Positions 1 to 64,000 of a DNA stretch of 64,000 nucleotides are shown in pieces. The stretch's first letter is position 1, and every line of letters begins with the position of its first letter. A model generated the notes under the pieces. The model ran no database searches and was not told where the DNA came from. It saw only the letters and a list, made by a program, of their open reading frames with translations. The translations under genes and the position numbers were made by a program. This DNA comes from Aquisalimonas sp. 2447 (GTDB taxonomy: Bacteria > Pseudomonadota > Gammaproteobacteria > Nitrococcales > Aquisalimonadaceae): NCBI RefSeq assembly GCF_012044895.1, contig NZ_CP050695.1:526501-590500 (forward strand), given 5' to 3'.

Positions 1-1
1 G

Positions 2-91
2 CGCATCGAGTTCGTCGACACCCTGCCGGTGACCGGCGCCGGCAAGGTGGACAAGCGCGCCCTGCAGGAGCACTACACCGACAGCGATTGA
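2..91 (+). CDS. AMP-forming acyl-CoA synthetase/ligase, C-terminal end (partial)
   Basis: Only the last 29 codons lie in the window; the gene begins upstream. The reading frame carries P-V-T-G-A-G-K-V-D-K-R-A-L and ends at TGA. This matches the C-terminal A10 motif (PxTxxGKxxKxxL) of the adenylate-forming superfamily, whose lysine contacts the acyl-adenylate. The family covers acyl-CoA synthetases, acyl-ACP ligases and NRPS adenylation domains, and the substrate cannot be judged from this tail. A REP element follows 39 bases after the stop. Confidence 0.7.
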   Translation, partial: RIEFVDTLPVTGAGKVDKRALQEHYTDSD

Positions 92-129
92 TGCAATCAA
101 CCCGGATTGAACCGCCCGGGTTGGCAGGT

Positions 130-223
130 GTAGGGCGGACCTTCAGGTCCGCCGCCCTCAGGGCCGCGCAGGCCCCGGCCCCGTATGAATGTCCGCGGTG
201 GTGGACCTGAAGGTCCACCCTAC
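130..223. repeat. REP pair (GTAG-out, BIME-like)
   Basis: Two copies of the window's main palindromic repeat lie here: 130-153 with GTAG on the left and 201-223 with CTAC (GTAG on the other strand) on the right. Each copy is an 8-bp stem, GGCGGACC or GGTGGACC, closed by a TTCA/TGAA loop. A GTAG tetranucleotide at the foot of a hairpin is the hallmark of REP elements mobilised by RAYT (TnpA-REP) transposases. The two copies face opposite ways, as in BIMEs. Confidence 0.85.
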
Positions 224-242
224 GAATCCCGGAGGTCCACGC

Positions 243-512
243 GTGCAGTTCATCACCTACCAGGGCCACAACACCCTCAGCCTGCGCCAGCTCGACCAGC
301 TCAACGGCGTGCCCAAGGGCACCACGTTTCGCCTGTTCAAGCGCTGCGACGCCCTGCAGGAGGGGCAGGATTTTCTCTATCTGGCCGCGGACGCTGCCCC
401 GGAGCAGATCCGGGCCTGGCGGGAGGCGGGGCTGATCTACCCGGCGACGGTGAACGTGGTGCTGCTCACGGAGACCGGTTATCGGAAACTGCAGACAATG
501 GCGGGGCGGTGA
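243..512 (+). CDS. Small ORF6N/antirepressor-like protein (hypothetical)
   Basis: An 89-residue protein starts at GTG 243 behind a GGAGG at 231-235. A longer in-frame start at 189 would translate the REP element at 201-223, so I reject it. The pattern I-T-Y-Q-G near the N terminus, then L-x-x-L-D-Q-L-N, F-R-L-F-K-R and a late L-L-T-E-T-G-Y resembles the ORF6N/KilA-N type DNA-binding domain of phage antirepressors ('I-x-YkGq ... lwTekGal'). There is no effector domain, so it could be a stand-alone DNA-binding protein or a phage-derived remnant. It has no operon partner. The family call rests on pattern similarity only. Confidence 0.45.
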   Translation: MQFITYQGHNTLSLRQLDQLNGVPKGTTFRLFKRCDALQEGQDFLYLAADAAPEQIRAWREAGLIYPATVNVVLLTETGYRKLQTMAGR

Positions 513-587
513 GTGCTGGCCGCGGCGAGGCGAGCCGGAAAGGCCATTCTGGCCATTCCAGCATCCTGCAGAACGGCGCAGAACGGC

Positions 588-604
588 GTAGGGCGGATCT
601 TCAG
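588..604 (+). repeat. 5' half of a REP, interrupted by group II intron copy 1
   Basis: The sequence GTAGGGCGGAT followed by CTTCAG is the left arm and loop of the REP family (one A-C-C to A-T-C change). It stops exactly where the intron begins. The missing right arm, GTCCGCC, is found at 2596-2602 directly after the intron. Joining 604 to 2596 restores the REP palindrome without its distal edge. Confidence 0.85.
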
Positions 605-2595
605 GAGCGCCAGGCGAAGCCTGGTCGCTTGGGATTGGTGGCATGGAGGCGGCCATGAAATTGCGAGAGGGACCCAGCGGGCCGTTGAGCCCGCCCGGTA
701 GAGGTTGGCCACCAGCCGGAAGCGAGTCTTGCGCTGCAGTGGGTAACTGCTGTGGTGAAGCGTAGACAGCGAGTGTCCAGGCTGCGTGATTGAGCCCCGA
801 AATCCGCGACATTGTGGGTGCCGACGGTGTCTGAAGACCGGAAGGCAGTAACGCTGCACTGTAGAGGCCTGGTGTGGTGTGCCCGCCGGGGTCCGAGAGC
901 GGGGCATGGGCACATTGGGGTCCCCCAGGAACCTGGGAGGGCCTGTCGTCTCCGCCTAAGAAGTAGACGGTGCGGGCGACCGCTGATCCGCAGTCCGGGC
1001 CAGTGGTGGGAGCGTCCTCCTGCTGCTGGAGCGAAGGCTGAGGGCGCTGCGGCGGTATGGTGCTGCGAGGACAGCCAGAGCGGTGCCAGACGGGCGGCAG
1101 GCAGTCGGAGTCTCCCATAGTACCGGAGCAGCCGGGGAACGCGCCCCAGCGGACCCGGTGAAGGGGAAGGGGAGACCGTGTGAGTGGAGCTGTTGGAGGG
1201 ACCGATGGCGGAGGCATTGGACTCTGATCTCATCTCAACGCGATGCCAACAGATAGCGGATCTGGCGCGGCGTCTTCCGGACAGGCCGCTTTTGACGTTG
1301 GCCCATCACATTGACGAGGCGTGGTTGCGTGAGGCGTATCGACGCACGCGCAAGGACGGGGCGCCGGGCGTTGATGGTCGCACGGGTGCCGCCTACGGCG
1401 AGGAGCTTGAGGCGAACCTGAGCTCGCTGCTGGAGCGGGCGAAGTCCGGGGCGTACCGGGCGCCGCCGGTGCGGGGCACCTCGATCCCCAAGGGTGACGG
1501 GAGCGAGCGCCGAGCGCTCGGCATTCCGACGTTTGAGGACAAGGTGCTCCAGCGGGCGGTGGCGATGGTGCTGGAGGCGGTCTACGAGCCGGAGTTCCAC
1601 GAGGGCTCGTACGGCTTCCGCCGGGACGCTCGGCGCACCAGGCGCTGCAGGCGGTCTGGCGGCCGTTGATGGCGATGGGCGGTGGCTGGGTGATTGATCT
1701 TGACGTGCGCAAGTTCTTTGACCGGGTCGACCATGGTCTGTTGCGGGAGGTGCTGCGTCGGCGGGTACGTGACGGCGTGCTGGTTCGGTTGATCGGCAAA
1801 TGGTTGAACGCCGGCGTGCTGGAGGAAGGGCAGTGGCGCCAGCCCGGGCGGGGCACCCCGCAGGGCGGGGTGATCTCGCCGATGCTCGCCAACATTTTCC
1901 TCCACGAGGTGCTGGATACGTGGTTCGAGGACAGTGTCCGGCCCCGGTTGCGCGGTGAGGCGCACCTGGTGCGTTTTGCCGACGATGCGCTGCTGGTGTT
2001 CGCCTGCGAGAGCGATGCCCGGCGGGTGATGGAGGTGCTGCCCAAGCGTTTTGCGCGCTACGGACTGGAACTCCACCCGGAAGACCCGGGTTGTGCGGTT
2101 CGACCGGCCCGGATCGGGCGGAGGACCGCACCCGGAGACCTTCGATTTTCTCGGCTTCACCCACTACTGGGGGCGGTCGAGGCGAGGGCGCTGGGTGGTC
2201 AAGCGCAAGACGGCGCGGGATCGGCTGCGCCGGGCCATGCATGCAATCGATCGTTGGTGCTGTGTGATGCGGCATCACCCCGTGGTTGAGCAGTGGCAAG
2301 CCCTGAACCGCAGACTCCGGGGCCACTACGCCTACTTCGGCGTGCGTGGTAACTTTGCAGCGATCGACCAGGTCCGCTCCCAGGCGATGCGCTCCTGGCA
2401 CCGATGGCTGTCGCGGCGCTCGCAGAAGGCGGCGATCCCGTGGTCGGAGTTCTCCCGGTTCCTGGAGTGTTACCCGCTCGCCCGGGCCAGGATCTGCGCC
2501 ACGTAGCGAAGCCACTCACACGAGGAGCCACTTGCGGGAAACCCGCACGAGTGGATCTGTGGGGGCCGGCCGGGTAACCGGCCGGCCTACCCGAC
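605..2595 (+). mobile_element. Group II intron, copy 1 (1,991 bp)
   Basis: The element starts with GAGCG, a variant of the GUGYG 5' end. Domain V is at 2525-2557 (AGC triad near its base, distal GCGG...CCGC arm). Domain VI is at about 2558-2595, with a 10-bp GGCCGGCCGG stem, a bulged T-A and an A seven bases from the 3' end as branch point. It ends in ..CCCGAC. Candidate EBS1 C-T-G-A-A-G at 831-836 pairs fully with the 5' exon CTTCAG (599-604). Candidate EBS2 A-T-C-C-G-C at 802-807 pairs fully with GCGGAT (593-598). A reverse-transcriptase/maturase gene occupies domain IV. It is almost identical to the copy at 21175-23164. Domain V is 33 nt instead of the usual 34, in both copies. Confidence 0.92.
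1205..2506 (+). pseudogene. ltrA: Group II intron reverse transcriptase/maturase, frameshifted (copy 1)
   Basis: ATG 1205 follows GGAGG at 1195-1199. The N-terminal RT region ([26 protein letters not shown]) is in one frame. One C is missing near 1620, where [12 protein letters not shown] is expected. The second frame holds [17 protein letters not shown] and the catalytic F-A-D-D (about 1975). Two bases are missing near 2080 relative to copy 2. The third frame holds the maturase X domain (F-L-G-F-T-H, R-R-L-R-G-H-Y) and ends in PLARARI. No HNH endonuclease domain follows. With two frameshifts this copy should not make a full protein unless the indels are sequencing errors or the gene uses recoding. 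Confidence 0.85.
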
Positions 2596-2602
2596 GTCCG
2601 CC
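2596..2602 (+). repeat. 3' half of the intron-split REP
   Basis: GTCCGCC directly follows the intron's last base and is the right arm of the REP whose left half ends at 604. The same heptamer follows copy 2. This fixes the 3' exon boundary. Confidence 0.8.
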
Positions 2603-2644
2603 ATTCCGAGCCTCCTCCACGGGCGGCTCGACGGAAGCCCCGTG

Positions 2645-2667
2645 GTGGACCTGAAGGTCCACCCTAC
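2645..2667 (-). repeat. REP element (minus orientation)
   Basis: GTGGACC, TGAA loop, GGTCCAC, then CCTAC; the GTAG foot is on the minus strand. It lies 28 bases beyond the ilvD stop and could form the 3' hairpin of the ilvD message. Confidence 0.85.
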
Positions 2668-2694
2668 GCCTACGTCCGTGGTCGGGACCGAAAA

Positions 2695-4383
2695 CTAGAG
2701 ATCCAGATCCCGGTCGGTCACCGCGCCGAAGCTGGCGGAGGAGACCAGCTTGGCGTACTTGGCCAGTACCCCGCGGCGGTAGCGTGGTTCCGGTTTGGTC
2801 CAGCGCTTGCGCCGTTCCGCCAGCTCTTCCTCGGAGACGTTGAGCTGCAGCAGGTTCCTGTCGGCGTCGATGGTGATGCTGTCGCCTTCCTCCACAAGCC
2901 CGATAGTGCCGCCCACGTAGGCCTCCGGTGCAACGTGGCCCACCACCATGCCGTAGGTGCCGCCGGAGAAGCGGCCGTCGGTGATCAGGCCCACGTCGTC
3001 ACCGAGACCGGCGCCGATAATGGCCGAGGTGGGGGAGAGCATCTCCCGCATGCCGGGGCCGCCCTTGGGCCCTTCGTAACGGATCACCAGCACGTCGCCG
3101 GCCTTGATCTCGTTGTTGACGATGGCGTCCATGCTCTCCTCCTCGGAGTCGAACACCCGGGCGGGGCCGGTGATGGAGGTTTTCTTCAGCCCGGTGATCT
3201 TGGCCACCCCGCCTTCCTCGGCCAGGTTGCCCTTGAGCACGGCCAGGTGACCCTGCCGGTACAGCGGCTCTTCCAGGGAGCGGATGATGTCCTGGTCCGC
3301 CGGCGCCGTGGCGCGGATCTCCGCCAGGGTCTCGGCGACGGTCTGGCCGGTGATGGTCAGGCAGTCGCCGTGGATCAGGCCCGCCTCCAGCAGCATCTTC
3401 ATCACCACCGGCGTGCCGCCCACGGCGTGGAACTGGCTGGTCACGTAGGTGCCGGAGGGCTTGAGGTCGCAGAGCACGGGCACCTTGCGGCGGATCGCCT
3501 CGACATCGTCGATGGAGAAGTCCACCTCCGCGGCGTTGGCAATCGCCAGCAGATGCAGCACCGCATTGGTGGAGCCGCCCAGCGCCATGGTTACGGTGAA
3601 CGCGTTCTCGAACGCCTCGCGGGTCATGATCTCCCGTGGCCTGCGGTCGGCCTTGATGGCCTCCAGCAGCACCTCGGCGGAGCGCGCGGCCGAGTCGCCC
3701 TTCTCCTTGTCCTCGGCGGACTGGGTGGAGGAGCCCATGAGGCTCATGCCCATGGCCTCGAAGGCGCTGGACATGGTGTTGGCGGTGAACATGCCGCCGC
3801 AGGACCCGGCACCCGGGCAGGCGTTCTTCTCAACGCCAGCTAGGTCCTCGTCGCTGAGGTTGCCGGCGGAGTACTGCCCCACCGCCTCGAACACGCTGAC
3901 GATGGTGAGGTCTTCGCCCTTGTAGTTGCCGGGCTTGATGGTGCCGCCATAGACGAAAATCCCCGGCACATTGATGCGGGCCAGGGCGATCATGGCGCCG
4001 GGCATGTTCTTGTCGCAGCCGCCCGTGGCCAGGATGCCGTCCATGCTCTGGCCCTGAACGACCGTCTCGATGGAGTCGGCAATGACCTCGCGGGAGACCA
4101 GCGAGTACTTCATGCCCTCGGTGCCCATGGAGATGCCGTCGGAGATGGTGATGGTGCCGAACTGCTGGGGCATGGCGCCGGCGGCGCGCAGGGCATCGTC
4201 GGCACGCTGCGCCAGGGCGCCGATGCCGATGTTGCAGGGCGTGATGGTGCTGTGGGCGTTGCCCACGCCGACGATGGGCTTGTTGAAGTCGTCGTCCTTG
4301 AAACCCACCGCCCGCAGCATGGCGCGGTTGGGTGCGCGCTTGAAGCCCTCGGTGACCGCCTTGCTTCGCCTGTTGTCCGCCAT
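2695..4383 (-). CDS. ilvD: Dihydroxy-acid dehydratase
   Basis: The enzyme (EC 4.2.1.9) dehydrates 2,3-dihydroxy-isovalerate and 2,3-dihydroxy-3-methylvalerate to the 2-keto acids that precede valine and isoleucine. The 562-residue length is normal for the family. The Fe-S ligand cysteines expected for the family are visible at about C50 (T-P-C-N-I-G), C123 (G-G-C-D-K-N-M-P-G) and C195 (G-A-G-S-C-G-G-M-F). G-R-F-S-G-G-T near the C terminus is also typical. The frame stays open upstream to 4554, but M-A-D-N-R-R-S at 4383 is where homology begins, so I chose it. The gene is monocistronic, divergent from zapE, with 169 bases of shared upstream DNA. Confidence 0.97.
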
Positions 4384-4552
4384 CTCCGTTTCTCTCTCTG
4401 TTGGTCCACGTGCAGCCCGGCATTGTAGCAGCGCCGAAACCGGAACGGGGCAATTGAACCTGCGCCGTGGCTCTGGTAGGAACGCGGGAGAGTTTTTCTG
4501 ACTCCGGCTCCTCGGCATACTAGCGGGCTTCGTCTGCGGCAAAGGCAGCACC

Positions 4553-5662
4553 ATGACTCCACGCCAGCGTTACGAGGCCGACCTCGGCCACCCGGATTTC
4601 GTCCGCGACCCGGCACAGGAGAAGGCCGTGGCCGCGCTGCAGGACCTGCACGAGCGGCTGGTGGCGACACCGCCGCGCGCGCCGTCATCACCGGGGCTTC
4701 TGCAGCGCCTGGGGCTGCGCCGGCGGCAGGAGCCCCGGTGGCCGGCGGTGACCGGCCTGTACCTCTGGGGCGGAGTGGGTCGTGGCAAGACCTATCTGGT
4801 GGACATCTTCCACGACAGTCTGCCGTTTGCCGAGAAGAAGCGGCTGCATTTCCACCGCTTCATGCAGATGGTCCACCACCGGTTGCGGGATCTCGAGGAT
4901 GTCCAGGACCCGCTGGCAATCATTGCCCGCGAGTTCGCCGCCGAGACCCGGGTGCTGTGTTTCGACGAGTTCTTCGTCGCGGACATCACCGATGCGATGC
5001 TGCTGGCCGGGCTTCTGCGCGGGCTTTTCGACGAGGGCGTTACCCTGGTGGCGACGTCGAACATCCCGCCGCAGGAACTGTACAAGGGCGGCTTGCAGCG
5101 GGAACGGTTCCTGCCGGCCATCGACCTGGTGGAAGCGCATACACGGGTGATGCAACTGGATGGTGACACCGACTACCGGCTGCGATTCCTGGAGCAGGCG
5201 GAACTGTACCACTGGCCCCTGGATGAGGCCGCCGATCAGGTGTTGAACGAGGAGTTCGTGCATCTGGCACCCGAGCGGCCCGAGTTCCATACCACCATCA
5301 CCGTGGAAGGGCGCAGTATCCGTTGCCGCGGACTGGCCGACGACGTGGTCTGGTTCGATTTCGCCGCCATCTGTGATGGGCCGCGGGGCCAGGCGGACTA
5401 CATCGAGCTGGCACGCACCTTCCACAGCGTGCTCATCGGCAATGTGCCGGTACTGGATGCCAGCCGTGAAAATCAGGCCCGCCGCTTTATCGCACTGGTG
5501 GATGAATTCTACGATCATGGGGTCAAGCTGATCCTCGCGGCCGAAGCGCCGCCGGAGAAGCTCTATCAGGGGCAGCGGCTGCGCTTCGAGTTCGAACGCA
5601 CGTTGAGCCGGCTCCAGGAGATGCAGTCCCACGCCTATCTGGCTGGTGCGCACCGGGCGTGA
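4553..5662 (+). CDS. zapE: Cell division protein ZapE (AFG1-like ATPase)
   Basis: A 369-residue P-loop ATPase of the AFG1/LACE1 family. Walker A is G-G-V-G-R-G-K-T at 73-80 and Walker B is V-L-C-F-D-E-F-F at 134-141. The following [10 protein letters not shown] matches the family's sensor region. In E. coli, ZapE acts on FtsZ at the constricting septum under stress and low oxygen. The length and motif order agree with the bacterial form. The gene stands alone, divergent from ilvD, with a short gap to the next gene on the same strand. Confidence 0.93.
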
Positions 5663-5708
5663 GGCTGCGGTGATGGTCTGACAGGCAACCGGAAGGTCGG
5701 GGTAGAGC

Positions 5709-6437
5709 ATGGAACAGCTGGAGCGGATACTGGAAGCCCACGGCGGCGCCCAGCGCTGGCGGGACGCACACGCCGTCATGGCGCGGGTGTCCATGGGCGG
5801 CGTGGGTTTTGCCTCCCGGCTGCAGGCCAACCCGCTGCGTGATGTGGAGATCACCGCGCGCACGGCGTGGCCCGCCGTCACCATGGCGGACTGGCCTTAT
5901 CCCGGCCAGACGGCGGTGTGCGAGCCCAACCGTGCCCGTATCGAGGCCGATGACGGCCGTATCGTGGCGGATCGCAGTGCGCCGGGAGCAACCCTCCGGT
6001 CGCCGTCCCACTGGCTCTGGTGGGACGACCTGGACGTGCTGTACTACACCGCGAACATCCTCTGGCAGACCGTGTGCCTGCCGTTCACTCTGGCGCGTGA
6101 GGGCTGTCGGGTCGAAGAGCTTCCCCCGGTGGACACGCCTGAGGGCAGGCTCCACCCTCTGATGATCGCCTATCCCGCGGACATCCCGGTGCTGCGTGCC
6201 GATCAGGTGCTCTACGCCGACGCCACGGGGCTGGTGCAGCGGATGGATTTCTCGCCGCGATTCGCTTCACCCTGGATGCGGGCCAGCCAGGTGTTCACGG
6301 GCACCGAGAACGTCTCCGGGTTCACCCTCGCCGCCTGTCACCGGATTTACCCCTGCCTTCCCGGCGGCAGGATGTTTGGCATGGCTCCCCTGGGCTGGAT
6401 CGACCTGGATGACCTCAACGTGGTGTGGAACCAGTAA
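5709..6437 (+). CDS. Conserved hypothetical protein (LolA-fold-like?)
   Basis: A 242-residue protein with ATG 5709 and a weak GGGGTAGAGC upstream. The N terminus has no hydrophobic signal, so it should be cytoplasmic. It begins with an E-x-x-L-E-x-H-G-G-x-x-x-W-x-x motif, as in proteins annotated as LolA/outer-membrane-lipoprotein-sorting-like ('leadi..hGG.erw...'). It then has repeated aromatic beta-strand-like segments (S-H-W-L-W-W-D-D-L-D, W-I-D-L-D-D-L-N-V-V-W). I do not recognise a catalytic motif. It is 46 bases downstream of zapE and may be cotranscribed. Function unknown. Confidence 0.6.
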   Translation: MEQLERILEAHGGAQRWRDAHAVMARVSMGGVGFASRLQANPLRDVEITARTAWPAVTMADWPYPGQTAVCEPNRARIEADDGRIVADRSAPGATLRSPSHWLWWDDLDVLYYTANILWQTVCLPFTLAREGCRVEELPPVDTPEGRLHPLMIAYPADIPVLRADQVLYADATGLVQRMDFSPRFASPWMRASQVFTGTENVSGFTLAACHRIYPCLPGGRMFGMAPLGWIDLDDLNVVWNQ

Positions 6438-6835
6438 GCGTCCGCCCGCCTTCCGCGGACGTCGGCAAGCCCTCCCTGACAGCGACTTCCATGACGATGA
6501 GTACGTCCAACAGTTCACAGGATTTCCGGGAATATTGTGTAAGCGGCTGGTGAGGCAAGGGTATTCCCGGGTGTCCACAGAACCTGTGGATAACATTGTG
6601 GATGACGCGTGAAAACGCCGGCGGCAGGCCCGTGCCCAACGGGTTCGTGCGGGTCAGGTCATTTTTTCGTCATTTTCAGGTTGTGCCTTACTATCAGTGG
6701 CTTATGTTTTTTCTTCGCCGTGACCAGGCGCCATGAGCAGATTGCCGATGTGTTGCATGGCAGCAATGGCTTCGGTGTGCATAAGTCCGGTCGGGAGACA
6801 CGGTGCAGGGGGGTACGTCAAGCCCGAAAAGGCGG
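6438..6835. other. 398-bp convergent intergenic region with DnaA-box-like cluster
   Basis: This gap separates two converging genes, so no promoter is expected in it, yet it is long. At 6571-6605 lie T-C-C-A-C-A-G, a perfect DnaA-box complement TGTGGATAA (6585-6593) and TGTGGATGA (6597-6605), one mismatch away. TCCACAG and CTGTGGA form a 7-bp inverted repeat. A T-rich tract follows at about 6659-6720. No convincing gene is present. I see no intrinsic terminator with a clear U-tract. Confidence 0.5.
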
Positions 6836-7765
6836 TCAGTCGGTCTCGCCCAGGGCCTGGACGTGGGCTGCCACACAGGTGCCGAGGGCGCGAAGGTTGT
6901 AGCCGCCTTCCAGGGTGGAAATCAGCCAGCCGTGGCCGAAGCGATCCGCCACCGCGGCGATCTCCCTGGTGGCCCAGACCAGATCCTCCTCGGTGAGCTC
7001 CATGTTGGCCAGCGGATCGGCGTAATGGGCATCGAAGCCGGCGGAGATAAACGTGAGTTCCGGGCCGAAGGCCCGCAGACCCGGGATGACGTGCTCCCGG
7101 AACGCGTCCCTGAACTCCGCGGAGCCGGTCATGGCCGGCAGGGGTACGTTGAGGATGTTGGGTGCCCCGGCGATGGGGCCGCGGCCGGTACCCGGGAACA
7201 GCGGGTGTTCGTGGGTGGACGCATAGTACAGGCCGCGCTTGCCGGCGAACATGGTCTGGGTGCCGTTGCCGTGGTGAACGTCGAAATCCACCACCGCCAC
7301 CCGCTCCAGATGGTGCACCGCCCGGGCGTATGCTGCGGCAACGGCGACGTTGTTGAACAGGCAGAACCCCATGGCCTGATCCGGTTCGGCGTGGTGGCCG
7401 GGAGGGCGTACGGCGCAGAACACGCGCTTGGTCTTGCCGGCAAGGACGGCGTCCACAGCGGCGCACACGCCGCCTGCAGCTCGCAGGGCGGCTTCGCCGG
7501 AGTCGGGGCAGACGATGGTGTCGCCATCCAGGTGACGGCTGCCCTGGGCCGGGACGGCATCCAGGGTCTGGTCCACATAGGCCGCATCGTGGACGCGGAT
7601 CAGGTCGTCGCGGCTGGCCCGGGGAGCTTCCTCCCAGTGCAGGTCGGCGAACTGCGGCTCACGCAGGCGTGCCAGCACGGTCTCCAGTCGCTGTGCCGAC
7701 TCCGGGTGCCCCGGGCCGGTGTCGTGCCGGAGGCAGCTGTCGTGGGTCATGATCCAAGTCTGCAT
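6836..7765 (-). CDS. Histone deacetylase family protein (class II-like amidohydrolase)
   Basis: A 309-residue protein of the arginase/deacetylase superfamily. Metal and catalytic residues are intact: P-P-G-H-H-A at 121-126 (paired His), D-F-D-V-H-H-G-N-G at 160-168 (D162, H164) and S-A-G-F-D-A-H around D245. Bacterial members act as acetylpolyamine amidohydrolases, acetoin-utilisation-type proteins or protein deacetylases. The substrate here is not determinable. The gene is monocistronic and divergent from hspQ. ATG 7765 is the only good start, 101 bases before hspQ on the opposite strand. Confidence 0.93.
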   Translation of the reverse strand: MQTWIMTHDSCLRHDTGPGHPESAQRLETVLARLREPQFADLHWEEAPRASRDDLIRVHDAAYVDQTLDAVPAQGSRHLDGDTIVCPDSGEAALRAAGGVCAAVDAVLAGKTKRVFCAVRPPGHHAEPDQAMGFCLFNNVAVAAAYARAVHHLERVAVVDFDVHHGNGTQTMFAGKRGLYYASTHEHPLFPGTGRGPIAGAPNILNVPLPAMTGSAEFRDAFREHVIPGLRAFGPELTFISAGFDAHYADPLANMELTEEDLVWATREIAAVADRFGHGWLISTLEGGYNLRALGTCVAAHVQALGETD

Positions 7766-7866
7766 GCTGACACTTTACCGGTGGTGCGTGTGGTTGTGCC
7801 AGCCCCGGTTCGCCCTCATATCAGCCGTAACAGCGAACTTCGCGCAACCCCAAGAGAACTGATCGA

Positions 7867-8196
7867 ATGAACAGATCCATCGTCACCGCCCGGTTCCAGC
7901 CGGGGCAGATCGTGCACCACCAGACCCACGAGTTCCGCGCCGTGATCGTGGACGTGGATGCACGCTACAACGGTTCCAGCGACTGGTACGAGTCGCACAT
8001 GCAGCATCGGCCGGACCGGGAGCAGCCCTGGTACCACCTGTTGGTGGACGGCGCCGATTTTGCCGCCTACGCCGCGGAGGGTGACCTACGGGCGGGGGTC
8101 GCCGAGGAGCCGGTGGATCACCCCTGGCTGGAGAACTTCTTCGTCGAGTTCTATCCCGCGCAAGGGCAGTACGTCGATCGCTACCCGCGCATGTGA
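7867..8196 (+). CDS. hspQ: Heat shock protein HspQ
   Basis: A 109-residue YccV/HspQ-type protein. It shows F-x-x-G-Q-I-V-H-H, F-R-A-V-I-V-D-V-D, P-W-Y-H-L-L-V and, near the end, H-P-x-L-x-x-F-F, the order seen in the hemimethylated-DNA-binding/HspQ family. In E. coli, HspQ is a small heat shock factor that stimulates Lon and binds hemimethylated oriC DNA. Length is close to the E. coli protein (105 residues). It stands alone between two minus-strand genes. Confidence 0.85.
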   Translation: MNRSIVTARFQPGQIVHHQTHEFRAVIVDVDARYNGSSDWYESHMQHRPDREQPWYHLLVDGADFAAYAAEGDLRAGVAEEPVDHPWLENFFVEFYPAQGQYVDRYPRM

Positions 8197-8222
8197 CCCT
8201 CCCTCGGGGCCAGGCGGCCCGC

Positions 8223-8663
8223 TCAGTCGCTGAACAGGCGCTCGCTGAATTCCACGGTGTATTCCCGGTCGTGCCCCTCGGGGCGCACCCGCACCTCGAA
8301 GCGCATGCGCTCGCCATCATCCATGCGGAAGCCGCCCACGGAATAGATTCCCTCGCCGTCGGCGTGTTCCTGCATGCGCACGGTCTGGAGCTGATCACGC
8401 GGGTTCAGCGCGCGGGCGTCCACCCGGGCGGCGACCGGCTCGCCGTCGTGCAGGACCGTGATCATCAGCACGCCGCGGATGCGGCTTCGCTGGAGTTCGT
8501 ACTGGCTGGCCACGTCCGGCGATAGGCGGGTGCTGGCCATGGCGTTGTAGTAGATGCTGTAGTCGCCGTAGTGCTCGGCCCGCTCGTAGGCCGCGGCCTG
8601 CGGCGCCAGCACGGCGAGCGCCAGCATGACGGCGGTGAAGAGTCCCAGGTGGCGGCGTTTCAT
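8223..8663 (-). CDS. DUF4426 exported protein
   Basis: A 146-residue protein with a clear signal peptide (K-R-R, then about 15 hydrophobic residues, cleavage near A-A-A-Y at about residue 25). The mature part (G-D-Y-S-I-Y-Y-N-A, S-R-x-R-G-V-L-M-I-T-V, E-Y-T-V-E-F-S-E-R-L-F) fits the DUF4426 family. That family is often encoded directly after metX-metW in gammaproteobacteria. It overlaps the metW stop by 4 bases, so translation is probably coupled. A periplasmic role is expected; the biochemical function is unknown. Confidence 0.85.
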   Translation of the reverse strand: MKRRHLGLFTAVMLALAVLAPQAAAYERAEHYGDYSIYYNAMASTRLSPDVASQYELQRSRIRGVLMITVLHDGEPVAARVDARALNPRDQLQTVRMQEHADGEGIYSVGGFRMDDGERMRFEVRVRPEGHDREYTVEFSERLFSD

Positions 8664-9274
8664 GGGTCGGCTCCTGCTGCCTGCTTGAACCGGTACAGTG
8701 CCACCTCGCCCAGCAGGTTGGGAAGCAGGCTTGCGGCGGTCCGGCGCCGGTGGCCGTCATCAATGAAGGTGCGCTCGATGATGTCGATGCCGGCGTTGGC
8801 GCACAGGCGCTCGAAATCCCGCACCGTGCACAGGTGGATGTTGGGGCTGTTATACCAGTCCAGCCCGGCGTCGCCGCTCACCGGCATGCGCCCGCGCAGC
8901 GCCAGTTCCATGCGGCAGCGCCAGTGACCCATGTTGGAGAAGGTCACGATGCCCTCGCGCCCCACCCGCAGGATCTCGGCCAGCAAGTGTTCCGGGTAGC
9001 GCACCGCCTGCAGGGTCTGTGTCATCACCACATAGTCGAAGGAGTCCGGATCGAAGTCCTTCAGGCCCTCGTCCAGATTGGTCTGGATAACGGGTATGCC
9101 CTTTTCCACGCAACCACGGATGTTGTCCGGGTCGATCTCCAGGCCGTAGCCGATCACGCCGCGGGTGTCGCGCAGGTAGCGCAGCAGCAGCCCCTCGCCG
9201 CAGCCCAGGTCCAGAACCCGCGTGCCGGGCCGGATCCATTCGCTGATCAGCGCCAGTTCGGAGCGTACGCTCAT
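8660..9274 (-). CDS. metW: Methionine biosynthesis protein MetW
   Basis: A 204-residue class I methyltransferase-fold protein with SAM-binding motif V-L-D-L-G-C-G-E-G at 20-28 and the MetW-typical T-Q-T-L-Q-A and F-S-N-M-G-H-W. MetW is encoded next to MetX in proteobacteria and is needed for homoserine acylation in species that have the pair. It starts at ATG 9274, overlapping the last codons of metX by 4 bases (ATGA). The operon order is metX-metW-DUF4426. Confidence 0.94.
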
Positions 9275-10419
9275 GCCGACACCTCCCCTGCGACCCGGGC
9301 CATGTAGGCACGCAGCAGATCCCGGTAGATGGGGATGGGCATGAGGAAGGAGTCATGCCCCTGGGGCGCTTCGATCTCCGAATAGGTCACCCGCTTGTTG
9401 CCGTCCTGCAGGGCCCGCACGATCTCCCGCGAGCGGGTCGAGGGGAAGCGCCAGTCACTGGTGAACGACAGCACCAGGAACGACGCGGTGACGTGCTTCA
9501 GCGCCGCGGCGAGGTTGTCGTCGTGTTCCGACGCCGGATCAAAGTAGTCCAGTGCGCGGGTCATGAGCAGGTAGGTGTTGGCGTCGAAGTGGTCGACGAA
9601 GTTCTCCGCCTGGTAGCGGAGATAGCTCTCCACCTCGAACTCCACGTCGTAGTTGAAGTTGATCTTGCCTTCGCGCAGTTCCCGACCGAACTTCGCCCGC
9701 ATGGCGTCCTCGGACAGGTAGGTGATGTGGCCCAGCATGCGCGCCAGGGACAGCCCCCGGCGGGGCACCACGCCGTACTCCGCGTAGTGGCCTTCGTGGA
9801 ACTCCGGATCCTGGAGAATGGCCTGACGGGCCACCTCGTTGAAAGCGATGTTCTGCGCCGAGAGCTTGGGCGCCGCCGCGATCACCACGGCATGGCGCAC
9901 CCGTTCCGGGAAGTCGATGGCCCATTGCAGTGCCTGCATGCCACCGAGGCTGCCACCCACCACCGCCGCCCACTGGGTGATGCCCAGGCGGTCCGCCAGG
10001 CGTGCCTGGCTGCGCACCCAGTCCGGAACCGTCACCATGGGGAAATCGGCGCCGTATAGCTGGCCGGTTCCGGGGTTGGTGCTGATCGGCCCCGACGAGC
10101 CGCGGCAGCCGCCCAGGTTGTTGCTGCAGACGATGAAGAAACGATTGGTGTCCAGTGGCTTGCCGGGGCCGATGCAGGCGTCCCACCAGCCGGGCTTGCG
10201 CTCGTCCACGGAGTGGTAACCGGCCGCGTGATGGTCCCCGGACAGGGCGTGGCAGACCAGGATGGCGTTGGAGGCATCGGCGTTGAGCTCGCCGTAGGTC
10301 TCGTACACAAGGTGATAGGACGGCAGCGTGCGCCCGCAGTCCAGCTCCAGGGGCTGGTCGAACTGCATGCTCTGCGGTGTGACAAGGCCGACGCAGTCGG
10401 CGGGCAACTGTTCTGACAT
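9271..10419 (-). CDS. metX: Homoserine O-acyltransferase (acetyl or succinyl)
   Basis: A 382-residue alpha/beta-hydrolase. The nucleophile serine is in G-G-S-L-G-G-M-Q (S157), and G-H-D-S-F-L near the C terminus supplies the histidine. It catalyses the first committed step of methionine synthesis from homoserine. The acyl donor is not certain. Proteobacterial MetX proteins paired with MetW are frequently succinyltransferases (MetXS), and the G-G-C-R-G-S-S-G-P segment differs from the G-T-T-G-P form of well-known acetyltransferases. That assignment is inference. It is the first gene of the metX-metW-DUF4426 operon. Confidence 0.94.
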
Positions 10420-10541
10420 CCGGGCAGGTACGGCTTGCTACCAAAGAGCCAGTGAGTCTACTGACCGGCCCCAGGGGTGACAACCGCGCTGGCAGGCCGG
10501 CACCGGATACCGGTGGCGCCGCCGGCCTGCCAGCGTCCGTC

Positions 10542-11117
10542 TCAGAGAAACATGCGCGCCATGTCCCGGATCGGATGCACGAACAGCATCTTCGCCAGCT
10601 GAATGCCGATCAGCACCGCAATGGGCGAGAGGTCGAGCCCGCCCACGGCGGGAATGATCCGGCGCGCCGGGGCCAGCACCGGTTCCGCCAGGCTGTCGAT
10701 GAGGCCGATGGCCGGATTGTACTGGCCCGGGTTCACCCAGCTGAGGATCACCCGGATGATGATCACCACCAGGAACACGTTCAGCAGCAGATTGAGCAGC
10801 TCGGCCACCGAGCGCACGGCCAGGAAACCGGCGCTGACATTAGTGCTGCCGATCCAGTACACCACCGCCAGGGTGCAGAACTGCAGCAGCAGCATCAGCA
10901 CGATGGCCGAGGTGTCCGCGCGACCGATGGGCGGCAGCACCCGCCGCATGGGCTGCAGCGGCGGCTGCGTGATCCGGACCAGGAACTGCGAGATGGGATT
11001 GCGGTAGTCGGCGCTGACCCACTGCAGAAGGAACCGCAACATCACGGCCAGAATGTAGAGACCGGCAAGGGTATTGATCAGAAAGGCCAGCGGATCGGTC
11101 AGATACTGTCCGGACAT
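10542..11117 (-). CDS. yggT: YggT family integral membrane protein
   Basis: A 191-residue membrane protein with two YggT repeats. Each has a hydrophobic helix, then R-x-x-x-x-W-V (residues about 27-34 and 121-127), and P-x-L-x-P-x-R-x-x-x-P. Four membrane segments are visible. YggT is encoded after proC and yggS in many proteobacteria, as here. Its role is not firmly known, though links to osmotic adaptation and cell-division-associated functions have been proposed. It is 67 bases downstream of proC on the same strand. Confidence 0.92.
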   Translation of the reverse strand: MSGQYLTDPLAFLINTLAGLYILAVMLRFLLQWVSADYRNPISQFLVRITQPPLQPMRRVLPPIGRADTSAIVLMLLLQFCTLAVVYWIGSTNVSAGFLAVRSVAELLNLLLNVFLVVIIIRVILSWVNPGQYNPAIGLIDSLAEPVLAPARRIIPAVGGLDLSPIAVLIGIQLAKMLFVHPIRDMARMFL

Positions 11118-11184
11118 GCGAGACTCCCGATTGTGGGTGGTATGGCGGTGCCGTCGGTGACGACGACGAACCGTTCAGGACGCA

Positions 11185-12012
11185 TTATTGATTGCCCAAC
11201 TGGTCGCCCAGTTCGCCGGCGCGATCGGCGGCGGCATGCAGGGCGCGATCCACCAGGTCGCCCATGCCCCCGTCCTCCAGTGCCTTGATGGCCTGTTCGG
11301 TGGTCCCCCCCGGGGAGGTGACCCGCTGGCGCAGGGTGCGCGCATCGTCGTCGCTCTCCAGTGCCATTTTGGCGGCGCCCATAGCCGTCTGCAGGGTCAG
11401 CAGGCGCGCCGTCTGCCGTGGCAGACCCAGGCGCTCGCCGGCGTCCTCCATGAGTTCCATCAGCAGGAAGAAATAGGCGGGGCCGCTGCCGGAGACGGCA
11501 GTAACCGCATCCATCAGCGCCTCGTCGTCCAGCCAGCAGGTGAGCCCCACTGCCCGCATCAGCGATTCCGCCAGGCTGCGCTGGTCGGCGCTGACCTGCG
11601 GGTTGGCGTACAGCGCCGTCGCGCCGGTCTGCACCAGTGACGGCGTGTTGGGCATGGTCCGCACCACAGGTAGCCCGTCACCGAGCCAGCGTGACAGGTC
11701 CTTCTCACGGATGCCGGCGGCGATGGAGATGATGACGGCGCCGTTGTCACGGGCATGCTGGCCGATTTCGGCGGCCACGTCCCGAATCACCTGCGGTTTC
11801 ACCGCAAGCACCACAGCGTCAGCACCCTGTGCGGCGTCCAGGTTATCCGCCACGGCGGTGACGCCGAAGGCCGCGGCCAGGTCGCCGCGTTGATCCGCGT
11901 CCGGTTCTGCCACGCGGATGGCGCCGGCGTCGAAGCCATCGGCAATCAGGCCGCCGATGAGGCTGCGGGCCATGTTGCCCCCGCCGATGAACGCGATCGT
12001 CCGGTTGTTCAT
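11185..12012 (-). CDS. proC: Pyrroline-5-carboxylate reductase
   Basis: The final step of proline synthesis, NAD(P)H-dependent reduction of 1-pyrroline-5-carboxylate. The 275-residue length is normal. The Rossmann motif is I-G-G-G-N-M-A at 9-15. The ProC signature near the C-terminal third (D-A-V-T-A-V-S-G-S-G-P-A-Y and V-T-S-P-G-G-T-T) is intact. It lies in the conserved order yggS-proC-yggT, 33 bases from yggS. Proline is also a compatible solute, but nothing here shows osmotic control. Confidence 0.96.
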   Translation of the reverse strand: MNNRTIAFIGGGNMARSLIGGLIADGFDAGAIRVAEPDADQRGDLAAAFGVTAVADNLDAAQGADAVVLAVKPQVIRDVAAEIGQHARDNGAVIISIAAGIREKDLSRWLGDGLPVVRTMPNTPSLVQTGATALYANPQVSADQRSLAESLMRAVGLTCWLDDEALMDAVTAVSGSGPAYFFLLMELMEDAGERLGLPRQTARLLTLQTAMGAAKMALESDDDARTLRQRVTSPGGTTEQAIKALEDGGMGDLVDRALHAAADRAGELGDQLGNQ

Positions 12013-12045
12013 GTCTCCCCCTTTGAGCAGATCCTGTGGCTACTT

Positions 12046-12729
12046 TCAGTCGCGCGCGCCGAAAATGTCCGTGCCCACGCGCACCATGGTACTGCCCTCG
12101 GCGATGGCGGCTTCCAGATCCACCGACATGCCCATGGATAGAGTATCCAGACGCAGGCCCTCACGCACCAGTTGCTCCTGGAGCTCCCGGAGCTGGCGGA
12201 ACGGAGCGCGTTGGGCGTCGAAGTCCTCGGCCGGCGCGGGGATACACATGAGCCCCCGCAGGTGCAGATTGGGCAGATCCGCCACCGCATGCGCCAGGGT
12301 GGGCACAGCCGCGGGCTGCAGTCCGGATTTGCTGGACTCGTCGCTGACGTTGACCTGGATGCAGACATTCAGCGGCGGCAGGTTGGACGGACGCTGCTCG
12401 GAAAGCCGGCGCGCGATCTTCTCCCGCTCCACACTGTGAACCCAGTCAAAGTGTGGGGCGACGAGTTTTGTTTTATTGGACTGAAGCGGCCCGATGAAAT
12501 GCCAGCGGGCGTCGCCGGGGCCCAGCGCCTCCTGTTTGTCCCGTGCGTCCTGAACGTAGTTCTCGCCGAAGGCGGTCTGTCCGGCGGCCAGGGCTTCGCG
12601 CACCGCGGCGGCGGGCTTTGTCTTGCTCACGGCCAGGAGTTCGACGCTGCCCTCGGGGCGGCCGTACTGCTCCTCGGCGGCGCGGATGCGGGCGCGGACG
12701 CGGGCGAGGCCGTCGGCGATCTGGGTCAT
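12046..12729 (-). CDS. yggS: PLP homeostasis protein (YggS/PLPBP/ProY)
   Basis: A 227-residue fold-type III PLP-binding protein. The PLP lysine is in L-L-A-V-S-K-T-K-P (K36). H-F-I-G-P-L-Q-S-N-K and M-G-M-S-x-D-L-E-x-A-I-x-x-G-S-T-M-V-R-V-G are present. It buffers pyridoxal phosphate rather than acting as an enzyme. It heads the yggS-proC-yggT operon and diverges from pilT across 106 bases, which must carry both promoters; this back-to-back arrangement is common in gammaproteobacteria. Confidence 0.95.
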   Translation of the reverse strand: MTQIADGLARVRARIRAAEEQYGRPEGSVELLAVSKTKPAAAVREALAAGQTAFGENYVQDARDKQEALGPGDARWHFIGPLQSNKTKLVAPHFDWVHSVEREKIARRLSEQRPSNLPPLNVCIQVNVSDESSKSGLQPAAVPTLAHAVADLPNLHLRGLMCIPAPAEDFDAQRAPFRQLRELQEQLVREGLRLDTLSMGMSVDLEAAIAEGSTMVRVGTDIFGARD

Positions 12730-12835
12730 GTTGCCTGGTTCCGGTGATGACTGTACGGTTGATCAGCGGTACCGCCACAGACGGCCCGGCCGGGTGCATC
12801 GAACAACCAAGAATCACTAGCGCAGAGGATGCCCG

Positions 12836-13873
12836 ATGGATATTGCCGACCTGCTCGCCTTCGGCGTCAAGAACAACGCCTCCGACCTGCACCTGTCGGC
12901 GGGATTGCCGCCAATGATACGTGTGGACGGCGACGTGCGTCGAATCAACCTCCCGGCCATGGAACACAACGAAGTCCACGGCCTCATCTACGACATCATG
13001 AACGACAAGCAGCGCCGGGATTACGAGGAGTTCTACGAGACGGACTTCTCCTTCGAGATCCCCAATCTGGCGCGCTTCCGTGTCAACGTCTTCAACCAGA
13101 ACCGCGGCGCCGCGGCGGTGTTCCGGACCATCCCGTCCAACGTGCTCACCCTGGAGGAGCTGGACGCCCCGCAGGTCTTCCGTGAGGTCTCCGACAACCC
13201 CCGCGGCCTGGTGCTGGTCACCGGCCCCACGGGCTCGGGCAAGTCCACCACGCTGGCGGCCATGCTCAACTACAAGAACGAGAACTATCACGAGCACATC
13301 CTCACCATCGAGGACCCCATCGAGTTCGTCCACGAATCCAAGAAGTCGCTCATCAACCAGCGCGAAGTGCACCGGGATACCCACGGCTTCTCCGAGGCCC
13401 TGCGCTCCGCCCTGCGCGAGGACCCGGACGTGGTGCTGGTGGGTGAGCTGCGCGACCTGGAGACCATCCGCCTGGCGCTCACCGCCGCCGAAACCGGCCA
13501 CCTGGTTTTCGGCACACTGCACACCAGCTCCGCGGCCAAGACCATCGACCGCATCATCGACGTTTTCCCCGCCGCCGAGAAGTCCATGGTGCGCTCCATG
13601 CTCTCCGAATCCCTGCGGGCGGTGATTTCCCAGAGCCTGCTGAAGAAGGTGGGCGGCGGCCGCGTGGCGGCCCACGAGATCATGATCGGCACCGCCGCCA
13701 TTCGCAACCTCATCCGCGAGGACAAGGTGGCGCAGATGTACTCGTCCATTCAGACCGGCCAGGCCCTGGGCATGCAGACCCTGGATCAGTGCCTGCAGCA
13801 GCTTCTGCGCAAGGGCCTGATCAGCAAGCAGGACGCCCGCACCAAGGCGGTCAACAAGGATCTGTTCAACTGA
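12836..13873 (+). CDS. pilT: Type IV pilus retraction ATPase PilT
   Basis: A 345-residue secretion-type hexameric ATPase. Walker A is G-P-T-G-S-G-K-S-T at 130-138. I-E-D-P-I-E-F, the His box (T-G-H-L-V-F-G-T-L-H-T) and the PilT-specific A-I-R-N-L-I-R-E motif near the C terminus are intact. It powers pilus disassembly at the inner membrane for twitching and DNA uptake. ATG 12836 is preceded by A-G-A-G-G-A. pilU follows 40 bases downstream, and the Pil-Chp regulators are encoded at 31238-43557 in this window. Confidence 0.96.
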   Translation: MDIADLLAFGVKNNASDLHLSAGLPPMIRVDGDVRRINLPAMEHNEVHGLIYDIMNDKQRRDYEEFYETDFSFEIPNLARFRVNVFNQNRGAAAVFRTIPSNVLTLEELDAPQVFREVSDNPRGLVLVTGPTGSGKSTTLAAMLNYKNENYHEHILTIEDPIEFVHESKKSLINQREVHRDTHGFSEALRSALREDPDVVLVGELRDLETIRLALTAAETGHLVFGTLHTSSAAKTIDRIIDVFPAAEKSMVRSMLSESLRAVISQSLLKKVGGGRVAAHEIMIGTAAIRNLIREDKVAQMYSSIQTGQALGMQTLDQCLQQLLRKGLISKQDARTKAVNKDLFN

Positions 13874-13913
13874 TCACGGACGGCGTAGCCGGCGCCCGTG
13901 ATCCACGGAGGAA

Positions 13914-15044
13914 GTGATGGATTTCAACTCCCTGCTCGAATTCATGGTCAACAAGAAGGCCTCGGACCTGTTCATCACCGCCGGCATGCCGCCGTCCATG
14001 AAGGTCGCCGGCCGGGTCACGCCGGTGACCAAGGGCAAGCTGTCGCCGGATCAGGCGCGTCAGGTGGTGCTTTCCATCATGTCCGACAGACAGCGGCAGG
14101 AATTCGAGGAAAGCCGCGAGTGCAATTTCGCCATCAGTGCCTCCGGCCTGGGCCGCTTCCGTGTCAGCGCCTTCTACCAGCGTAATCACGCCGGCATGGT
14201 GTTGCGTCGTATCGAGACCACCATTCCCGAGCTGGGGGATCTGGGTCTGCCGGACGTGCTGCGCGAGCTGGCCATGACCAAGCGCGGCCTGGTGATGTTC
14301 GTCGGTGCCACCGGGACGGGTAAGTCCACGTCCCTGGCGTCCATGATCGGTCACCGCAACCAGAACAGCACCGGTCACATCATCACCATCGAGGACCCCA
14401 TCGAGTTCATCCACCAGCACCAGGGCTGCATCGTCACCCAGCGCGAGGTGGGGATCGATACCGAGTCCTTCGAGGTGGCCCTGAAGAACACCCTGCGCCA
14501 GGCGCCGGACGTGATTCTCATCGGCGAGATCCGGACCCGGGAGACCATGGACTACGCCATTGCCTTCGCCGAGACCGGCCATCTGTGCCTGGCCACCTTG
14601 CACGCCAACAATGCCAACCAGGCCATGGACCGCATCGTCAACTTCTTCCCGCCGGAGCGCCAGAATCAGCTGTTCATGGACCTGTCACTGAACCTCAAGG
14701 GTGTCGTGGCGCAGCAACTGGTGCCCACCCCCGACGGGGCCGGCCGCGTGCCGGCGGTGGAGGTGCTGCTGGGTACCCCGCTGGTGCAGGACAAGCTGCG
14801 CAACGGCGAGGTGCACGAACTCAAGGACATCATGAAACGCTCCAACGAGCACGGCATGCGCACCTTCGACCAGCACCTCTACCAGCTCTACCAGGAAGGG
14901 CGCATCACCTACGACGACGCCATCCGCTACGCCGACTCCGCCAACGAAGTGCGTCTGCAGGCCAAGCTCGGCTCCGAGAACCGCGAGCAGGAGTACAGCT
15001 CGGCGGCGGACGACATGAGCCTGGCGGACGATCCGGGGCGGTAG
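13914..15044 (+). CDS. pilU: Type IV pilus accessory retraction ATPase PilU
   Basis: A 376-residue PilT paralogue. Walker A is G-A-T-G-T-G-K-S-T at 130-138 and the His box is T-G-H-L-C-L-A-T-L-H-A. It has a longer C-terminal tail than PilT (about 30 residues, rich in Glu, Ser and Asp), as PilU proteins do. It works with PilT to raise retraction force. ATG 13914 follows GGAGGA at 13905-13910, so it is well expressed from the pilT transcript. The next gene is convergent. Confidence 0.95.
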   Translation: MMDFNSLLEFMVNKKASDLFITAGMPPSMKVAGRVTPVTKGKLSPDQARQVVLSIMSDRQRQEFEESRECNFAISASGLGRFRVSAFYQRNHAGMVLRRIETTIPELGDLGLPDVLRELAMTKRGLVMFVGATGTGKSTSLASMIGHRNQNSTGHIITIEDPIEFIHQHQGCIVTQREVGIDTESFEVALKNTLRQAPDVILIGEIRTRETMDYAIAFAETGHLCLATLHANNANQAMDRIVNFFPPERQNQLFMDLSLNLKGVVAQQLVPTPDGAGRVPAVEVLLGTPLVQDKLRNGEVHELKDIMKRSNEHGMRTFDQHLYQLYQEGRITYDDAIRYADSANEVRLQAKLGSENREQEYSSAADDMSLADDPGR

Positions 15045-15104
15045 CGCGCCACCGGCTCCCTGGGTCGCGGCTTGCGCCGCTCCTACGCTGCGCCGTGGTC
15101 CGCC

Positions 15105-16589
15105 CTACGGTTGTGACGGGCCTGGCGCGGCGACCTCCGGCACCCGGTGCCACCACGGCCGTGCCCGCTCCAGTTGCGCTGCGAGGCGCAGCAGCAGACC
15201 TTCGCCGCCCACCGGCGCCATGAACTGGCTGCCCAGCGGCAGGTTGTCATCGGTCCAGTACAGCGGTACCGACATGGCCGGGGTGCCGGTGAGGTTGGCG
15301 AGCTGCGTGAACGGCGTGCGCTCCAGCGCCTTGAAAGCCATCTTCTCCACCATGCCGCTTTTCAGCAGCAGGCGCCCCGCCCGCAGGGCGCTGAGCACCC
15401 GGAGTCCAAGCCGTTCGCCGGCCGGTGTGTCCAGTTCGCCGATGGCCGCCGGGCGGGCCGCCACCGTCGGGGTGAGATACAGGTCGAAGTCATTGAAGAA
15501 CGCCCCCAGCACGCGGCCGAAGGCGTTCCACTGCTGGTGCGCAGTGACATATTCCCCGCTGGACAGTGCGCGCCCGAGCATGGCCAGGGCGCGGGTGTCC
15601 AGCTCGAAGTCACCGTCGCGTCCGCGTGCCGTGGCGGCCGCCACTTGACCGAAATACAGCGTCATGTAGCACCGGGCCAGCGCCATGCCGTCCAACGGCG
15701 GTTCCGCCTCTTCCACATGCTGCCCGAGTTCCTCCAGCAGTCTGGCGGTGTCTTCGGCGGCTGCGCGGCAATCGGCATCCACCGGACCGCCGATGGGCGA
15801 GTGGGTGCACAGGGCAATGCGCAGGGGCGCCGGGGCCTGTTCCAGTTCCTGCATGAACGGGCGTGCCGGCGGTGCAATATGGAACGGTGCACCGGTATCC
15901 GGGCCTGCCAGAGCGTCCAGCATGGCGGCGCTGTCGCGGACGCTACGGGTGAGAACGTGGTCACTGGAGGCGCCTTCCCAGACCTCCGCCTGCGCTGGTC
16001 CCACGGGCACGCGGCCGCGGCCGGGCCGCAGCCCGAACAGCCCGCAGTAGGCAGCGGGTATGCGAATGGAACCGCCGCCGTCGTTGGCGCCGGCCATGGG
16101 CACGATGCCCGCCGCCACCGCGGCGGCGGCACCGCCACTGGAGCCGCCCGGTGTGTGGCCGGTCGCCCATGGGTTGCGGGTGGCGCCGAAGGTGGCATTC
16201 TCGGTGATGCCCTTCAACGCCAGCTCCGGGGTGTTGGTCTTGCCGAAGATGACCAGACCAGCGGCGTCGGCGCGGCGCACGTAGCTCGAGTCTTCGTCGG
16301 CCCGGTGATCCACGAATGCGCGGGAGCCCATGGTCGTGGGCTCGCCCTGGATATCCTGCACCACGTCCTTGACCAGGAAAGGAACCCCGGCGAACGCGCC
16401 GGTGAGCGGGGGCTGCAGTCGACTCCGGGCGCGGTCGGTGAGCATCCGGTTGACGGCGTTGATGGTGCTCCGCGTGGTCTCGACCCGGTGGAGGGCGCAC
16501 TCCAGCAGCTCGTCTGCCGTGGTCTCGCCGTTGCCGACAAGGGCGGCCAGGCCCAGGGCATCGTGACTGCGGTATTCGTCGAACGTCAT
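15105..16589 (-). CDS. Amidase signature family amidohydrolase
   Basis: A 494-residue amidase. The Ser-cisSer-Lys triad is visible: K74 in F-L-V-K-D-V, the cis-Ser in P-G-G-S-S-G-G (150/151) and the nucleophile S174 in D-G-G-G-S-I-R-I-P. Members hydrolyse aliphatic, aromatic or polymer amides; the substrate is not evident. It is not gatA-like by context, since there are no gatB or gatC neighbours. It stands alone, divergent from the thioesterase gene across 120 bases and convergent with pilU. Confidence 0.92.
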   Translation of the reverse strand: MTFDEYRSHDALGLAALVGNGETTADELLECALHRVETTRSTINAVNRMLTDRARSRLQPPLTGAFAGVPFLVKDVVQDIQGEPTTMGSRAFVDHRADEDSSYVRRADAAGLVIFGKTNTPELALKGITENATFGATRNPWATGHTPGGSSGGAAAAVAAGIVPMAGANDGGGSIRIPAAYCGLFGLRPGRGRVPVGPAQAEVWEGASSDHVLTRSVRDSAAMLDALAGPDTGAPFHIAPPARPFMQELEQAPAPLRIALCTHSPIGGPVDADCRAAAEDTARLLEELGQHVEEAEPPLDGMALARCYMTLYFGQVAAATARGRDGDFELDTRALAMLGRALSSGEYVTAHQQWNAFGRVLGAFFNDFDLYLTPTVAARPAAIGELDTPAGERLGLRVLSALRAGRLLLKSGMVEKMAFKALERTPFTQLANLTGTPAMSVPLYWTDDNLPLGSQFMAPVGGEGLLLRLAAQLERARPWWHRVPEVAAPGPSQP

Positions 16590-16709
16590 GGCTCAGCGTT
16601 TCCCTGTTGGGCTGTTACCCATTACGCTCTCACAAAACGTTTCAGAGGCGATACGGGTGCCGGGCGTGGGATACCGCACCCGTCCTCTGCGCCAGCAATG
16701 GAGTCCGCA

Positions 16710-17153
16710 ATGTCAGAGAGCGAAGTCCCGGGGCGGGATGACTATCGGGTGTTCTATCCCATCACCACCCGCTGGATGGACAACGACCTCTACGGTCACG
16801 TTAACAATGTGACCTACTACTCCTACTTCGATACCGCCGTGAACCAGTATCTGATCGAAGCAGGCGGGCTGGATATTCACAATGGTGCCATCGTCGGTTT
16901 CGTGGTCAGCTCCAACTGCAGCTACCGGCGGCCCATCGCCTTCCCGGAGCGCATCGAGGCGGGATTGCGTGTCGAGCGGCTTGGCAACAGCTCGGTGCAG
17001 TACGGCGTGGGCATCTTCCGGGAAGGGGAGGCAGCCATCTGCGCCCACGGCGCGTTCGTGCACGTGTTCGTGAACCGTGCCGAGAATCGGGCGGTCCCCA
17101 TCCCGGAGCCGATCCGGGTGGCACTGGAACCTCTGCGGATTGATGCCGACTAA
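16710..17153 (+). CDS. Acyl-CoA thioesterase (4HBT hot-dog fold)
   Basis: A 147-residue hot-dog thioesterase. The 4-hydroxybenzoyl-CoA-thioesterase signature R-W-M-D-N-D-L-Y-G-H-V-N-N-V is at about residues 21-34, with the catalytic Asp in D-N-D. It hydrolyses an acyl-CoA of unknown chain. ATG 16710 has GGAG at 16700-16703 with good spacing; an alternative in-frame ATG at 16698 would add four residues. The long open frame upstream to 15147 is the antisense shadow of the amidase and is not used. Confidence 0.9.
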   Translation: MSESEVPGRDDYRVFYPITTRWMDNDLYGHVNNVTYYSYFDTAVNQYLIEAGGLDIHNGAIVGFVVSSNCSYRRPIAFPERIEAGLRVERLGNSSVQYGVGIFREGEAAICAHGAFVHVFVNRAENRAVPIPEPIRVALEPLRIDAD

Positions 17154-17249
17154 ACTTGAGTGACAGGACGTCAAGGTGGAAACGCTTCTGCGTTTCCCGG
17201 GGTTGTGGTCCACCATGGGTGTGCGCCGGTGGCGCTTTCGGGAGGTGAC

Positions 17250-18101
17250 ATGCGTGTTTCGTTGAAGCTGGCCAGCGCCGTGACGCTGCTGGCCATGATG
17301 ACAGTGCTGATGGCAGGGCAGGCGCAGGCACGTGACCTGGCCGTCGATCCCGACGACCTGGTGCCGGTGGAATTGGCCACCGTGGGCGTGGATCCTGCCG
17401 GTGGTGCACCCTTGGTGCTGCTGCGCGAGCCGGACTCGGGTGATGTGGTGCCGATCCGCATCGGCGTGGCCGAAGCCCGTGCCATTCTCATGGCCCAGCA
17501 CGACGTGGACGTGCCCCGGCCCCAGACCCATGATCTGGTCGGCAACATCCTCGCCGGGCTGGACGCCACCCTGCAGCGCGTGCTGGTGGATGACCTCTCT
17601 GACGGCATCTACTACGGCATGCTGGAACTGGCTGTGGAGGGCCGCGACGAGCCGGTACTGGTGGACACCCGTCCCAGCGACGGGCTGGCGCTGGCGGTGC
17701 GCAGCGGCGCCCGTATTCTGGTGTCGCCGGAGATTCTCCAGGCAGGCGAGGATCTCGAGTACGAGGGCATGGAGGACGATCAGGTGGTCACCGCCCTGGG
17801 CATTACCGTGGTAGAGGCCACCGATGATTTGCGTTCAGCCCTGGGCCTGCCGGATCGCGACGGCGTGATCGTCAGCGGCGTGCGCGGGCGCGCCGGCCAT
17901 CTCGGTCTTGAGGAAGGCGCGCTGATCCTGTCGGTCAACGACGAAACCCCGGAGATGCCCATGGACTTCCTCGATCTGGTGCGTGCGACGCCGGACGGTC
18001 AACGGGCCCGGGTGCGTTTCCTGCAGGATGGCGAGGAAGAGGAAATCGAACTCTCCACGGAAATCCCCCGCGAGCGTCGCGAGGAGGGCATCACCCTCTG
18101 A
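17250..18101 (+). CDS. Exported bifunctional-nuclease (BFN/DUF151) domain protein with C-terminal PDZ domain
   Basis: A 283-residue protein with ATG 17250 behind GGAGGT. Residues 1-27 form a signal peptide ending A-Q-A, so the protein should be periplasmic. Residues about 35-160 match the BFN domain (V-P-I-R-I-G-V-A-E-A, T-H-D-L-V-G-N-I-L, T-R-P-S-D-G-L-A-L-A). Residues about 175-265 form a PDZ domain (D-G-V-I-V-S-G-V-R-G-R-A-G-H-L-G-L, then V-R-F-L). BFN proteins from Thermotoga and plants have been reported to cut DNA and RNA. An exported form tied to PDZ suggests peptide binding in the periplasm; the real activity is unknown. Confidence 0.82.
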   Translation: MRVSLKLASAVTLLAMMTVLMAGQAQARDLAVDPDDLVPVELATVGVDPAGGAPLVLLREPDSGDVVPIRIGVAEARAILMAQHDVDVPRPQTHDLVGNILAGLDATLQRVLVDDLSDGIYYGMLELAVEGRDEPVLVDTRPSDGLALAVRSGARILVSPEILQAGEDLEYEGMEDDQVVTALGITVVEATDDLRSALGLPDRDGVIVSGVRGRAGHLGLEEGALILSVNDETPEMPMDFLDLVRATPDGQRARVRFLQDGEEEEIELSTEIPRERREEGITL

Positions 18102-18154
18102 CGCAGGAGCACACATGGCCGCCAGGGATCCGGCAGCCATGCGCCAGCGATTGC

Positions 18155-18469
18155 TCAGTCGCGGTTGTCCAGCTGCCCGAAGCGCTTGTCCAGGACCTTC
18201 TCCAGCCGCTGCGCCGCGCCGGCCACGGCATCGTAGATGTCGTCGGACATGTGCTCCGCCGCCAGCGGATCAAGCCCGCGGGGTCGCGCTTCCAGTTTGC
18301 ACTGCTTGTTGATGCCGCCCTTGGGTCCGTTGACATCGGCGAAATGCGCCTCGATGCGGGTGATGCGATCGCCGAACCGGCGCTCCAGCCGGTCCAGTTC
18401 ATGGCGCAGGTGCTGCTCCAGGGCCTCGGAAACGGTCACGCCATTGCCCGGATTGACTTGCAGATGCAT
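18155..18469 (-). CDS. hpf: Ribosome hibernation promoting factor (HPF/RaiA family)
   Basis: A 104-residue short HPF/YfiA-type protein that begins M-H-L-Q-V and ends D-N-R-D. It has the basic-acidic pattern of ribosome-hibernation factors (L-E-R-R-F-G-D-R-I-T-R-I-E-A, L-E-A-R-P-R-G). Such proteins bind the 30S decoding centre and stabilise inactive 70S or 100S ribosomes in stationary phase. Here it stands alone rather than in the common rpoN-hpf order, so this may be a second paralogue. It is convergent with the BFN-PDZ gene. Confidence 0.8.
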   Translation of the reverse strand: MHLQVNPGNGVTVSEALEQHLRHELDRLERRFGDRITRIEAHFADVNGPKGGINKQCKLEARPRGLDPLAAEHMSDDIYDAVAGAAQRLEKVLDKRFGQLDNRD

Positions 18470-18567
18470 TGGCTTCTCCCTTCGTGATACCGGTTGAGTG
18501 TGTCAGCAAACGCGCTCCCCTGACTGGCAGATGGAGGGGGGCGCGCACGCTTTCAAGGGGCCTGACC

Positions 18568-18598
18568 AAAAAAGAGGCCCGGGGCGGACCCGGGCCTC
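18568..18598 (-). terminator. Intrinsic terminator of fadE
   Basis: On the minus strand a 10-bp stem, GAGGCCCGGG with CCCGGGCCTC and a 5-nt loop, is followed by six Ts. It lies 28 bases after the fadE stop codon. Confidence 0.88.
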
Positions 18599-18625
18599 TC
18601 GATTCTGCGGGCAGACCGTGCGGCG

Positions 18626-20884
18626 TCAGCCGTTGGCGACCTGACGCTTCTCGACCTGGCCGTGGGGCGGCAGGGCCTCGGCGGCAAAGTACTCCTCCGG
18701 GGTGAACACGTCCACCTCGATGGCGGCCAGGGCCGCCTCATTGGCCTGGCGCAGCTGCCGCAGTTCCGTCTCGGTGATGACGCCCTTCTCATGGGCCTCC
18801 TCCATCACCTCGTAGACCATGCCCTTGCCCACCTCGCGCTTCTTCTGCGCCTTCATGACCTTGGCCATGATGGGCTGTGCCTCCTGCTGCAGGCGGAAGG
18901 CCTTGAACAGGCGGCCGGCCCCCGGCGCGTTTTCATCCGCCCGGGCCACGCCGGCGGTGATGCGCCGGTACTGGTCCGACAGCGACTGGATCGACGCCGC
19001 GGTGGGCGCGGTCAGCTTGTCGCTGGGGCCCTGGGAGAGCGGGTTGATGCGCAGGAAGAACGCCGCCGGCTTGCGCAGCCACCAGCCCACCACCGGTGCA
19101 TCGAAGTTGGCGTGAATGCCTTCGAAGGCCTCCTGGATCCGCGCCAGGGCGTATTCGCAGGCGTACTGCACCACCGGCAGATCCTCTTCCTTGCGGCCCT
19201 CGGCTTCGAAGCGCCGCAGTGCCGAGATGGCCAGCACCTGCCAGGTGAGCACGTCGGCGAAGCGGCCGGTGAGGTTGCCCTTGGCCTTCAGCTTGCCGCC
19301 GATGAAGAACATGGCCAGGTCCGTGAGCAGTGCGAACCGCGATGCCGACCAGGCCAGGCGGCGGTAGTAGGTGGCCGTGGGACCGGACACCGGGCTCCCC
19401 GCGGAGAAGCCACGGGTGAGGCCGCGGCCCTTGGTGCGGAACCAGTTGCTGATGGTATGACCGAACCAGCCCAGCAGGTTCTTGCGGAAGGCATCGGCAT
19501 CCTTGTTCTCCACCGCCCGCACCACGTTCAGGGCGTAGGGGTGGCAGCGGGTGGCGCCCTGGCCGAAGATGATCAGGGTGCGGGTCATGATGTTGGCGCC
19601 TTCCACGGTGATGCCCACCGGAGCACCGTGGTAGCCGGAGGCGAGGATGTTGCTGGGCCCCTGCATGACCCCGGCACCGGAGAACACGTCCATGCCGTCG
19701 GTGAGTAGCTTCTGCACGTGCTCGGTGCTGCTGGATTTCAGCAGTGCGGAGACCACCGGCGGCTGCTCGCCGTTGTCGATGGCGGAGCAGGAGTACACCC
19801 GCGCGCCCTCGAACATGTACGTCAGTCCCGCAATGCCGGCCACCTTGTCCTGGACGCCCTCCATCATGCCGATGGGGAAGCCGAACTGGTGGCGGATCAT
19901 GGAATAGGCGCCGGTGACGGATGCCACCGACTTCATGCCGCCGATGGCCCCGGCCGGCAGGGAAATGGCGCGGCCGCCGGCGAGCTGCTCCATGAGCATG
20001 CGCCAGCCCTGGCCGGCGTACTCCGGGCCGCCGATAATCTGCTCCGGCGAGCAGATCACGTTCTCGCCGATGATGGGGCCGTTGTAGAAGCCTTCACCCA
20101 CGGGCATGTGGTGGTCGCCGTTGTGCAGCCCCGGGGTGCCCTTGTGCAGCATCACCACGGTGATGCCCGGGTACTCACCCTTGCCCAGCAGGTTGTCCGG
20201 GTCATGCATCTGGAAGGCGAGGGAGATCAGGTTGGCCACCGGCGCCAGGGTGATGTAGCGCTTGCGGAAGTTCAGGCGGATTTTCACCTCGCCGTCGTCA
20301 TCCTTGAACACTTCGCCCTCGGCCTTGATGGAGGCGGCGTCGGAGCCGGCGGTGGGCTCGGTGAGGCCGAAGCACGGCACGTACTCGCCGCTGGCCAGCC
20401 GCGGCAGGTAGTGGTCCTTCTGCTGGTCGGTGCCGTAGTGCTTGAGCAGCTCGGCGGCGCCCAGGGAGTTGGGGATCACCACGAAGGTGCCCACGGTGGA
20501 GGAATAGCTGTTCACCTTCGCCATCACCGCGGACACGGCCAGGGTGGAGAATTCCTTGCCGCCGTAGGCCTTGGGAATGATCATGCCCATGAAACCGTTG
20601 TTCTTGATGAACTCCACGGCATCGTCCGGAGCGCGTCGGGTGCGCTCCACCTCGTAGGTGTCGATCATCTGGCAGAGCTGTTCCGCCGGACCGTCCAGGA
20701 ATGCCTGCTCTTCCTCGGAGAGCTGGCTGTAGGGCTCGGCCATGATCTGTTTGAAGTCCGGGTTGCCGGCGAACAGCTGGCCGTCAATCCAGACGGTGCC
20801 CGCCTCCAGCGCCTGGCGCTCGGTGTCGGAGATGCGCGGCAGAACGTTGTTCGTGCGCATGTAGTTCATCAGTGCTGAAAACAT
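18626..20884 (-). CDS. fadE: Acyl-CoA dehydrogenase FadE (long form)
   Basis: A 752-residue long acyl-CoA dehydrogenase, first step of fatty acid beta-oxidation. The flavin and substrate region has G-L-T-E-P-x-A-G-S-D-A-A-S, and N-G-F-M-G-M-I-I-P-K-A-Y-G-G appears in the N-terminal third. A C-terminal extension of about 200 residues is typical of gammaproteobacterial FadE. ATG 20884 follows a strong AAGGAGGG, so I prefer it to an upstream ATG. It is monocistronic with a terminator. An inverted repeat at 21021-21040 lies in its upstream region. Confidence 0.95.
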   Translation of the reverse strand: MFSALMNYMRTNNVLPRISDTERQALEAGTVWIDGQLFAGNPDFKQIMAEPYSQLSEEEQAFLDGPAEQLCQMIDTYEVERTRRAPDDAVEFIKNNGFMGMIIPKAYGGKEFSTLAVSAVMAKVNSYSSTVGTFVVIPNSLGAAELLKHYGTDQQKDHYLPRLASGEYVPCFGLTEPTAGSDAASIKAEGEVFKDDDGEVKIRLNFRKRYITLAPVANLISLAFQMHDPDNLLGKGEYPGITVVMLHKGTPGLHNGDHHMPVGEGFYNGPIIGENVICSPEQIIGGPEYAGQGWRMLMEQLAGGRAISLPAGAIGGMKSVASVTGAYSMIRHQFGFPIGMMEGVQDKVAGIAGLTYMFEGARVYSCSAIDNGEQPPVVSALLKSSSTEHVQKLLTDGMDVFSGAGVMQGPSNILASGYHGAPVGITVEGANIMTRTLIIFGQGATRCHPYALNVVRAVENKDADAFRKNLLGWFGHTISNWFRTKGRGLTRGFSAGSPVSGPTATYYRRLAWSASRFALLTDLAMFFIGGKLKAKGNLTGRFADVLTWQVLAISALRRFEAEGRKEEDLPVVQYACEYALARIQEAFEGIHANFDAPVVGWWLRKPAAFFLRINPLSQGPSDKLTAPTAASIQSLSDQYRRITAGVARADENAPGAGRLFKAFRLQQEAQPIMAKVMKAQKKREVGKGMVYEVMEEAHEKGVITETELRQLRQANEAALAAIEVDVFTPEEYFAAEALPPHGQVEKRQVANG

Positions 20885-21020
20885 GATTTCCCTCCTTGTC
20901 ACCGTACTTCATGGGGCCGGTGACGCTACTGCGTTCCCGCGGAGAAGGTCTGCGGGCGGTGTCCGTGATGGCTCTGTTCCGCAGTGCGGACGGAGATCAC
21001 CATCAGGTTACCAGGGTTTT

Positions 21021-21040
21021 ACCATACTACACCGTATGGT
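21021..21040. promoter_or_regulatory. 20-bp inverted repeat, operator-like
   Basis: ACCATAC and GTATGGT form a perfect 7-bp inverted repeat with a 6-bp spacer. It lies about 137 bases upstream of the fadE start, in a stretch otherwise free of genes. The size and symmetry fit a TetR- or GntR-type dimer site. It is not the E. coli FadR or Pseudomonas PsrA consensus. Confidence 0.45.
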
Positions 21041-21157
21041 GGAAGCCCTGAGATGAACCTTCAGGAAGAATTCTGCAGGGGTCGCTCGGGTTGGGGCGTT
21101 TTTCAAGAGTGTCGCAATTCGAGACCAAAGAATCGGCCCCGACTCAGGGCTGTAGCT

Positions 21158-21174
21158 GTAGGGCGGACCTTCAG
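21158..21174 (+). repeat. 5' half of a REP, interrupted by group II intron copy 2
   Basis: GTAGGGCGGAC then CTTCAG is the exact left arm and loop of the REP family and ends where the intron starts. The right arm, GTCCGCC, follows the intron at 23165-23171. Confidence 0.88.
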
Positions 21175-23164
21175 GAGCGCCAGGCGAAGCCTGGTCGCTT
21201 GGGATTGGTGGCATGGAGGCGGCCATGAAATTGCGAGAGGGACCCAGCGGGCCGTTGAGCCCGCCCGGTAGAGGTTGGCCACCAGCCGGAAGCGAGTCTT
21301 GCGCTGCAGTGGGTAACTGCTGTGGTGAAGCGTAGACAGCGAGTGTCCAGGCTGCGTGATTGAGCCCCGAAATCCGCGACATTGTGGGTGCCGACGGTGT
21401 CTGAAGACCGGAAGGCAGTAACGCTGCACTGTAGAGGCCTGGTGTGGTGTGCCCGCCGGGGTCCGAGAGCGGGGCATGGGCACATTGGGGTCCCCCAGGA
21501 ACCTGGGAGGGCCTGTCGTCTCCGCCTAAGAAGTAGACGGTGCGGGCGACCGCTGATCCGCAGTCCGGGCCAGTGGTGGGAGCGTCCTCCTGCTGCTGGA
21601 GCGAAGGCTGAGGGCGCTGCGGCGGTATGGTGCTGCGAGGACAGCCAGAGCGGTGCCAGACGGGCGGCAGGCAGTCGGAGTCTCCCATAGTACCGGAGCA
21701 GCCGGGGAACGCGCCCCAGCGGACCCGGTGAAGGGGAAGGGGAGACCGTGTGAGTGGAGCTGTTGGAGGGACCGATGGCGGAGGCATTGGACTCTGATCT
21801 CATCTCAACGCGATGCCAACAGATAGCGGATCTGGCGCGGCGTCTTCCGGACAGGCCGCTTTTGACGTTGGCCCATCACATTGACGAGGCGTGGTTGCGT
21901 GAGGCGTATCGACGCACGCGCAAGGACGGGGCGCCGGGCGTTGATGGTCGCACGGGTGCCGCCTACGGCGAGGAGCTTGAGGCGAACCTGAGCTCGCTGC
22001 TGGAGCGGGCGAAGTCCGGGGCGTACCGGGCGCCGCCGGTGCGGGGCACCTCGATCCCCAAGGGTGACGGGAGCGAGCGCCGAGCGCTCGGCATTCCGAC
22101 GTTTGAGGACAAGGTGCTCCAGCGGGCGGTGGCGATGGTGCTGGAGGCGGTCTACGAGCCGGAGTTCCACGAGGGCTCGTACGGCTTCCGCCGGGACGCT
22201 CGGCGCACCAGGCGCTGCAGGCGGTCTGGCGGCCGTTGATGGCGATGGGCGGTGGCTGGGTGATTGATCTTGACGTGCGCAAGTTCTTTGACCGGGTCGA
22301 CCATGGTCTGTTGCGGGAGGTGCTGCGTCGGCGGGTACGTGACGGCGTGCTGGTTCGGTTGATCGGCAAATGGTTGAACGCCGGCGTGCTGGAGGAAGGG
22401 CAGTGGCGCCAGCCTGGCGGGGCACCCGCAGGGCGGGGTGATCTCGCCGATGCTCGCCAACATTTTCCTCCACGAGGTGCTGGATACGTGGTTCGAGGAC
22501 AGTGTCCGGCCCCGGTTGCGCGGTGAGGCGCACCTGGTGCGTTTTGCCGACGATGCGCTGCTGGTGTTCGCCTGCGAGAGCGATGCCCGGCGGGTGATGG
22601 AGGTGCTGCCCAAGCGTTTTGCGCGCTACGGGCTGGAACTCCACCCGGAGAAGACCCGGGTTGTGCGGTTCGACCGGCCCGGATCGGGCGGAGGACCGCA
22701 CCCGGAGACCTTCGATTTTCTCGGCTTCACCCACTACTGGGGGCGGTCGAGGCGAGGGCGCTGGTGGTCAAGCGCAAGACGGCGCGGGATCGGCTGCGCC
22801 GGGCCATGCATGCAATCGATCGTTGGTGCTGTGTGATGCGGCATCACCCCGTGGTTGAGCAGTGGCAAGCCCTGAACCGCAGACTCCGGGGCCACTACGC
22901 CTACTTCGGCGTGCGTGGTAACTTTGCAGCGATCGACCAGGTCCGCTCCCAGGCGATGCGCTCCTGGCACCGATGGCTGTCGCGGCGCTCGCAGAAGGCG
23001 GCGATCCCGTGGTCGGAGTTCTCCCGGTTCCTGGAGTGTTACCCGCTCGCCCGGGCCAGGATCTGCGCCACGTAGCGAAGCCACTCACACGAGGAGCCAC
23101 TTGCGGGAAACCCGCACGAGTGGATCTGTGGGGGCCGGCCGGGTAACCGGCCGGCCTACCCGAC
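21175..23164 (+). mobile_element. Group II intron, copy 2 (1,990 bp)
   Basis: It is nearly identical to the intron at 605-2595 from GAGCG to CCCGAC, with the same domain V and the same domain VI branch-point bulge. EBS1 (21401-21406) pairs fully with CTTCAG. EBS2 (21372-21377) pairs five of six with GCGGAC. The differences I found from copy 1 are mostly small indels in G or C runs near 22414-22430, 22650 and 22762, plus A/G at about 22631. The insertion point within the REP is identical to copy 1 while the flanking DNA beyond the REP is unrelated, so this is a true second insertion and not a segmental duplication. Confidence 0.92.
21775..23075 (+). pseudogene. ltrA: Group II intron reverse transcriptase/maturase, frameshifted (copy 2)
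   Basis: The same gene as in copy 1: ATG 21775, RT domain with F-A-D-D, X domain, PLARARI near the end and no endonuclease domain. It carries the same single-base loss near 22190. It adds a two-base loss in the G-T-P-Q-G-G region (about 22414-22430) and a one-base loss near 22762, while the site broken in copy 1 (H-P-E-K-T-R-V-V) is intact here. No copy is complete in this window. A composite of the two would still need the shared frameshift corrected. Confidence 0.85.
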
Positions 23165-23171
23165 GTCCGCC
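23165..23171 (+). repeat. 3' half of the REP split by intron copy 2
   Basis: GTCCGCC directly follows the intron end and completes the REP stem begun at 21158-21174. Confidence 0.8.
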
Positions 23172-23275
23172 GTCGACAGGCATGCGAGCCGACGCGGCTC
23201 ATCGAAGGCCAACTGAGGGTCCGCCCTGGTATCGACAGGGTTTTCGGTGGAGCCCTGGGGTTGCATGTCTTTTGA

Positions 23276-23300
23276 GGGCGGACCTGAAGGTCCGCCCTAC
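23276..23300 (-). repeat. REP element (minus orientation)
   Basis: GGGCGGACC, TGAA loop, GGTCCGCC, CTAC. On the minus strand it contains the intact intron target (GCGGAC-CTTCAG followed by GTCCGCC), 105 bases beyond the intron-split copy. A degenerate arm (GGGTCCGCCCT) is at about 23218. Confidence 0.85.
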
Positions 23301-23364
23301 GGGTCCGAGCCCTACGGGGGCGTTGTACGCAGACCGCGCGGGCTCGATGCGCAGGAACGGGGCA

Positions 23365-24042
23365 CTACAACCCGGGGCGGGGATGGGGGTGGATCTCGCC
23401 GACCCGCCCGCGCAGCTGTTGCTGGATGATCTCGACGGTGTGCGCCTCGCCCACAACGGCCACCGCCGTGTCCCAGCGTTCGCGGGCCGACTGGCCGGCA
23501 AGCCAGTCGTCCACCAGCGCCGTCAGGCCGCCTTCGCGGCAGCCCGGCAGGGGCTCCGGGTGGGCGATGCGACTGGCAACGCCGGCTTCCTCCAGGACGC
23601 CGACGCCCGCGATGACGCCCGGACCCATGCCGGTGACCAGGAAGCGCGAGGGGCGCAGCCGGAAGGCCGTAGCGTCGCTGTCCACCGCGGCGAGGACCAG
23701 GTGGATAGCCAGCTGCGTGGCCGCGAACGTCACCGCGGGCAACCCGGTCTCGTCGGTGAGCAGCACCAGGCGTCGGCCTCCGGCCGCGGGATGCAGGGGC
23801 GCTCCCCGGGGACCGACGAGGGTGCAGGCTGTGCCGCGCCCGTGGCTGCCGGCCTGCGGCGGCGCGCAGAACGCTACCCAGCCCTCGGCAGGGGAGTGAT
23901 CCAGTACCGGCAGAGTCAGCTCCAGGTCGGGCAGCGCCAGTCGGAACCAGTGTCCAGGGCCAATGGCGGCGTCGCCCGTGGCCTGAATGCGCAGCAGGCG
24001 ATGATCGCCGGGCAGTCCGGTGTTGCCGAGTATGCGGCTCAC
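23365..24042 (-). CDS. FNR-like oxidoreductase, PyrK-related (putative)
   Basis: A 225-residue protein starting at GTG 24042, which overlaps the pyrC' stop (GTGA), so it is translationally coupled. The N-terminal half has the pattern of a ferredoxin-reductase-like FAD barrel (G-H-W-F-R-L-A-L-P-D, G-x-G-T-A-C-T-L-V-G-P-R-G-A-P-L). The second half resembles the NAD-binding lobe (L-V-L-L-T-D-E-T-G-L-P-A). The four-cysteine [2Fe-2S] site of true PyrK is absent; only a lone P-G-C remains near residue 170. The flavin and NAD motifs are also weak. Position at the end of a pyrimidine operon suggests a link to dihydroorotate oxidation, but that is inference. Confidence 0.55.
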   Translation of the reverse strand: MSRILGNTGLPGDHRLLRIQATGDAAIGPGHWFRLALPDLELTLPVLDHSPAEGWVAFCAPPQAGSHGRGTACTLVGPRGAPLHPAAGGRRLVLLTDETGLPAVTFAATQLAIHLVLAAVDSDATAFRLRPSRFLVTGMGPGVIAGVGVLEEAGVASRIAHPEPLPGCREGGLTALVDDWLAGQSARERWDTAVAVVGEAHTVEIIQQQLRGRVGEIHPHPRPGL

Positions 24043-25334
24043 GCAGCTCCTGGCCCGACGGTGTGCACGGTGATACCGTCCACCAGCGTCTGGCGCACGC
24101 GGCCCGTCAGTTCCCACCCGGTGAACGGCGTGTTGCGGCCCCGGCTATGCAGGGTCTCCGGGGCGACCCACCAGGGTTCCCGCGGGTCCACCAGGCAGAT
24201 GTCCGCGGGCGCCCCCGGGCGCAGCGTTCCGCCGGGGAGGTTCAGCAGGCCCGCTGGACCCGAGGTGACCCGCGCCACCGCCTCCGATAGCGACAGCACC
24301 CCCTCGTCCTCCAGTCGCAGGGTCAGAGCGAGCAGGGTGTCCAGGCCGGAGATGCCGGGCTCCGAGGCCACGAAGGGCGCCGCCTTGGCATCGCTGTCGT
24401 GGGGTTGGTGGTCGGAGCACACGGCCTGCAGGGTGCCGTCGGCTACTGCCCGGCGCAGAGCGTCGCGATCGCTGTCGCTGCGTAGCGGCGGCAGCACGTT
24501 GCAGTCGCTGGCAAAGCCGCTGACGTCCATTTCCGTGAGAAACAGTTGGTGGATGGCCACATCGGCGCTTACGGGCAGGCCGTCGCGACGGGCCCGGGCG
24601 ATCAGCGCCGCGCCCCGTGCCGAGGACAGTCGTGCAAAGTGCACCCGCGCGCCGGTTTCTTCCACCAGTGCCAGCGCCCGGGACAGGGCCACGGTTTCGG
24701 CAGCCACCGGAATCCCCGCCAGTCCCAGGCGCGTGGCCATCCAGCCCTCGTGCATGGCGCTGCCGCGGGTCAGATCCTGATCCTGGGGCGTGAGGATCAC
24801 GGTGATGCCATGGGTGGCGGCGTACTCCAGTGCCCGGCGCAGCACCAGCGTGTTCGTCAGCGGCGCGCCACCATCGCTCATGGCGACGCAGCCGGCACGC
24901 CGCAGACTGGCCATTTGGCTGAGATGCTCACCCTCGAGACCGGCGGTGAGCGCTCCCAGCGGGATCAGCCGGCTGCTGGCGGCCTTGTGCGCCTGGCCCA
25001 GCACCAGTTCCAGGACTGCGGTGCTGTCCACCACCGGCCTGGTCGCCGGCGACGGGCATACCGAGGTGATGCCGCCAGTCGCGGCGGCGTGAAGCTCGGA
25101 GATGATGTCCGCCTTGTGGCGGGCGCCGGGCTCGCGCAGATGCGCGCCGATGTCCACCAGTCCCGGCAGCACCAGCATGCCGTTGGCGTCCACCGTGGTC
25201 TCCGCGCGGAAGCCGTCCGGCGCGTGACCCAGCCCGGCGATGACGCCGTCGGCAATGTAGACGTCCGTTACCTGATCGAGACCCTGGGCCGGGCACACGG
25301 CCCGGCCGCCACGGAGATGCATGCGCGGGCTCAT
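24039..25334 (-). CDS. pyrC': Dihydroorotase-like protein PyrC' (probably non-catalytic)
   Basis: A 431-residue type I dihydroorotase fold. ATG 25334 overlaps the pyrB stop (ATGA). The canonical metal motif D-V-H-x-H-x-R-E-P-G reads [10 protein letters not shown], so the first ligand histidine is glycine. The expected H-x-C-H-L-S reads H-F-A-R-L-S. S-D-H-Q-P-H-D keeps the aspartate. In Pseudomonas, an inactive dihydroorotase homologue (PyrC') encoded next to pyrB is required for assembly of aspartate transcarbamoylase. These losses fit that role. An active PyrC should then be encoded elsewhere. Confidence 0.88.
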
Positions 25335-26317
25335 TCCGCCTCCTCCGTGGTCGCCCCGGTGCCCCGGCCCTCCAGGCACATGGACATCACTGCCATGCGC
25401 ACTGCGATGCCGTTGGTGACCTGGTTGAGGATCACCGACTGGTCGCCGTCGGCCACTGCCGACTCGATTTCCACGCCGCGGTTGATGGGCCCCGGGTGCA
25501 TGATGATGGCGTCCGGCTTGGCCACCGCCAGGCGCTCACGGTTGATGCCGTAGAGCTGGTAGTACTCCTGCTCGCTGGGCAGCAGCGCCCCCTGCATGCG
25601 CTCGCGTTGCAGCCGCAGGGTGATGATGACGTCCACGTCCCGCAGGCCGGCATCAATGTCGTGGTAGACCTGTACACCCAGCCGCTCCACGTCCCGGGGC
25701 AGCAGGGTGCGCGGGCCGACCACGCGCACTTCGCCGACGCCCAGGGCGTTCAGGGCGTGGATCTGCGAGCGCGCCACCCGGGAATGGAGGATATCGCCAA
25801 CGATGGCCACCCGCAGTGGCTCGAATGCGCCCTTGTGCCGGCGGATGGTGTACATGTCCAGCATGGCCTGGGTGGGGTGGGCATGGCGGCCGTCACCGGC
25901 ATTGATGACGGCGACCTCGTCCCCCAGGTGCTCGGCAATGAACTGGGCGGCACCGCTTTCCGCATGCCGCACCACGAACATGTCGCACTGCATGGCTTCC
26001 AGGTTGCGCAGCATGTCCAGCAGACTCTCGCCCTTGCTGGTGGCAGAGGTGGCCACGTCGATGTTGAGGACGTCGGCGGAGAGGCGCTTGGCGGCCAGCT
26101 CGAAGGTGGTGCGGGTGCGGGTGCTGGCTTCGAAGAAGAGGTTGATGACGGTGCGACCACGAAGCAGAGGCACGGTCTTGATGGATTTCTCGATCACCCC
26201 GGTGAAGGAGCCCGCGGTGTCCAGGATGCGCTCCAGCATCTCCCGCGGCAGCCCCTCGGTAGTCAGGAAGTGCCGCAGTCGTCCCTGATCGTCGATCTGA
26301 AAATCGCGCCCGTTCAT
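25331..26317 (-). CDS. pyrB: Aspartate carbamoyltransferase catalytic subunit
   Basis: A 328-residue ATCase of the Pseudomonas type, joining carbamoyl phosphate and aspartate. The carbamoyl-phosphate site [12 protein letters not shown], the S-x-x-K-G-E-S loop and H-P-T-Q-A-M-L-D are intact. It overlaps pyrR by 4 bases and pyrC' by 4 bases, the standard pyrR-pyrB-pyrC' arrangement. The N-terminal extension of about 15 residues is like that of class A ATCases that bind PyrC'. Confidence 0.96.
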
Positions 26318-26820
26318 GCCATGTCCTGAATGGTCAGCTCCATGGGGTCCGGCCCGCGCAGTTTCACCCGCTGACCATCGGCCAGGGTGATGCGCGTACC
26401 GACCACGTCGGCGGCGACGGGGAGTTCCCGCTCGCCGCGGTCCACCAGCACCGCCAGCAGCACCTGCCGCGGGCGGCCGAAATCGAAGATCTCGTTCATG
26501 GCCGCGCGTACGGTACGGCCGCTATAGAGGACATCATCCACCAGCAGGATGTCACGGTCATCCACGGCGAAGGGCAGGTTGGACGGGCGGACCTGTGGAT
26601 GCACGCCGCGGGTGCCCACGTCATCCCGGTAGAAGGCGATGTCCAGAGTGCCCAGCGGTGTCTGCAGGCCCAGTCGTGAATGCAGCTCCCGGGCCACCCA
26701 GGCGCCGCCGGAGTGGATGCCGATCATGGCCGGGTCGTGGATCTCCCGCGCGGCGAGAAGCGCGCGGAGGTCGTCCGCCATGCGGCTGATCAGTGTTGAC
26801 ACCGGGGCGAGTTCAGTCAT
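26314..26820 (-). CDS. pyrR: Bifunctional pyrimidine operon regulator/uracil phosphoribosyltransferase PyrR
   Basis: A 168-residue type I phosphoribosyltransferase with PRPP loop [17 protein letters not shown] at about residues 94-110. PyrR binds pyr mRNA in Gram-positives. In Pseudomonas-type operons it has been described as a regulator and UPRTase. I use ATG 26820; a GTG two codons upstream is equally in frame. It overlaps pyrB (ATGA) and lies 13 bases after ruvX. Confidence 0.93.
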
Positions 26821-26833
26821 GGGCACCGCTTGT

Positions 26834-27271
26834 TCAGGGGGATGAGTGGTTGTCCGCCAGCCAGGTTTCCAGGATGACGCAGGCGGCCATCATATCAAGG
26901 GCCCTGTCCCCGCCGCGAGGCGGCGGCCGATGGCCGCGTTCCGCCAATCGGGTCTCCGCCTCGCGGGAACTCAGGCGCTCGTCCACCAGGTGCACGGTGA
27001 GGTCGTAGCGGCCCCGGAGCTGGCGGGCGAAACGCTCAGCACCGCGGGTCACGGCGTTGGCGCTACCGTCGGCGTGCTCCGGGCGCCCGACCACCACGGC
27101 GTCCGGCTGCCATTCGCGCAGCAGGCGCTCGATGCCGGCCCAGTCGGGGAGGCCCTCGCTGGGGCAGTCCAGGGTCTCCAACGGGCGGGCACCACCGGTG
27201 ATGGTCTCGCCCACGGCCACGCCGATCCGGCGTCGGCCGTAGTCGAAACCGAGCAGAGTGGTTGCGCTCAC
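26834..27271 (-). CDS. ruvX: Holliday junction resolvase-like protein RuvX (YqgF)
   Basis: A 145-residue RNase H-fold protein. The family's conserved G-F-D-Y-G-R-R-R-I-G-V-A-V is at 8-20 and the late D-E-R-L-S-S-R-E-A and A-L-D-M-M-A-A supply further acidic residues. YqgF is implicated in 16S pre-rRNA 5'-end processing and in resolvase-like activity. The GTG start overlaps the yqgE stop (GTGA). Confidence 0.94.
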   Translation of the reverse strand: MSATTLLGFDYGRRRIGVAVGETITGGARPLETLDCPSEGLPDWAGIERLLREWQPDAVVVGRPEHADGSANAVTRGAERFARQLRGRYDLTVHLVDERLSSREAETRLAERGHRPPPRGGDRALDMMAACVILETWLADNHSSP

Positions 27272-27831
27272 GCGTGGCCGGCGTCGGAGGACAGCAGGGT
27301 CATGTCCACGCCCAGCAGCGCGGCGGCGGCCTGCCAGCGCTCGCTGCTGTCCCGGTCAAAGACGATCTCGGCACTGGCGGGCCCGTTGAGCCAGGCGTTC
27401 TGTGCCAACTCTTCTTCCAGCTGGCCGGCCTCCCAGCCGGCATAGCCCAGCGCCACGAGATAGCGGGACGGTCCCTTCCCTTCGGCGATGGCCGCGAGGA
27501 TGTCGCGGGAGGTGGTGACGCAGATCTCCTCGGAGACCTGCAGGCTGGAGTCCCAGTCACCGTCGGGATTGTGCAGCACGAACCCGCGCTCGCGCTGAAC
27601 CGGCCCTCCCATGTAGACCGTCTGTCCGGCAATGGCCGCCGTGGCCGGTTCCAGTTCCAGATGCTCCAGCAGTTCACCGAGGGTGACCTCGGTGGGGTGG
27701 TTGATGATGATGCCGAGGCCGCCCTCGTCATTGTGTTCGCACATGTAGGCCACGGCCTGATGGAAGTTGGGGTCTTCCAGCGTCGGCATGGCAATGAGGA
27801 AGTGATTGGTCAACGTCGCTTGCTCGTCCAT
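27268..27831 (-). CDS. yqgE: YqgE/AlgH family protein
   Basis: A 187-residue protein with L-T-N-H-F-L-I-A-M-P, the F-H-Q-A-V-A-Y-M-C-E-H-N pattern, G-I-I-I-N-H-P and Y-x-G-G-P-V at the usual positions. It is often found directly upstream of ruvX, as here. AlgH in Pseudomonas was linked to alginate control, but the biochemical function is unknown. I chose M-D-E-Q-A-T-L at 27831, since the longer frame enters tonB. Confidence 0.93.
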   Translation of the reverse strand: MDEQATLTNHFLIAMPTLEDPNFHQAVAYMCEHNDEGGLGIIINHPTEVTLGELLEHLELEPATAAIAGQTVYMGGPVQRERGFVLHNPDGDWDSSLQVSEEICVTTSRDILAAIAEGKGPSRYLVALGYAGWEAGQLEEELAQNAWLNGPASAEIVFDRDSSERWQAAAALLGVDMTLLSSDAGHA

Positions 27832-27886
27832 GGTGGCAGTATCCGTCAGCGTGGGGCGGTGGCTCAAGGCCGGCGCATCGGCCGGG

Positions 27887-28744
27887 TTACCGTGCTTCCA
27901 GATGACCATCCCTGACGAACTGCCAGGTTCGGGTGATGACCAGCTGATCCTTGCCGTCCAGTACGTCCTCGGGGACGGCCGGGAAGGGCGCTGCCATCTC
28001 CACCACCCGCTTGGCGGACTCGTCCAATACCGGGTACGGGGAGCTGTCCAGGATCCTGATGTCCACCACGGAGCCGTCCGGATTCAGGGTCACCTCCACG
28101 ATCAGCGAGCCGGAGAGATTGCGCCGGCGGGCTTCGTCGGGGTAGTTGAGGTTGCCCACCTGCTCGATGCGCTCGATCCAGCCCTGCATGTACGCCGCCG
28201 CCTCGTGGGCACGGGTGCGGGCATTGATGCGCTGCTTGGACGGGTAGCGCGCATTCCAGTCGATGCTGCGGCTGGTGTCCGCGATGTCCCGGGCCACCTG
28301 TTCGTCGGCATCCACCAGATCGCGGTTGGGGGAGTGATCCGGCTGCGGCTCGTTGTGCTCCGGCTCCGGGACCTGCTCCGGCGCGTCCTCGGTGGTGACC
28401 CGGCGTGCCTCGTCGGCGGGGGCGTCGGGTTGCTGTTCCGGGGCTGCAGAGACGGCGTCGGTCATGTCCCGGGGGTCGGGCAGCAGGGAGCTCTGCTCCG
28501 TCGGGCGCATGGCCTCTTCGGCGGTACCGCCGCCTTCCTGATCGTCGGGAGCCAGGAAGTCGTAGTCCTCCGGCGCCTCCTCGCTGGGAGACTGGGCCAG
28601 GGTGATCTCGATCAGCGGCGGCGTGTCCCGCTCCCCCATGGGGATGGTGAACCCCACGCCCAGAATGACGGCGCCATGCAGAGCCGCGGCCATGAACAGC
28701 GTCATGCCCAGACGGTCCCCGGGTTTGATCAGCGGCTTGCTCAT
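27887..28744 (-). CDS. tonB: TonB family energy transducer
   Basis: A 285-residue protein with one N-terminal membrane anchor (about residues 14-34). A long acidic and Pro-rich periplasmic linker follows (about 40-170), then a TonB C-terminal domain (Y-P-D-E-A-R-R-R-N-L-S-G-S-L-I-V-E-V-T-L-N-P-D-G-S-V). It couples proton motive force to outer-membrane transport. No exbB, exbD or receptor lies beside it. Its place between gshB and yqgE is the classic gammaproteobacterial order. The linker is strikingly Asp/Glu-rich, fitting a halophile. Confidence 0.9.
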   Translation of the reverse strand: MSKPLIKPGDRLGMTLFMAAALHGAVILGVGFTIPMGERDTPPLIEITLAQSPSEEAPEDYDFLAPDDQEGGGTAEEAMRPTEQSSLLPDPRDMTDAVSAAPEQQPDAPADEARRVTTEDAPEQVPEPEHNEPQPDHSPNRDLVDADEQVARDIADTSRSIDWNARYPSKQRINARTRAHEAAAYMQGWIERIEQVGNLNYPDEARRRNLSGSLIVEVTLNPDGSVVDIRILDSSPYPVLDESAKRVVEMAAPFPAVPEDVLDGKDQLVITRTWQFVRDGHLEAR

Positions 28745-28908
28745 ATCTTCGGTTCCAACGTCACTGTCCTGCCGCCGACGCTGCTCCAATCGATCATCGT
28801 GTCCTGTGGCCCGAGTTTAACGTCCGTCACGGGACACGAGTATGCGGGATCGGCGTCGGCGGTTCCGGGATCGGGTCCGCATTCCCGGAGCATCACCCTG
28901 CGTTCTCG

Positions 28909-29979
28909 TCACGGAAGGTCCACGGTGTCAGTGCGGACATCGGCATTGTCGTCCAGTTCCAGGCGCTCCATCAGCGCCGGTGTGCCGTGAATGACCCGGT
29001 TCGGCTCCATCGCCAGCACCTTCTTCAGCTCCAGCGCCGCTGCCAGATCCTGCCAGCCGTCCCGGCCGGCGACCATCAGTGCGGTGGCGGCGGCATCGGC
29101 CAGCAATGGATCCTCCGCCAGCACGAGAATACCCGCCAGGCTCCTGGCAGGCATGCCGCTGGCCGGCTTCAGTACCTCGTGGTACCAGGTGCCCTCGTGA
29201 CGGAAGCGGCCTTGCTGGCTGTTCGCGGCCACGGCGGCCTCCCCGTGCCGGATCCTCACGGTGCCGATGACACCGCGACCATCGGGATCGCGCACGGCCG
29301 TACGCCACGCCCGCTCGCCGGGGGTCCCCACAACCGCCACGCCGTTGCCGGCATTGATCATGGCCGCATCCGGCTGGTTTGAAGCCTCGTCGAGAAGCTG
29401 CCTGGCCTCCCTCAGTGTGGCGCCGGTGGTAACGGCGCGGAAGTCCAGGTGCATGGTCTCGGTCGGGGTGCGTACACCTTCCCCGTTGTGGTCCAGCCGG
29501 GCGGCGCTGTGGGGGGGCTCGCGCCAGCGTTCCAGCATCCGCTCCGGCGGCGGTGCTGCGTCTTCGGGAGCAGCAGTGTCCAGCCCCCAGGCCTGGTACA
29601 GCGCGCCTATGCCCGGGTCGAAGCGGTAGCCGGTGCGCTCGGCAAGGGCCAGACTGCGCCCGAGGAGCGGGGTCAGTTCCTCCGGTACACGGGCCTGCCC
29701 GTCCTCGGCCAGCTGACGATTGAGCCGGTCCAGAGCGCCCCCGCCGCCGGGGTGCCAGTGCCGGTGTCGTTCCAGCAGGTGGTCTTCGACCGTGCGCAGA
29801 ACGCTGTTCGCCTGCTCCGGTGGCATGCCGTAGAGGCTCACCTCGACCTGAGTGCCGAACGCCTGTGTACGCTGATGATGCACGTCGGCTTCACCCCCGC
29901 ACCCCCCGGCCAGCAGAGTGGCCACGCTCAGCGCCGCCGGCAGCGCAAGCCGGGTGCAGATTGCATGGCCGGCACTCAT
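28909..29979 (-). CDS. ApbE-like FAD:protein FMN transferase homologue (lipoprotein, divergent)
   Basis: A 356-residue lipoprotein with lipobox L-L-A-G-G-C (C27). The overall ApbE layout is kept (G-T-Q-V-E-V, Y-R-F-D-P-G-I-G-A-L, W-R-T-A-V-R-D-P, A-D-A-A-A-T-A-L). Key positions have changed: the usual D-L-x-x-x-x-K-G-Y-A reads D-F-R-A-V-T-T-G-A-T, and the D-P-x-T-G near the C terminus reads K-P-A-S-G. Active ApbE transfers FMN to Rnf, Nqr or NosR proteins. These losses suggest altered or lost catalysis. It overlaps gshB by 4 bases and interrupts the usual gshB-tonB neighbourhood. Confidence 0.8.
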   Translation of the reverse strand: MSAGHAICTRLALPAALSVATLLAGGCGGEADVHHQRTQAFGTQVEVSLYGMPPEQANSVLRTVEDHLLERHRHWHPGGGGALDRLNRQLAEDGQARVPEELTPLLGRSLALAERTGYRFDPGIGALYQAWGLDTAAPEDAAPPPERMLERWREPPHSAARLDHNGEGVRTPTETMHLDFRAVTTGATLREARQLLDEASNQPDAAMINAGNGVAVVGTPGERAWRTAVRDPDGRGVIGTVRIRHGEAAVAANSQQGRFRHEGTWYHEVLKPASGMPARSLAGILVLAEDPLLADAAATALMVAGRDGWQDLAAALELKKVLAMEPNRVIHGTPALMERLELDDNADVRTDTVDLP

Positions 29980-30920
29980 TGTTGCGCAGCGAGGCGGTCC
30001 AGTAATCGCCCGCCGATGTCCCAGCCGTTCGCGGCATCCAGCTCACGCACGCAGGTGGGGCTGGTGACGTTGATCTCGGTGAGATAGTCGCCGATCACAT
30101 CCAGACCGACGAAGCGCAGACCACGCTCCACCAGCGATGGTCCGACCCGGGCGCAGATCCAGCGGTCCCGTTCGCTCAGTGCAACGCTCTCGCCGCGGCC
30201 GCCGGCGGCCAGGTTACCGCGGGTCTCGCCGAAGGCCGGAATGCGGGCAAGCGCTGCGTCCACCGGTTCACCGTCGATCATCAAGATGCGCTTGTCGCCA
30301 TCACGGATTTCCGGCAGGTAGCGCTGAGCCATGATGTACTGGCTTCCGCCCTCGGTGAGGGTGTCGATGATGACCGAGGTGTTCGGGTCGCCGTCGGCCA
30401 CCACGAAGATCGAGCGTCCGCCCATGCCATCCAGCGGTTTCAGCACCGCCTTGCCCTGCTCGGCAATGAACGCCCGCAGTCGCGGCGCGGCGCTGTCCAC
30501 CAGAGTGGGCGCGCAGCATTCCGCGAAATGGGCGGTGAACAGCTTCTCGTTGGCGTCCCGCAGTGCGGAGGGACGGTTCACCACCATGGCGCCGGCATCC
30601 TCTGCCCGCTCGAGCAGGTGCGTGGCATAGATGAACGCGGCATCCACCGGCGGATCCTTGCGCATGAGAATGATGTCCAGGTCCCCCAGTGCTACCGGCC
30701 GGCCGCCGTCGAGCTGGTACCAGTCCTGGTTGTCCTCGCGCACGGTGAGATCCCGGCTGTAGCCATGGGCCTCGCCGTCGCGCATGTACAGGTCACCGAG
30801 TTCGAAGTAGTGCAGGTTCCAGCCACGGGCGCTGGCTGCCAGCAGCATCGCCAGAGTGGTGTCTTTCCAGGGCTTGATGTGCTCGATGGGGTCCATGACG
30901 ACCCCGAGATGAACGGGCAT
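29976..30920 (-). CDS. gshB: Glutathione synthetase
   Basis: A 314-residue ATP-grasp enzyme that joins gamma-glutamylcysteine and glycine. P-I-E-H-I-K-P-W-K-D-T-T near the N terminus, K-P-L-D-G-M-G-G in the grasp loop and N-V-T-S-P-T at the end match the GshB family. It is the first gene of the long minus-strand run gshB to the FNR-like gene. The 317 bases upstream are shared with pilG. Confidence 0.96.
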   Translation of the reverse strand: MPVHLGVVMDPIEHIKPWKDTTLAMLLAASARGWNLHYFELGDLYMRDGEAHGYSRDLTVREDNQDWYQLDGGRPVALGDLDIILMRKDPPVDAAFIYATHLLERAEDAGAMVVNRPSALRDANEKLFTAHFAECCAPTLVDSAAPRLRAFIAEQGKAVLKPLDGMGGRSIFVVADGDPNTSVIIDTLTEGGSQYIMAQRYLPEIRDGDKRILMIDGEPVDAALARIPAFGETRGNLAAGGRGESVALSERDRWICARVGPSLVERGLRFVGLDVIGDYLTEINVTSPTCVRELDAANGWDIGGRLLDRLAAQQ

Positions 30921-31237
30921 GGGAGAGAGCTCCGTTGCAGTGGTATGGTGTCGAGAAGAGACAAAAGGGCACGCAGTCCCGTCCTCGTGGCAGCCAGGGT
31001 CGATTGTTCAGGGTTGCCCAAGAGACAGTGTTCACAGTTTTGCTGTTGGCAGTCTGATACGTTGCCTCCGTCGGAGTTACGTTACATGCCGTGCAATTGT
31101 CCGCCCTTCGTCGTGTTGCGGGCATTCTGGCACACGCCGGGGACTTATGTTACATAGGGCACCACGGCTACGGAACGGACGCCGCTCGGGGCCGCGCTCG
31201 GCGGCTGGGTACAACGAGAGAATAGTCGGGGGAGCCG
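30921..31237. other. 317-bp divergent intergenic region (gshB / pilG)
   Basis: Both the gshB run and the pilG cluster must be driven from here. Two G-T-T-A-C-A-T motifs occur about 60 bases apart (about 31079-31087 and 31148-31155). I see no clear -35/-10 pair, hairpin or gene. Confidence 0.4.
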
Positions 31238-31642
31238 GTGGATAGCGAAACCACACAGGAAGGACTCTCGGGCCTCAAAGTCATGGTCATTGACGACAGC
31301 AAGACCATTCGCCGCACGGCGGAGACTCTGCTGAAAAAAGAAGGCTGTGAGGTCATCACCGCCAATGATGGCTTCGAGGCCCTGGCCAAGATTGCCGACC
31401 TGAAACCCAGCATCATATTCGTCGACATCATGATGCCGAGGCTGGACGGTTACCAGACCTGCGCACTGATCAAGCATAACCAGATGTTCAAGCACACGCC
31501 CGTGATCATGCTCTCCAGCAAGGACGGGCTGTTCGATCGTGCGCGCGGACGCATTGTCGGCTCGCAACAGTATCTGACCAAGCCGTTCACGCGTGACGAA
31601 CTCCTGGGTGCCATCAAGCGGCACCTCAATCAGGCGGCTTGA
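31238..31642 (+). CDS. pilG: Twitching motility response regulator PilG
   Basis: A 134-residue single receiver domain. The acidic pair is I-D-D at 18-20, the phospho-acceptor is D63 in F-V-D-I-M-M-P-R-L-D-G-Y, and T-K-P-F closes the site. The start is GTG 31238 behind G-G-G-G-G-A-G. PilG receives phosphate from ChpA and promotes pilus extension. It opens the pilG-H-I-J-K-chpA-B-C cluster. Confidence 0.95.
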   Translation: MDSETTQEGLSGLKVMVIDDSKTIRRTAETLLKKEGCEVITANDGFEALAKIADLKPSIIFVDIMMPRLDGYQTCALIKHNQMFKHTPVIMLSSKDGLFDRARGRIVGSQQYLTKPFTRDELLGAIKRHLNQAA

Positions 31643-31744
31643 ATCGCTCCGCTCTGCGGCGTGGGGCGGCTCCGGGGAAGCGCGGGGCCCGGCAGGCAGG
31701 TGTGTTCGGCGATCCGGAAAACAAGTGAAATGGGAGATTTCTGA

Positions 31745-32110
31745 ATGACCCGGGTTCTGATTGTTGATGACTCGCCCACGGAGACCTACGTGCTGCGCGA
31801 GATGCTCGAGAAGCACGATTACCAGGTGTCGGTCGCCGAGAATGGCGAGGACGGCATCCGCCTGGCCAAGGATGCTTCGCCGGACGTGATCCTCATGGAT
31901 ATCGTCATGCCCGGCGTCAATGGCTTTCAGGCGACACGAAAGCTGACCAAGGATCCGGATACGGCGAACATTCCCATCGTGATCATCAGTACCAAGGATC
32001 AGGACACGGATCGCATCTGGGGGATGCGTCAGGGGGCGCGGGATTACATCAGCAAGCCGGTGACCGAGCAGGAACTGCTGGAAAAGATCCAGAGTGCCCT
32101 GAAGGGCTGA
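31745..32110 (+). CDS. pilH: Twitching motility response regulator PilH
   Basis: A 121-residue stand-alone receiver: V-D-D-S at 7-10, D52 in L-M-D-I-V-M-P-G-V-N-G, and S-K-P-V. In Pseudomonas, PilH opposes PilG and supports retraction through PilT. It is separated from pilG by 102 bases without a gene, and GGGAGAT precedes its ATG. Confidence 0.94.
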   Translation: MTRVLIVDDSPTETYVLREMLEKHDYQVSVAENGEDGIRLAKDASPDVILMDIVMPGVNGFQATRKLTKDPDTANIPIVIISTKDQDTDRIWGMRQGARDYISKPVTEQELLEKIQSALKG

Positions 32111-32118
32111 CACGGACG

Positions 32119-32652
32119 ATGGTGGCCTCGGCTTTCGATCTGCTGGTTGAGCTGGAACGGCTCGGGCGCGATTTCGCCGCCGATCTGCCGGCACAGGAAG
32201 ACCCCGGCGAAACCTGGGTCGGAGTGGGCTTCCGCCTCGGCGGGCAGCGCTTCGTCGCCGCAATGACCGATGTCGCGGAGCTTCTCAAGTACCCGGAGCT
32301 TGCCCCGATTCCGCGCACCAAGGGCTGGGTGCGCGGCATGGCCAACGTGCGCGGAACGCTACTTCCGATCATGGACCTGAACGGTTTTCTCGGCGACCAC
32401 GCCTCCAGTCTCACGCGCCTGAGCCGTGTTCTGGTGGTCCCCATCGAGAACGCCTACACCGGGCTCCTGGTCGACGAGGTGTTCGGCATGCGTCACTTCC
32501 CGCGGGAGAGTCTCGGCGAACCGCCGGCAGAGGTTGACGACCGCTATGCCCCGTTCGTCAGCGGCCGGGTGGAACACGATGGCGAGCAGTGGCTGGTCTT
32601 TAGTATGCGGTCGCTGATCGATGATCCGCAGTTTCTCAGGGTAGCCAGCTAG
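32119..32652 (+). CDS. pilI: CheW-like adaptor PilI
   Basis: A 177-residue CheW-domain protein that couples the receptor PilJ to the kinase ChpA. V-G-F-R-L-G-G-Q-R-F, V-R-G-M-A-N-V-R-G-T-L-L-P-I-M-D-L and L-V-D-E-V-F-G-M are the conserved CheW elements. It starts 8 bases after pilH, so it is almost certainly cotranscribed. Confidence 0.93.
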   Translation: MVASAFDLLVELERLGRDFAADLPAQEDPGETWVGVGFRLGGQRFVAAMTDVAELLKYPELAPIPRTKGWVRGMANVRGTLLPIMDLNGFLGDHASSLTRLSRVLVVPIENAYTGLLVDEVFGMRHFPRESLGEPPAEVDDRYAPFVSGRVEHDGEQWLVFSMRSLIDDPQFLRVAS

Positions 32653-32730
32653 GGCACTAGAGCGGCGCTCACAGTCAATAACACAGGCCGTCGATTCGGG
32701 CACACGGATTTCTTTGGAGGGACAGGAGCC

Positions 32731-34794
32731 ATGAAAGGTGCACAGAACCTCGCACCCGCAGCGGGGATCGGCAAGGCCGTTACCGCGCTCAGCGGGCTGA
32801 TCATCATCGCCATCATTCTCATGGTCGTGAGTTTTGCGTACACGGCCTATCATGCCCGCTTCGATTCTGAATACATCGAGCGCGCCGAGGCGGTCCGCGT
32901 GCTGTCCCAGACCCTCGCCAAGAGCGCCTCTGAAGCGGCAAACGGGAATACCGACGCCTTTTTCATGCTCCGGGATGCCCGTGATGAGATGGAGCAACAC
33001 ATCACGGTGCTGAGCGAGGGCAACCCCGAGACGGGCCTGCCCGCCACCGATCAGGTCGGTGAAGATGCCGCCCAGGCGTTGACCATGGTTCAGCGCCCCT
33101 GGGAGCTCATGGAGGAAGACACCTTCGCGATCCTGGATCGCCGCGAGATGGTGTTGACCGTCAATCAGCTGGCCGAAGAGTTCCGCGTGAATGTCCCGCG
33201 TATGCAGCGCATGGCCGAGGCGCTGGCGGCGGATCTCAACCAGGCCGATGTGCCGGCGTCCCAGAGCTACTACCTGGGCGAGGTGCAGCTTCATTCCGAG
33301 CGTATCGGCCGCAACACCGGCGAGATGCTTCGTGGTGGTATCGGTAACGTTACCGCAGCCGACCGCCTGGACCGCAGCAAGGACGATCTTCGCGCAGTGC
33401 TGGACTCCCTGATGGGAGAGGGCGACCTCCCGGTGCCGGCGCTCACCGGTGACGCCCTGGAGGCCGTGCAGCAGATCGACGCGATGTTCACCACCATGGA
33501 GAGCCAGGTGGACGAGATTCTCGCCGGTTCCCCCGACCTCTTCGAGGTGCGTGATGCGGCTGAGCGGATCTTCGTCAACTCCGATCGCATGGATGCCACT
33601 GCCGACCACCTGCTGGGTGTCTACCGTGGTCTTCCCGCCGATCGCCCGATTCAGGGCTGGTACGGCTTTGCCTTCGGGGGCATGGCCCTGGTGCTGCTGA
33701 TCGGCCGTGGCTTCCTCACCCGTATCCAGGCCCGCCAGGAGCTGGAGGCCTCCGAGGAAGAGAAGCGCAAGGCGGATGAACAGTCCAAGCAGAACCAGCA
33801 GGCCATCCTTGACCTTCTGGACGAGATCCAGGGGCTGTCCGAGGGTGACCTCACCGTCCAGGCCTCGGTGGGCGAGGCCTTCACCGGGGCCATCGGTGAC
33901 GCTTTCAACGACGCCATCGATGCGCTGCGCAACCTGGTGACCACCATCAACGATACCTCTGTGCAGGTGTCCTCGGCGGCGCAGCAGACCCAGGCCACCG
34001 CCATGCACCTGGCGGAGGCCTCGGACCATCAGGCGCACCAGATCACGGGTGCCTCGGCGGCCATCAACGAAATGGCCGTGTCCATCGACCAGGTGTCCAA
34101 GAACGCGGATGATTCCGCCGACGTGGCCCAGCGCTCGGTGGAACTCGCCACACGGGGCGGCGAAACCGTGCGCCGGACCATCGACGGCATGGACTCCATC
34201 CGCGAACAGATCCAGGAGACCTCCAAGCGCATCAAGCGCCTGGGTGAGTCCTCCCAGGAGATCGGCAACATTGTCGAGCTCATCAACGACATCGCCGACC
34301 AGACCAACATCCTGGCCCTGAACGCCTCCATCCAGGCGGCCATGGCGGGTGAGGCCGGTCGCGGTTTCGCGGTGGTGGCCGACGAAGTGCAGCGTCTCGC
34401 CGAGCGCTCCGGTAATGCCACCAAACAGATCGAGGCTCTGGTCAAGACCATCCAGACCGATACCAACGAGGCCGTGATCTCCATGGAGCAATCCACGGCG
34501 GGCGTGGTCAGCGGGGCCCACCAGGCCGAGGAGGCCGGTGAAGCCCTGCGCGAGATCGAGTCGACGTCCCAGCAGCTCGCGGGCCTCATCCAGAGCATTT
34601 CCGAGGCGGCGCGTCAGCAGGCCGAGGCGGCGGCGAACATCTCCGATACCATGAACGTCATCCAGGAGATCACCTCGCAGACGTCCGCCGGTACCAACGA
34701 GACGGCGACCTCCATCGGTAACCTGGCGGACCTCGCCAACGAGCTCCGCGAATCGGTGGCAGGTTTCAAACTGCCCGAATCGCAGCAGGGCTAG
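32731..34794 (+). CDS. pilJ: Methyl-accepting chemotaxis protein PilJ
   Basis: A 687-residue receptor. TM1 is at about residues 18-42 and TM2 at about 309-330. The periplasmic part between them carries PilJ-type helical repeats. The cytoplasmic signalling hairpin centres on the segment around [16 protein letters not shown] (about residues 543-558). PilJ senses pilus-surface contact (in Pseudomonas, by contact with the pilin PilA) and controls ChpA. ATG 32731 follows GGAGG at 32716-32720. Confidence 0.95.
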
Positions 34795-34806
34795 CGGAGG
34801 CTGCCC

Positions 34807-35697
34807 ATGGCCGCGGCCAACGATCAAATTGTCGGCGCCTGGGAGGGGCTCAACGCGCTGCCGGAGATGGACGATCGGCAGTTCGCCCGCTGGGCCGAAC
34901 TGCTGGAACGCCGGACCGGCATGGCGATGCCGGGGGAGCGCAAGTCCTTCCTGGTGACCAGCGTTGGCCTGCGCATGCGGGAGGTGGGCTTCCGGGATTT
35001 CGACGCCTACTACCAGTATCTGGTCTCCGGCGTCGCCGGGAACCTGGAATGGGCGGCGCTGGTGGATCGGCTCACCGTCCACGAGACCCGTTTCTTCCGG
35101 GACCCGCGGGCGCTTGCCTTCATGGCGGATCAGGTGTTGCCGGAGTTGCTGGCCGAGAACCGGCAGGAGCTCAACATCTGGAGCGTGGGCTGTTCCACCG
35201 GCGAGGAGGTCTACACCCTGGCCATGACCGTGGCGGACGCCGTCGGCGACCATCCCGCCACGCCCCACTATGGCGTCACCGGCACCGACATCAGCATGCA
35301 CGCCCTCGGCGTTGGCCGACAGGGAACGTACCCGTTGCGACGCATGGCGGATATTGCCGAAGACAAGCGGCACCGGTACTGCGAGATTCTCCCCGAACGG
35401 GAGCGTTTCCGCATCGTCGCGCCGCTGCGCCGTCGGGTCGGCTTCGCGCAGATGAACGTGCTGGACGCCGCGCACACCAGCAGCCTGCAGATGGATGTCA
35501 TCTACTGTCAGAACCTGCTGATCTATTTTGATCACGAACGCCGTCGCGCCATCGTCGATGGCCTGGGCCGCCACCTGCGGCCAGGGGGGGTTCTGATTCT
35601 TGGGGCCGGAGAATTCGTCCGCCGCCGCCCGGTCGGGCTTGAGCGCGTGCGGAACTCCGGCGATGTGCTGGCATTCCGCCGGCCGGTGAACGAGTAG
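34807..35697 (+). CDS. pilK: Chemotaxis methyltransferase PilK (CheR family)
   Basis: A 296-residue SAM-dependent glutamate methyltransferase. The N-terminal CheR helical domain has T-V-H-E-T-R-F-F-R-D, and the SAM motif is S-V-G-C-S-T-G-E-E at about 132-140. N-L-L-I-Y-F-D follows. It would methylate PilJ. It starts 12 bases after pilJ and 13 bases before chpA. Confidence 0.94.
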   Translation: MAAANDQIVGAWEGLNALPEMDDRQFARWAELLERRTGMAMPGERKSFLVTSVGLRMREVGFRDFDAYYQYLVSGVAGNLEWAALVDRLTVHETRFFRDPRALAFMADQVLPELLAENRQELNIWSVGCSTGEEVYTLAMTVADAVGDHPATPHYGVTGTDISMHALGVGRQGTYPLRRMADIAEDKRHRYCEILPERERFRIVAPLRRRVGFAQMNVLDAAHTSSLQMDVIYCQNLLIYFDHERRRAIVDGLGRHLRPGGVLILGAGEFVRRRPVGLERVRNSGDVLAFRRPVNE

Positions 35698-35710
35698 GCG
35701 GGTAGAGCCC

Positions 35711-38700
35711 ATGACCAGTGAGCGCCATAACAACGCCAGTACGCTCGGTTGGGTCCGCAACGAGCTGGACGAAACCCTGCAGCAGGCCGCCCAGGCACTG
35801 GAGGAGTATTCCGAAGATTCCAGCGACCGCACCCAACTGCGGTTCTGCATGACCTACCTGCACCAGGTCTACGGCACTTTGCAGATGCTGGAGCTGTACG
35901 GCCTGTCCATGCTGGTGGAGGAGATGGAGCAGGTCCTTGAGGGGCTCATCAACGGAGACCTGGCGCAGCCGGGTGAAGGTGAAGAGACCCTCATGCGGGG
36001 GATTCTCTCCCTGTCCGACTACCTCGAGCGCATTCAGAAGGGCGACCGCGACAGCGGCGTGCTGGTGCTGCCGCTGCTCAACGACCTGCGGGCCGCCCGC
36101 GGTGCTCCGCTGCTGACCGAGAGCATGCTGTTCGCGCCGGATCTTGCCACCAGTGCCGAGCAGCCCCGGCGTGCCCGCGACGAAGGCGCTTCCATCGCCG
36201 GTCTGGCGCGCCAGCACCGGCACCGGTTTCAGCGGGCGCTGCTGGCCTTTCTCCGCGGGCAGTCCGTGTCCGCCAGTCTGCAGCGCATGCAGGCCATACT
36301 GGACGAACTTGATGCCGCCGCGGGCGAGGACCGTACCGGGGATCTCTTCTGGATTGCTGCGGGTATCGTCGACGGGCTGCGCAGCGGTGAGCTGGAGACC
36401 ACCACGGCGGTGAAGAGCGTGCTGGGCCAGGTGGACCGACAGCTCAAGCGCATCATCGACCATGGCGAAGACCAACTCGCAGAGGCGCCACCCGAGGATC
36501 TGCTCAAGAACATGCTCTATTACGTCGCCCGTTCCGGCGACAGCAGCGAGCGCGTGCGGGCGATCCAGGAACGGTTTGCCCTGGACAGCCTGCTCCCCGA
36601 CACCCAGGACGTGGCGAACAACCAGGACACTGGCGGCTACCGCCCGGGTTCCGACATCCTCCAGAGCGTGTCCGACGCCCTGCGCGAAGATCTCACCACC
36701 ATCAAGGATGCCCTGGACCTCTACGTGCGCAGTGATCAGGGCGAGCCCGAGCGCCTCAGTGGCGTCGCCGATACCCTGCGTCGCGTCGCCGATACCCTGG
36801 GCATGCTCGGTCTGGGAATCCCGCGGCGGGTGGTGCGCGAGCAAGTGCCCGTGGTTGAGCGCATGGCCAACGGTGATAGCGCCGACGAACAGGAACTCAT
36901 GGAGTTTGCCCGTGCCCTGCTGTACGTGGAATCGGCGCTGCACGGGCTCACTGAGGGCGAGGACAGCCTCACCACCCAGCAGGGCAGCATGGAGGTGGGC
37001 GACGAGTCCGTGGCCCTGCAGGACAGCGATCTGTTCGATCTCGAGTATCGCGCCGTCTATCAAACCGCCATTCGCGAAGCAGTGTCCGATGTCGGCGGCA
37101 TCAAGGATGCGCTGGTGGGCCTCATGGAAGGCCGCGGTGAGGATCCCCTCGCCGGCATGGACTCACTGCTGCGACGCCTGCAGGGCGCACTGGAGATGCT
37201 GGATCTGCAGCACGCCGGGATGCTGCTGGATGCCGCCGGCCAATGCATCCGCGAGGAGATCATGGGGGCGGACGAACTGCCCTCCGAGCAGCGCATGGAC
37301 GCACTCGCCGATACCATCACCGGCCTCGAGTACTACCTGGAGGCCGTGCTGGAGAACCGCTCCGGTCGGGCCAGCATTCTTGATGTTGCCGAGAACAGCG
37401 TGCGCGTGCTGGGCTACACGCCGGGTGCCGGTGCCGAAACGGATGCCGGTGAGGACACGCACGGTGAAGCCGATACCGACAGCGTTGACTTGACCGGTGA
37501 CAGCGACGCCCTCGCCCTGGAGTCCACCGAGGACCTCGTCGCCGGCCCCGCCGATGAGGCGGAAGCCCCCCTTGACGATGCTGCGACCGCTTCTGGCGAC
37601 GATGCCGCTGAACCGGTAACGGAACCCTTCACAGACGCCGACGAGGAGGCCGAAACGGCTGCCCCGGACGAGGCCGCCGAGGCCACCCAGGTGCCGGAGA
37701 CCGACCGCCCCGCGGAGCCTGCACCACCTGCGCGCACGGGTTCCAGCGGCGGCGTGAACATGGACGTGGCGGTGGCCGCCGAAGAGCTCGACGACGAGAT
37801 ACTGGAGATCTTCCTGGAAGAGGCTGACGAATGCCTCGAGACCATCCACGAGGCCATGCCGCGGTGGCGCGCCGATCCGGAGCGTCATGATGATCTGATT
37901 ACCATACGGCGCATGTTCCACACCCTGAAGGGCAGCGGTCGTCTGGCAGGCGCGTTGCTGCTGGGTGAGCTCGCCTGGTCGGTGGAGCGCCTGCTCAACC
38001 GCATCATAGACGGCCATGTCACCCCTGGGCCGGACATCTTTGCCCTGCTGGACAACACTCTCACGGCCATTCCGGGACTTGTCAGTGAACTTCAGGGCGG
38101 TGAGCCGCCCCAGGCGGATGTTCGCGCACTCATGCGCGAGGCCGTGCGTCTGGCCGATGGAACGCCGGCGCCGGAGCCACCCCCGGGAGGGGCTCCAGCG
38201 GCAGACGCTGGCGCAGAGGCGTCGTCCCCGGCGGCGCCGGAGGCGGGAGCGGATGACGGCACCGCCGGCACCGACGCGGAGGCGGACACCGGCACCGGCG
38301 AATCCGAGCAGCCCGAGGCCTCGGCTGAAACCGGCCCTGCTGAATCCGATGAAGCTCAGGCATCCGCTCCCGTGGCCGAGGAGCCGGCCGATGAACTCAC
38401 CGGCGTTGATGCCGCTGCCGAAGAGCCGTGGGATATCGAGTTGGAGCCCCTGGATCCCGGAGCCGAGCAGGAGTCGCCGCCGGCGGACGGCAGCGAAGCC
38501 GGGGAGGCCGGGCCCGCGGGGGAGCTGGACCGGGACGGGGAAGCAAGCCGGACCCCCGAACCGGAGCAGGAGACCGCCACCGGCGATAAACCGGAAGCTG
38601 CTACCACGGCGGAGTCCATGGATGGTGTCGTCCCCGATGACGCGGATGACGTCGGGGCAGCTCCCGGCGATGACGACTCTGCGGCCGCCACCGCTGGACG

Positions 38701-41700
38701 GCCGGCCATGGATGCCACCCTGTACGACATCTTCCGCAACGAGACGGAAGACCACCTCGGTGTCGTGCGTGACTTCCTTGCGGCCAGCCGTCGAAAGGAC
38801 GACGCCCAGGTCACCGAGGAGGTCCAGCGTAGCCTGCATACGCTCAGTGGCAGTGCGCGCATGGCCGATGTGGATCCGGTGGCCACCCTGGCCCGGGAGC
38901 TGGAGCTTCTTGCCGCCCAGCGCCGGGAGGCCGATCAACCCATGAGCGAACAGGATCTCGACGTCCTGGAGCGCGGCGCGGACGTGCTGGACGCCATGGT
39001 GGAGGCCCTGGGACAGGATCGGACTCTGCCGGATGCTTCCCCGTTGCGCGAGGAGCTCGTAGCCCTGTCGGTGACCGTTGAAGCTTCGGAAGTTGATGAC
39101 GCGGACACCGGGGACGCCGAGTCCGGGCGTGCTGCCTCCGGGGAGACCGGAATCGAGGGTGATACCCTCGCGGAGCCGGAGGAGCCGTCCACCGATACTG
39201 CGCCGGATGAGGCCGATCCGGCAGCCCCGGCGTCGGAACCACCGGCGGCGGGCGAGGATACGGCCGCCGATGACGACATGGACCAGGATCTGGTCAACCT
39301 GTTCCTGGAAGAGGCCGACGACATTCTGGCCTTTCTCGACGACACCCTGGAGCGCTGGGAGGACGACCCGGAAAACGAAGGGGCGCTCGCGGAACTGCAG
39401 CGCTCGCTGCACACCCTCAAAGGCGGTGCGCGGCTGGCCCGGTTCGAACAGATCGGCAGCCTCTGTCACGGACTCGAGAACCTGGTGAACGACGTCGAGC
39501 AGGGGCGCATCGCCGCCGACGACGAATTCTTCACGGCCCTGCGCTCCGGTTACGACCGCCTCATTGAAATGGTGGCGGCGACACGGGAGCACGGCCGGAG
39601 TGGCGATGCCGCCGCCGTCATCGGGCAGATCGAGGCCGCCAGGGGCGCCTCCGCCGGCCACAGTGCCTCGTCGGCGCAGGAAGCCGAACCCCTCGACGCC
39701 GAGGGCGATCGCGAACTCATGGACGTCTTCGTGGAAGAGGCCGCCGAGATTCTGCAGGTCATCGAAGGCGCTCTCCAGGCCTGGACCGACGACCCCGATG
39801 ACAACTCCCGGGTGCAGGAACTCGAGCGCGCCCTGCACACCCTCAAGGGCGGTGCCCGCATGGCCGGGTACACCCCGGTGGCCAACCTCAGCCATACCCT
39901 GGAGACCCTGCTGGTGCGGGTCCGCGAGCGCGCGATGCGGCCGGACGGGCAACTGCTGGACCTTCTGGAACGCAGCCACGACCGCCTGCACCTCATGCGT
40001 CAGCGCGCCGAGGAGGGTGAATCCCTGCCGGCCGCCGATGATCTGGTGCAGGAGCTGGCGCAGTGGGAGAGCCCGGAGGCGGTGCCTGCGCAGCAGCCAC
40101 CCGCCGCGGACGAGACAACAGACGCCGCTGAAGCGGTTGCACCGACGTCGACCGCTGCAGCTGCCGACACCCAGGAACCCGCCGCCCGCAGCGAAACCCC
40201 GCGGACCGGCAGCGACCAGATCCGCGTGCGCGCCGATCTGCTGGACAACCTTGTCAACTATGCCGGGGAGGTCAGCATCTACCGGGCCCGCCTGGATCAG
40301 CAGGTCGGAGCCTTCCGGTTCAACCTCACGGAGATGAACCAGACCGTGCAGCGCCTGCGGGATCAGCTGCGTACCCTGGAGATCGAAACCGAGGCGCAGA
40401 TTCTCTACCGCTATGACCGTGAAGGTGACGTGGCGGAGCCGACCAGCCCCGCCGAGGTCGCCGAGGACGACGAAGACTTCGACCCCCTCGAGCTGGACCG
40501 CTTTTCCCGGATGCAGGAGCTCTCGCGCAGCCTGGGCGAGTCGGTTAACGACCTCTCCAGCATCGAATCCATGTTGGACAACCTGGCCCGCGAATCGGAG
40601 ACCCTGTTGCTGCAGCAGTCCCGGGTGAACACCGAGCTGCAGGACGGCCTCATGCGCACGCGCATGGTGCCCTTTGCCAGCCTGGTGCCGCGGCTGCGCC
40701 GGATCGTGCGGCAGACGGCGGGGGAGCTCGGTCGCGAGGCGCGTATCAAGGTCCACGGGGCCCAGGGCGAGATGGATCGTACCGTGCTGGATCGCGTGGT
40801 GGCGCCGCTGGAGCACATGCTGCGCAACGCCGTTGCCCACGGCATCGAGTCACCGGAAGCCCGCAGCGCCGCCGGCAAGCCCGAGGCCGGGCAGATCCAG
40901 CTGGCGCTGGATCGTGAAGGCGCCGAGGTGGTCCTGCGGGTCAGCGACGACGGTGCCGGCATGGACCTGGACGCCATTCGCGAAAAGGCCAGGGAACGTG
41001 GACTGTTGCGGGATGAGCGTGAGCTCACCGACCGCGAGACCATGCAGTTCGTGCTCGCCCAGGGATTCAGCACGGCGCAGGAGGTCACCCAGGTGGCGGG
41101 CCGAGGTGTCGGCATGGACGTGGTCAACGCCGAGATCAAGCAGCTCGGTGGCTCCCTGGAGATCGACTCCGAGGCGGGCCGTGGCACCCAGTTCACCGTG
41201 CGCCTGCCCTTCACCCTGGCCATGAACCAGGCGCTGCTGTGCACCTCCGGCGAGCAGGCCTATGCCATCCCGCTGACCAGTATCGACGGCGTGGTTCGCG
41301 TGACCCGGGACCAGATGGAGACCTACCTGGCGCAGGGCGACGGTGCCCGTTACCACTACGCCGGGCAGGACTACCAGGTCACCGCGTTGTCACTCATGCT
41401 CGGCGAGGGTGAGCCCAATCTCACCGGGCAGGGCGGGCGGATCCCCCTCGTGCTGCTGCAGAGCGGTGATCATCGCCTGGCGCTGCAGGTTGAGGGGTTG
41501 ATCGGCTCCCGGGAGATCGTGGTCAAATCCGTCGGCCCGCAGATCAGCAACGTGCCCGGCATCTACGGTGCCACCATTCTCGCGGATGGCCGGGTGGTCC
41601 TGATCCTGGAGATGAGTGCGCTGATGCGCCAGGGTGCCGCCGCCCATGTCCAGGACGACGCCGCGGAACCTGTGTCCCCCGTCGACGGCGAGGAAGCCGA

Positions 41701-42094
41701 CGACACGGAAGAGGCGCCCACGGTGATGGTGGTGGACGACTCCATCACCATGCGCAAGGTTGCCACGCGGCTGCTGGAGCGCAACAACATGCAGGTGCTC
41801 ACCGCCAGCGATGGTGTTGACGCCGTCGCCAAGCTGCAGGACCGCGTGCCGGATGCCATGTTGCTGGATATCGAGATGCCGCGCATGGATGGCTACGAGC
41901 TGGCCACGCACATGCGCAACGACACCCGGCTGCAGAACATCCCCATCATCATGATCACCTCGCGTACCGGCGAGAAGCACCGCCAGCGCGCCATGGAGAT
42001 CGGCGTGGATCGCTACCTGGGCAAGCCGTACCAGGAAGCGGATCTGCTGGGCAACCTGGAAGAGGTTCTGGGCGGGACGCATGGGAGCGACTGA
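35711..42094 (+). CDS. chpA: Hybrid chemosensory histidine kinase ChpA (PilL)
   Basis: A 2,127-residue CheA-type hybrid kinase. Residues 1-590 are an N-terminal helical region similar to FimL/ChpA N-terminal HPt-like repeats without canonical H-T-L-K-G. Canonical HPt histidines are at H737 (H-T-L-K-G-S-G-R), H1043 (H-T-L-S-G-S-A-R), H1234 and H1376 (both H-T-L-K-G-G-A-R). Long acidic Ala/Pro/Glu linkers lie at about 575-690 and 820-1000. Dimerisation and HATPase (N-box N-A-V-A-H-G-I at about 1704) are followed by a CheW domain and a C-terminal receiver (D2053 in L-D-I-E-M-P-R-M-D-G-Y). Pseudomonas ChpA has more HPt-type repeats. The linkers are unusually acidic. Confidence 0.95.
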   Translation: MTSERHNNASTLGWVRNELDETLQQAAQALEEYSEDSSDRTQLRFCMTYLHQVYGTLQMLELYGLSMLVEEMEQVLEGLINGDLAQPGEGEETLMRGILSLSDYLERIQKGDRDSGVLVLPLLNDLRAARGAPLLTESMLFAPDLATSAEQPRRARDEGASIAGLARQHRHRFQRALLAFLRGQSVSASLQRMQAILDELDAAAGEDRTGDLFWIAAGIVDGLRSGELETTTAVKSVLGQVDRQLKRIIDHGEDQLAEAPPEDLLKNMLYYVARSGDSSERVRAIQERFALDSLLPDTQDVANNQDTGGYRPGSDILQSVSDALREDLTTIKDALDLYVRSDQGEPERLSGVADTLRRVADTLGMLGLGIPRRVVREQVPVVERMANGDSADEQELMEFARALLYVESALHGLTEGEDSLTTQQGSMEVGDESVALQDSDLFDLEYRAVYQTAIREAVSDVGGIKDALVGLMEGRGEDPLAGMDSLLRRLQGALEMLDLQHAGMLLDAAGQCIREEIMGADELPSEQRMDALADTITGLEYYLEAVLENRSGRASILDVAENSVRVLGYTPGAGAETDAGEDTHGEADTDSVDLTGDSDALALESTEDLVAGPADEAEAPLDDAATASGDDAAEPVTEPFTDADEEAETAAPDEAAEATQVPETDRPAEPAPPARTGSSGGVNMDVAVAAEELDDEILEIFLEEADECLETIHEAMPRWRADPERHDDLITIRRMFHTLKGSGRLAGALLLGELAWSVERLLNRIIDGHVTPGPDIFALLDNTLTAIPGLVSELQGGEPPQADVRALMREAVRLADGTPAPEPPPGGAPAADAGAEASSPAAPEAGADDGTAGTDAEADTGTGESEQPEASAETGPAESDEAQASAPVAEEPADELTGVDAAAEEPWDIELEPLDPGAEQESPPADGSEAGEAGPAGELDRDGEASRTPEPEQETATGDKPEAATTAESMDGVVPDDADDVGAAPGDDDSAAATAGRPAMDATLYDIFRNETEDHLGVVRDFLAASRRKDDAQVTEEVQRSLHTLSGSARMADVDPVATLARELELLAAQRREADQPMSEQDLDVLERGADVLDAMVEALGQDRTLPDASPLREELVALSVTVEASEVDDADTGDAESGRAASGETGIEGDTLAEPEEPSTDTAPDEADPAAPASEPPAAGEDTAADDDMDQDLVNLFLEEADDILAFLDDTLERWEDDPENEGALAELQRSLHTLKGGARLARFEQIGSLCHGLENLVNDVEQGRIAADDEFFTALRSGYDRLIEMVAATREHGRSGDAAAVIGQIEAARGASAGHSASSAQEAEPLDAEGDRELMDVFVEEAAEILQVIEGALQAWTDDPDDNSRVQELERALHTLKGGARMAGYTPVANLSHTLETLLVRVRERAMRPDGQLLDLLERSHDRLHLMRQRAEEGESLPAADDLVQELAQWESPEAVPAQQPPAADETTDAAEAVAPTSTAAAADTQEPAARSETPRTGSDQIRVRADLLDNLVNYAGEVSIYRARLDQQVGAFRFNLTEMNQTVQRLRDQLRTLEIETEAQILYRYDREGDVAEPTSPAEVAEDDEDFDPLELDRFSRMQELSRSLGESVNDLSSIESMLDNLARESETLLLQQSRVNTELQDGLMRTRMVPFASLVPRLRRIVRQTAGELGREARIKVHGAQGEMDRTVLDRVVAPLEHMLRNAVAHGIESPEARSAAGKPEAGQIQLALDREGAEVVLRVSDDGAGMDLDAIREKARERGLLRDERELTDRETMQFVLAQGFSTAQEVTQVAGRGVGMDVVNAEIKQLGGSLEIDSEAGRGTQFTVRLPFTLAMNQALLCTSGEQAYAIPLTSIDGVVRVTRDQMETYLAQGDGARYHYAGQDYQVTALSLMLGEGEPNLTGQGGRIPLVLLQSGDHRLALQVEGLIGSREIVVKSVGPQISNVPGIYGATILADGRVVLILEMSALMRQGAAAHVQDDAAEPVSPVDGEEADDTEEAPTVMVVDDSITMRKVATRLLERNNMQVLTASDGVDAVAKLQDRVPDAMLLDIEMPRMDGYELATHMRNDTRLQNIPIIMITSRTGEKHRQRAMEIGVDRYLGKPYQEADLLGNLEEVLGGTHGSD

Positions 42095-43058
42095 CGCATC
42101 ACGGGAGCGCAGCGATGTGCCGGCGGTCAACGTCGGCCTGCTCGGGGCGCCGGGCCCGGGGCGTGACGCCCTGCGTTGCGGACTCCTTGATCACGGCCTG
42201 AGCATTGCTCTGGAGGCTGACCTGGCGACGTTCGTGGCGAACCCTGATGCGGGGGAAGTCCAGGTCATCCTGGTGGACCTCCATCATGCCGCGGATGAAG
42301 AGCTGGAGCAGCTGGCGGACCTGATGGCCCTGCAGGGGCTGCCACCGCTGCTGTTCAACGAGGACTCGCCGGCGGAGCGGGAGAACGTGTGGATGCGCCG
42401 CCTGGCGGGCAAGCTTGCCGGGCTTGCGGGTCCGGCGGCCGAGCCGGATACTCCGGCCCCCGTACAGCCGGCGGCGAGTCCGGATATCTGGGTGTTGGGA
42501 GCGTCGTTCGGTGGCCCGGAAGCGGTGAAGCGTTTCCTCGAGGCCGTTCCGGAGGTGCCAGAGGCGGTATTCGTTCTGGTCCAGCATATCGGCGATGGCT
42601 TCGTCGACCTGCTGGCGGCGCAGCTCAACCGCTCCACGCCGTTCCGGGTGCTGCCGTTGATGTCCGGCGCGGAGTTGCGGCCGGGTTGCGTCTACGTCAT
42701 GCCCGTGGATCGGGTCCTGGAACTCGACGCCGACGACCGGGTGGTGCTGGCCGCGGAGACTGCCGCCGATCGCAGTTACAATCCGTGCATTGACGAGGTC
42801 ATGCGCCGGCTCAGTCACCGTTTCGGTCCCCGTGTCGGCGCTGTTGTCTTCAGTGGCATGGGTGATGACGGTACTGCCGGTGCCGAGGCCATCGCCGAAG
42901 CGGGGGGCGAGGTCTGGGCGCAGGACAGCGGCAGTTGTTCCATCAGCAGCATGCCGGACTGTGCCGCCGCCACCGGTGTGGTCAGTCGCCGCGGCAACCC
43001 CGAAGAACTGGCACGCGCGCTGGTGCAGTATCTCCGTGCCCCCAGGGAGCAGGCCTAG
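42081..43058 (+). CDS. chpB: Chemotaxis methylesterase ChpB (CheB-type)
   Basis: A 325-residue protein. The C-terminal CheB methylesterase domain (from about residue 134) has catalytic S142 in G-A-S-F-G-G, H169 in V-L-V-Q-H-I and D262 in S-G-M-G-D-D-G-T-A-G. The N-terminal 110 residues look like a degenerate receiver (V-D-L-H-H in place of a phosphorylatable site), so regulation may differ from E. coli CheB. It overlaps chpA by 14 bases and would demethylate PilJ. Confidence 0.92.
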   Translation: MGATDASRERSDVPAVNVGLLGAPGPGRDALRCGLLDHGLSIALEADLATFVANPDAGEVQVILVDLHHAADEELEQLADLMALQGLPPLLFNEDSPAERENVWMRRLAGKLAGLAGPAAEPDTPAPVQPAASPDIWVLGASFGGPEAVKRFLEAVPEVPEAVFVLVQHIGDGFVDLLAAQLNRSTPFRVLPLMSGAELRPGCVYVMPVDRVLELDADDRVVLAAETAADRSYNPCIDEVMRRLSHRFGPRVGAVVFSGMGDDGTAGAEAIAEAGGEVWAQDSGSCSISSMPDCAAATGVVSRRGNPEELARALVQYLRAPREQA

Positions 43059-43083
43059 TGCAGCGCCGGGGCATACCGATCAA

Positions 43084-43557
43084 ATGAGTGAAGTCATGGC
43101 CGATAATCCAGAACCCATCCGCAGCCTCATGCTTCCCGTGGCGGACCACAATCTACTGGTCCCCAGTACCGTGGTGGCCGAGGTCATCGGCCACGCCCCG
43201 CCGGAACGCGATGCCAACGGTCCCGGCTGGCTGCTGGGGCGTGTTGCCTGGCGCGGCCAGCAGGTGCCCTGTGTCGCCTTCGAGGCACTGGATGGCGGCA
43301 CGCCGCCGACGGCGGGTGCCAGGGCGCGCACGGTGGTGCTCAAGGCCGTGGGGGGGCGCCAGGGCATGCCCTATATCGCGCTGCGCACTGGTGGTATTCC
43401 GCGCCTGGTGAACGTGGACCGCGAAGGGGTGGAGCCGCTGGATGACGGGCCGGCGCCCACGGGCGTCAGCCAAGCCGTGCTGGCCCACGGCGAACCGGCG
43501 CTGGTCCCCGATCTCGACACCATCGAGGCCTGGACCCTCAAGGCCATGCGCGGCTAG
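43084..43557 (+). CDS. chpC: ChpC-like CheW-domain protein
   Basis: A 157-residue CheW-type adaptor with the weak consensus S-L-M-L-P-V-A-D-H-N-L-L-V-P, W-L-L-G-R-V-A-W-R-G-Q-Q-V-P and E-A-L-D-G-G. Its place directly after chpB fits ChpC, the second adaptor of the Pil-Chp system. ATG 43084 is my choice; ATG 43096 is also possible. It is the last gene of the cluster, and REP elements follow. Confidence 0.88.
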   Translation: MSEVMADNPEPIRSLMLPVADHNLLVPSTVVAEVIGHAPPERDANGPGWLLGRVAWRGQQVPCVAFEALDGGTPPTAGARARTVVLKAVGGRQGMPYIALRTGGIPRLVNVDREGVEPLDDGPAPTGVSQAVLAHGEPALVPDLDTIEAWTLKAMRG

Positions 43558-43577
43558 TAGCCTGCAGATCGCATGAC

Positions 43578-43719
43578 GGCGGACCTGAAGGTCCGCCCTA
43601 CGCCCCGGGCGAACGGTGTGCAGCCGTAGGGTGAACCTGTAGGGCGGACCTTCAGGTCCGCCGGCCCACGCCCGATACGGCCCCTCGAGAAACCCGTACA
43701 AGCGTGCATCCTGATGCAC
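43578..43719. repeat. REP pair plus GTGCATC-type repeat
   Basis: A REP with CTAC on the right (43578-43601) is followed by one with GTAG on the left (43639-43662); both have the GGCGGACC stem and contain the full intron target. At 43704-43719 the palindrome GTGCATC-CT-GATGCAC is a variant also seen at 57361-57384. The block fills the gap between chpC and rsmE and may end the chp transcript. Confidence 0.85.
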
Positions 43720-43739
43720 CGCCAACCTGGTCAACTCCC

Positions 43740-44471
43740 ATGCGCGTCCCACGCATCCATGTCAGCGGCCCCCTGGAAACCGGCGCGGAGATTGCGCTGG
43801 AGGGGGCTGCCGCCAATCACCTCCGGGTCCTGCGCCTGCGTGTCGGCCACCCCCTGATCGTGTTCGACGGCGCTGGTGTCAGCCACCATGCCCAGGTGGT
43901 TGCCGTGGAAAAGCGCCGCGCAGCCATTCGCGTCCGCGAGGCGCTGCACGAAGCTGCGGAATCGCCGCTGGCCACCACCCTGGTCCAGGGCATCAGCAAG
44001 GGCGACCGCATGGACTGGACCATCCAGAAAGCCGTGGAATTGGGTGTTCACCGCATCGTGCCGGTGATCACTGCCCGTAGCGTGGTCAATACCGAGCCGG
44101 CGCGGCTGCAGAAGAAACATGCCCACTGGCAGGGCGTGGTGGTCAGCGCCTGCGAACAGTGCGGGCGCAACGTGCTGCCCGCTCTGGAGGCGCCCGTGCC
44201 GCTGGCGCAGCAGTGGTCACACCTCCCCGACATCGGGCGCCTGTTTCTGGATCCGGAGGGTGGCGAGCGCCTGAGCACGATGCCGCCGCCCGGGACAGCT
44301 GGCTGCACGCTCCTGGTGGGGCCGGAAGGCGGCCTCAACGACAACGAGGCCGCCGTCGCGCGGGAACACGCGTTCCGGCCCGTCGCCCTGGGCCCGCGGG
44401 TTCTGCGCACGGAAACCGCCGGGGTCACGGCCCTGGCCGCCCTGCAGGTGCTCTGGGGGGACCTGGCCTGA
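43740..44471 (+). CDS. rsmE: 16S rRNA m3U1498 methyltransferase RsmE
   Basis: A 243-residue SPOUT methyltransferase that modifies U1498 of 16S rRNA. The N-terminal PUA-like part begins M-R-V-P-R-I. The SPOUT knot shows G-P-E-G-G-L-N-D-N-E and L-G-P-R-V-L-R-T-E-T-A. ATG 43740 is chosen because the in-frame GTG 43704 would translate the repeat at 43704-43719. It is convergent with metF. Confidence 0.94.
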   Translation: MRVPRIHVSGPLETGAEIALEGAAANHLRVLRLRVGHPLIVFDGAGVSHHAQVVAVEKRRAAIRVREALHEAAESPLATTLVQGISKGDRMDWTIQKAVELGVHRIVPVITARSVVNTEPARLQKKHAHWQGVVVSACEQCGRNVLPALEAPVPLAQQWSHLPDIGRLFLDPEGGERLSTMPPPGTAGCTLLVGPEGGLNDNEAAVAREHAFRPVALGPRVLRTETAGVTALAALQVLWGDLA

Positions 44472-44517
44472 GGCGGGGGCGCCCGCCGCCTGCCGCCCCG
44501 CCGCTGACACGCCTACG

Positions 44518-44549
44518 AAAAAACCCCGCCAGCCTTGCGGCCGACAGGG
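44518..44549 (-). terminator. Intrinsic terminator of the GSMT-to-metF operon
   Basis: Read on the minus strand, an 11-bp stem with some G-U pairs (CCCTGTCGGCC with GGCTGGCGGGG, GCAA loop) is followed by six Ts, 34 bases after the metF stop. It marks the end of the betaine/SAM-cycle transcript. Confidence 0.82.
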
Positions 44550-44583
44550 CTCAATGGCATCGGCATGCTGCCGTCAGTGACGG

Positions 44584-45468
44584 TCAGTCGGCGGCCTTGG
44601 CTATCTTCTGGGACAGGCCCAGGTTGTTCCAGATGGCCTCCGACGCCTTGGCCTGGTTCAGCGTGTAGAAGTGCAGGCCGGGTGCGCCGGCATCCAGCAG
44701 GTCCGCGCACATCTGCGTGACCACGTCGATGCCGAAGGCCTGCATGGACTCCTTGTCGCCCTTGGCGTCATAGGCTTCCAGGCGCTTGCGCAGCCAGCGC
44801 GGAATGTCCGCACCGCACATGTCGGAGAACCGGGCCAGCTGCTGGAAGTTCACGATGGGCATGATGCCCGGCACGATGGGGATGGTCACCCCCATCTTCT
44901 CGCAGCTTTCCACGAAGCGGTAATAGCCCTCCGGCGCAAAGAAGTACTGGCTCATGGCGCTGTCCGCGCCGGCCTCCACCTTGCGCTTGAAGTTCTCCAG
45001 GTCGCTGAAGGCATCCGTGGCTTCCGGGTGGATCTCCGGATAGCAGCCCACTTCGATGTGGAAGTGGTCGCCGTGCTCCTGGCGGATGAACTCCACCAGC
45101 TCGTTGGCGTACTTGAAGTGGCCCGGGCCACCACCGGTACCGGACGGCATGTCGCCGCGCAGGGCGACGATGTTGCGGATACCGTTGTCGCGATAGCGGT
45201 TCAGCAGCTCACGGATGCTGTCCGGCGTGGCGTCGATGCAGGACAGGTGCGGTGCCACGTCGATGCCGGAGCGCTTCTGGATGTCGATCACCGTCTCGAA
45301 CGTGCGCTCGCGCGTGGAGCCCCCCGCGCCGAAGGTCACCGAGAACAGGCGCGGGCCCAGCGCCTGCAGGCGCTCGCGGGTCTTGCGCAGCCGCTCTTCC
45401 CCCTCGTCGTTCTTGGGCGGGAAGAACTCGAAACTGAAAACCGGTGAGTGTTTTTTCTGGGATTCCAT
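44584..45468 (-). CDS. metF: 5,10-methylenetetrahydrofolate reductase
   Basis: A 294-residue flavoprotein that makes 5-methyl-THF, the methyl donor for remethylating homocysteine. F-S-F-E-F-F-P-P-K near the N terminus and L-S-C-I-D-A-T, A-L-R-G-D-M-P are family markers. M-E-S-Q-K-K-H at 45468 follows G-G-G-G-G-T-G. It is last in the minus-strand operon after ahcY, 118 bases downstream, with its own terminator. Confidence 0.95.
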   Translation of the reverse strand: MESQKKHSPVFSFEFFPPKNDEGEERLRKTRERLQALGPRLFSVTFGAGGSTRERTFETVIDIQKRSGIDVAPHLSCIDATPDSIRELLNRYRDNGIRNIVALRGDMPSGTGGGPGHFKYANELVEFIRQEHGDHFHIEVGCYPEIHPEATDAFSDLENFKRKVEAGADSAMSQYFFAPEGYYRFVESCEKMGVTIPIVPGIMPIVNFQQLARFSDMCGADIPRWLRKRLEAYDAKGDKESMQAFGIDVVTQMCADLLDAGAPGLHFYTLNQAKASEAIWNNLGLSQKIAKAAD

Positions 45469-45586
45469 AATCACCCCCGTGATTCGGGATTGGCCGCGCG
45501 GGCCGGCGGTTTGCCGGCCCGCTGGCAGGGGTGGCAACGCGGCGGCCTCCGCCGCCCGTTGCGCACCCCAGGCGTGAACACGCCGA

Positions 45587-46993
<1,407 letters not shown>

Positions 46994-47016
46994 TGTTGCT
47001 GACTCCGATTTCCTTG

Positions 47017-47090
47017 GTAGCGCCGTTAGTGAGAGTCGGCATCCGGCTGAGCCTGGCAGGCGAGGCCTGTTGCAGCGCTCCTCAACCGGA
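47017..47090 (-). promoter_or_regulatory. SAH riboswitch
   Basis: On the minus strand, about 25 to 100 bases before the ahcY start, stand the conserved blocks GAGGAGCGCTGCAAC, GCCAGGCTC and AACGGCGCT in the right order and spacing. AGCGC pairs with the GCGCT of the last block. This is the SAH-sensing RNA that raises expression of SAH-recycling genes when SAH accumulates. A purine-rich A-A-G-G-A-A-A and G-G-A-G just before ahcY would be the controlled ribosome site. Confidence 0.9.
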
Positions 47091-47092
47091 CG

Positions 47093-47147
47093 GCCGGCCT
47101 CCATGCGAGGCCGGCAACCCGAGGCGTCACCGCACGGGGTGACGCCT
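47093..47147 (-). other. Two hairpins between metK and the SAH riboswitch
   Basis: A 9-bp stem GCCGGCCTC/GAGGCCGGC at 47093-47115 and a 10-bp stem AGGCGTCACC/GGTGACGCCT with a 6-nt loop at 47122-47147 lie directly upstream of the riboswitch. Neither has a U-tract. They may stabilise the metK mRNA end or act as a processing site between metK and ahcY. Confidence 0.55.
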
Positions 47148-47216
47148 GTCAAATACTAGCTGACCACCGGGCACGCCGCAGGTTCCCGGCGTGTCGGCGG
47201 TCCGGTCACCGTCGGC

Positions 47217-48377
47217 TCAGAGGCCGGCGGCGTCCTTCAGGGCAGCGGCCTTGTCGGTGCGCTCCCAGGTGAACTCCTCGTCTTCGCGACCGAAGTGGCC
47301 GTAGGCGGCCGTCTTGGAGTAGATCGGACGCAGCAGGTCGAGGGTGTTGACGATGCCGAACGGACGCAGATCGAACTGATCGCGCACGATCTGCTCGATC
47401 TTGTTCTCGTCGATCTTGGCGGTGCCGAAGGTCTCGACCATCACGGACGTGGGCTCGGCCACGCCGATGGCGTAGGAGAGCTGCACTTCGCACTTGCTGG
47501 CCAGGCCGGCGGCGACCACGTTCTTGGCCACGTAGCGCGCGGCGTAGGCAGCGGAGCGGTCCACCTTGGACGGGTCCTTGCCGGAGAAGGCACCGCCACC
47601 GTGACGGGCCATGCCGCCATAGGTGTCGACGATGATCTTCCGGCCGGTCAGGCCGCAGTCACCCATCGGCCCGCCGACCACGAAGCGGCCGGTGGGGTTG
47701 ATGTGGAACTTGGTGTTGTTGTCGATCCACTTGGACGGCAGCACCGGCTTGATGATCTCTTCCATCACCGCTTCGTGGATCTCGTTGTCGCTGACGTCGT
47801 CGGAGTGCTGGGTGGACAGCACCACGGCGTCGACGCCCACGGCCTGATCGTCCTCGTAGCGCAGGGTGACCTGGCTCTTGGCGTCCGGGCGCAGCCACTT
47901 CAGCTTGCCGTTGGCCAGCAGGGTGGCCTGCTGCTCCACCAGGCGGTGGGCATAGTTGATGGCCGCCGGCATGTAGACGTCGGTCTCGTCGCAGGCGTAG
48001 CCGAACATGATGCCCTGGTCACCGGCGCCCTGCTCCTCGGGGAGCTTGCGCTCGACGCCCTGGTTGATGTCCGGGGACTGCTTGCCCAGCGCGTTGATGA
48101 AGGCGCAGGTGTCCGCATCGAAGCCCATGTCGGAGGAGGTGTAGCCGATGCGCTTGGTGGTGGCGCGGGCGATGTCCTCGTAGGGCACGTTGGCGGTGGT
48201 CTTGAGCTCGCCGGCCAGCATGATCATGCCGGTGGTGGTCAGGGTCTCGCAGGCCACCTTGGCCTTGGGATCCTGCTCCAGAATGGCATCAAGCACGGCG
48301 TCGGAGATCTGGTCGGCCATTTTGTCCGGATGACCGGCAGAGACGGACTCCGAGGTAAACATGAAAGACTTGCTCAT
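47217..48377 (-). CDS. metK: S-adenosylmethionine synthetase
   Basis: A 386-residue enzyme making SAM from methionine and [27 protein letters not shown] and G-G-G-A-F-S-G-K-D signatures are intact. ATG 48377 follows A-A-A-G-G-A-G-T. It lies directly downstream of SDMT, supplying the three SAM molecules consumed per betaine made. Elsewhere metK is usually not next to methyltransferase genes, so the placement is a functional link. Confidence 0.97.
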
Positions 48378-48418
48378 GAGGACTCCTTTAACTGTCGTGT
48401 TTCAGGTGATCAATGCCT

Positions 48419-48445
48419 CGGCGCGCCGCCCGAGGCGGCGCGCCG
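48419..48445 (-). other. Strong intercistronic hairpin between SDMT and metK
   Basis: A perfect 12-bp stem (CGGCGCGCCGCC with GGCGGCGCGCCG) and a 3-nt loop sit between the SDMT stop and metK. No U-run follows, so I read it as an mRNA stabilising or partial-termination element rather than a full terminator. Confidence 0.6.
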
Positions 48446-48459
48446 ACGGGTCAGGCTGT

Positions 48460-49296
48460 TCAGGCCTTGCGGAAGCGGAAGATGCCCCAGGCCAGGTAAC
48501 CGCTGTTACCGCCGTTGACCCAGTGCTGCAGGCCCTGTTTCATCCGCTCGATATACTCGTTGGAGATCAGGCCCTCGAGGCTCGCCTCGCGGCGCTTGGT
48601 CTCCTCCAGCACCCGGCCGTAGTGGCGCGGCAGCTGGTGGGAGTGGTCCTCGAAGCCGATCTCCTCGAGACCGAATTTCTTCGCGGTCTCGCGGTAGAAC
48701 TTCGGAGAACCCAGGGTCTCCAGGTGGATGCGGTCCAGGATGGGCTGCAATACGCCTTCGGGGCAGTCATCCGTCTGCATCGGGTCGGTGAAGATGAACA
48801 CGCCGCCCGGCTTGAGCACCCGCGCCACTTCCTCGACCACCTTTTCGCGGTTGCCGCTGTGGAGGAAGGAATCCTGGGACCACACCACGTCGAAGTGGTT
48901 GTCCGGATAGGGAATTTCCTCGAAGCTCGCGTCCAGCACCTCGATCAGGTTGTCCAGCTGGGCCGCCTTGTTCATCTCGCGGTCGCGCTCGTTCTCCACC
49001 TCGGAGAGGTTGAGCGCCGCCACCGGGCAGCCGAAGGTCTTGGCGAGATAGCGGGCGGTGCCGCCGTAGCCCGCGCCCAGGTCGATGACCTTATGCTCCG
49101 GCGTCAGCTCGCCCAGCATGTCGGCCATGTGGGCCACGGTGCGGCGGCTGGCATCGGCAATGGGCTCTTCATCGCTCTGGTAGAGACCGACGTGAATATC
49201 CTCGCCGCCCCACACGTTGTGGTAGAAGCGGTCCGCGTCGTCACTGTTGTAGTACTCGCGCGCCGTGGCTACGGCGCCGGTGTAATCGTTACCCAT
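48460..49296 (-). CDS. Sarcosine/dimethylglycine N-methyltransferase (SDMT)
   Basis: A 278-residue class I methyltransferase with SAM motif V-I-D-L-G-A-G-Y-G-G at 70-79. Sequence features such as A-R-E-Y-Y-N-S-D-D-A-D-R-F-Y and I-W/V-W-G-G-E-D-I-H-V-G-L-Y are characteristic of SDMT from halophiles (Halorhodospira-type). It methylates sarcosine to dimethylglycine and on to betaine. Its ATG overlaps the GSMT stop by one base (TAATG), so the two enzymes are translated together. Confidence 0.93.
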   Translation of the reverse strand: MGNDYTGAVATAREYYNSDDADRFYHNVWGGEDIHVGLYQSDEEPIADASRRTVAHMADMLGELTPEHKVIDLGAGYGGTARYLAKTFGCPVAALNLSEVENERDREMNKAAQLDNLIEVLDASFEEIPYPDNHFDVVWSQDSFLHSGNREKVVEEVARVLKPGGVFIFTDPMQTDDCPEGVLQPILDRIHLETLGSPKFYRETAKKFGLEEIGFEDHSHQLPRHYGRVLEETKRREASLEGLISNEYIERMKQGLQHWVNGGNSGYLAWGIFRFRKA

Positions 49297-50105
49297 TAGT
49301 TGTCCTCCCGGTATTCCTTCTCGGCGACGTGGATGAAGAAGTCCGGCTCGGCGTCGCGGTAGGTTTCCTTGAAGTCACCGTAGGTCTGCACGTCCTGGAA
49401 CCCGACCTCGCGCATCAGGCGGCGTGTATACGCCTTGCGCAGCGGGAACATGTTCAGGTGGAACACGGCCTTGTCCGGGAACTCATAGCGGAAGCGGGTC
49501 AGGCCGGAGTCCACATACTCGGGGTAGACCGACACGTCATTGCCGCAGTAGTAGTAAGTGTGCTTGCTGGAGTAGCCGTGATCCAGGATGGAGTCGTAGT
49601 TGCGCTGGTCGAGGATCAGGATGCCGTCGTGGTTCAGCGCGGAGTAGAACTCGGCCAGGGTCTTGCGACGGTCGTTCTCGTCGAACAGGTGCGTGAACGA
49701 GTTGCCGAGGCAGATCACGGCGTCATAGCGACCATGGATGTCGCGGTTCAGCTGGCGCCAGTCCGACTGCACGGTGCGCAGGATGTGTCCGCGCTTGCGG
49801 CCGTTTTCGAACGCCTTGGCGAGCATGTCGGCGCTGCCGTCGGCGCTGACCACGTCAAAGCCGGCCTCGATCAGGCGCACCGAGTGGAAGCCGGTGCCGC
49901 AGGCGACGTCGAGAATGCGCTTGCAGCCACGCTCCTTCAGCGTCTGGATGAAGAAATCACCCTCGCTCTCCGCGCGGCTGTCCCAATCAATCAGGTCGTC
50001 CCACTTGTCGACGAAGCCTTCGTTGTACTCCGCTGCGTAGTGGTCGCTGTCGCGACATTCTTCCGGCTTGTCACCGAATGCCTGGTCCGTTGCTGTCGAA
50101 GACAT
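49296..50105 (-). CDS. Glycine/sarcosine N-methyltransferase (GSMT)
   Basis: A 269-residue class I methyltransferase with SAM motif I-L-D-V-A-C-G-T-G-F-H at 64-74. It converts glycine to sarcosine and dimethylglycine, the first steps of de novo glycine betaine synthesis in extreme halophiles. The N-terminal H-Y-x-x-E-Y-x-x-x-F-V-x-K-W-D-x-L-I-D-W motif is typical. ATG 50105 follows GGGAGGT. It is the first gene of the operon GSMT-SDMT-metK-ahcY-metF. Confidence 0.93.
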   Translation of the reverse strand: MSSTATDQAFGDKPEECRDSDHYAAEYNEGFVDKWDDLIDWDSRAESEGDFFIQTLKERGCKRILDVACGTGFHSVRLIEAGFDVVSADGSADMLAKAFENGRKRGHILRTVQSDWRQLNRDIHGRYDAVICLGNSFTHLFDENDRRKTLAEFYSALNHDGILILDQRNYDSILDHGYSSKHTYYYCGNDVSVYPEYVDSGLTRFRYEFPDKAVFHLNMFPLRKAYTRRLMREVGFQDVQTYGDFKETYRDAEPDFFIHVAEKEYREDN

Positions 50106-50742
50106 TGTGTTACCTCCCACCGTCCATATTGATGAAGGCACAGGCGGCATCAGGAACAAGCCCTGACGAGCGTGCATCCGTCGAATGGATGCACGAATGC
50201 GCAATCCGGCCTGAACAGTCACGCCGGACGCCTGCGCCATTGCTGAACAGATCGCACTGGTGGTGTGCCATCTGCCGCCATTTTTGCGGTGCCTGGCCAA
50301 GCCAGTGCCATCCGCACTCGAAAACAGTTGCTTTTTTGGCTGCAGAGAAGGATGGGGATACCTGGTGATGCAGGTCATCCAGCTCCGGCAGCCCGAAGGA
50401 GACGCAACGCCTCTGCCTTGCCAGGGGCGGTGCGTAAAACCGACATACGGGTCGTCTATGTCATGTGACGAGCGCCGCTATGTGGCGAAGGGCAGCACTC
50501 CGATGCTGCGGTGCTCCGTTTTGATCACCCCCTAACGTACCGTGTTCTGCAGAGATTTCAACCTCTGTTCCCCGCGTGTCACCGAAATGTCACCCCATGG
50601 CAGGTACTTGTGCGTGTTTCCGGGTGCCGGGCGCCGCCTTGCCCGCAGGTCAACAATTCGAGACAATTCACGGCTTTCGGCGGGGGTTGCCGATCCAACC
50701 CGGCCGTTTCCTCACCTGCCCGCAAACCGGAGATCACCATTC
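50106..50742. other. 637-bp divergent intergenic region (GSMT / tkt)
   Basis: This is the longest gene-free stretch in the window. It must hold promoters for both the betaine operon and tkt-epd-pgk. A perfect 9-bp inverted repeat CGTGCATCC/GGATGCACG with a 7-nt loop lies at 50171-50195, within the probable 5' leader of GSMT. I recognise no riboswitch consensus and no coding sequence. The frame open from 50542 ahead of tkt lacks homology and I do not call it. Confidence 0.5.
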
Positions 50743-52743
50743 ATGCCGTCGCGTCGTGAACTAGCCAATGCCATCCGTGCCCTGAGCATGGATGCCGTCC
50801 AGCAGGCGAAGTCGGGCCATCCCGGGGCCCCCATGGGCATGGCGGACATTGCCGAAGTCCTGTGGAACGATTACCTGCGGCACAACCCGGCGAACCCGGG
50901 CTGGTGGAACCGTGACCGCTTCGTGCTCTCCAACGGCCACGGCTCCATGCTGATCTACAGCCTGCTGCACCTCTCCGGTTACGACCTGGGCATAGCGGAT
51001 CTCAAGCAGTTCCGCCAGCTGCATTCGCGTACCCCGGGGCACCCCGAATACGGCTACACGCCGGGCGTGGAGACCACCACCGGGCCGCTGGGCCAGGGCC
51101 TTGCCAATGCCGTGGGCATGGCGCTGGCCGAGAAGGTTCTCGCCGCGCAGTTCAACCGCCCCGGCCATACGCTGGTGGATCACTACACCTACTGCTTTGC
51201 CGGTGACGGCTGCCTGATGGAGGGCATCTCCCACGAGGCGTGTTCCCTGGCCGGCACCCTGGGGCTCGGCAAGCTGGTGGTCTTCTACGATGACAACGGC
51301 ATTTCCATCGACGGCAAGGTGGAAGGCTGGTTCACCGAAGACACGCCCGCGCGCTTCCGCGCCTATGGCTGGCATGTGGTCGCCGATGTCGACGGTCATG
51401 ACAGCGAGGCGGTGGACGCCGCCATCCGCGAGGCCCGCGAGGTCACCGACCGGCCCACCCTGATCTGCTGCAAGACCGTGATCGGCTTTGGCGCCCCCAA
51501 CGCCTGCGGCAGCCACAGCGTCCACGGTGCACCCCTGGGCGATGACGAAATCCAGGCTACCCGGGAGTTCCTCAAGTGGGACCATACCCCGTTCGAAGTG
51601 CCGGACTCCGTCTATCAGGGCTGGGATGCCCGCAAGGCCGGCGCGGCCGTCGAAGCCGAGTGGCAGGACGTGCTGGCGGAGTACCGCCGCGCCCACCCGG
51701 AGCTGGCGGTGGAGTTCGAGCGGCGCATGCGCGGTGATCTCCCCGCCACCTTCGGCGAGCACGCCGACGACCTGTTGGCCAAGGCTGCGGCCGCCGGCGA
51801 GACCGTCGCCAGCCGCAAGGCCTCGCAGAACGCCCTGGACGGTTTTGGTCCCTACCTGCCGGACCTGATCGGCGGCTCCGCGGACCTCACCGGCTCGAAT
51901 AACACCAAGTGGTCGGGTTGCACACCGGTGACCGCCGATGACGGCGACGGCAACTACATCTTCTACGGGGTGCGCGAGTTCGCCATGACCGCCATTCAGA
52001 ACGGTCTCGCGCTGCACGGCGGTTTCGTACCCTACGGCGGCACGTTCCTGGTGTTCTCGGACTACGCCCGCAACGCCGTGCGCATGGCCGCCATCATGAA
52101 ACAGCGCAACATCCTGGTGTACACCCACGACTCCATCGGACTAGGGGAGGATGGCCCCACCCACCAGCCCATCGAGCACCTGGCCAGCCTGCGCATGATT
52201 CCCGGCGTGAGCCTGTGGCGTCCGTGTGATGCGGTGGAGACGGTGGCCGCCTGGCGCGCCGCCATTGAGCGTCGCGACGGGCCTAGCGCACTGGTGTTCA
52301 GCCGCCAGGGTCTGCCCCACCAGGAGCGGGACAAGGACCAGCTCGCCGCCATCCAGCGTGGTGGCTACGTGCTGCGGGACTGCGACGGCAGCCCGGAACT
52401 CATTCTCATCGCCACCGGGGCCGAGGTGGGACTGGCGGTGGACGCCTGGGAACAGCTGCGCGGCGATGGCGTGGCGGTGCGGGTCGTCTCCATGCCCTCC
52501 GTGGACGTGTTCGAGGCCCAGGATGCCGCCTACCAGGAGGCCGTATTGCCACCGCAGTGCACGCGGCGTGTGGCGGTGGAAGCGGGATGGGCGGAGTACT
52601 GGTACCGCTTCGTCGGGCCCCGTGGCCGGGTGGTGGGCATGACCGGCTTCGGCGAGTCCGCCCCCGCCGGGGATCTGTTCAAGCACTTCGGCTTCACCGT
52701 TGACAACGTGGTGGCCCAGGCGCGCGCCGTGATCGAGGCCTGA
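50743..52743 (+). CDS. tkt: Transketolase
   Basis: A 666-residue TPP enzyme of the pentose phosphate and Calvin cycles. [25 protein letters not shown] and the TPP motif [12 protein letters not shown] are intact. I start at M-P-S-R-R-E-L (50743), with GGAG upstream. The frame is open back to 50542, but that part lacks homology. It is first in tkt-epd-pgk. Confidence 0.96.
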
Positions 52744-52745
52744 TC

Positions 52746-53765
52746 ATGCCGCCGCGGCTCGCCATCAACGGCTACGGGCGCATCGGGCGTTGCGTGCTGC
52801 GCGCACTCCACGAGCGGGGGCTCGAGCACCGTATGCCGGTGGTGGCCATCAACGAGCCGGCGGATCTGGACGAAATGGTCCATCTGACCCGGTTCGACTC
52901 CACCCACGGCCCCTTCCCGGGGCGGGTGGAGGCGGCCGGTGGTGACCTGGCGGTGAACGACCACCGCATCAGCGTCACCCACGCCACTGACCCCGGCGAG
53001 CTGGACTGGCGCGCCCACGGCGTCGAACTGCTGCTGGAGTGCTCTGGCACGTTCAGTGATCGCGCCAGCGCCGAACGCCAGCTTGCTGCCGGCGCGCCGC
53101 GGGTGCTGATTTCCCATCCCATGCGTGACGCCGCGGACGTGGACCTCACGGTGATCCCCGGCGTTAACGGCGAGGCGCTGGATGGCAGTCAGCGTATTGT
53201 CTCCAGCGCCTCCTGCAGCACCAACTGTCTGCTGCCGGTGCTGCAGCGAGTCCACGCCCGTTACGGCGTGGACGCCGCCAGTATCACGACCATCCATTCG
53301 GTGATGAACGACCAGCCGCTGGTGGACGGTTACCACGCCTCGGATCTGCGCCGTACGCGCTCGGCGCTGGCGTCCATCGTGCCCGTGTCCACCGGGTTGG
53401 CACGGGGCATCGAGCGCTTCATGCCGGAGATGGCCGGGCGGGTGCACGCGCAGCATGTGCGGGTGCCCACCCTCAACGTTTCCGCCATGGACGTGAACCT
53501 GCAGTTGCGGGAGCCGGCCGATGCCGCTGCGCTGAACGCCCTCCTGGCCGAGGCCGCCACCGGCGAGCTGGAGGGGATTCTCGGCTACAGCGAGGACGCC
53601 CACGCCTCCTGCGACTTCAACCACGATCCGCGTTCGGGCATTGTCGACGCCACCGAGACGCGGGTGAGCGGGCAGCTTGCCCATTTGCTGCTGTGGTTCG
53701 ACAACGAGTGGGGCTTCGCCAATCGCATGGTGGACGTGGCAGAGCGCTGGCTGAAACACGCGTGA
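52746..53765 (+). CDS. epd: Erythrose-4-phosphate dehydrogenase (GAPDH family)
   Basis: A 339-residue GAPDH-fold enzyme: N-G-Y-G-R-I-G-R at 8-15 and catalytic C157 in S-A-S-C-S-T-N-C. The segments T-T-I-H-S-V-M-N-D-Q, D-F-N-H-D-P-R-S-G-I-V-D and W-F-D-N-E-W-G-F-A-N-R-M match Epd better than glycolytic Gap. Epd oxidises erythrose-4-phosphate toward pyridoxal phosphate. It starts 2 bases after tkt and lies in the usual tkt-epd-pgk order. A role as GAPDH cannot be excluded. Confidence 0.88.
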   Translation: MPPRLAINGYGRIGRCVLRALHERGLEHRMPVVAINEPADLDEMVHLTRFDSTHGPFPGRVEAAGGDLAVNDHRISVTHATDPGELDWRAHGVELLLECSGTFSDRASAERQLAAGAPRVLISHPMRDAADVDLTVIPGVNGEALDGSQRIVSSASCSTNCLLPVLQRVHARYGVDAASITTIHSVMNDQPLVDGYHASDLRRTRSALASIVPVSTGLARGIERFMPEMAGRVHAQHVRVPTLNVSAMDVNLQLREPADAAALNALLAEAATGELEGILGYSEDAHASCDFNHDPRSGIVDATETRVSGQLAHLLLWFDNEWGFANRMVDVAERWLKHA

Positions 53766-53814
53766 ACCGACCGCCTGCGGGCGGACATCAATCCAGACAA
53801 GAAGGTGATTGCTC

Positions 53815-54999
53815 ATGGCCGTGCAACGCATGACGGACCTCGACCTTCGCGGTCAGCGGGTGCTGATCCGGCAGGACCTCAACGTGCCCGTGGATGAACA
53901 CGGGCGCGTCACCGACGACACCCGCCTGCGCGCTTCCCTGGAGACCCTGCGCCACGCGCTGGATGCCGGTGCGCGGGTCATGGTGATGAGCCATCTGGGC
54001 CGCCCCAAGGAGGGCCAGCCCGACCCGTCCGCCTCCCTGGCGCCGGTGGCGGAGCGTTTGGGTGATCTTCTCGGTCAGGACGTGCGGCTGGAGGCCGACT
54101 GGCTGGACGGCGTGGCGCTGAGCGACGGCGAACTGGTGCTGTGTGAGAACGTCCGCTTCAACACCGGCGAGAAGGCCAATGACGACACCCTGGCCCAGCG
54201 CATGGCTGAGCTCTGTGACGTCTTCGTCATGGATGCCTTCGGCACCGCCCACCGGGCTCAGGCCTCCACCCACGGGGTCGCCCGCTACGCCCCTGTGGCC
54301 TGCGCCGGCCCGCTGCTGGCCGCTGAACTGGACGCCCTGGGCAAGGCGCTGGAGACCCCGGCGCGGCCCATGACCGCGATCGTCGGCGGTTCCAAGGTCT
54401 CCACCAAGCTCACGGTGCTGGAGTCGCTCAGCGGCGTGGTGGATCAGCTCATTGTCGGTGGCGGTATCGCCAACACTTTCATCGCCGCCGCCGGGCACCC
54501 GGTGGGCGCGTCGCTGTACGAGGTCGACCTGGTGGACGAGGCGCGCCGTCTCATGGATGCCGCGCGGGCCAAGGGCGCCGAGATCCCGGTACCCACGGAC
54601 GTGGTCACCGCCAAGGAGTTCGCCAGTGATGCCGCGGCCACCACCAAGCCGGTGGAGGAGGTCGCCGCAGATGACCTGATCCTGGACATCGGCCCGGAGA
54701 CGGCGAAGCGCTATGCCGAGCTGCTCAAGCAGGCCGGCACCATTGTCTGGAATGGCCCCGTGGGGGTGTTCGAGTTCGAGCAGTTCGGCGCCGGCACCCG
54801 CGCCGTGGCCGACGCCGTGGCCGCCAGCGACGCCTTCTCCATCGCCGGCGGAGGCGACACCCTGGCTGCCGTGGCCCGCTACGGCGTCGAGGCGCGGATA
54901 TCGTACATCTCCACCGGCGGCGGCGCGTTCCTGGAGTTCCTGGAAGGCAAGACCCTGCCGGCCGTGGCCATCCTCGAGGAACGCGCGGCGGGGGCGTGA
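53815..54999 (+). CDS. pgk: Phosphoglycerate kinase
   Basis: A 394-residue glycolytic kinase. [17 protein letters not shown] and the late G-G-G-D-T region are conserved; the usual R-x-D-x-N-V-P reads R-Q-D-L-N-V-P. ATG 53815 follows G-A-A-G-G-T-G-A. It is third in the tkt-epd-pgk operon. Three REP elements follow its stop. Confidence 0.96.
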
Positions 55000-55024
55000 G
55001 TAGCCGAGGCGGCCGCAAATGGCC

Positions 55025-55183
55025 GTAGGGTGGACGTTCACGTCCACCTTCAAGCGGCTTCGATAAGCCACCGTGGTCTGCATGGCTGGGAACGGTGGAC
55101 CTGAAGGTCCACCCTACGCCAGGCTTCGATGAGCCACCTTGGCTTGCATGTCGGGGGAAGGTGGACCTGAAGGTCCACCCTAC
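55025..55183. repeat. Three REP elements between pgk and purC
   Basis: Copies lie at 55025-55048 (GTAG left; core variant GGACGTTCACGTCC), 55094-55117 and 55160-55183 (both CTAC right). All have the TGG stem form. The last two are separated by a repeated G-C-T-T-C-G-A-T-x-A-G-C-C-A-C-C-T/G-T-G-G stretch, so a REP-plus-linker unit has been duplicated. They lie between converging genes. Confidence 0.88.
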
Positions 55184-55191
55184 GTCTGCCG

Positions 55192-56097
55192 TCAAAGCTG
55201 CTCGTTGACCAGCAACCGCTCCGCCTCCCGGTACTTCGCCGCCGTCTGGCGCAGGATGTCCTCCGGCAGGGTCGGGCCCGGGGAGGTCTTGTCCCAGTCC
55301 AGGGTCTCCAGGTAATCCCGCACGAACTGCTTGTCGAAGCTCGGTGGCGACGTGCCCACCCGGTACTGCTCCGCGGGCCAGAAACGCGACGAATCAGGCG
55401 TCAGGGCCTCGTCGATGAGGGTGAGACGGTCGTTGTCGTCGAGGCCGAACTCGAACTTGGTGTCGGCGATGATGATGCCCCGGGGCGCAGCGTATTCGGC
55501 GGCGCGGCTGTAGAGCGCAAGGGCCACGTCCCGCACCTGCGCGGCAAGGTCGTTGCCCAGCAGTTCCGCGGTGGCGCCGAAGGAGACGTTCTCGTCGTGA
55601 TCGCCCACCGCTGCCTTGGTGGACGGCGTGTAGATCGGCGCAGGGAGCTGCTCGGCCTGTTGCAGCCCCGTGGGCAGCTCGATACCGCAGACGCCGCCGG
55701 TGGCCTGGTAGTCCTTCCAGCCGGAACCACTCAGGTACCCGCGCACGATGGCTTCCACGGGAAGCGGCCGCAGCCGCCGCACCACCACCGCACGCCCGGC
55801 GACCTGGGCGCGGTCGTCGGCATCCGGTACCGCCTGCTCCAGCGGCATGTCAGCGAGGTGGTTGGGGATGACATTCCGCAGATGCCGGAACCAGAAACTG
55901 GAAACACTGGTCAGCACCGCCCCCTTGCCGGGTACCGGGTCGGGCAGAACCACATCGAACGCGGACAGACGGTCGGTGGTGACGATCAGCAGGTGGTCGT
56001 TGTCCACGGCGTAGATGTCGCGCACCTTGCCACGCTGGATCAGTGGCAGGCTGTGCAGGTTACTCTCGAACAGGCTCGCCGGCGTCTGCGCCATCAT
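55192..56097 (-). CDS. purC: SAICAR synthetase (phosphoribosylaminoimidazole-succinocarboxamide synthase)
   Basis: A 301-residue enzyme adding aspartate to CAIR in purine synthesis. [19 protein letters not shown] and [16 protein letters not shown] mark the family. The length fits the longer yeast-like form rather than the 237-residue E. coli form. Adjacent ATGs at 56097 and 56094 are both possible. It is monocistronic and convergent with pgk. Confidence 0.95.
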
Positions 56098-56158
56098 GTC
56101 ATTCCGTCCGCGGGCATGGGTGAGCGGCGATGATACCGGATGGCGGCGGTGCGGCGTT

Positions 56159-56220
56159 AGGGAAACGCTGAACAATTCCCGCGCGCGCAGAGGCACGCGG
56201 GAATTGTTCAGCGTTTCCCT
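56159..56220. repeat. 25-bp perfect inverted repeat (second palindrome family)
   Basis: The left arm 56159-56183 begins AGGGAAACGCTGAACAA and the right arm 56196-56220 is its exact complement, with a 12-nt loop. Shorter relatives lie at 61917-61953 and a half-copy at about 61831-61853. The family shares the core GGAAAC(G/A)CTGAA and differs from the GTAG REP family. Confidence 0.85.
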
Positions 56221-56442
56221 GGAGGGCGTGGTTTGCACCGCCGGGGCGGCACGGCTACCATCCCCGCTGCACGCGCTGAGCTGATGTCGTCGCCTGCGAG
56301 TCGCTTGCCATCACAGCCCGCTGCGGCCCTCACGGGCGGTCGCTGCGACCCCTGATACGCCGCCTGCCGCAGTGCCCGTGTATCATCACCGTATTCCCGG
56401 GCTTTGCCTGCGGTTGCCCCGAACAGCGAGACCACCGAGACC

Positions 56443-56928
56443 ATGACGGACAGCGCCGACCATCGCGCTTTGAAGAAGACCCTGGGCCGTTACCCCACCG
56501 GCGTCACCGTGGTGACCGCGCGGCGGGGAGACGGGGAACCGGTGGGACTGACCGTGAACTCGTTTACCTCCGTGTCCCTGGATCCACCGCTGATTCTGTG
56601 GTGCCTGGGCAATGAATCCCCCAGCCGGCCCGTATTCGAGCAGGCGGGGCACTTTGCCGTGAACATCCTTGGCGCAGAGCAGGGCTGGCTGTCGAACCGG
56701 TTCGCCCAGCCCATCGACGACAAGTTCGCCGCGGTGCAGTGGTCCGAAGGAGCCCACGGCGTGCCCATTATCGAGGGCAGCGTGGCCCGTCTGGTGTGCC
56801 GTCTGCATGACCGCCAGCCCGGCGGCGATCATGTCATCCTGCTGGGCCGGGTGGAGGACTACCAGAACCCGGGCGGTGAGCCTCTGGTCTACCTGGGCGG
56901 TGAGTACCAGTCCCTGCGCGACGGTTGA
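56443..56928 (+). CDS. Flavin reductase domain protein
   Basis: A 161-residue flavin reductase of the DIM6/NTAB type (R-Y-P-T-G-V-T-V-V-T, G-L-T-V-N-S-F-T-S-V-S-L-D-P-P, N-I-L). It reduces FMN or FAD with NAD(P)H. It starts at M-T-D-S-A-D (56443). The next gene, a truncated haemoglobin, starts only 3 bases after its stop, so it may be the haemoglobin's reductase. The upstream gap (56098-56442) contains the 25-bp inverted repeat and no gene. Confidence 0.9.
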   Translation: MTDSADHRALKKTLGRYPTGVTVVTARRGDGEPVGLTVNSFTSVSLDPPLILWCLGNESPSRPVFEQAGHFAVNILGAEQGWLSNRFAQPIDDKFAAVQWSEGAHGVPIIEGSVARLVCRLHDRQPGGDHVILLGRVEDYQNPGGEPLVYLGGEYQSLRDG

Positions 56929-56931
56929 TCG

Positions 56932-57354
56932 ATGCCCGACCTGGATACGCCGGAACAGATCGACACCTTCATCGACGCCTTCTACCAGCGGGTCTTCGCC
57001 GATTCGCTGCTGGCGCCCGTGTTTCTCGACGTCGCTGCCATCGACGTGCCCGAGCATGTCGCCATCATCAAGCGGTACTGGCGCAAGATGATCCTCGGCG
57101 AGGATGCCTATGACCGCAACATGATGGCCCGGCACGAGGCGGTGCACGGGCTGCAGCGCCTGGAGACGCGCCACTTCGAGCGCTGGCTCCACCTCTACCG
57201 CAGCACCCTGGCTTCCGGCTGGCAGGGGCCGTACGCACGCCGTGCCGACCAGCTCGCCGTCACCATCGCGGGCAACATGCGCAAGTGGCTGCACTCGGAA
57301 CAGGGCCAGAGCCGTTCCGAGCGCCGCGTGAACATTCCCATCCGTAACGGGTAA
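56932..57354 (+). CDS. Group III truncated haemoglobin
   Basis: A 140-residue 2-over-2 globin of group III (trHbP). F-Y-Q-R-V-F-A-D-S-L-L-A-P-V-F, Y-W-R-K-M-I-L-G, H-E-A-V-H-G-L-Q-R-L and H-F-E-R-W-L-x-L-Y are group III patterns, including the proximal histidine of the F region. Group III globins bind O2 or NO, and some act in NO detoxification or resistance. It is coupled to the flavin reductase upstream. Confidence 0.9.
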   Translation: MPDLDTPEQIDTFIDAFYQRVFADSLLAPVFLDVAAIDVPEHVAIIKRYWRKMILGEDAYDRNMMARHEAVHGLQRLETRHFERWLHLYRSTLASGWQGPYARRADQLAVTIAGNMRKWLHSEQGQSRSERRVNIPIRNG

Positions 57355-57360
57355 CGGCTC

Positions 57361-57504
57361 GTAGGGTGCATCAAGATGCACCCTTTAAATTCGCCGTTGC
57401 GCCGTCGCCTGCGTAGGGTGGACCTTCAGGTCCACCGTTGCGGGCTCCGATGGGCCACCCTGGCGTGCCTGTTGGGGGAAGGTGGACCTGAAGGTCCACC
57501 CTAC
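57361..57504. repeat. Three REP-type palindromes between convergent genes
   Basis: 57361-57384 is the GTAGGGTGCATC-type variant with AA between the GCATC and GATGC arms. 57413-57436 is GTAG-left with a GGTGGACC stem. 57481-57504 is CTAC-right. The last one supplies the TAG stop codon (57501-57503) of the minus-strand ATP-grasp gene. Confidence 0.87.
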
Positions 57505-58475
57505 GCGGGCGACGCCTGTGCCGCAGCAGTTTCCCCGTCGGTGAACAGCTCCCGGGCGAGCGCGACGCGGTCCTCGGCGTTCTCGGGGATGTCCGTCAGG
57601 GTCTCGATGCGGCGCAGACGGTGCAGCAGGCTGGCGCTGTTGGCGAGCTGGATGCTGAGCCCGGGGCGGGCGTTGAGTTCCAGCATCATCGGGCCCTGGT
57701 CCCGGTCCAGCACGATGTCGACCCCCAGGTAGCCCAGCTGGCCAAGGGCGTGACAGCGGGCTGCCAGCACCAGCAGCTCATCCCAGCCGGGAATGCACAC
57801 GCCGGCGATGGCGGCGCCGGTGTCCGGGTGCCAGGTGATGGGCCGGTCCCGGCACACGGCGGTGGTGGTGCAGCCGGTGGTCAGGTCCACACCGGCGCCC
57901 AGGGCGCCCTGGTGGAGGTTCGCCTTGCCGTCGGAGGCGCTGGTGGGCAGCCGCACCATCGCCATGACCGGTATGCCCAGGAACACCACGGTGCGGATGT
58001 CGGGTACGCCGCCGTGGCTGATGGGGTCGAACAGCGGGTCGAAGTGCACGCGCTGCTCGATCACCGCCTTGTCCGGCTGCCCGCCAAGGCTGTGCATGCC
58101 GCTGAGGATGTTGGAGATGTGGTGGCCGAGATCCTCGGTGGTGATCAGCGTGCCACCCGGGCGCCGGAAATGCCCGCGCTGTGTGCCGGCAACCACCATG
58201 ATGCCGCTGCCGCCAGCGCCGTGGGCCGGCTTGACGACGAAATCGTCGCGGCCCTCCAGCAGCATGGGCAACTGCCGGATCTGGCGCTCGATCTCGATCA
58301 CCGCGTAGAGCTCCGGCACGCGGATGCCGGCTTCCCGGGCCAGCTGCTTGGTGCGTAGCTTGTCGTCCACCAGGGGGTAGTGACGCCGGTTGTTGTACTC
58401 CATGATGAACTCGGCGTTGCGCTGGTTCATGGTTAGCACGCCCGCTTCGCGGATGCGGCGCAGCAGACTGATCAT
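57501..58475 (-). CDS. Alpha-L-glutamate ligase-like (RimK-related) ATP-grasp protein
   Basis: A 324-residue ATP-grasp protein. The grasp pattern K-P-A-H-G-A-G-G-S-G-I, E-Q-R-V-H-F-D-P, R-T-V-V-F-L-G-I-P-V-M-A-M-V-R-L-P and L-G-V-D-I-V-L-D-R-D-Q-G-P-M-M-L-E-L-N-A-R-P-G-L-S-I-Q are typical. Family members join a carboxylate and an amine, often glutamate, with ATP. It overlaps the 7TM transglutaminase-like gene by 4 bases. The stop codon comes from a REP, so the original C-terminal end may have been replaced. The substrate is unknown. Confidence 0.85.
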   Translation of the reverse strand: MISLLRRIREAGVLTMNQRNAEFIMEYNNRRHYPLVDDKLRTKQLAREAGIRVPELYAVIEIERQIRQLPMLLEGRDDFVVKPAHGAGGSGIMVVAGTQRGHFRRPGGTLITTEDLGHHISNILSGMHSLGGQPDKAVIEQRVHFDPLFDPISHGGVPDIRTVVFLGIPVMAMVRLPTSASDGKANLHQGALGAGVDLTTGCTTTAVCRDRPITWHPDTGAAIAGVCIPGWDELLVLAARCHALGQLGYLGVDIVLDRDQGPMMLELNARPGLSIQLANSASLLHRLRRIETLTDIPENAEDRVALARELFTDGETAAAQASPA

Positions 58476-60016
58476 GACGGTCGGCCCTCATCCCGGAACA
58501 GGGTGCGGAAGCGCCAGAGCTCGGTGAGGCGGAAGCCGGAGTACCGACCCAGCAGCAGGATGGCTGCCAGGATGATCAGCAGCGATTCGGGGAAGACAAA
58601 GACGATGTGCGCGAACGGCTTGAAGTTCATGACCAGATAGCCCAGCACCGCCACGAACAGACTGCCGAGACCCTGCTGAATGGCCTCCTGCGGCCCGTTC
58701 TCCTCCCAGACCAGCGACATGCGCTCGATGGTCATGGCCAGGATCACCATGGGGAACAGCGCCACCGAAAGGCCGCGCTCCAGGCCGAGGTTGTGGCTGA
58801 CGATGCTCAGCGCCAGCAGCAGCAGGACCACCACCACCAGCACCGACGCCACCCGTGGCACCAGCAGCAGCTTCAGCCGCTCCAGGTAGAAACGGAACGT
58901 CAGACCCAGCACCACCAAGGTGGTGAACAGGATCAGCCCCCAGAGCAACTGGGTCTCCCGGAATGCCAGCGCGATCAGCACCGGCATGAAGGTGCCGAAG
59001 GTGCTCACGCCCACCACGTTGCGCATCAGCACCACCACCAGGGCGCCGATGGGGACCAGCAGCAGGGTCTGATAGACGTTCTGGGTGTCCACGGGCAGCG
59101 CGAAGGGCGAGAAATCCATGACCCGCGAGCCGATGATCTCCGCCCGCCGCTCGGCCACGTCCACCACGGCCTGCACCGTGCGCCCGGCAGCGAAGGTGAC
59201 ATCTGACAACTGGGCGCCGGAGACGGTAACCAGGGGCGCATCGCCGCGGTACCAGACCAGCGTGTTGCTGCCATAGCCGCGTTGAGCGGTTGCCGGGTTG
59301 AACGGCACCCAGGCGGAGCCGTTATGGATCTCCAGGTAGGGTCTCAACTCGGCCCGGCGCATGCCCTCCTGGAGTTCGAGGACATGGGCCGGACGCGCCG
59401 GAATCCGTGCACCGGCGAGGATGTGGATGACGTTCTCGACATGCGCCAGCTCGCCTTCGACACCGGCCCGCAGCGCCTGGATGTGATCGTCAGGGCTGTC
59501 GGCGTAGTAGCGCTCCAGTAGCCGCCGGGTGAACGAGGCGATATCCGCGGAACCGTCGCGGACTTCGTCCAGCACCGTCATGGCTGCTGAACCGTAGGGC
59601 TCCGGGTATTCCGGTACGTCCGGGAACGCAGGCTGTGGCCCCTCCACGACCCGGGTGTCGTCGTCCGGTGCATCGCCGAGCTGCAGGCGGTAGTAAAGGG
59701 TCTGTTGACCATTGGCGCGGCGGGCGGCCCACAAGGCCTGGCGGTTTACTGGGCCCGCCTCCCGGGAGAGGCCGAAACGGCCGGAGACGAAATCCTCGCC
59801 GAGGACGTTGAACCCCGGCGGATCGCCGGGGAGCATGAAGTCGACCTGCGCCGGTCCGCCCTCGGCCTGCATGTGCAGCCGTGCCTCCACCGTCCAGATG
59901 GTGGTCTCCTCGTCCGCAGTCAACGGCAGGCCGAGGTTCGCCACCTTGTGCCACATCAGGCTGCCAGCTCCGACGACGAGGAGCAGGGCCAGCAGTTTCA
60001 GGTGGAGGTTCTTCAA
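58472..60016 (-). CDS. Inactive transglutaminase-like protein with 7 transmembrane helices
   Basis: A 514-residue protein. One N-terminal anchor (about 6-24) precedes a periplasmic transglutaminase-like domain (about 170-290, H-V-L-E-L-Q-E-G-M-R-R, W-V-P-F-N-P-A-T). About seven membrane helices follow (about 315-495). The catalytic Cys expected in the transglutaminase core is not seen, as in the family named for being inactive. It starts at TTG 60016, since an in-frame TAG lies three codons upstream. It is translationally coupled to the ATP-grasp gene. In many proteobacteria this pair occurs with a RimB-like protease, absent here. Confidence 0.85.
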   Translation of the reverse strand: MKNLHLKLLALLLVVGAGSLMWHKVANLGLPLTADEETTIWTVEARLHMQAEGGPAQVDFMLPGDPPGFNVLGEDFVSGRFGLSREAGPVNRQALWAARRANGQQTLYYRLQLGDAPDDDTRVVEGPQPAFPDVPEYPEPYGSAAMTVLDEVRDGSADIASFTRRLLERYYADSPDDHIQALRAGVEGELAHVENVIHILAGARIPARPAHVLELQEGMRRAELRPYLEIHNGSAWVPFNPATAQRGYGSNTLVWYRGDAPLVTVSGAQLSDVTFAAGRTVQAVVDVAERRAEIIGSRVMDFSPFALPVDTQNVYQTLLLVPIGALVVVLMRNVVGVSTFGTFMPVLIALAFRETQLLWGLILFTTLVVLGLTFRFYLERLKLLLVPRVASVLVVVVLLLLALSIVSHNLGLERGLSVALFPMVILAMTIERMSLVWEENGPQEAIQQGLGSLFVAVLGYLVMNFKPFAHIVFVFPESLLIILAAILLLGRYSGFRLTELWRFRTLFRDEGRPS

Positions 60017-60349
60017 GGTCTACATCTCATCACACGTGCGGGAGGGGGCGGTCCTCGCGGTCCTTGTGTCCAGGGATCGCCCGCTGCACGCGCCAGGAAA
60101 AGACAGTCGGCGTCCCGATGTGGCGGCCGAGTTACGTTCCGTCCATCGGTGTCTTCAGCGGGGCGTCCGGTTCTCCGTAATTGGGCGTCGCGAAACCATG
60201 CGGCAGTTCAGCTGGCTGCGCCACTGCCCTTGTGCAAGTTCGGGAATTCTCTTCTTACCTGACCGAGAGGTCAAAGCGTCGCCGGAGTGCGACAGGAGGG
60301 GGCTGGAGGAGCAGGGCCCGGGAGTGTCCCGGGCCCTCTCGGAGGGGGA
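60017..60349. other. 333-bp gene-free stretch upstream of the 7TM gene
   Basis: This gap should hold the promoter of the 7TM/ATP-grasp pair. I see no clear promoter or gene. At its far end, 60313-60337, an 11-bp perfect hairpin (AGGGCCCGGGA/TCCCGGGCCCT, loop GTG) follows the small lipoprotein gene. Confidence 0.5.
60313..60337 (-). terminator. Strong hairpin after the small lipoprotein gene
   Basis: An 11-bp perfect stem with a 3-nt loop, starting 12 bases after the lipoprotein stop. No U-tract follows on the minus strand, so it is a probable but not certain terminator. Confidence 0.55.
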
Positions 60350-60499
60350 TTACCAGTCGTCGTCCCCGCCGAAGTCGTCCTGCTGCTCCATGTCGTCTTC
60401 CATCTGCTCGAACTCGTCCTCGTCGACGGGTTCACAGGCAGCCAGGGTGAGCATCCCGGCGGTGAGCAGAATAGCCAACAGCATCATCAAGCGCTTCAT
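60350..60499 (-). CDS. Small acidic lipoprotein (49 aa)
   Basis: The gene has a near-perfect AAGGAGGT ribosome site before ATG 60499. The product begins M-K-R-L-M-M-L-L-A-I, with a lipobox L-T-L-A-A-C, giving a mature part of about 26 residues. Fifteen of the last 25 are Asp or Glu, and the end is F-G-G-D-D-D-W. Such short, strongly acidic lipoproteins are plausible in a halophile. I know no family. It stands alone between two hairpin- or REP-like regions. Confidence 0.8.
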   Translation of the reverse strand: MKRLMMLLAILLTAGMLTLAACEPVDEDEFEQMEDDMEQQDDFGGDDDW

Positions 60500-60642
60500 G
60501 GTGACCTCCTTCAGTAATGAACGGTGGGCTGACGCCCGTCACTGAAGCACTGAGCAGGAACTGTGCCAGTTGCCGGATGTCGCAGGAACGCGGTATTCCA
60601 AGGGGGTGACTGCCCGAAATGCTGTCACTGTGTGCTGAACAT

Positions 60643-60659
60643 TGTGCCAACATGGCACA
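60643..60659. promoter_or_regulatory. Operator-like inverted repeat upstream of terB-like gene
   Basis: TGTGCC-AACAT-GGCACA, a 6-bp inverted repeat, lies 68 bases before the terB-like ATG and 144 bases before the lipoprotein ATG on the other strand. A TTGACA (60668-60673) follows it on the plus strand. Confidence 0.35.
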
Positions 60660-60726
60660 TGTGCCGGTTTGACATGTGGTCGTACGGCAGCCAGTTGCGT
60701 GCGGCGATGGAGGAGGCGTGGTGCCC

Positions 60727-61203
60727 ATGCTTGATGCGATTCGTGGTTTTTTCTCCGAGCATCTGGCGCAGCCAGATGAGCCTGCCGGTGGTGACGACGA
60801 CGAGCACCGTCTGCAGTTGGCCACGGCGGCGCTGTTGATCGAGGTCACCCGGGTCGAGCGCCAGGATCATCCGGATGAAGCGGCGGCGGTGGAAGAAGCG
60901 GTGCGGCGGAAGTTCGCCCTGCCGCAGGAGGAGACAGAAGAGCTGCTTCGCCTGGCCCGGGAAGAGGCGGAGAAGTCAGTCTCCTACTACGAGTTCACGT
61001 CGCTGATCCACGAGCACTTCGCGCCGGAGCGCAAGGCACGGGTCATCGAACTCATGTGGCGGGTGGCTGCGGCCAACGGCCGTGTGGACAAGCATCAGGA
61101 AGCGCTGGTGCGCAAGATCGCCGACCTGCTCTATGTGCCACACCAGGAGTTCATACGCGCCAAGATTCGCGGCCTGCGTGCCGAAGGAATAGAGATCGCC
61201 TGA
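60727..61203 (+). CDS. TerB family tellurite-resistance-like protein
   Basis: A 158-residue helical protein of the TerB/DjlA-N type: L-A-T-A-A-L-L-I-E-V-x-R-V-E, Y-Y-E-F-T-S-L-I-H-E-H-F and L-M-W-R-V-A-A-A-N-G-R-V-D-K-H-Q-E. Each half has an acidic site typical of TerB metal binding. The strong GGAGGAGG at 60709-60716 supports the ATG at 60727; GTG 60721 is also possible. No other ter gene is nearby. Confidence 0.85.
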   Translation: MLDAIRGFFSEHLAQPDEPAGGDDDEHRLQLATAALLIEVTRVERQDHPDEAAAVEEAVRRKFALPQEETEELLRLAREEAEKSVSYYEFTSLIHEHFAPERKARVIELMWRVAAANGRVDKHQEALVRKIADLLYVPHQEFIRAKIRGLRAEGIEIA

Positions 61204-61236
61204 TGCCCGGTACGCCGGGCATCAGGCAGGCTGCAC

Positions 61237-61683
61237 TCAATAGCTCAGAACGCGCAGGTCGTCCCGGGAGATCATCTCTGCCTTCTCCTCGGGGTTGTTG
61301 ACGGTCACGTCGTCGAGGAGGTCCTCCTCCTCGTATTGGCGGTAGCCGCTGTTCGGCAGATAGAGGTGGCAGACTTCCACCGTGGCGCCGAAGCTCATGG
61401 CCTCCAGCATCAGCTCCTTGGAGGAGACGTCGCGCGGCGCCAGCGTCTGCGGGATATACTCTTCCAGGCCAAGTTCGGCGGCCTCGCCGCAGAGCAGGAT
61501 ATGCACGGAGTGATCCCGCTGGGCCAGTTCCGAGGCGGTGGTCATGGCGAGACCCTGGACCTGGTCTTCTTCGCTGTTGACCATGATCAGCACGTCCCGC
61601 GGGTCATCGTCTGCCGCGGCCTGCATGGGCAGCAGGGCCAGCGCGAGGCCGGTGAGCACGGTGGCGAGAATGTTTCGCTTCAT
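61237..61683 (-). CDS. Periplasmic DsrE-family protein
   Basis: A 148-residue protein with a signal peptide (K-R-N, hydrophobic core, A-A-A cleavage near residue 25). The body (V-L-I-M-V-N-S-E-E-D-Q-V, V-H-I-L-L-C-G-E-A-A, E-V-C-H-L-Y-L-P) has the DsrE/YchN pattern. Two cysteines (about 86 and 116) could carry sulfur, though function is not proven. I start at M-K-R-N (61683); ATG 61689 is also in frame. It is convergent with the TerB-like gene. Confidence 0.78.
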   Translation of the reverse strand: MKRNILATVLTGLALALLPMQAAADDDPRDVLIMVNSEEDQVQGLAMTTASELAQRDHSVHILLCGEAAELGLEEYIPQTLAPRDVSSKELMLEAMSFGATVEVCHLYLPNSGYRQYEEEDLLDDVTVNNPEEKAEMISRDDLRVLSY

Positions 61684-61830
61684 TTGCATGATGTCGTGTC
61701 GTCTCGGTTGCCGGGTACAGAATCAAGTTGCCGGTTCAGGTTTAGATTCCCGGCGGGGTGACTGAGTTCTGTATTCCCTGTAGGTTCCGTCCATCAGGAT
61801 AACAAAACGAAACCGGCGCTTCGCGGTCTC

Positions 61831-61953
61831 AGGGAAACGTTGCGCAATTTCCTGGCCGCGGGCGCACCCCTGCAGTGCCGTCCCGGGGACTGAAACACGT
61901 CGGCACCTGCCGTTAAGGAAACACTGAACGATCGGCAATCATTCAGTGTTTCC
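61831..61953. repeat. Second palindrome family: half-copy and short copy
   Basis: A half-copy AGGGAAACGTTGCGCAATT is at about 61831-61853. At 61917-61953, GGAAACACTGAA and TTCAGTGTTTCC form a 12-bp inverted repeat with a 13-nt loop, ending 23 bases before the RND adaptor start. Confidence 0.75.
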
Positions 61954-61975
61954 CAGGATTTGGGAGTAAACAACC

Positions 61976-63085
61976 TTGCAGCCGCCGTTGCGCTGGCTTG
62001 TCCAGCTCTTGCTTGTTGCCGTGATCGCGGGCCTCGCCGCGATGGGGTGGGTCTGGCTCCAGCAGCAGGAAGAGGAGTCCGGCGGTCCGGGCGCCGGTGG
62101 CCCCGGGGGCGGCGATGGTGGCGGGACACCCGTGCAGGTGGCCCACGCTGAACGTCGTGCCGTACAGGATGAGGTCCAGGCCGTGGGTACGCTGCTGGCG
62201 CGGGAGTCGGTGGAGATCGTCACCGAGGTTGCCGGCCGCATCGTCGAGGCGCCGGTGCGCGAAGGTCAGCAGGTGGAACAGGGCGAGCCCCTGTTCATCC
62301 TGGACCAGGTGCGCGAACGGGCCGACCTGCGGGAAGCCATTGCCGAGCGGGATGACGCCAGATCGAAGTACCGGCGGGCCGCGGCACTGTACGAGAACCG
62401 CGATGTCCCCGAATCCGAGGTAGATGAGCGCCGTGCGGCCCTGGAGGTGGCCGAGGCGCGCGTGGAAGTGGCGGAGAGCCGAGTTCGGGATCGCACCATC
62501 CGCGCGCCCTTCGATGGTGTGGTGGGGTTGCGTGAAGTCAGCCCGGGGGCCTACGTGGAGCCGGGAACCGAGCTGACCACCCTGGATGACCTGTCCGTGG
62601 TGCGGCTGGATTTCGCCGTCCCCGAGCGTTTCCTCGCCGGCCTGGTGCCGGGCCTCACCGTTGAGGCGCGCAGTCTCGGTTTCGGTGATCGCGTGTTCGA
62701 GGGCACTGTCACGCGGACCGGTTCGCGGGTTGATCCCATCACCCGCACCGTGCGCGTCCAGGCCGAGTTCGACAACGAAGAGCGGCGCCTGCGCGCCGGC
62801 ATGTTCCTCACCGCACGCCTGGTCCTGGAGGAACGCGAAGCAGTCATGGTTCCCGAGGAGGCGCTGTTACAGGAGGGGCGCGGCAGCTTCGTGTTCGTCA
62901 TCGAGGACGCGACCGCGCGCCGGCTGGAGGTTTCCACCGGCCGGCGCATGGACGGCCGCGTGGAAGTTGTCGGCGATGTCGAACACGGGGACCGGGTCGT
63001 GGTGCGCGGTCTGCAGCGCGTGCGCGATGGCCGTGAGGTCCGGCTGCTGGAGGAGGATGCCGATGGCGATCTCGCAGCCCGGTAA
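61976..63085 (+). CDS. RND efflux periplasmic adaptor (membrane fusion protein)
   Basis: A 369-residue adaptor starting at TTG 61976 with GGGAG upstream. It has an N-terminal anchor (about 7-27) and a Gly-rich linker (36-52). Lipoyl and coiled-coil hairpin segments (V-A-G-R-I-V-E-A-P-V-R-E-G-Q-Q-V-E-Q-G-E-P-L) are followed by the beta-barrel domain. It would link the inner-membrane pump at 63110 to an outer-membrane channel. Proteins of this form are typically multidrug or metabolite pumps; the substrate is not inferable. Confidence 0.93.
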   Translation: MQPPLRWLVQLLLVAVIAGLAAMGWVWLQQQEEESGGPGAGGPGGGDGGGTPVQVAHAERRAVQDEVQAVGTLLARESVEIVTEVAGRIVEAPVREGQQVEQGEPLFILDQVRERADLREAIAERDDARSKYRRAAALYENRDVPESEVDERRAALEVAEARVEVAESRVRDRTIRAPFDGVVGLREVSPGAYVEPGTELTTLDDLSVVRLDFAVPERFLAGLVPGLTVEARSLGFGDRVFEGTVTRTGSRVDPITRTVRVQAEFDNEERRLRAGMFLTARLVLEEREAVMVPEEALLQEGRGSFVFVIEDATARRLEVSTGRRMDGRVEVVGDVEHGDRVVVRGLQRVRDGREVRLLEEDADGDLAAR

Positions 63086-63109
63086 TGGTGCCGGCCCGGA
63101 GGACGTACG

Positions 63110-64000
63110 ATGATCATTTCGGACATTTCCGTACGCCGGCCGGTACTGGCCACCGTGGTCAGCCTGCTGATCGTGGTGCTTGGCATCGCCTCGCTGACGC
63201 AGTTGCCGGTGCGCGAGTACCCCAACATCGATCCGCCCATCATCTCCGTGACCACCGAATACGTGGGCGCCGCACCGCAGGTGATCGACACCGAGATTAC
63301 CGAGCGCATCGAGGGTGCCATCAGCCGCGTGGACGGCATCCGTTCAATGAACTCCGAAAGCCGGGATGGCCGCGGTGAGACCACCGTCGAGTTCGAGCTC
63401 GGCCGCGACATCGATAACGCCGCCAATGACGTTCGCGACGCCATCGCCCGCATTGCCGACAACCTGCCCGATGACGCCGAGGCGCCGGTGGTCACCAAGA
63501 CCGAGGCCGACGCCCGGCCGATGATGTGGCTGGCCATGACCTCCGACCGCCTGGACCCCGCGGAGATGAGCGACCTCATCGAGCGCCAGGTGGAGGAGCG
63601 GCTGTCGGTGCTGGAAGGCGTGGCGGACATACGCATCGGCGGCCAGCGACGCTACGCCATGCGCGTGTGGCTGGACCGCCAGGCCATGGCCGCGCGCAAT
63701 GTCACCGTGGACGAGGTCGAGAACGCCCTGCGGCGGAACAACGTGGAATTGCCCGCCGGCCGCGTCGAGTCCCTGATGCGGGACCTCACCGTGCGCACCG
63801 ACACCCGGCTGAGCGAGCCCGGCGAGTTCGAGAACCTGGTGCTGCGTTACCAGGGTGACGTACCCATCCGGCTTGGCGAGGTGGCGCGTGTGGAGCGCGG
63901 CGTGGAGGACGATCGCGCCGTGCTGCGCAACAACCGCGTGCCGGCGGTAGGGCTGGGCATCATCCGCCAGTCCCAGGCCAACGTGATCACGGTCTCCGAC
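63110..64000 (+). CDS. RND efflux pump permease, N-terminal part (partial)
   Basis: The gene runs off the window; 297 codons are visible. M-I-I-S-D-I-S-V-R-R-P-V-L-A-T-V begins TM1. The first porter loop shows P-x-V-T-K and N-N-V-E-L-P-A-G-R. This is the HAE1-type RND family (AcrB/MexB/TriC-like). ATG 63110 has GGAGG at 63098-63102 and follows the adaptor by 24 bases, so the two form one operon. Confidence 0.93.
   Translation, partial: MIISDISVRRPVLATVVSLLIVVLGIASLTQLPVREYPNIDPPIISVTTEYVGAAPQVIDTEITERIEGAISRVDGIRSMNSESRDGRGETTVEFELGRDIDNAANDVRDAIARIADNLPDDAEAPVVTKTEADARPMMWLAMTSDRLDPAEMSDLIERQVEERLSVLEGVADIRIGGQRRYAMRVWLDRQAMAARNVTVDEVENALRRNNVELPAGRVESLMRDLTVRTDTRLSEPGEFENLVLRYQGDVPIRLGEVARVERGVEDDRAVLRNNRVPAVGLGIIRQSQANVITVSD

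Follow-up and report, generated by a model that had tools for sequence, protein, structure and literature searches.

The locus described here raises the question of whom its RNA sensor serves. A SAH riboswitch stands between genes for betaine synthesis and ahcY, and it may belong to betaine synthesis in particular or to the methyl cycle in general. We analysed a window of 64,000 nucleotides from Aquisalimonas sp. 2447, and all positions refer to this whole stretch. The best explanation overall, which we consider highly probable, is that the ahcY leader carries a genuine SAH riboswitch. It would form part of an old methyl-cycle module, joined by gsmt-sdmt in Aquisalimonas.

The minus strand presents the order gsmt-sdmt-metK-[riboswitch]-ahcY-metF, with tkt divergent upstream. 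The gsmt gene (glycine/sarcosine N-methyltransferase, 49296-50105) scores 502.8 bits with NF051855 (cut-off 350), and its start was set at the ATG at 50105, downstream of GGGAGG. The start of sdmt (sarcosine/dimethylglycine N-methyltransferase, 48460-49296) overlaps the gsmt stop. Its score with NF041675 (471.7 bits) is under the curated cut-off of 550; this is by far the top family, with the runner-up at 76.7 bits, and the predicted product is assigned as SDMT-like. The metK gene (S-adenosylmethionine synthetase, 47217-48377) reaches 627.8 bits with TIGR01034, above the cut-off. Likewise, ahcY (S-adenosylhomocysteine hydrolase, 45587-46993; 468 amino acids from the ATG at 46993) and metF (methylenetetrahydrofolate reductase, 44584-45468; start inferred at the ATG at 45468) are above the cut-offs of TIGR00936 (613.9 bits, scored on the longer ORF) and TIGR00676 (347.1 bits). 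A probable Shine-Dalgarno motif of ahcY, GGAG, lies at 47003-47006. Downstream of metF, folding indicates a hairpin followed by six T (44518-44552), a probable intrinsic terminator on the same strand. The riboswitch is found where it had been predicted, as the leader of ahcY between gsmt-sdmt-metK and ahcY-metF. On the 5' side of gsmt, a block at about 220-330 nt (within 50106-50450, minus strand) is conserved in five Aquisalimonas, while the nearer leader is variable; it is a possible osmotic control region. Elsewhere in the window, two matches to group II intron D1D4-6 (RF02005) lie 20.6 kb apart on the plus strand (686-901 and 21256-21471), both with 153.1 bits.

Sequence and predicted fold identify the element as a genuine SAH riboswitch, ordinary in itself. 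The original prediction placed it at 47017-47090, recognized its conserved blocks 5' of ahcY on the minus strand, and proposed a scan with the Rfam model. All three blocks are present. The cmscan search of the window gave a full-length match to RF01057 (model positions 1-78 of 78) at 47089-47011 on the minus strand, and the predicted ends differ from those of the model by only a few bases. The score is 55.9 bits against a gathering score of 37 (E = 1.3e-7 for 64 kb and 4227 families). This is the sole RF01057 match across the 3.97-Mb Aquisalimonas genome, and 14 control genomes gave none.

The helices P1 and P2 are supported by strong covariation. When 31 relatives were aligned with MAFFT, pairing was found in 94.6% of 614 cells, against 77.5% in shuffles and 34-44% in slid versions of the same alignment. 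Two-sided changes occur at 12 of 20 pairs in this alignment, and at 12 of 13 pairs among 61 model-aligned matches, whose alignment was itself guided by the structure. The pseudoknot joins the P1-P2 junction to the 3' GGCGCU block, and it shows conservation rather than covariation. Its core of five pairs is (nearly) invariant; AGCGC at 47075-47079 pairs with GCGCT at 47019-47023 (minus strand) in 31 of 31 sequences. The C that normally comes next and closes a further pair is an A in the window. The 5' strand of P1 is extended in Aquisalimonas to 11 pairs (47082-47092, with its partner at 47050-47040, minus strand). Immediately 5' of the aptamer, a GC-rich hairpin (P0, 47093-47115, minus strand) is present in all four Aquisalimonas examined, with a differing stem sequence. 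It has 94.4% of its cells paired and one two-sided change in these four sequences only, and 25 of 500 shuffles reach the pairing level of P0 and P1 counted together. This hairpin could isolate the riboswitch from the upstream mRNA.

The original prediction also supposed that SAH switches on ahcY and metF within one transcript. A single transcript from gsmt to metF is plausible. The internal gaps of the window (82, 223 and 118 nt) contain strong GC-rich hairpins and no T-run of four or more, and the hairpin with six T follows metF. However, the promoter scan of 44400-50700 found none (1.0 expected). The terminator scan of the same interval gave four terminator-like sites, all on the plus strand (4.3 expected), and the site after metF was not among them. 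Of 50 loci compared, 26 have the metK stop at most 40 nt 5' of the aptamer; the other 11 of the 61 rows were set aside because metK was missing or the gap exceeded 400 nt. In these 26, a promoter would fit only inside metK, so read-through from metK is likely there. The corresponding gap is 127 nt in the window and 122-132 nt across four Aquisalimonas, and ahcY of the window may have its own promoter there. In Burkholderia cenocepacia, the available sections of one report describe a mapped transcript whose 5'UTR contains a SAH riboswitch, despite a co-directional preceding gene (PMC4603805).

The level of control is probably translational. In the window, 17 nt separate the end of the aptamer from the ahcY ATG, with no terminator. 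The distance is at most 20 nt in 48 of 60 loci, and a T-run of four or more between aptamer and ahcY start is absent in 55 of the 60. This short spacing and the lack of T-runs make a terminator unlikely and translational control likely. Under such control ahcY would be regulated directly, and any effect on metF, whose start lies 118 nt past ahcY, would have to come through polarity or mRNA decay. The predicted effect on ahcY agrees with reports, in the accessible parts of PMC7057144, that SAH riboswitches raise ahcY expression, whereas the effect on metF is doubtful. Accessibility of the Shine-Dalgarno motif, compared by folding with and without bound aptamer, rose by more than 0.1 in 14 of 58 loci and fell in 17, with no consistent direction (three of 61 rows dropped; window, -0.15). 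The direction of control therefore rests on the literature. In Pseudomonas syringae, SAH uncovers the translation start, which is otherwise hidden (reviewed in PMC10992897). By eye, Halomonas-type leaders present an apparent hairpin that would share bases with the pseudoknot strand and mask the Shine-Dalgarno motif. Four loci of one genus, g4 (L053, L054, L061 and L049), have a riboswitch-ahcY spacer of 41-66 nt instead of the usual 13-17 nt, and an additional inverted repeat precedes their Shine-Dalgarno motif.

We then compared the locus with the genomes of its order, Nitrococcales. The riboswitch occurs in 36 of 54 genomes and GSMT above the cut-off in 27 of 54; some of the genome surveys used stricter filters, which weak matches can escape, and some genomes are fragmentary. 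The riboswitch is present in 14 of the 27 GSMT genomes and in 22 of the 27 others. The presence of the riboswitch is thus not tied to that of betaine synthesis. In 30 of the 36 riboswitch genomes, metK-riboswitch-ahcY stands without gsmt at the locus. These 30 loci have MetK and AhcY in every case and a tkt homologue in 28, and eight of the 30 genomes carry GSMT above the cut-off elsewhere. The linked form, gsmt-sdmt-metK-riboswitch-ahcY, is found in the other six (four Aquisalimonas, Arhodomonas and G045), with gsmt about 2.2 kb upstream. A riboswitch-ahcY pair without upstream gsmt is also present in Ectothiorhodospira, Thioalkalivibrio, Thiohalobacter, Alloalcanivorax and the native loci of Halomonadaceae. 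The pair occurs more widely than its link with betaine genes, and it is probably older. So, the location between betaine genes and ahcY was correctly predicted, but the view of it as placed inside a betaine operon does not hold as something specific to betaine. The methyl-cycle module is the wider arrangement, and the betaine genes joined it.

The link is not confined to Aquisalimonas. GSMT loci were taken from genome contigs as the best 80 of 493 confirmed relatives. With a model of the aptamer, eight of these best 80 contain the riboswitch; a ninth match, with 15.8 bits, is at chance level. Seven of the eight have the order gsmt-sdmt-metK-riboswitch-ahcY: three Aquisalimonas, Arhodomonas, Aidingimonas halophila, A. 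lacisalsi and Halomonas ramblicola. The eighth is Alloalcanivorax, with the betaine genes 3' of metF. There (L097), the order metK-riboswitch-ahcY-metF-gsmt-sdmt made the betaine genes a candidate for control by the riboswitch, which was rejected on an apparent hairpin and T-run, seen by eye, in the metF-gsmt gap (5738-6001). AhcY lies inside 19 of the best 80 of 493 loci, many of which end at contig edges. Twelve loci from other phyla, drawn from the same best 80, showed no riboswitch near gsmt in the Rfam search and one SRP RNA only. Halorhodospira and the isolate WFHF3C12 have gsmt-sdmt-metK-ahcY and no detectable riboswitch. The aptamer model gives at best 15.8 bits there, a chance level, and Rfam gives no RF01057 with E up to 5 in six loci of this type. 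By tblastn ends, the metK-ahcY gap is at most 46 nt in five of six such loci, too short to hold the aptamer. Among the Halorhodospira genomes, we take G019 to be Halorhodospira halophila SL1.

Four Halomonadaceae have a second, foreign metK-riboswitch-ahcY joined to gsmt-sdmt, in addition to a native ahcY. Both Aidingimonas species possess two riboswitches, one in the native tkt-metK-riboswitch-ahcY and one in the cassette. Their native AhcY is 50-51% identical to that of the window, and the cassette copy 72%. In a sample of 151 Halomonadaceae genomes, RF01057 is found in 57 and GSMT in four. Exactly three of the 151 have two riboswitches (G059, G060 and G177), all among the four with GSMT. 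The fourth, G075, has gsmt and an extra metK, with ahcY of the native type only. H. ramblicola and Halomonas LBP4 each carry a foreign and a native ahcY, and the LBP4 cassette lacks the riboswitch. Downstream of the A. halophila cassette lies a gene with a weak MTHFR-like match (PF02219, 26.5 bits, cut-off 24). The G177 cassette (L192, 6202-7986) presents both methyltransferases fused in a two-domain ORF of 594 amino acids at the GSMT position, preceded by a glycerate kinase gene.

The AhcY tree places the five cassette copies among genomes of the window's order, with a branch of length 1.09 between them and the native copies of Halomonadaceae. In the 27-row test, cassette and native AhcY as one clade were rejected (p-AU 5e-6), and so was a single origin of the five cassette copies (p-AU 0.003). 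The cassette AhcY form two sets, Aidingimonas with G177 and H. ramblicola with LBP4, the latter nearest to G038. Among the aptamers, those of the cassettes are mutual nearest (78-81%) or, in H. ramblicola, nearest to g9 (76%), a genus of the window's order that is presumably Spiribacter. The native Aidingimonas aptamers are also mutual nearest (73%). The GSMT tree agrees with the AhcY tree (support 82-86), and the split between cassette and native copies is shallower in the MetK tree. The full AhcY, MetK and GSMT trees are quick ones with SH-aLRT support only. Arhodomonas MetK groups with the MetK of other betaine clusters (eight rows, support 99), and Aquisalimonas MetK is of its own family's type. 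This difference suggests, with moderate support, that the betaine genes met riboswitch-ahcY separately in the two genera. At the tkt-metK junction, the betaine genes may have docked several times, or they may be ancestral there and have moved away in many lineages. The link between riboswitch-ahcY and betaine genes recurs and seems to have moved between families.

Other readings have to be weighed against a working riboswitch in a module that betaine genes joined. One of them is that the aptamer still scores and no longer switches in Aquisalimonas. The closing pair of the pseudoknot is lost in three of four Aquisalimonas, and G004 departs further at one base of the conserved AACGG block. However, 27 columns show the same base in 90% or more of the 61 matches, and the window keeps 26 of these, the closing pseudoknot base being the exception. 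The lengthened P1 is paired in 97.7% of cells in the four Aquisalimonas genomes, and the score stands 18.9 bits above the cut-off. Such decay is very unlikely. A transcriptional switch, in which SAH blocks termination before ahcY, would account for joint control of ahcY and metF as the original prediction had it. We regard it as most improbable given the 17 nt between aptamer and ATG, the absence of any T-run of four or more in the whole metK-ahcY gap, and the same lack between aptamer and ATG in nearly all relatives.

The neighbourhood itself may be fortuitous, and this is the alternative with most in its favour, although we rate it clearly below even. The riboswitch would then exert general SAH control of ahcY from its own promoter, and the upstream betaine genes would gain nothing. 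The many modules without gsmt in the order point this way, as do the genomes with GSMT elsewhere and the Halorhodospira and WFHF3C12 clusters, which have ahcY beside betaine genes and no detectable riboswitch. The promoter scan assigned none to the betaine or the ahcY part, and the metK-aptamer gap of the four Aquisalimonas is also consistent with it. On the other hand, the foreign Halomonadaceae cassettes with ahcY kept the riboswitch in four of five cases, despite a native ahcY in the same cell. We retain the reading of a genuine riboswitch in an old module, joined by betaine genes. A broader proposal is offered tentatively, at somewhat less than even confidence. In it, gsmt-sdmt-metK-[SAH riboswitch]-ahcY would be an osmolyte cassette that can pass between genomes with its own SAH sensor. 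The old module and betaine genes would have combined into it on more than one occasion, and Halomonadaceae would have received it at least twice. Their housekeeping methyl cycle would then be accompanied by another, self-regulated one that serves betaine. Three SAH are released for each betaine, and in bulk synthesis this would be the reason that the riboswitch is retained.

The old module consists of tkt, divergent, and metK-riboswitch-ahcY-metF; in Aquisalimonas, gsmt-sdmt stand between tkt and metK. SAH binding would stabilise P1, P2 and the pseudoknot and lead to more ahcY translation, and the level of SAH hydrolase would rise with SAH. The gene set would thus supply SAM (metK), spend it (gsmt-sdmt) and clear SAH with an amount of AhcY set by SAH. 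We infer that the RNA binds SAH, at which level and in which direction it acts, that transcription reads through from gsmt or metK, and that there is a benefit under osmotic stress. Betaine synthesis by glycine methylation consumes three SAM for each betaine, and does so at osmolyte scale. The need to clear the SAH made by GSMT and SDMT is reasonable. A direct benefit to betaine synthesis is less likely. The GSMT and SDMT enzymes of H. halochloris tolerate SAH, with 50% inhibition or Ki near 400-500 uM (table in PMC10992897), and the aptamer affinity is 32 nM, as given in the accessible parts of PMC7057144. Betaine synthesis would slow only at SAH levels far above those that saturate the sensor. 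By this inference across species, the benefit more likely goes to the cell's other methyltransferases than to GSMT and SDMT. With a SAM maker, a SAM spender and a SAH-sensed SAH hydrolase side by side, the setting is a testable case. Aidingimonas, which has native and betaine-linked metK-riboswitch-ahcY in one cell, would suit a test of riboswitch co-option for osmolyte flux. For the engineering of betaine in crops or bacteria, the arrangement suggests co-expressing such an AhcY with its sensor.

The riboswitch is of a known type, and its betaine-gene setting appears new and repeated by transfer. Our literature search found no report linking a SAH riboswitch to betaine genes in the text open to it, with subscription literature mostly outside its reach. 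The five-gene betaine cluster of Halorhodospira (GMT-DMT-MAT-SAHase-MTHFR) is called the only such case in Gammaproteobacteria in the available sections of PMC7824335, which do not mention riboswitches. Aquisalimonas has the same five genes in the same order. However, it has the riboswitch, and none was found in the Halorhodospira clusters searched. In Ectothiorhodospira and Thioalkalivibrio, gsmt-sdmt are likewise joined to metK (available sections of PMC7824335 and our own loci), but the cluster lacks ahcY, and riboswitch-ahcY lies elsewhere in the four genomes examined. The SAH riboswitch of Nitrococcus mobilis has been used as a SAH biosensor (Su et al. 2016, as cited in the accessible parts of PMC10992897). 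This species (G036) belongs to the same order and also has metK-riboswitch-ahcY (L044). In contrast, its gsmt-sdmt lie elsewhere in the genome (L084), and the window aptamer is 62% identical to its own (49 of 79). The accessible text of PMC4239095 describes ahcY-metF as the core SAH riboswitch regulon of Proteobacteria, with metK not under control. The window shares with that regulon the aptamer, the target gene and the following metF, and metK is not 3' of the riboswitch. It differs in having gsmt-sdmt-metK upstream; the same text contains 'betaine' once (for BhmT) and 'sarcosine' not at all. One genome of the same class, G055, has a riboswitch match 5' of metK, in the order riboswitch-metK-ahcY-metF (L068), and SAH riboswitches are said in that text not to control metK.
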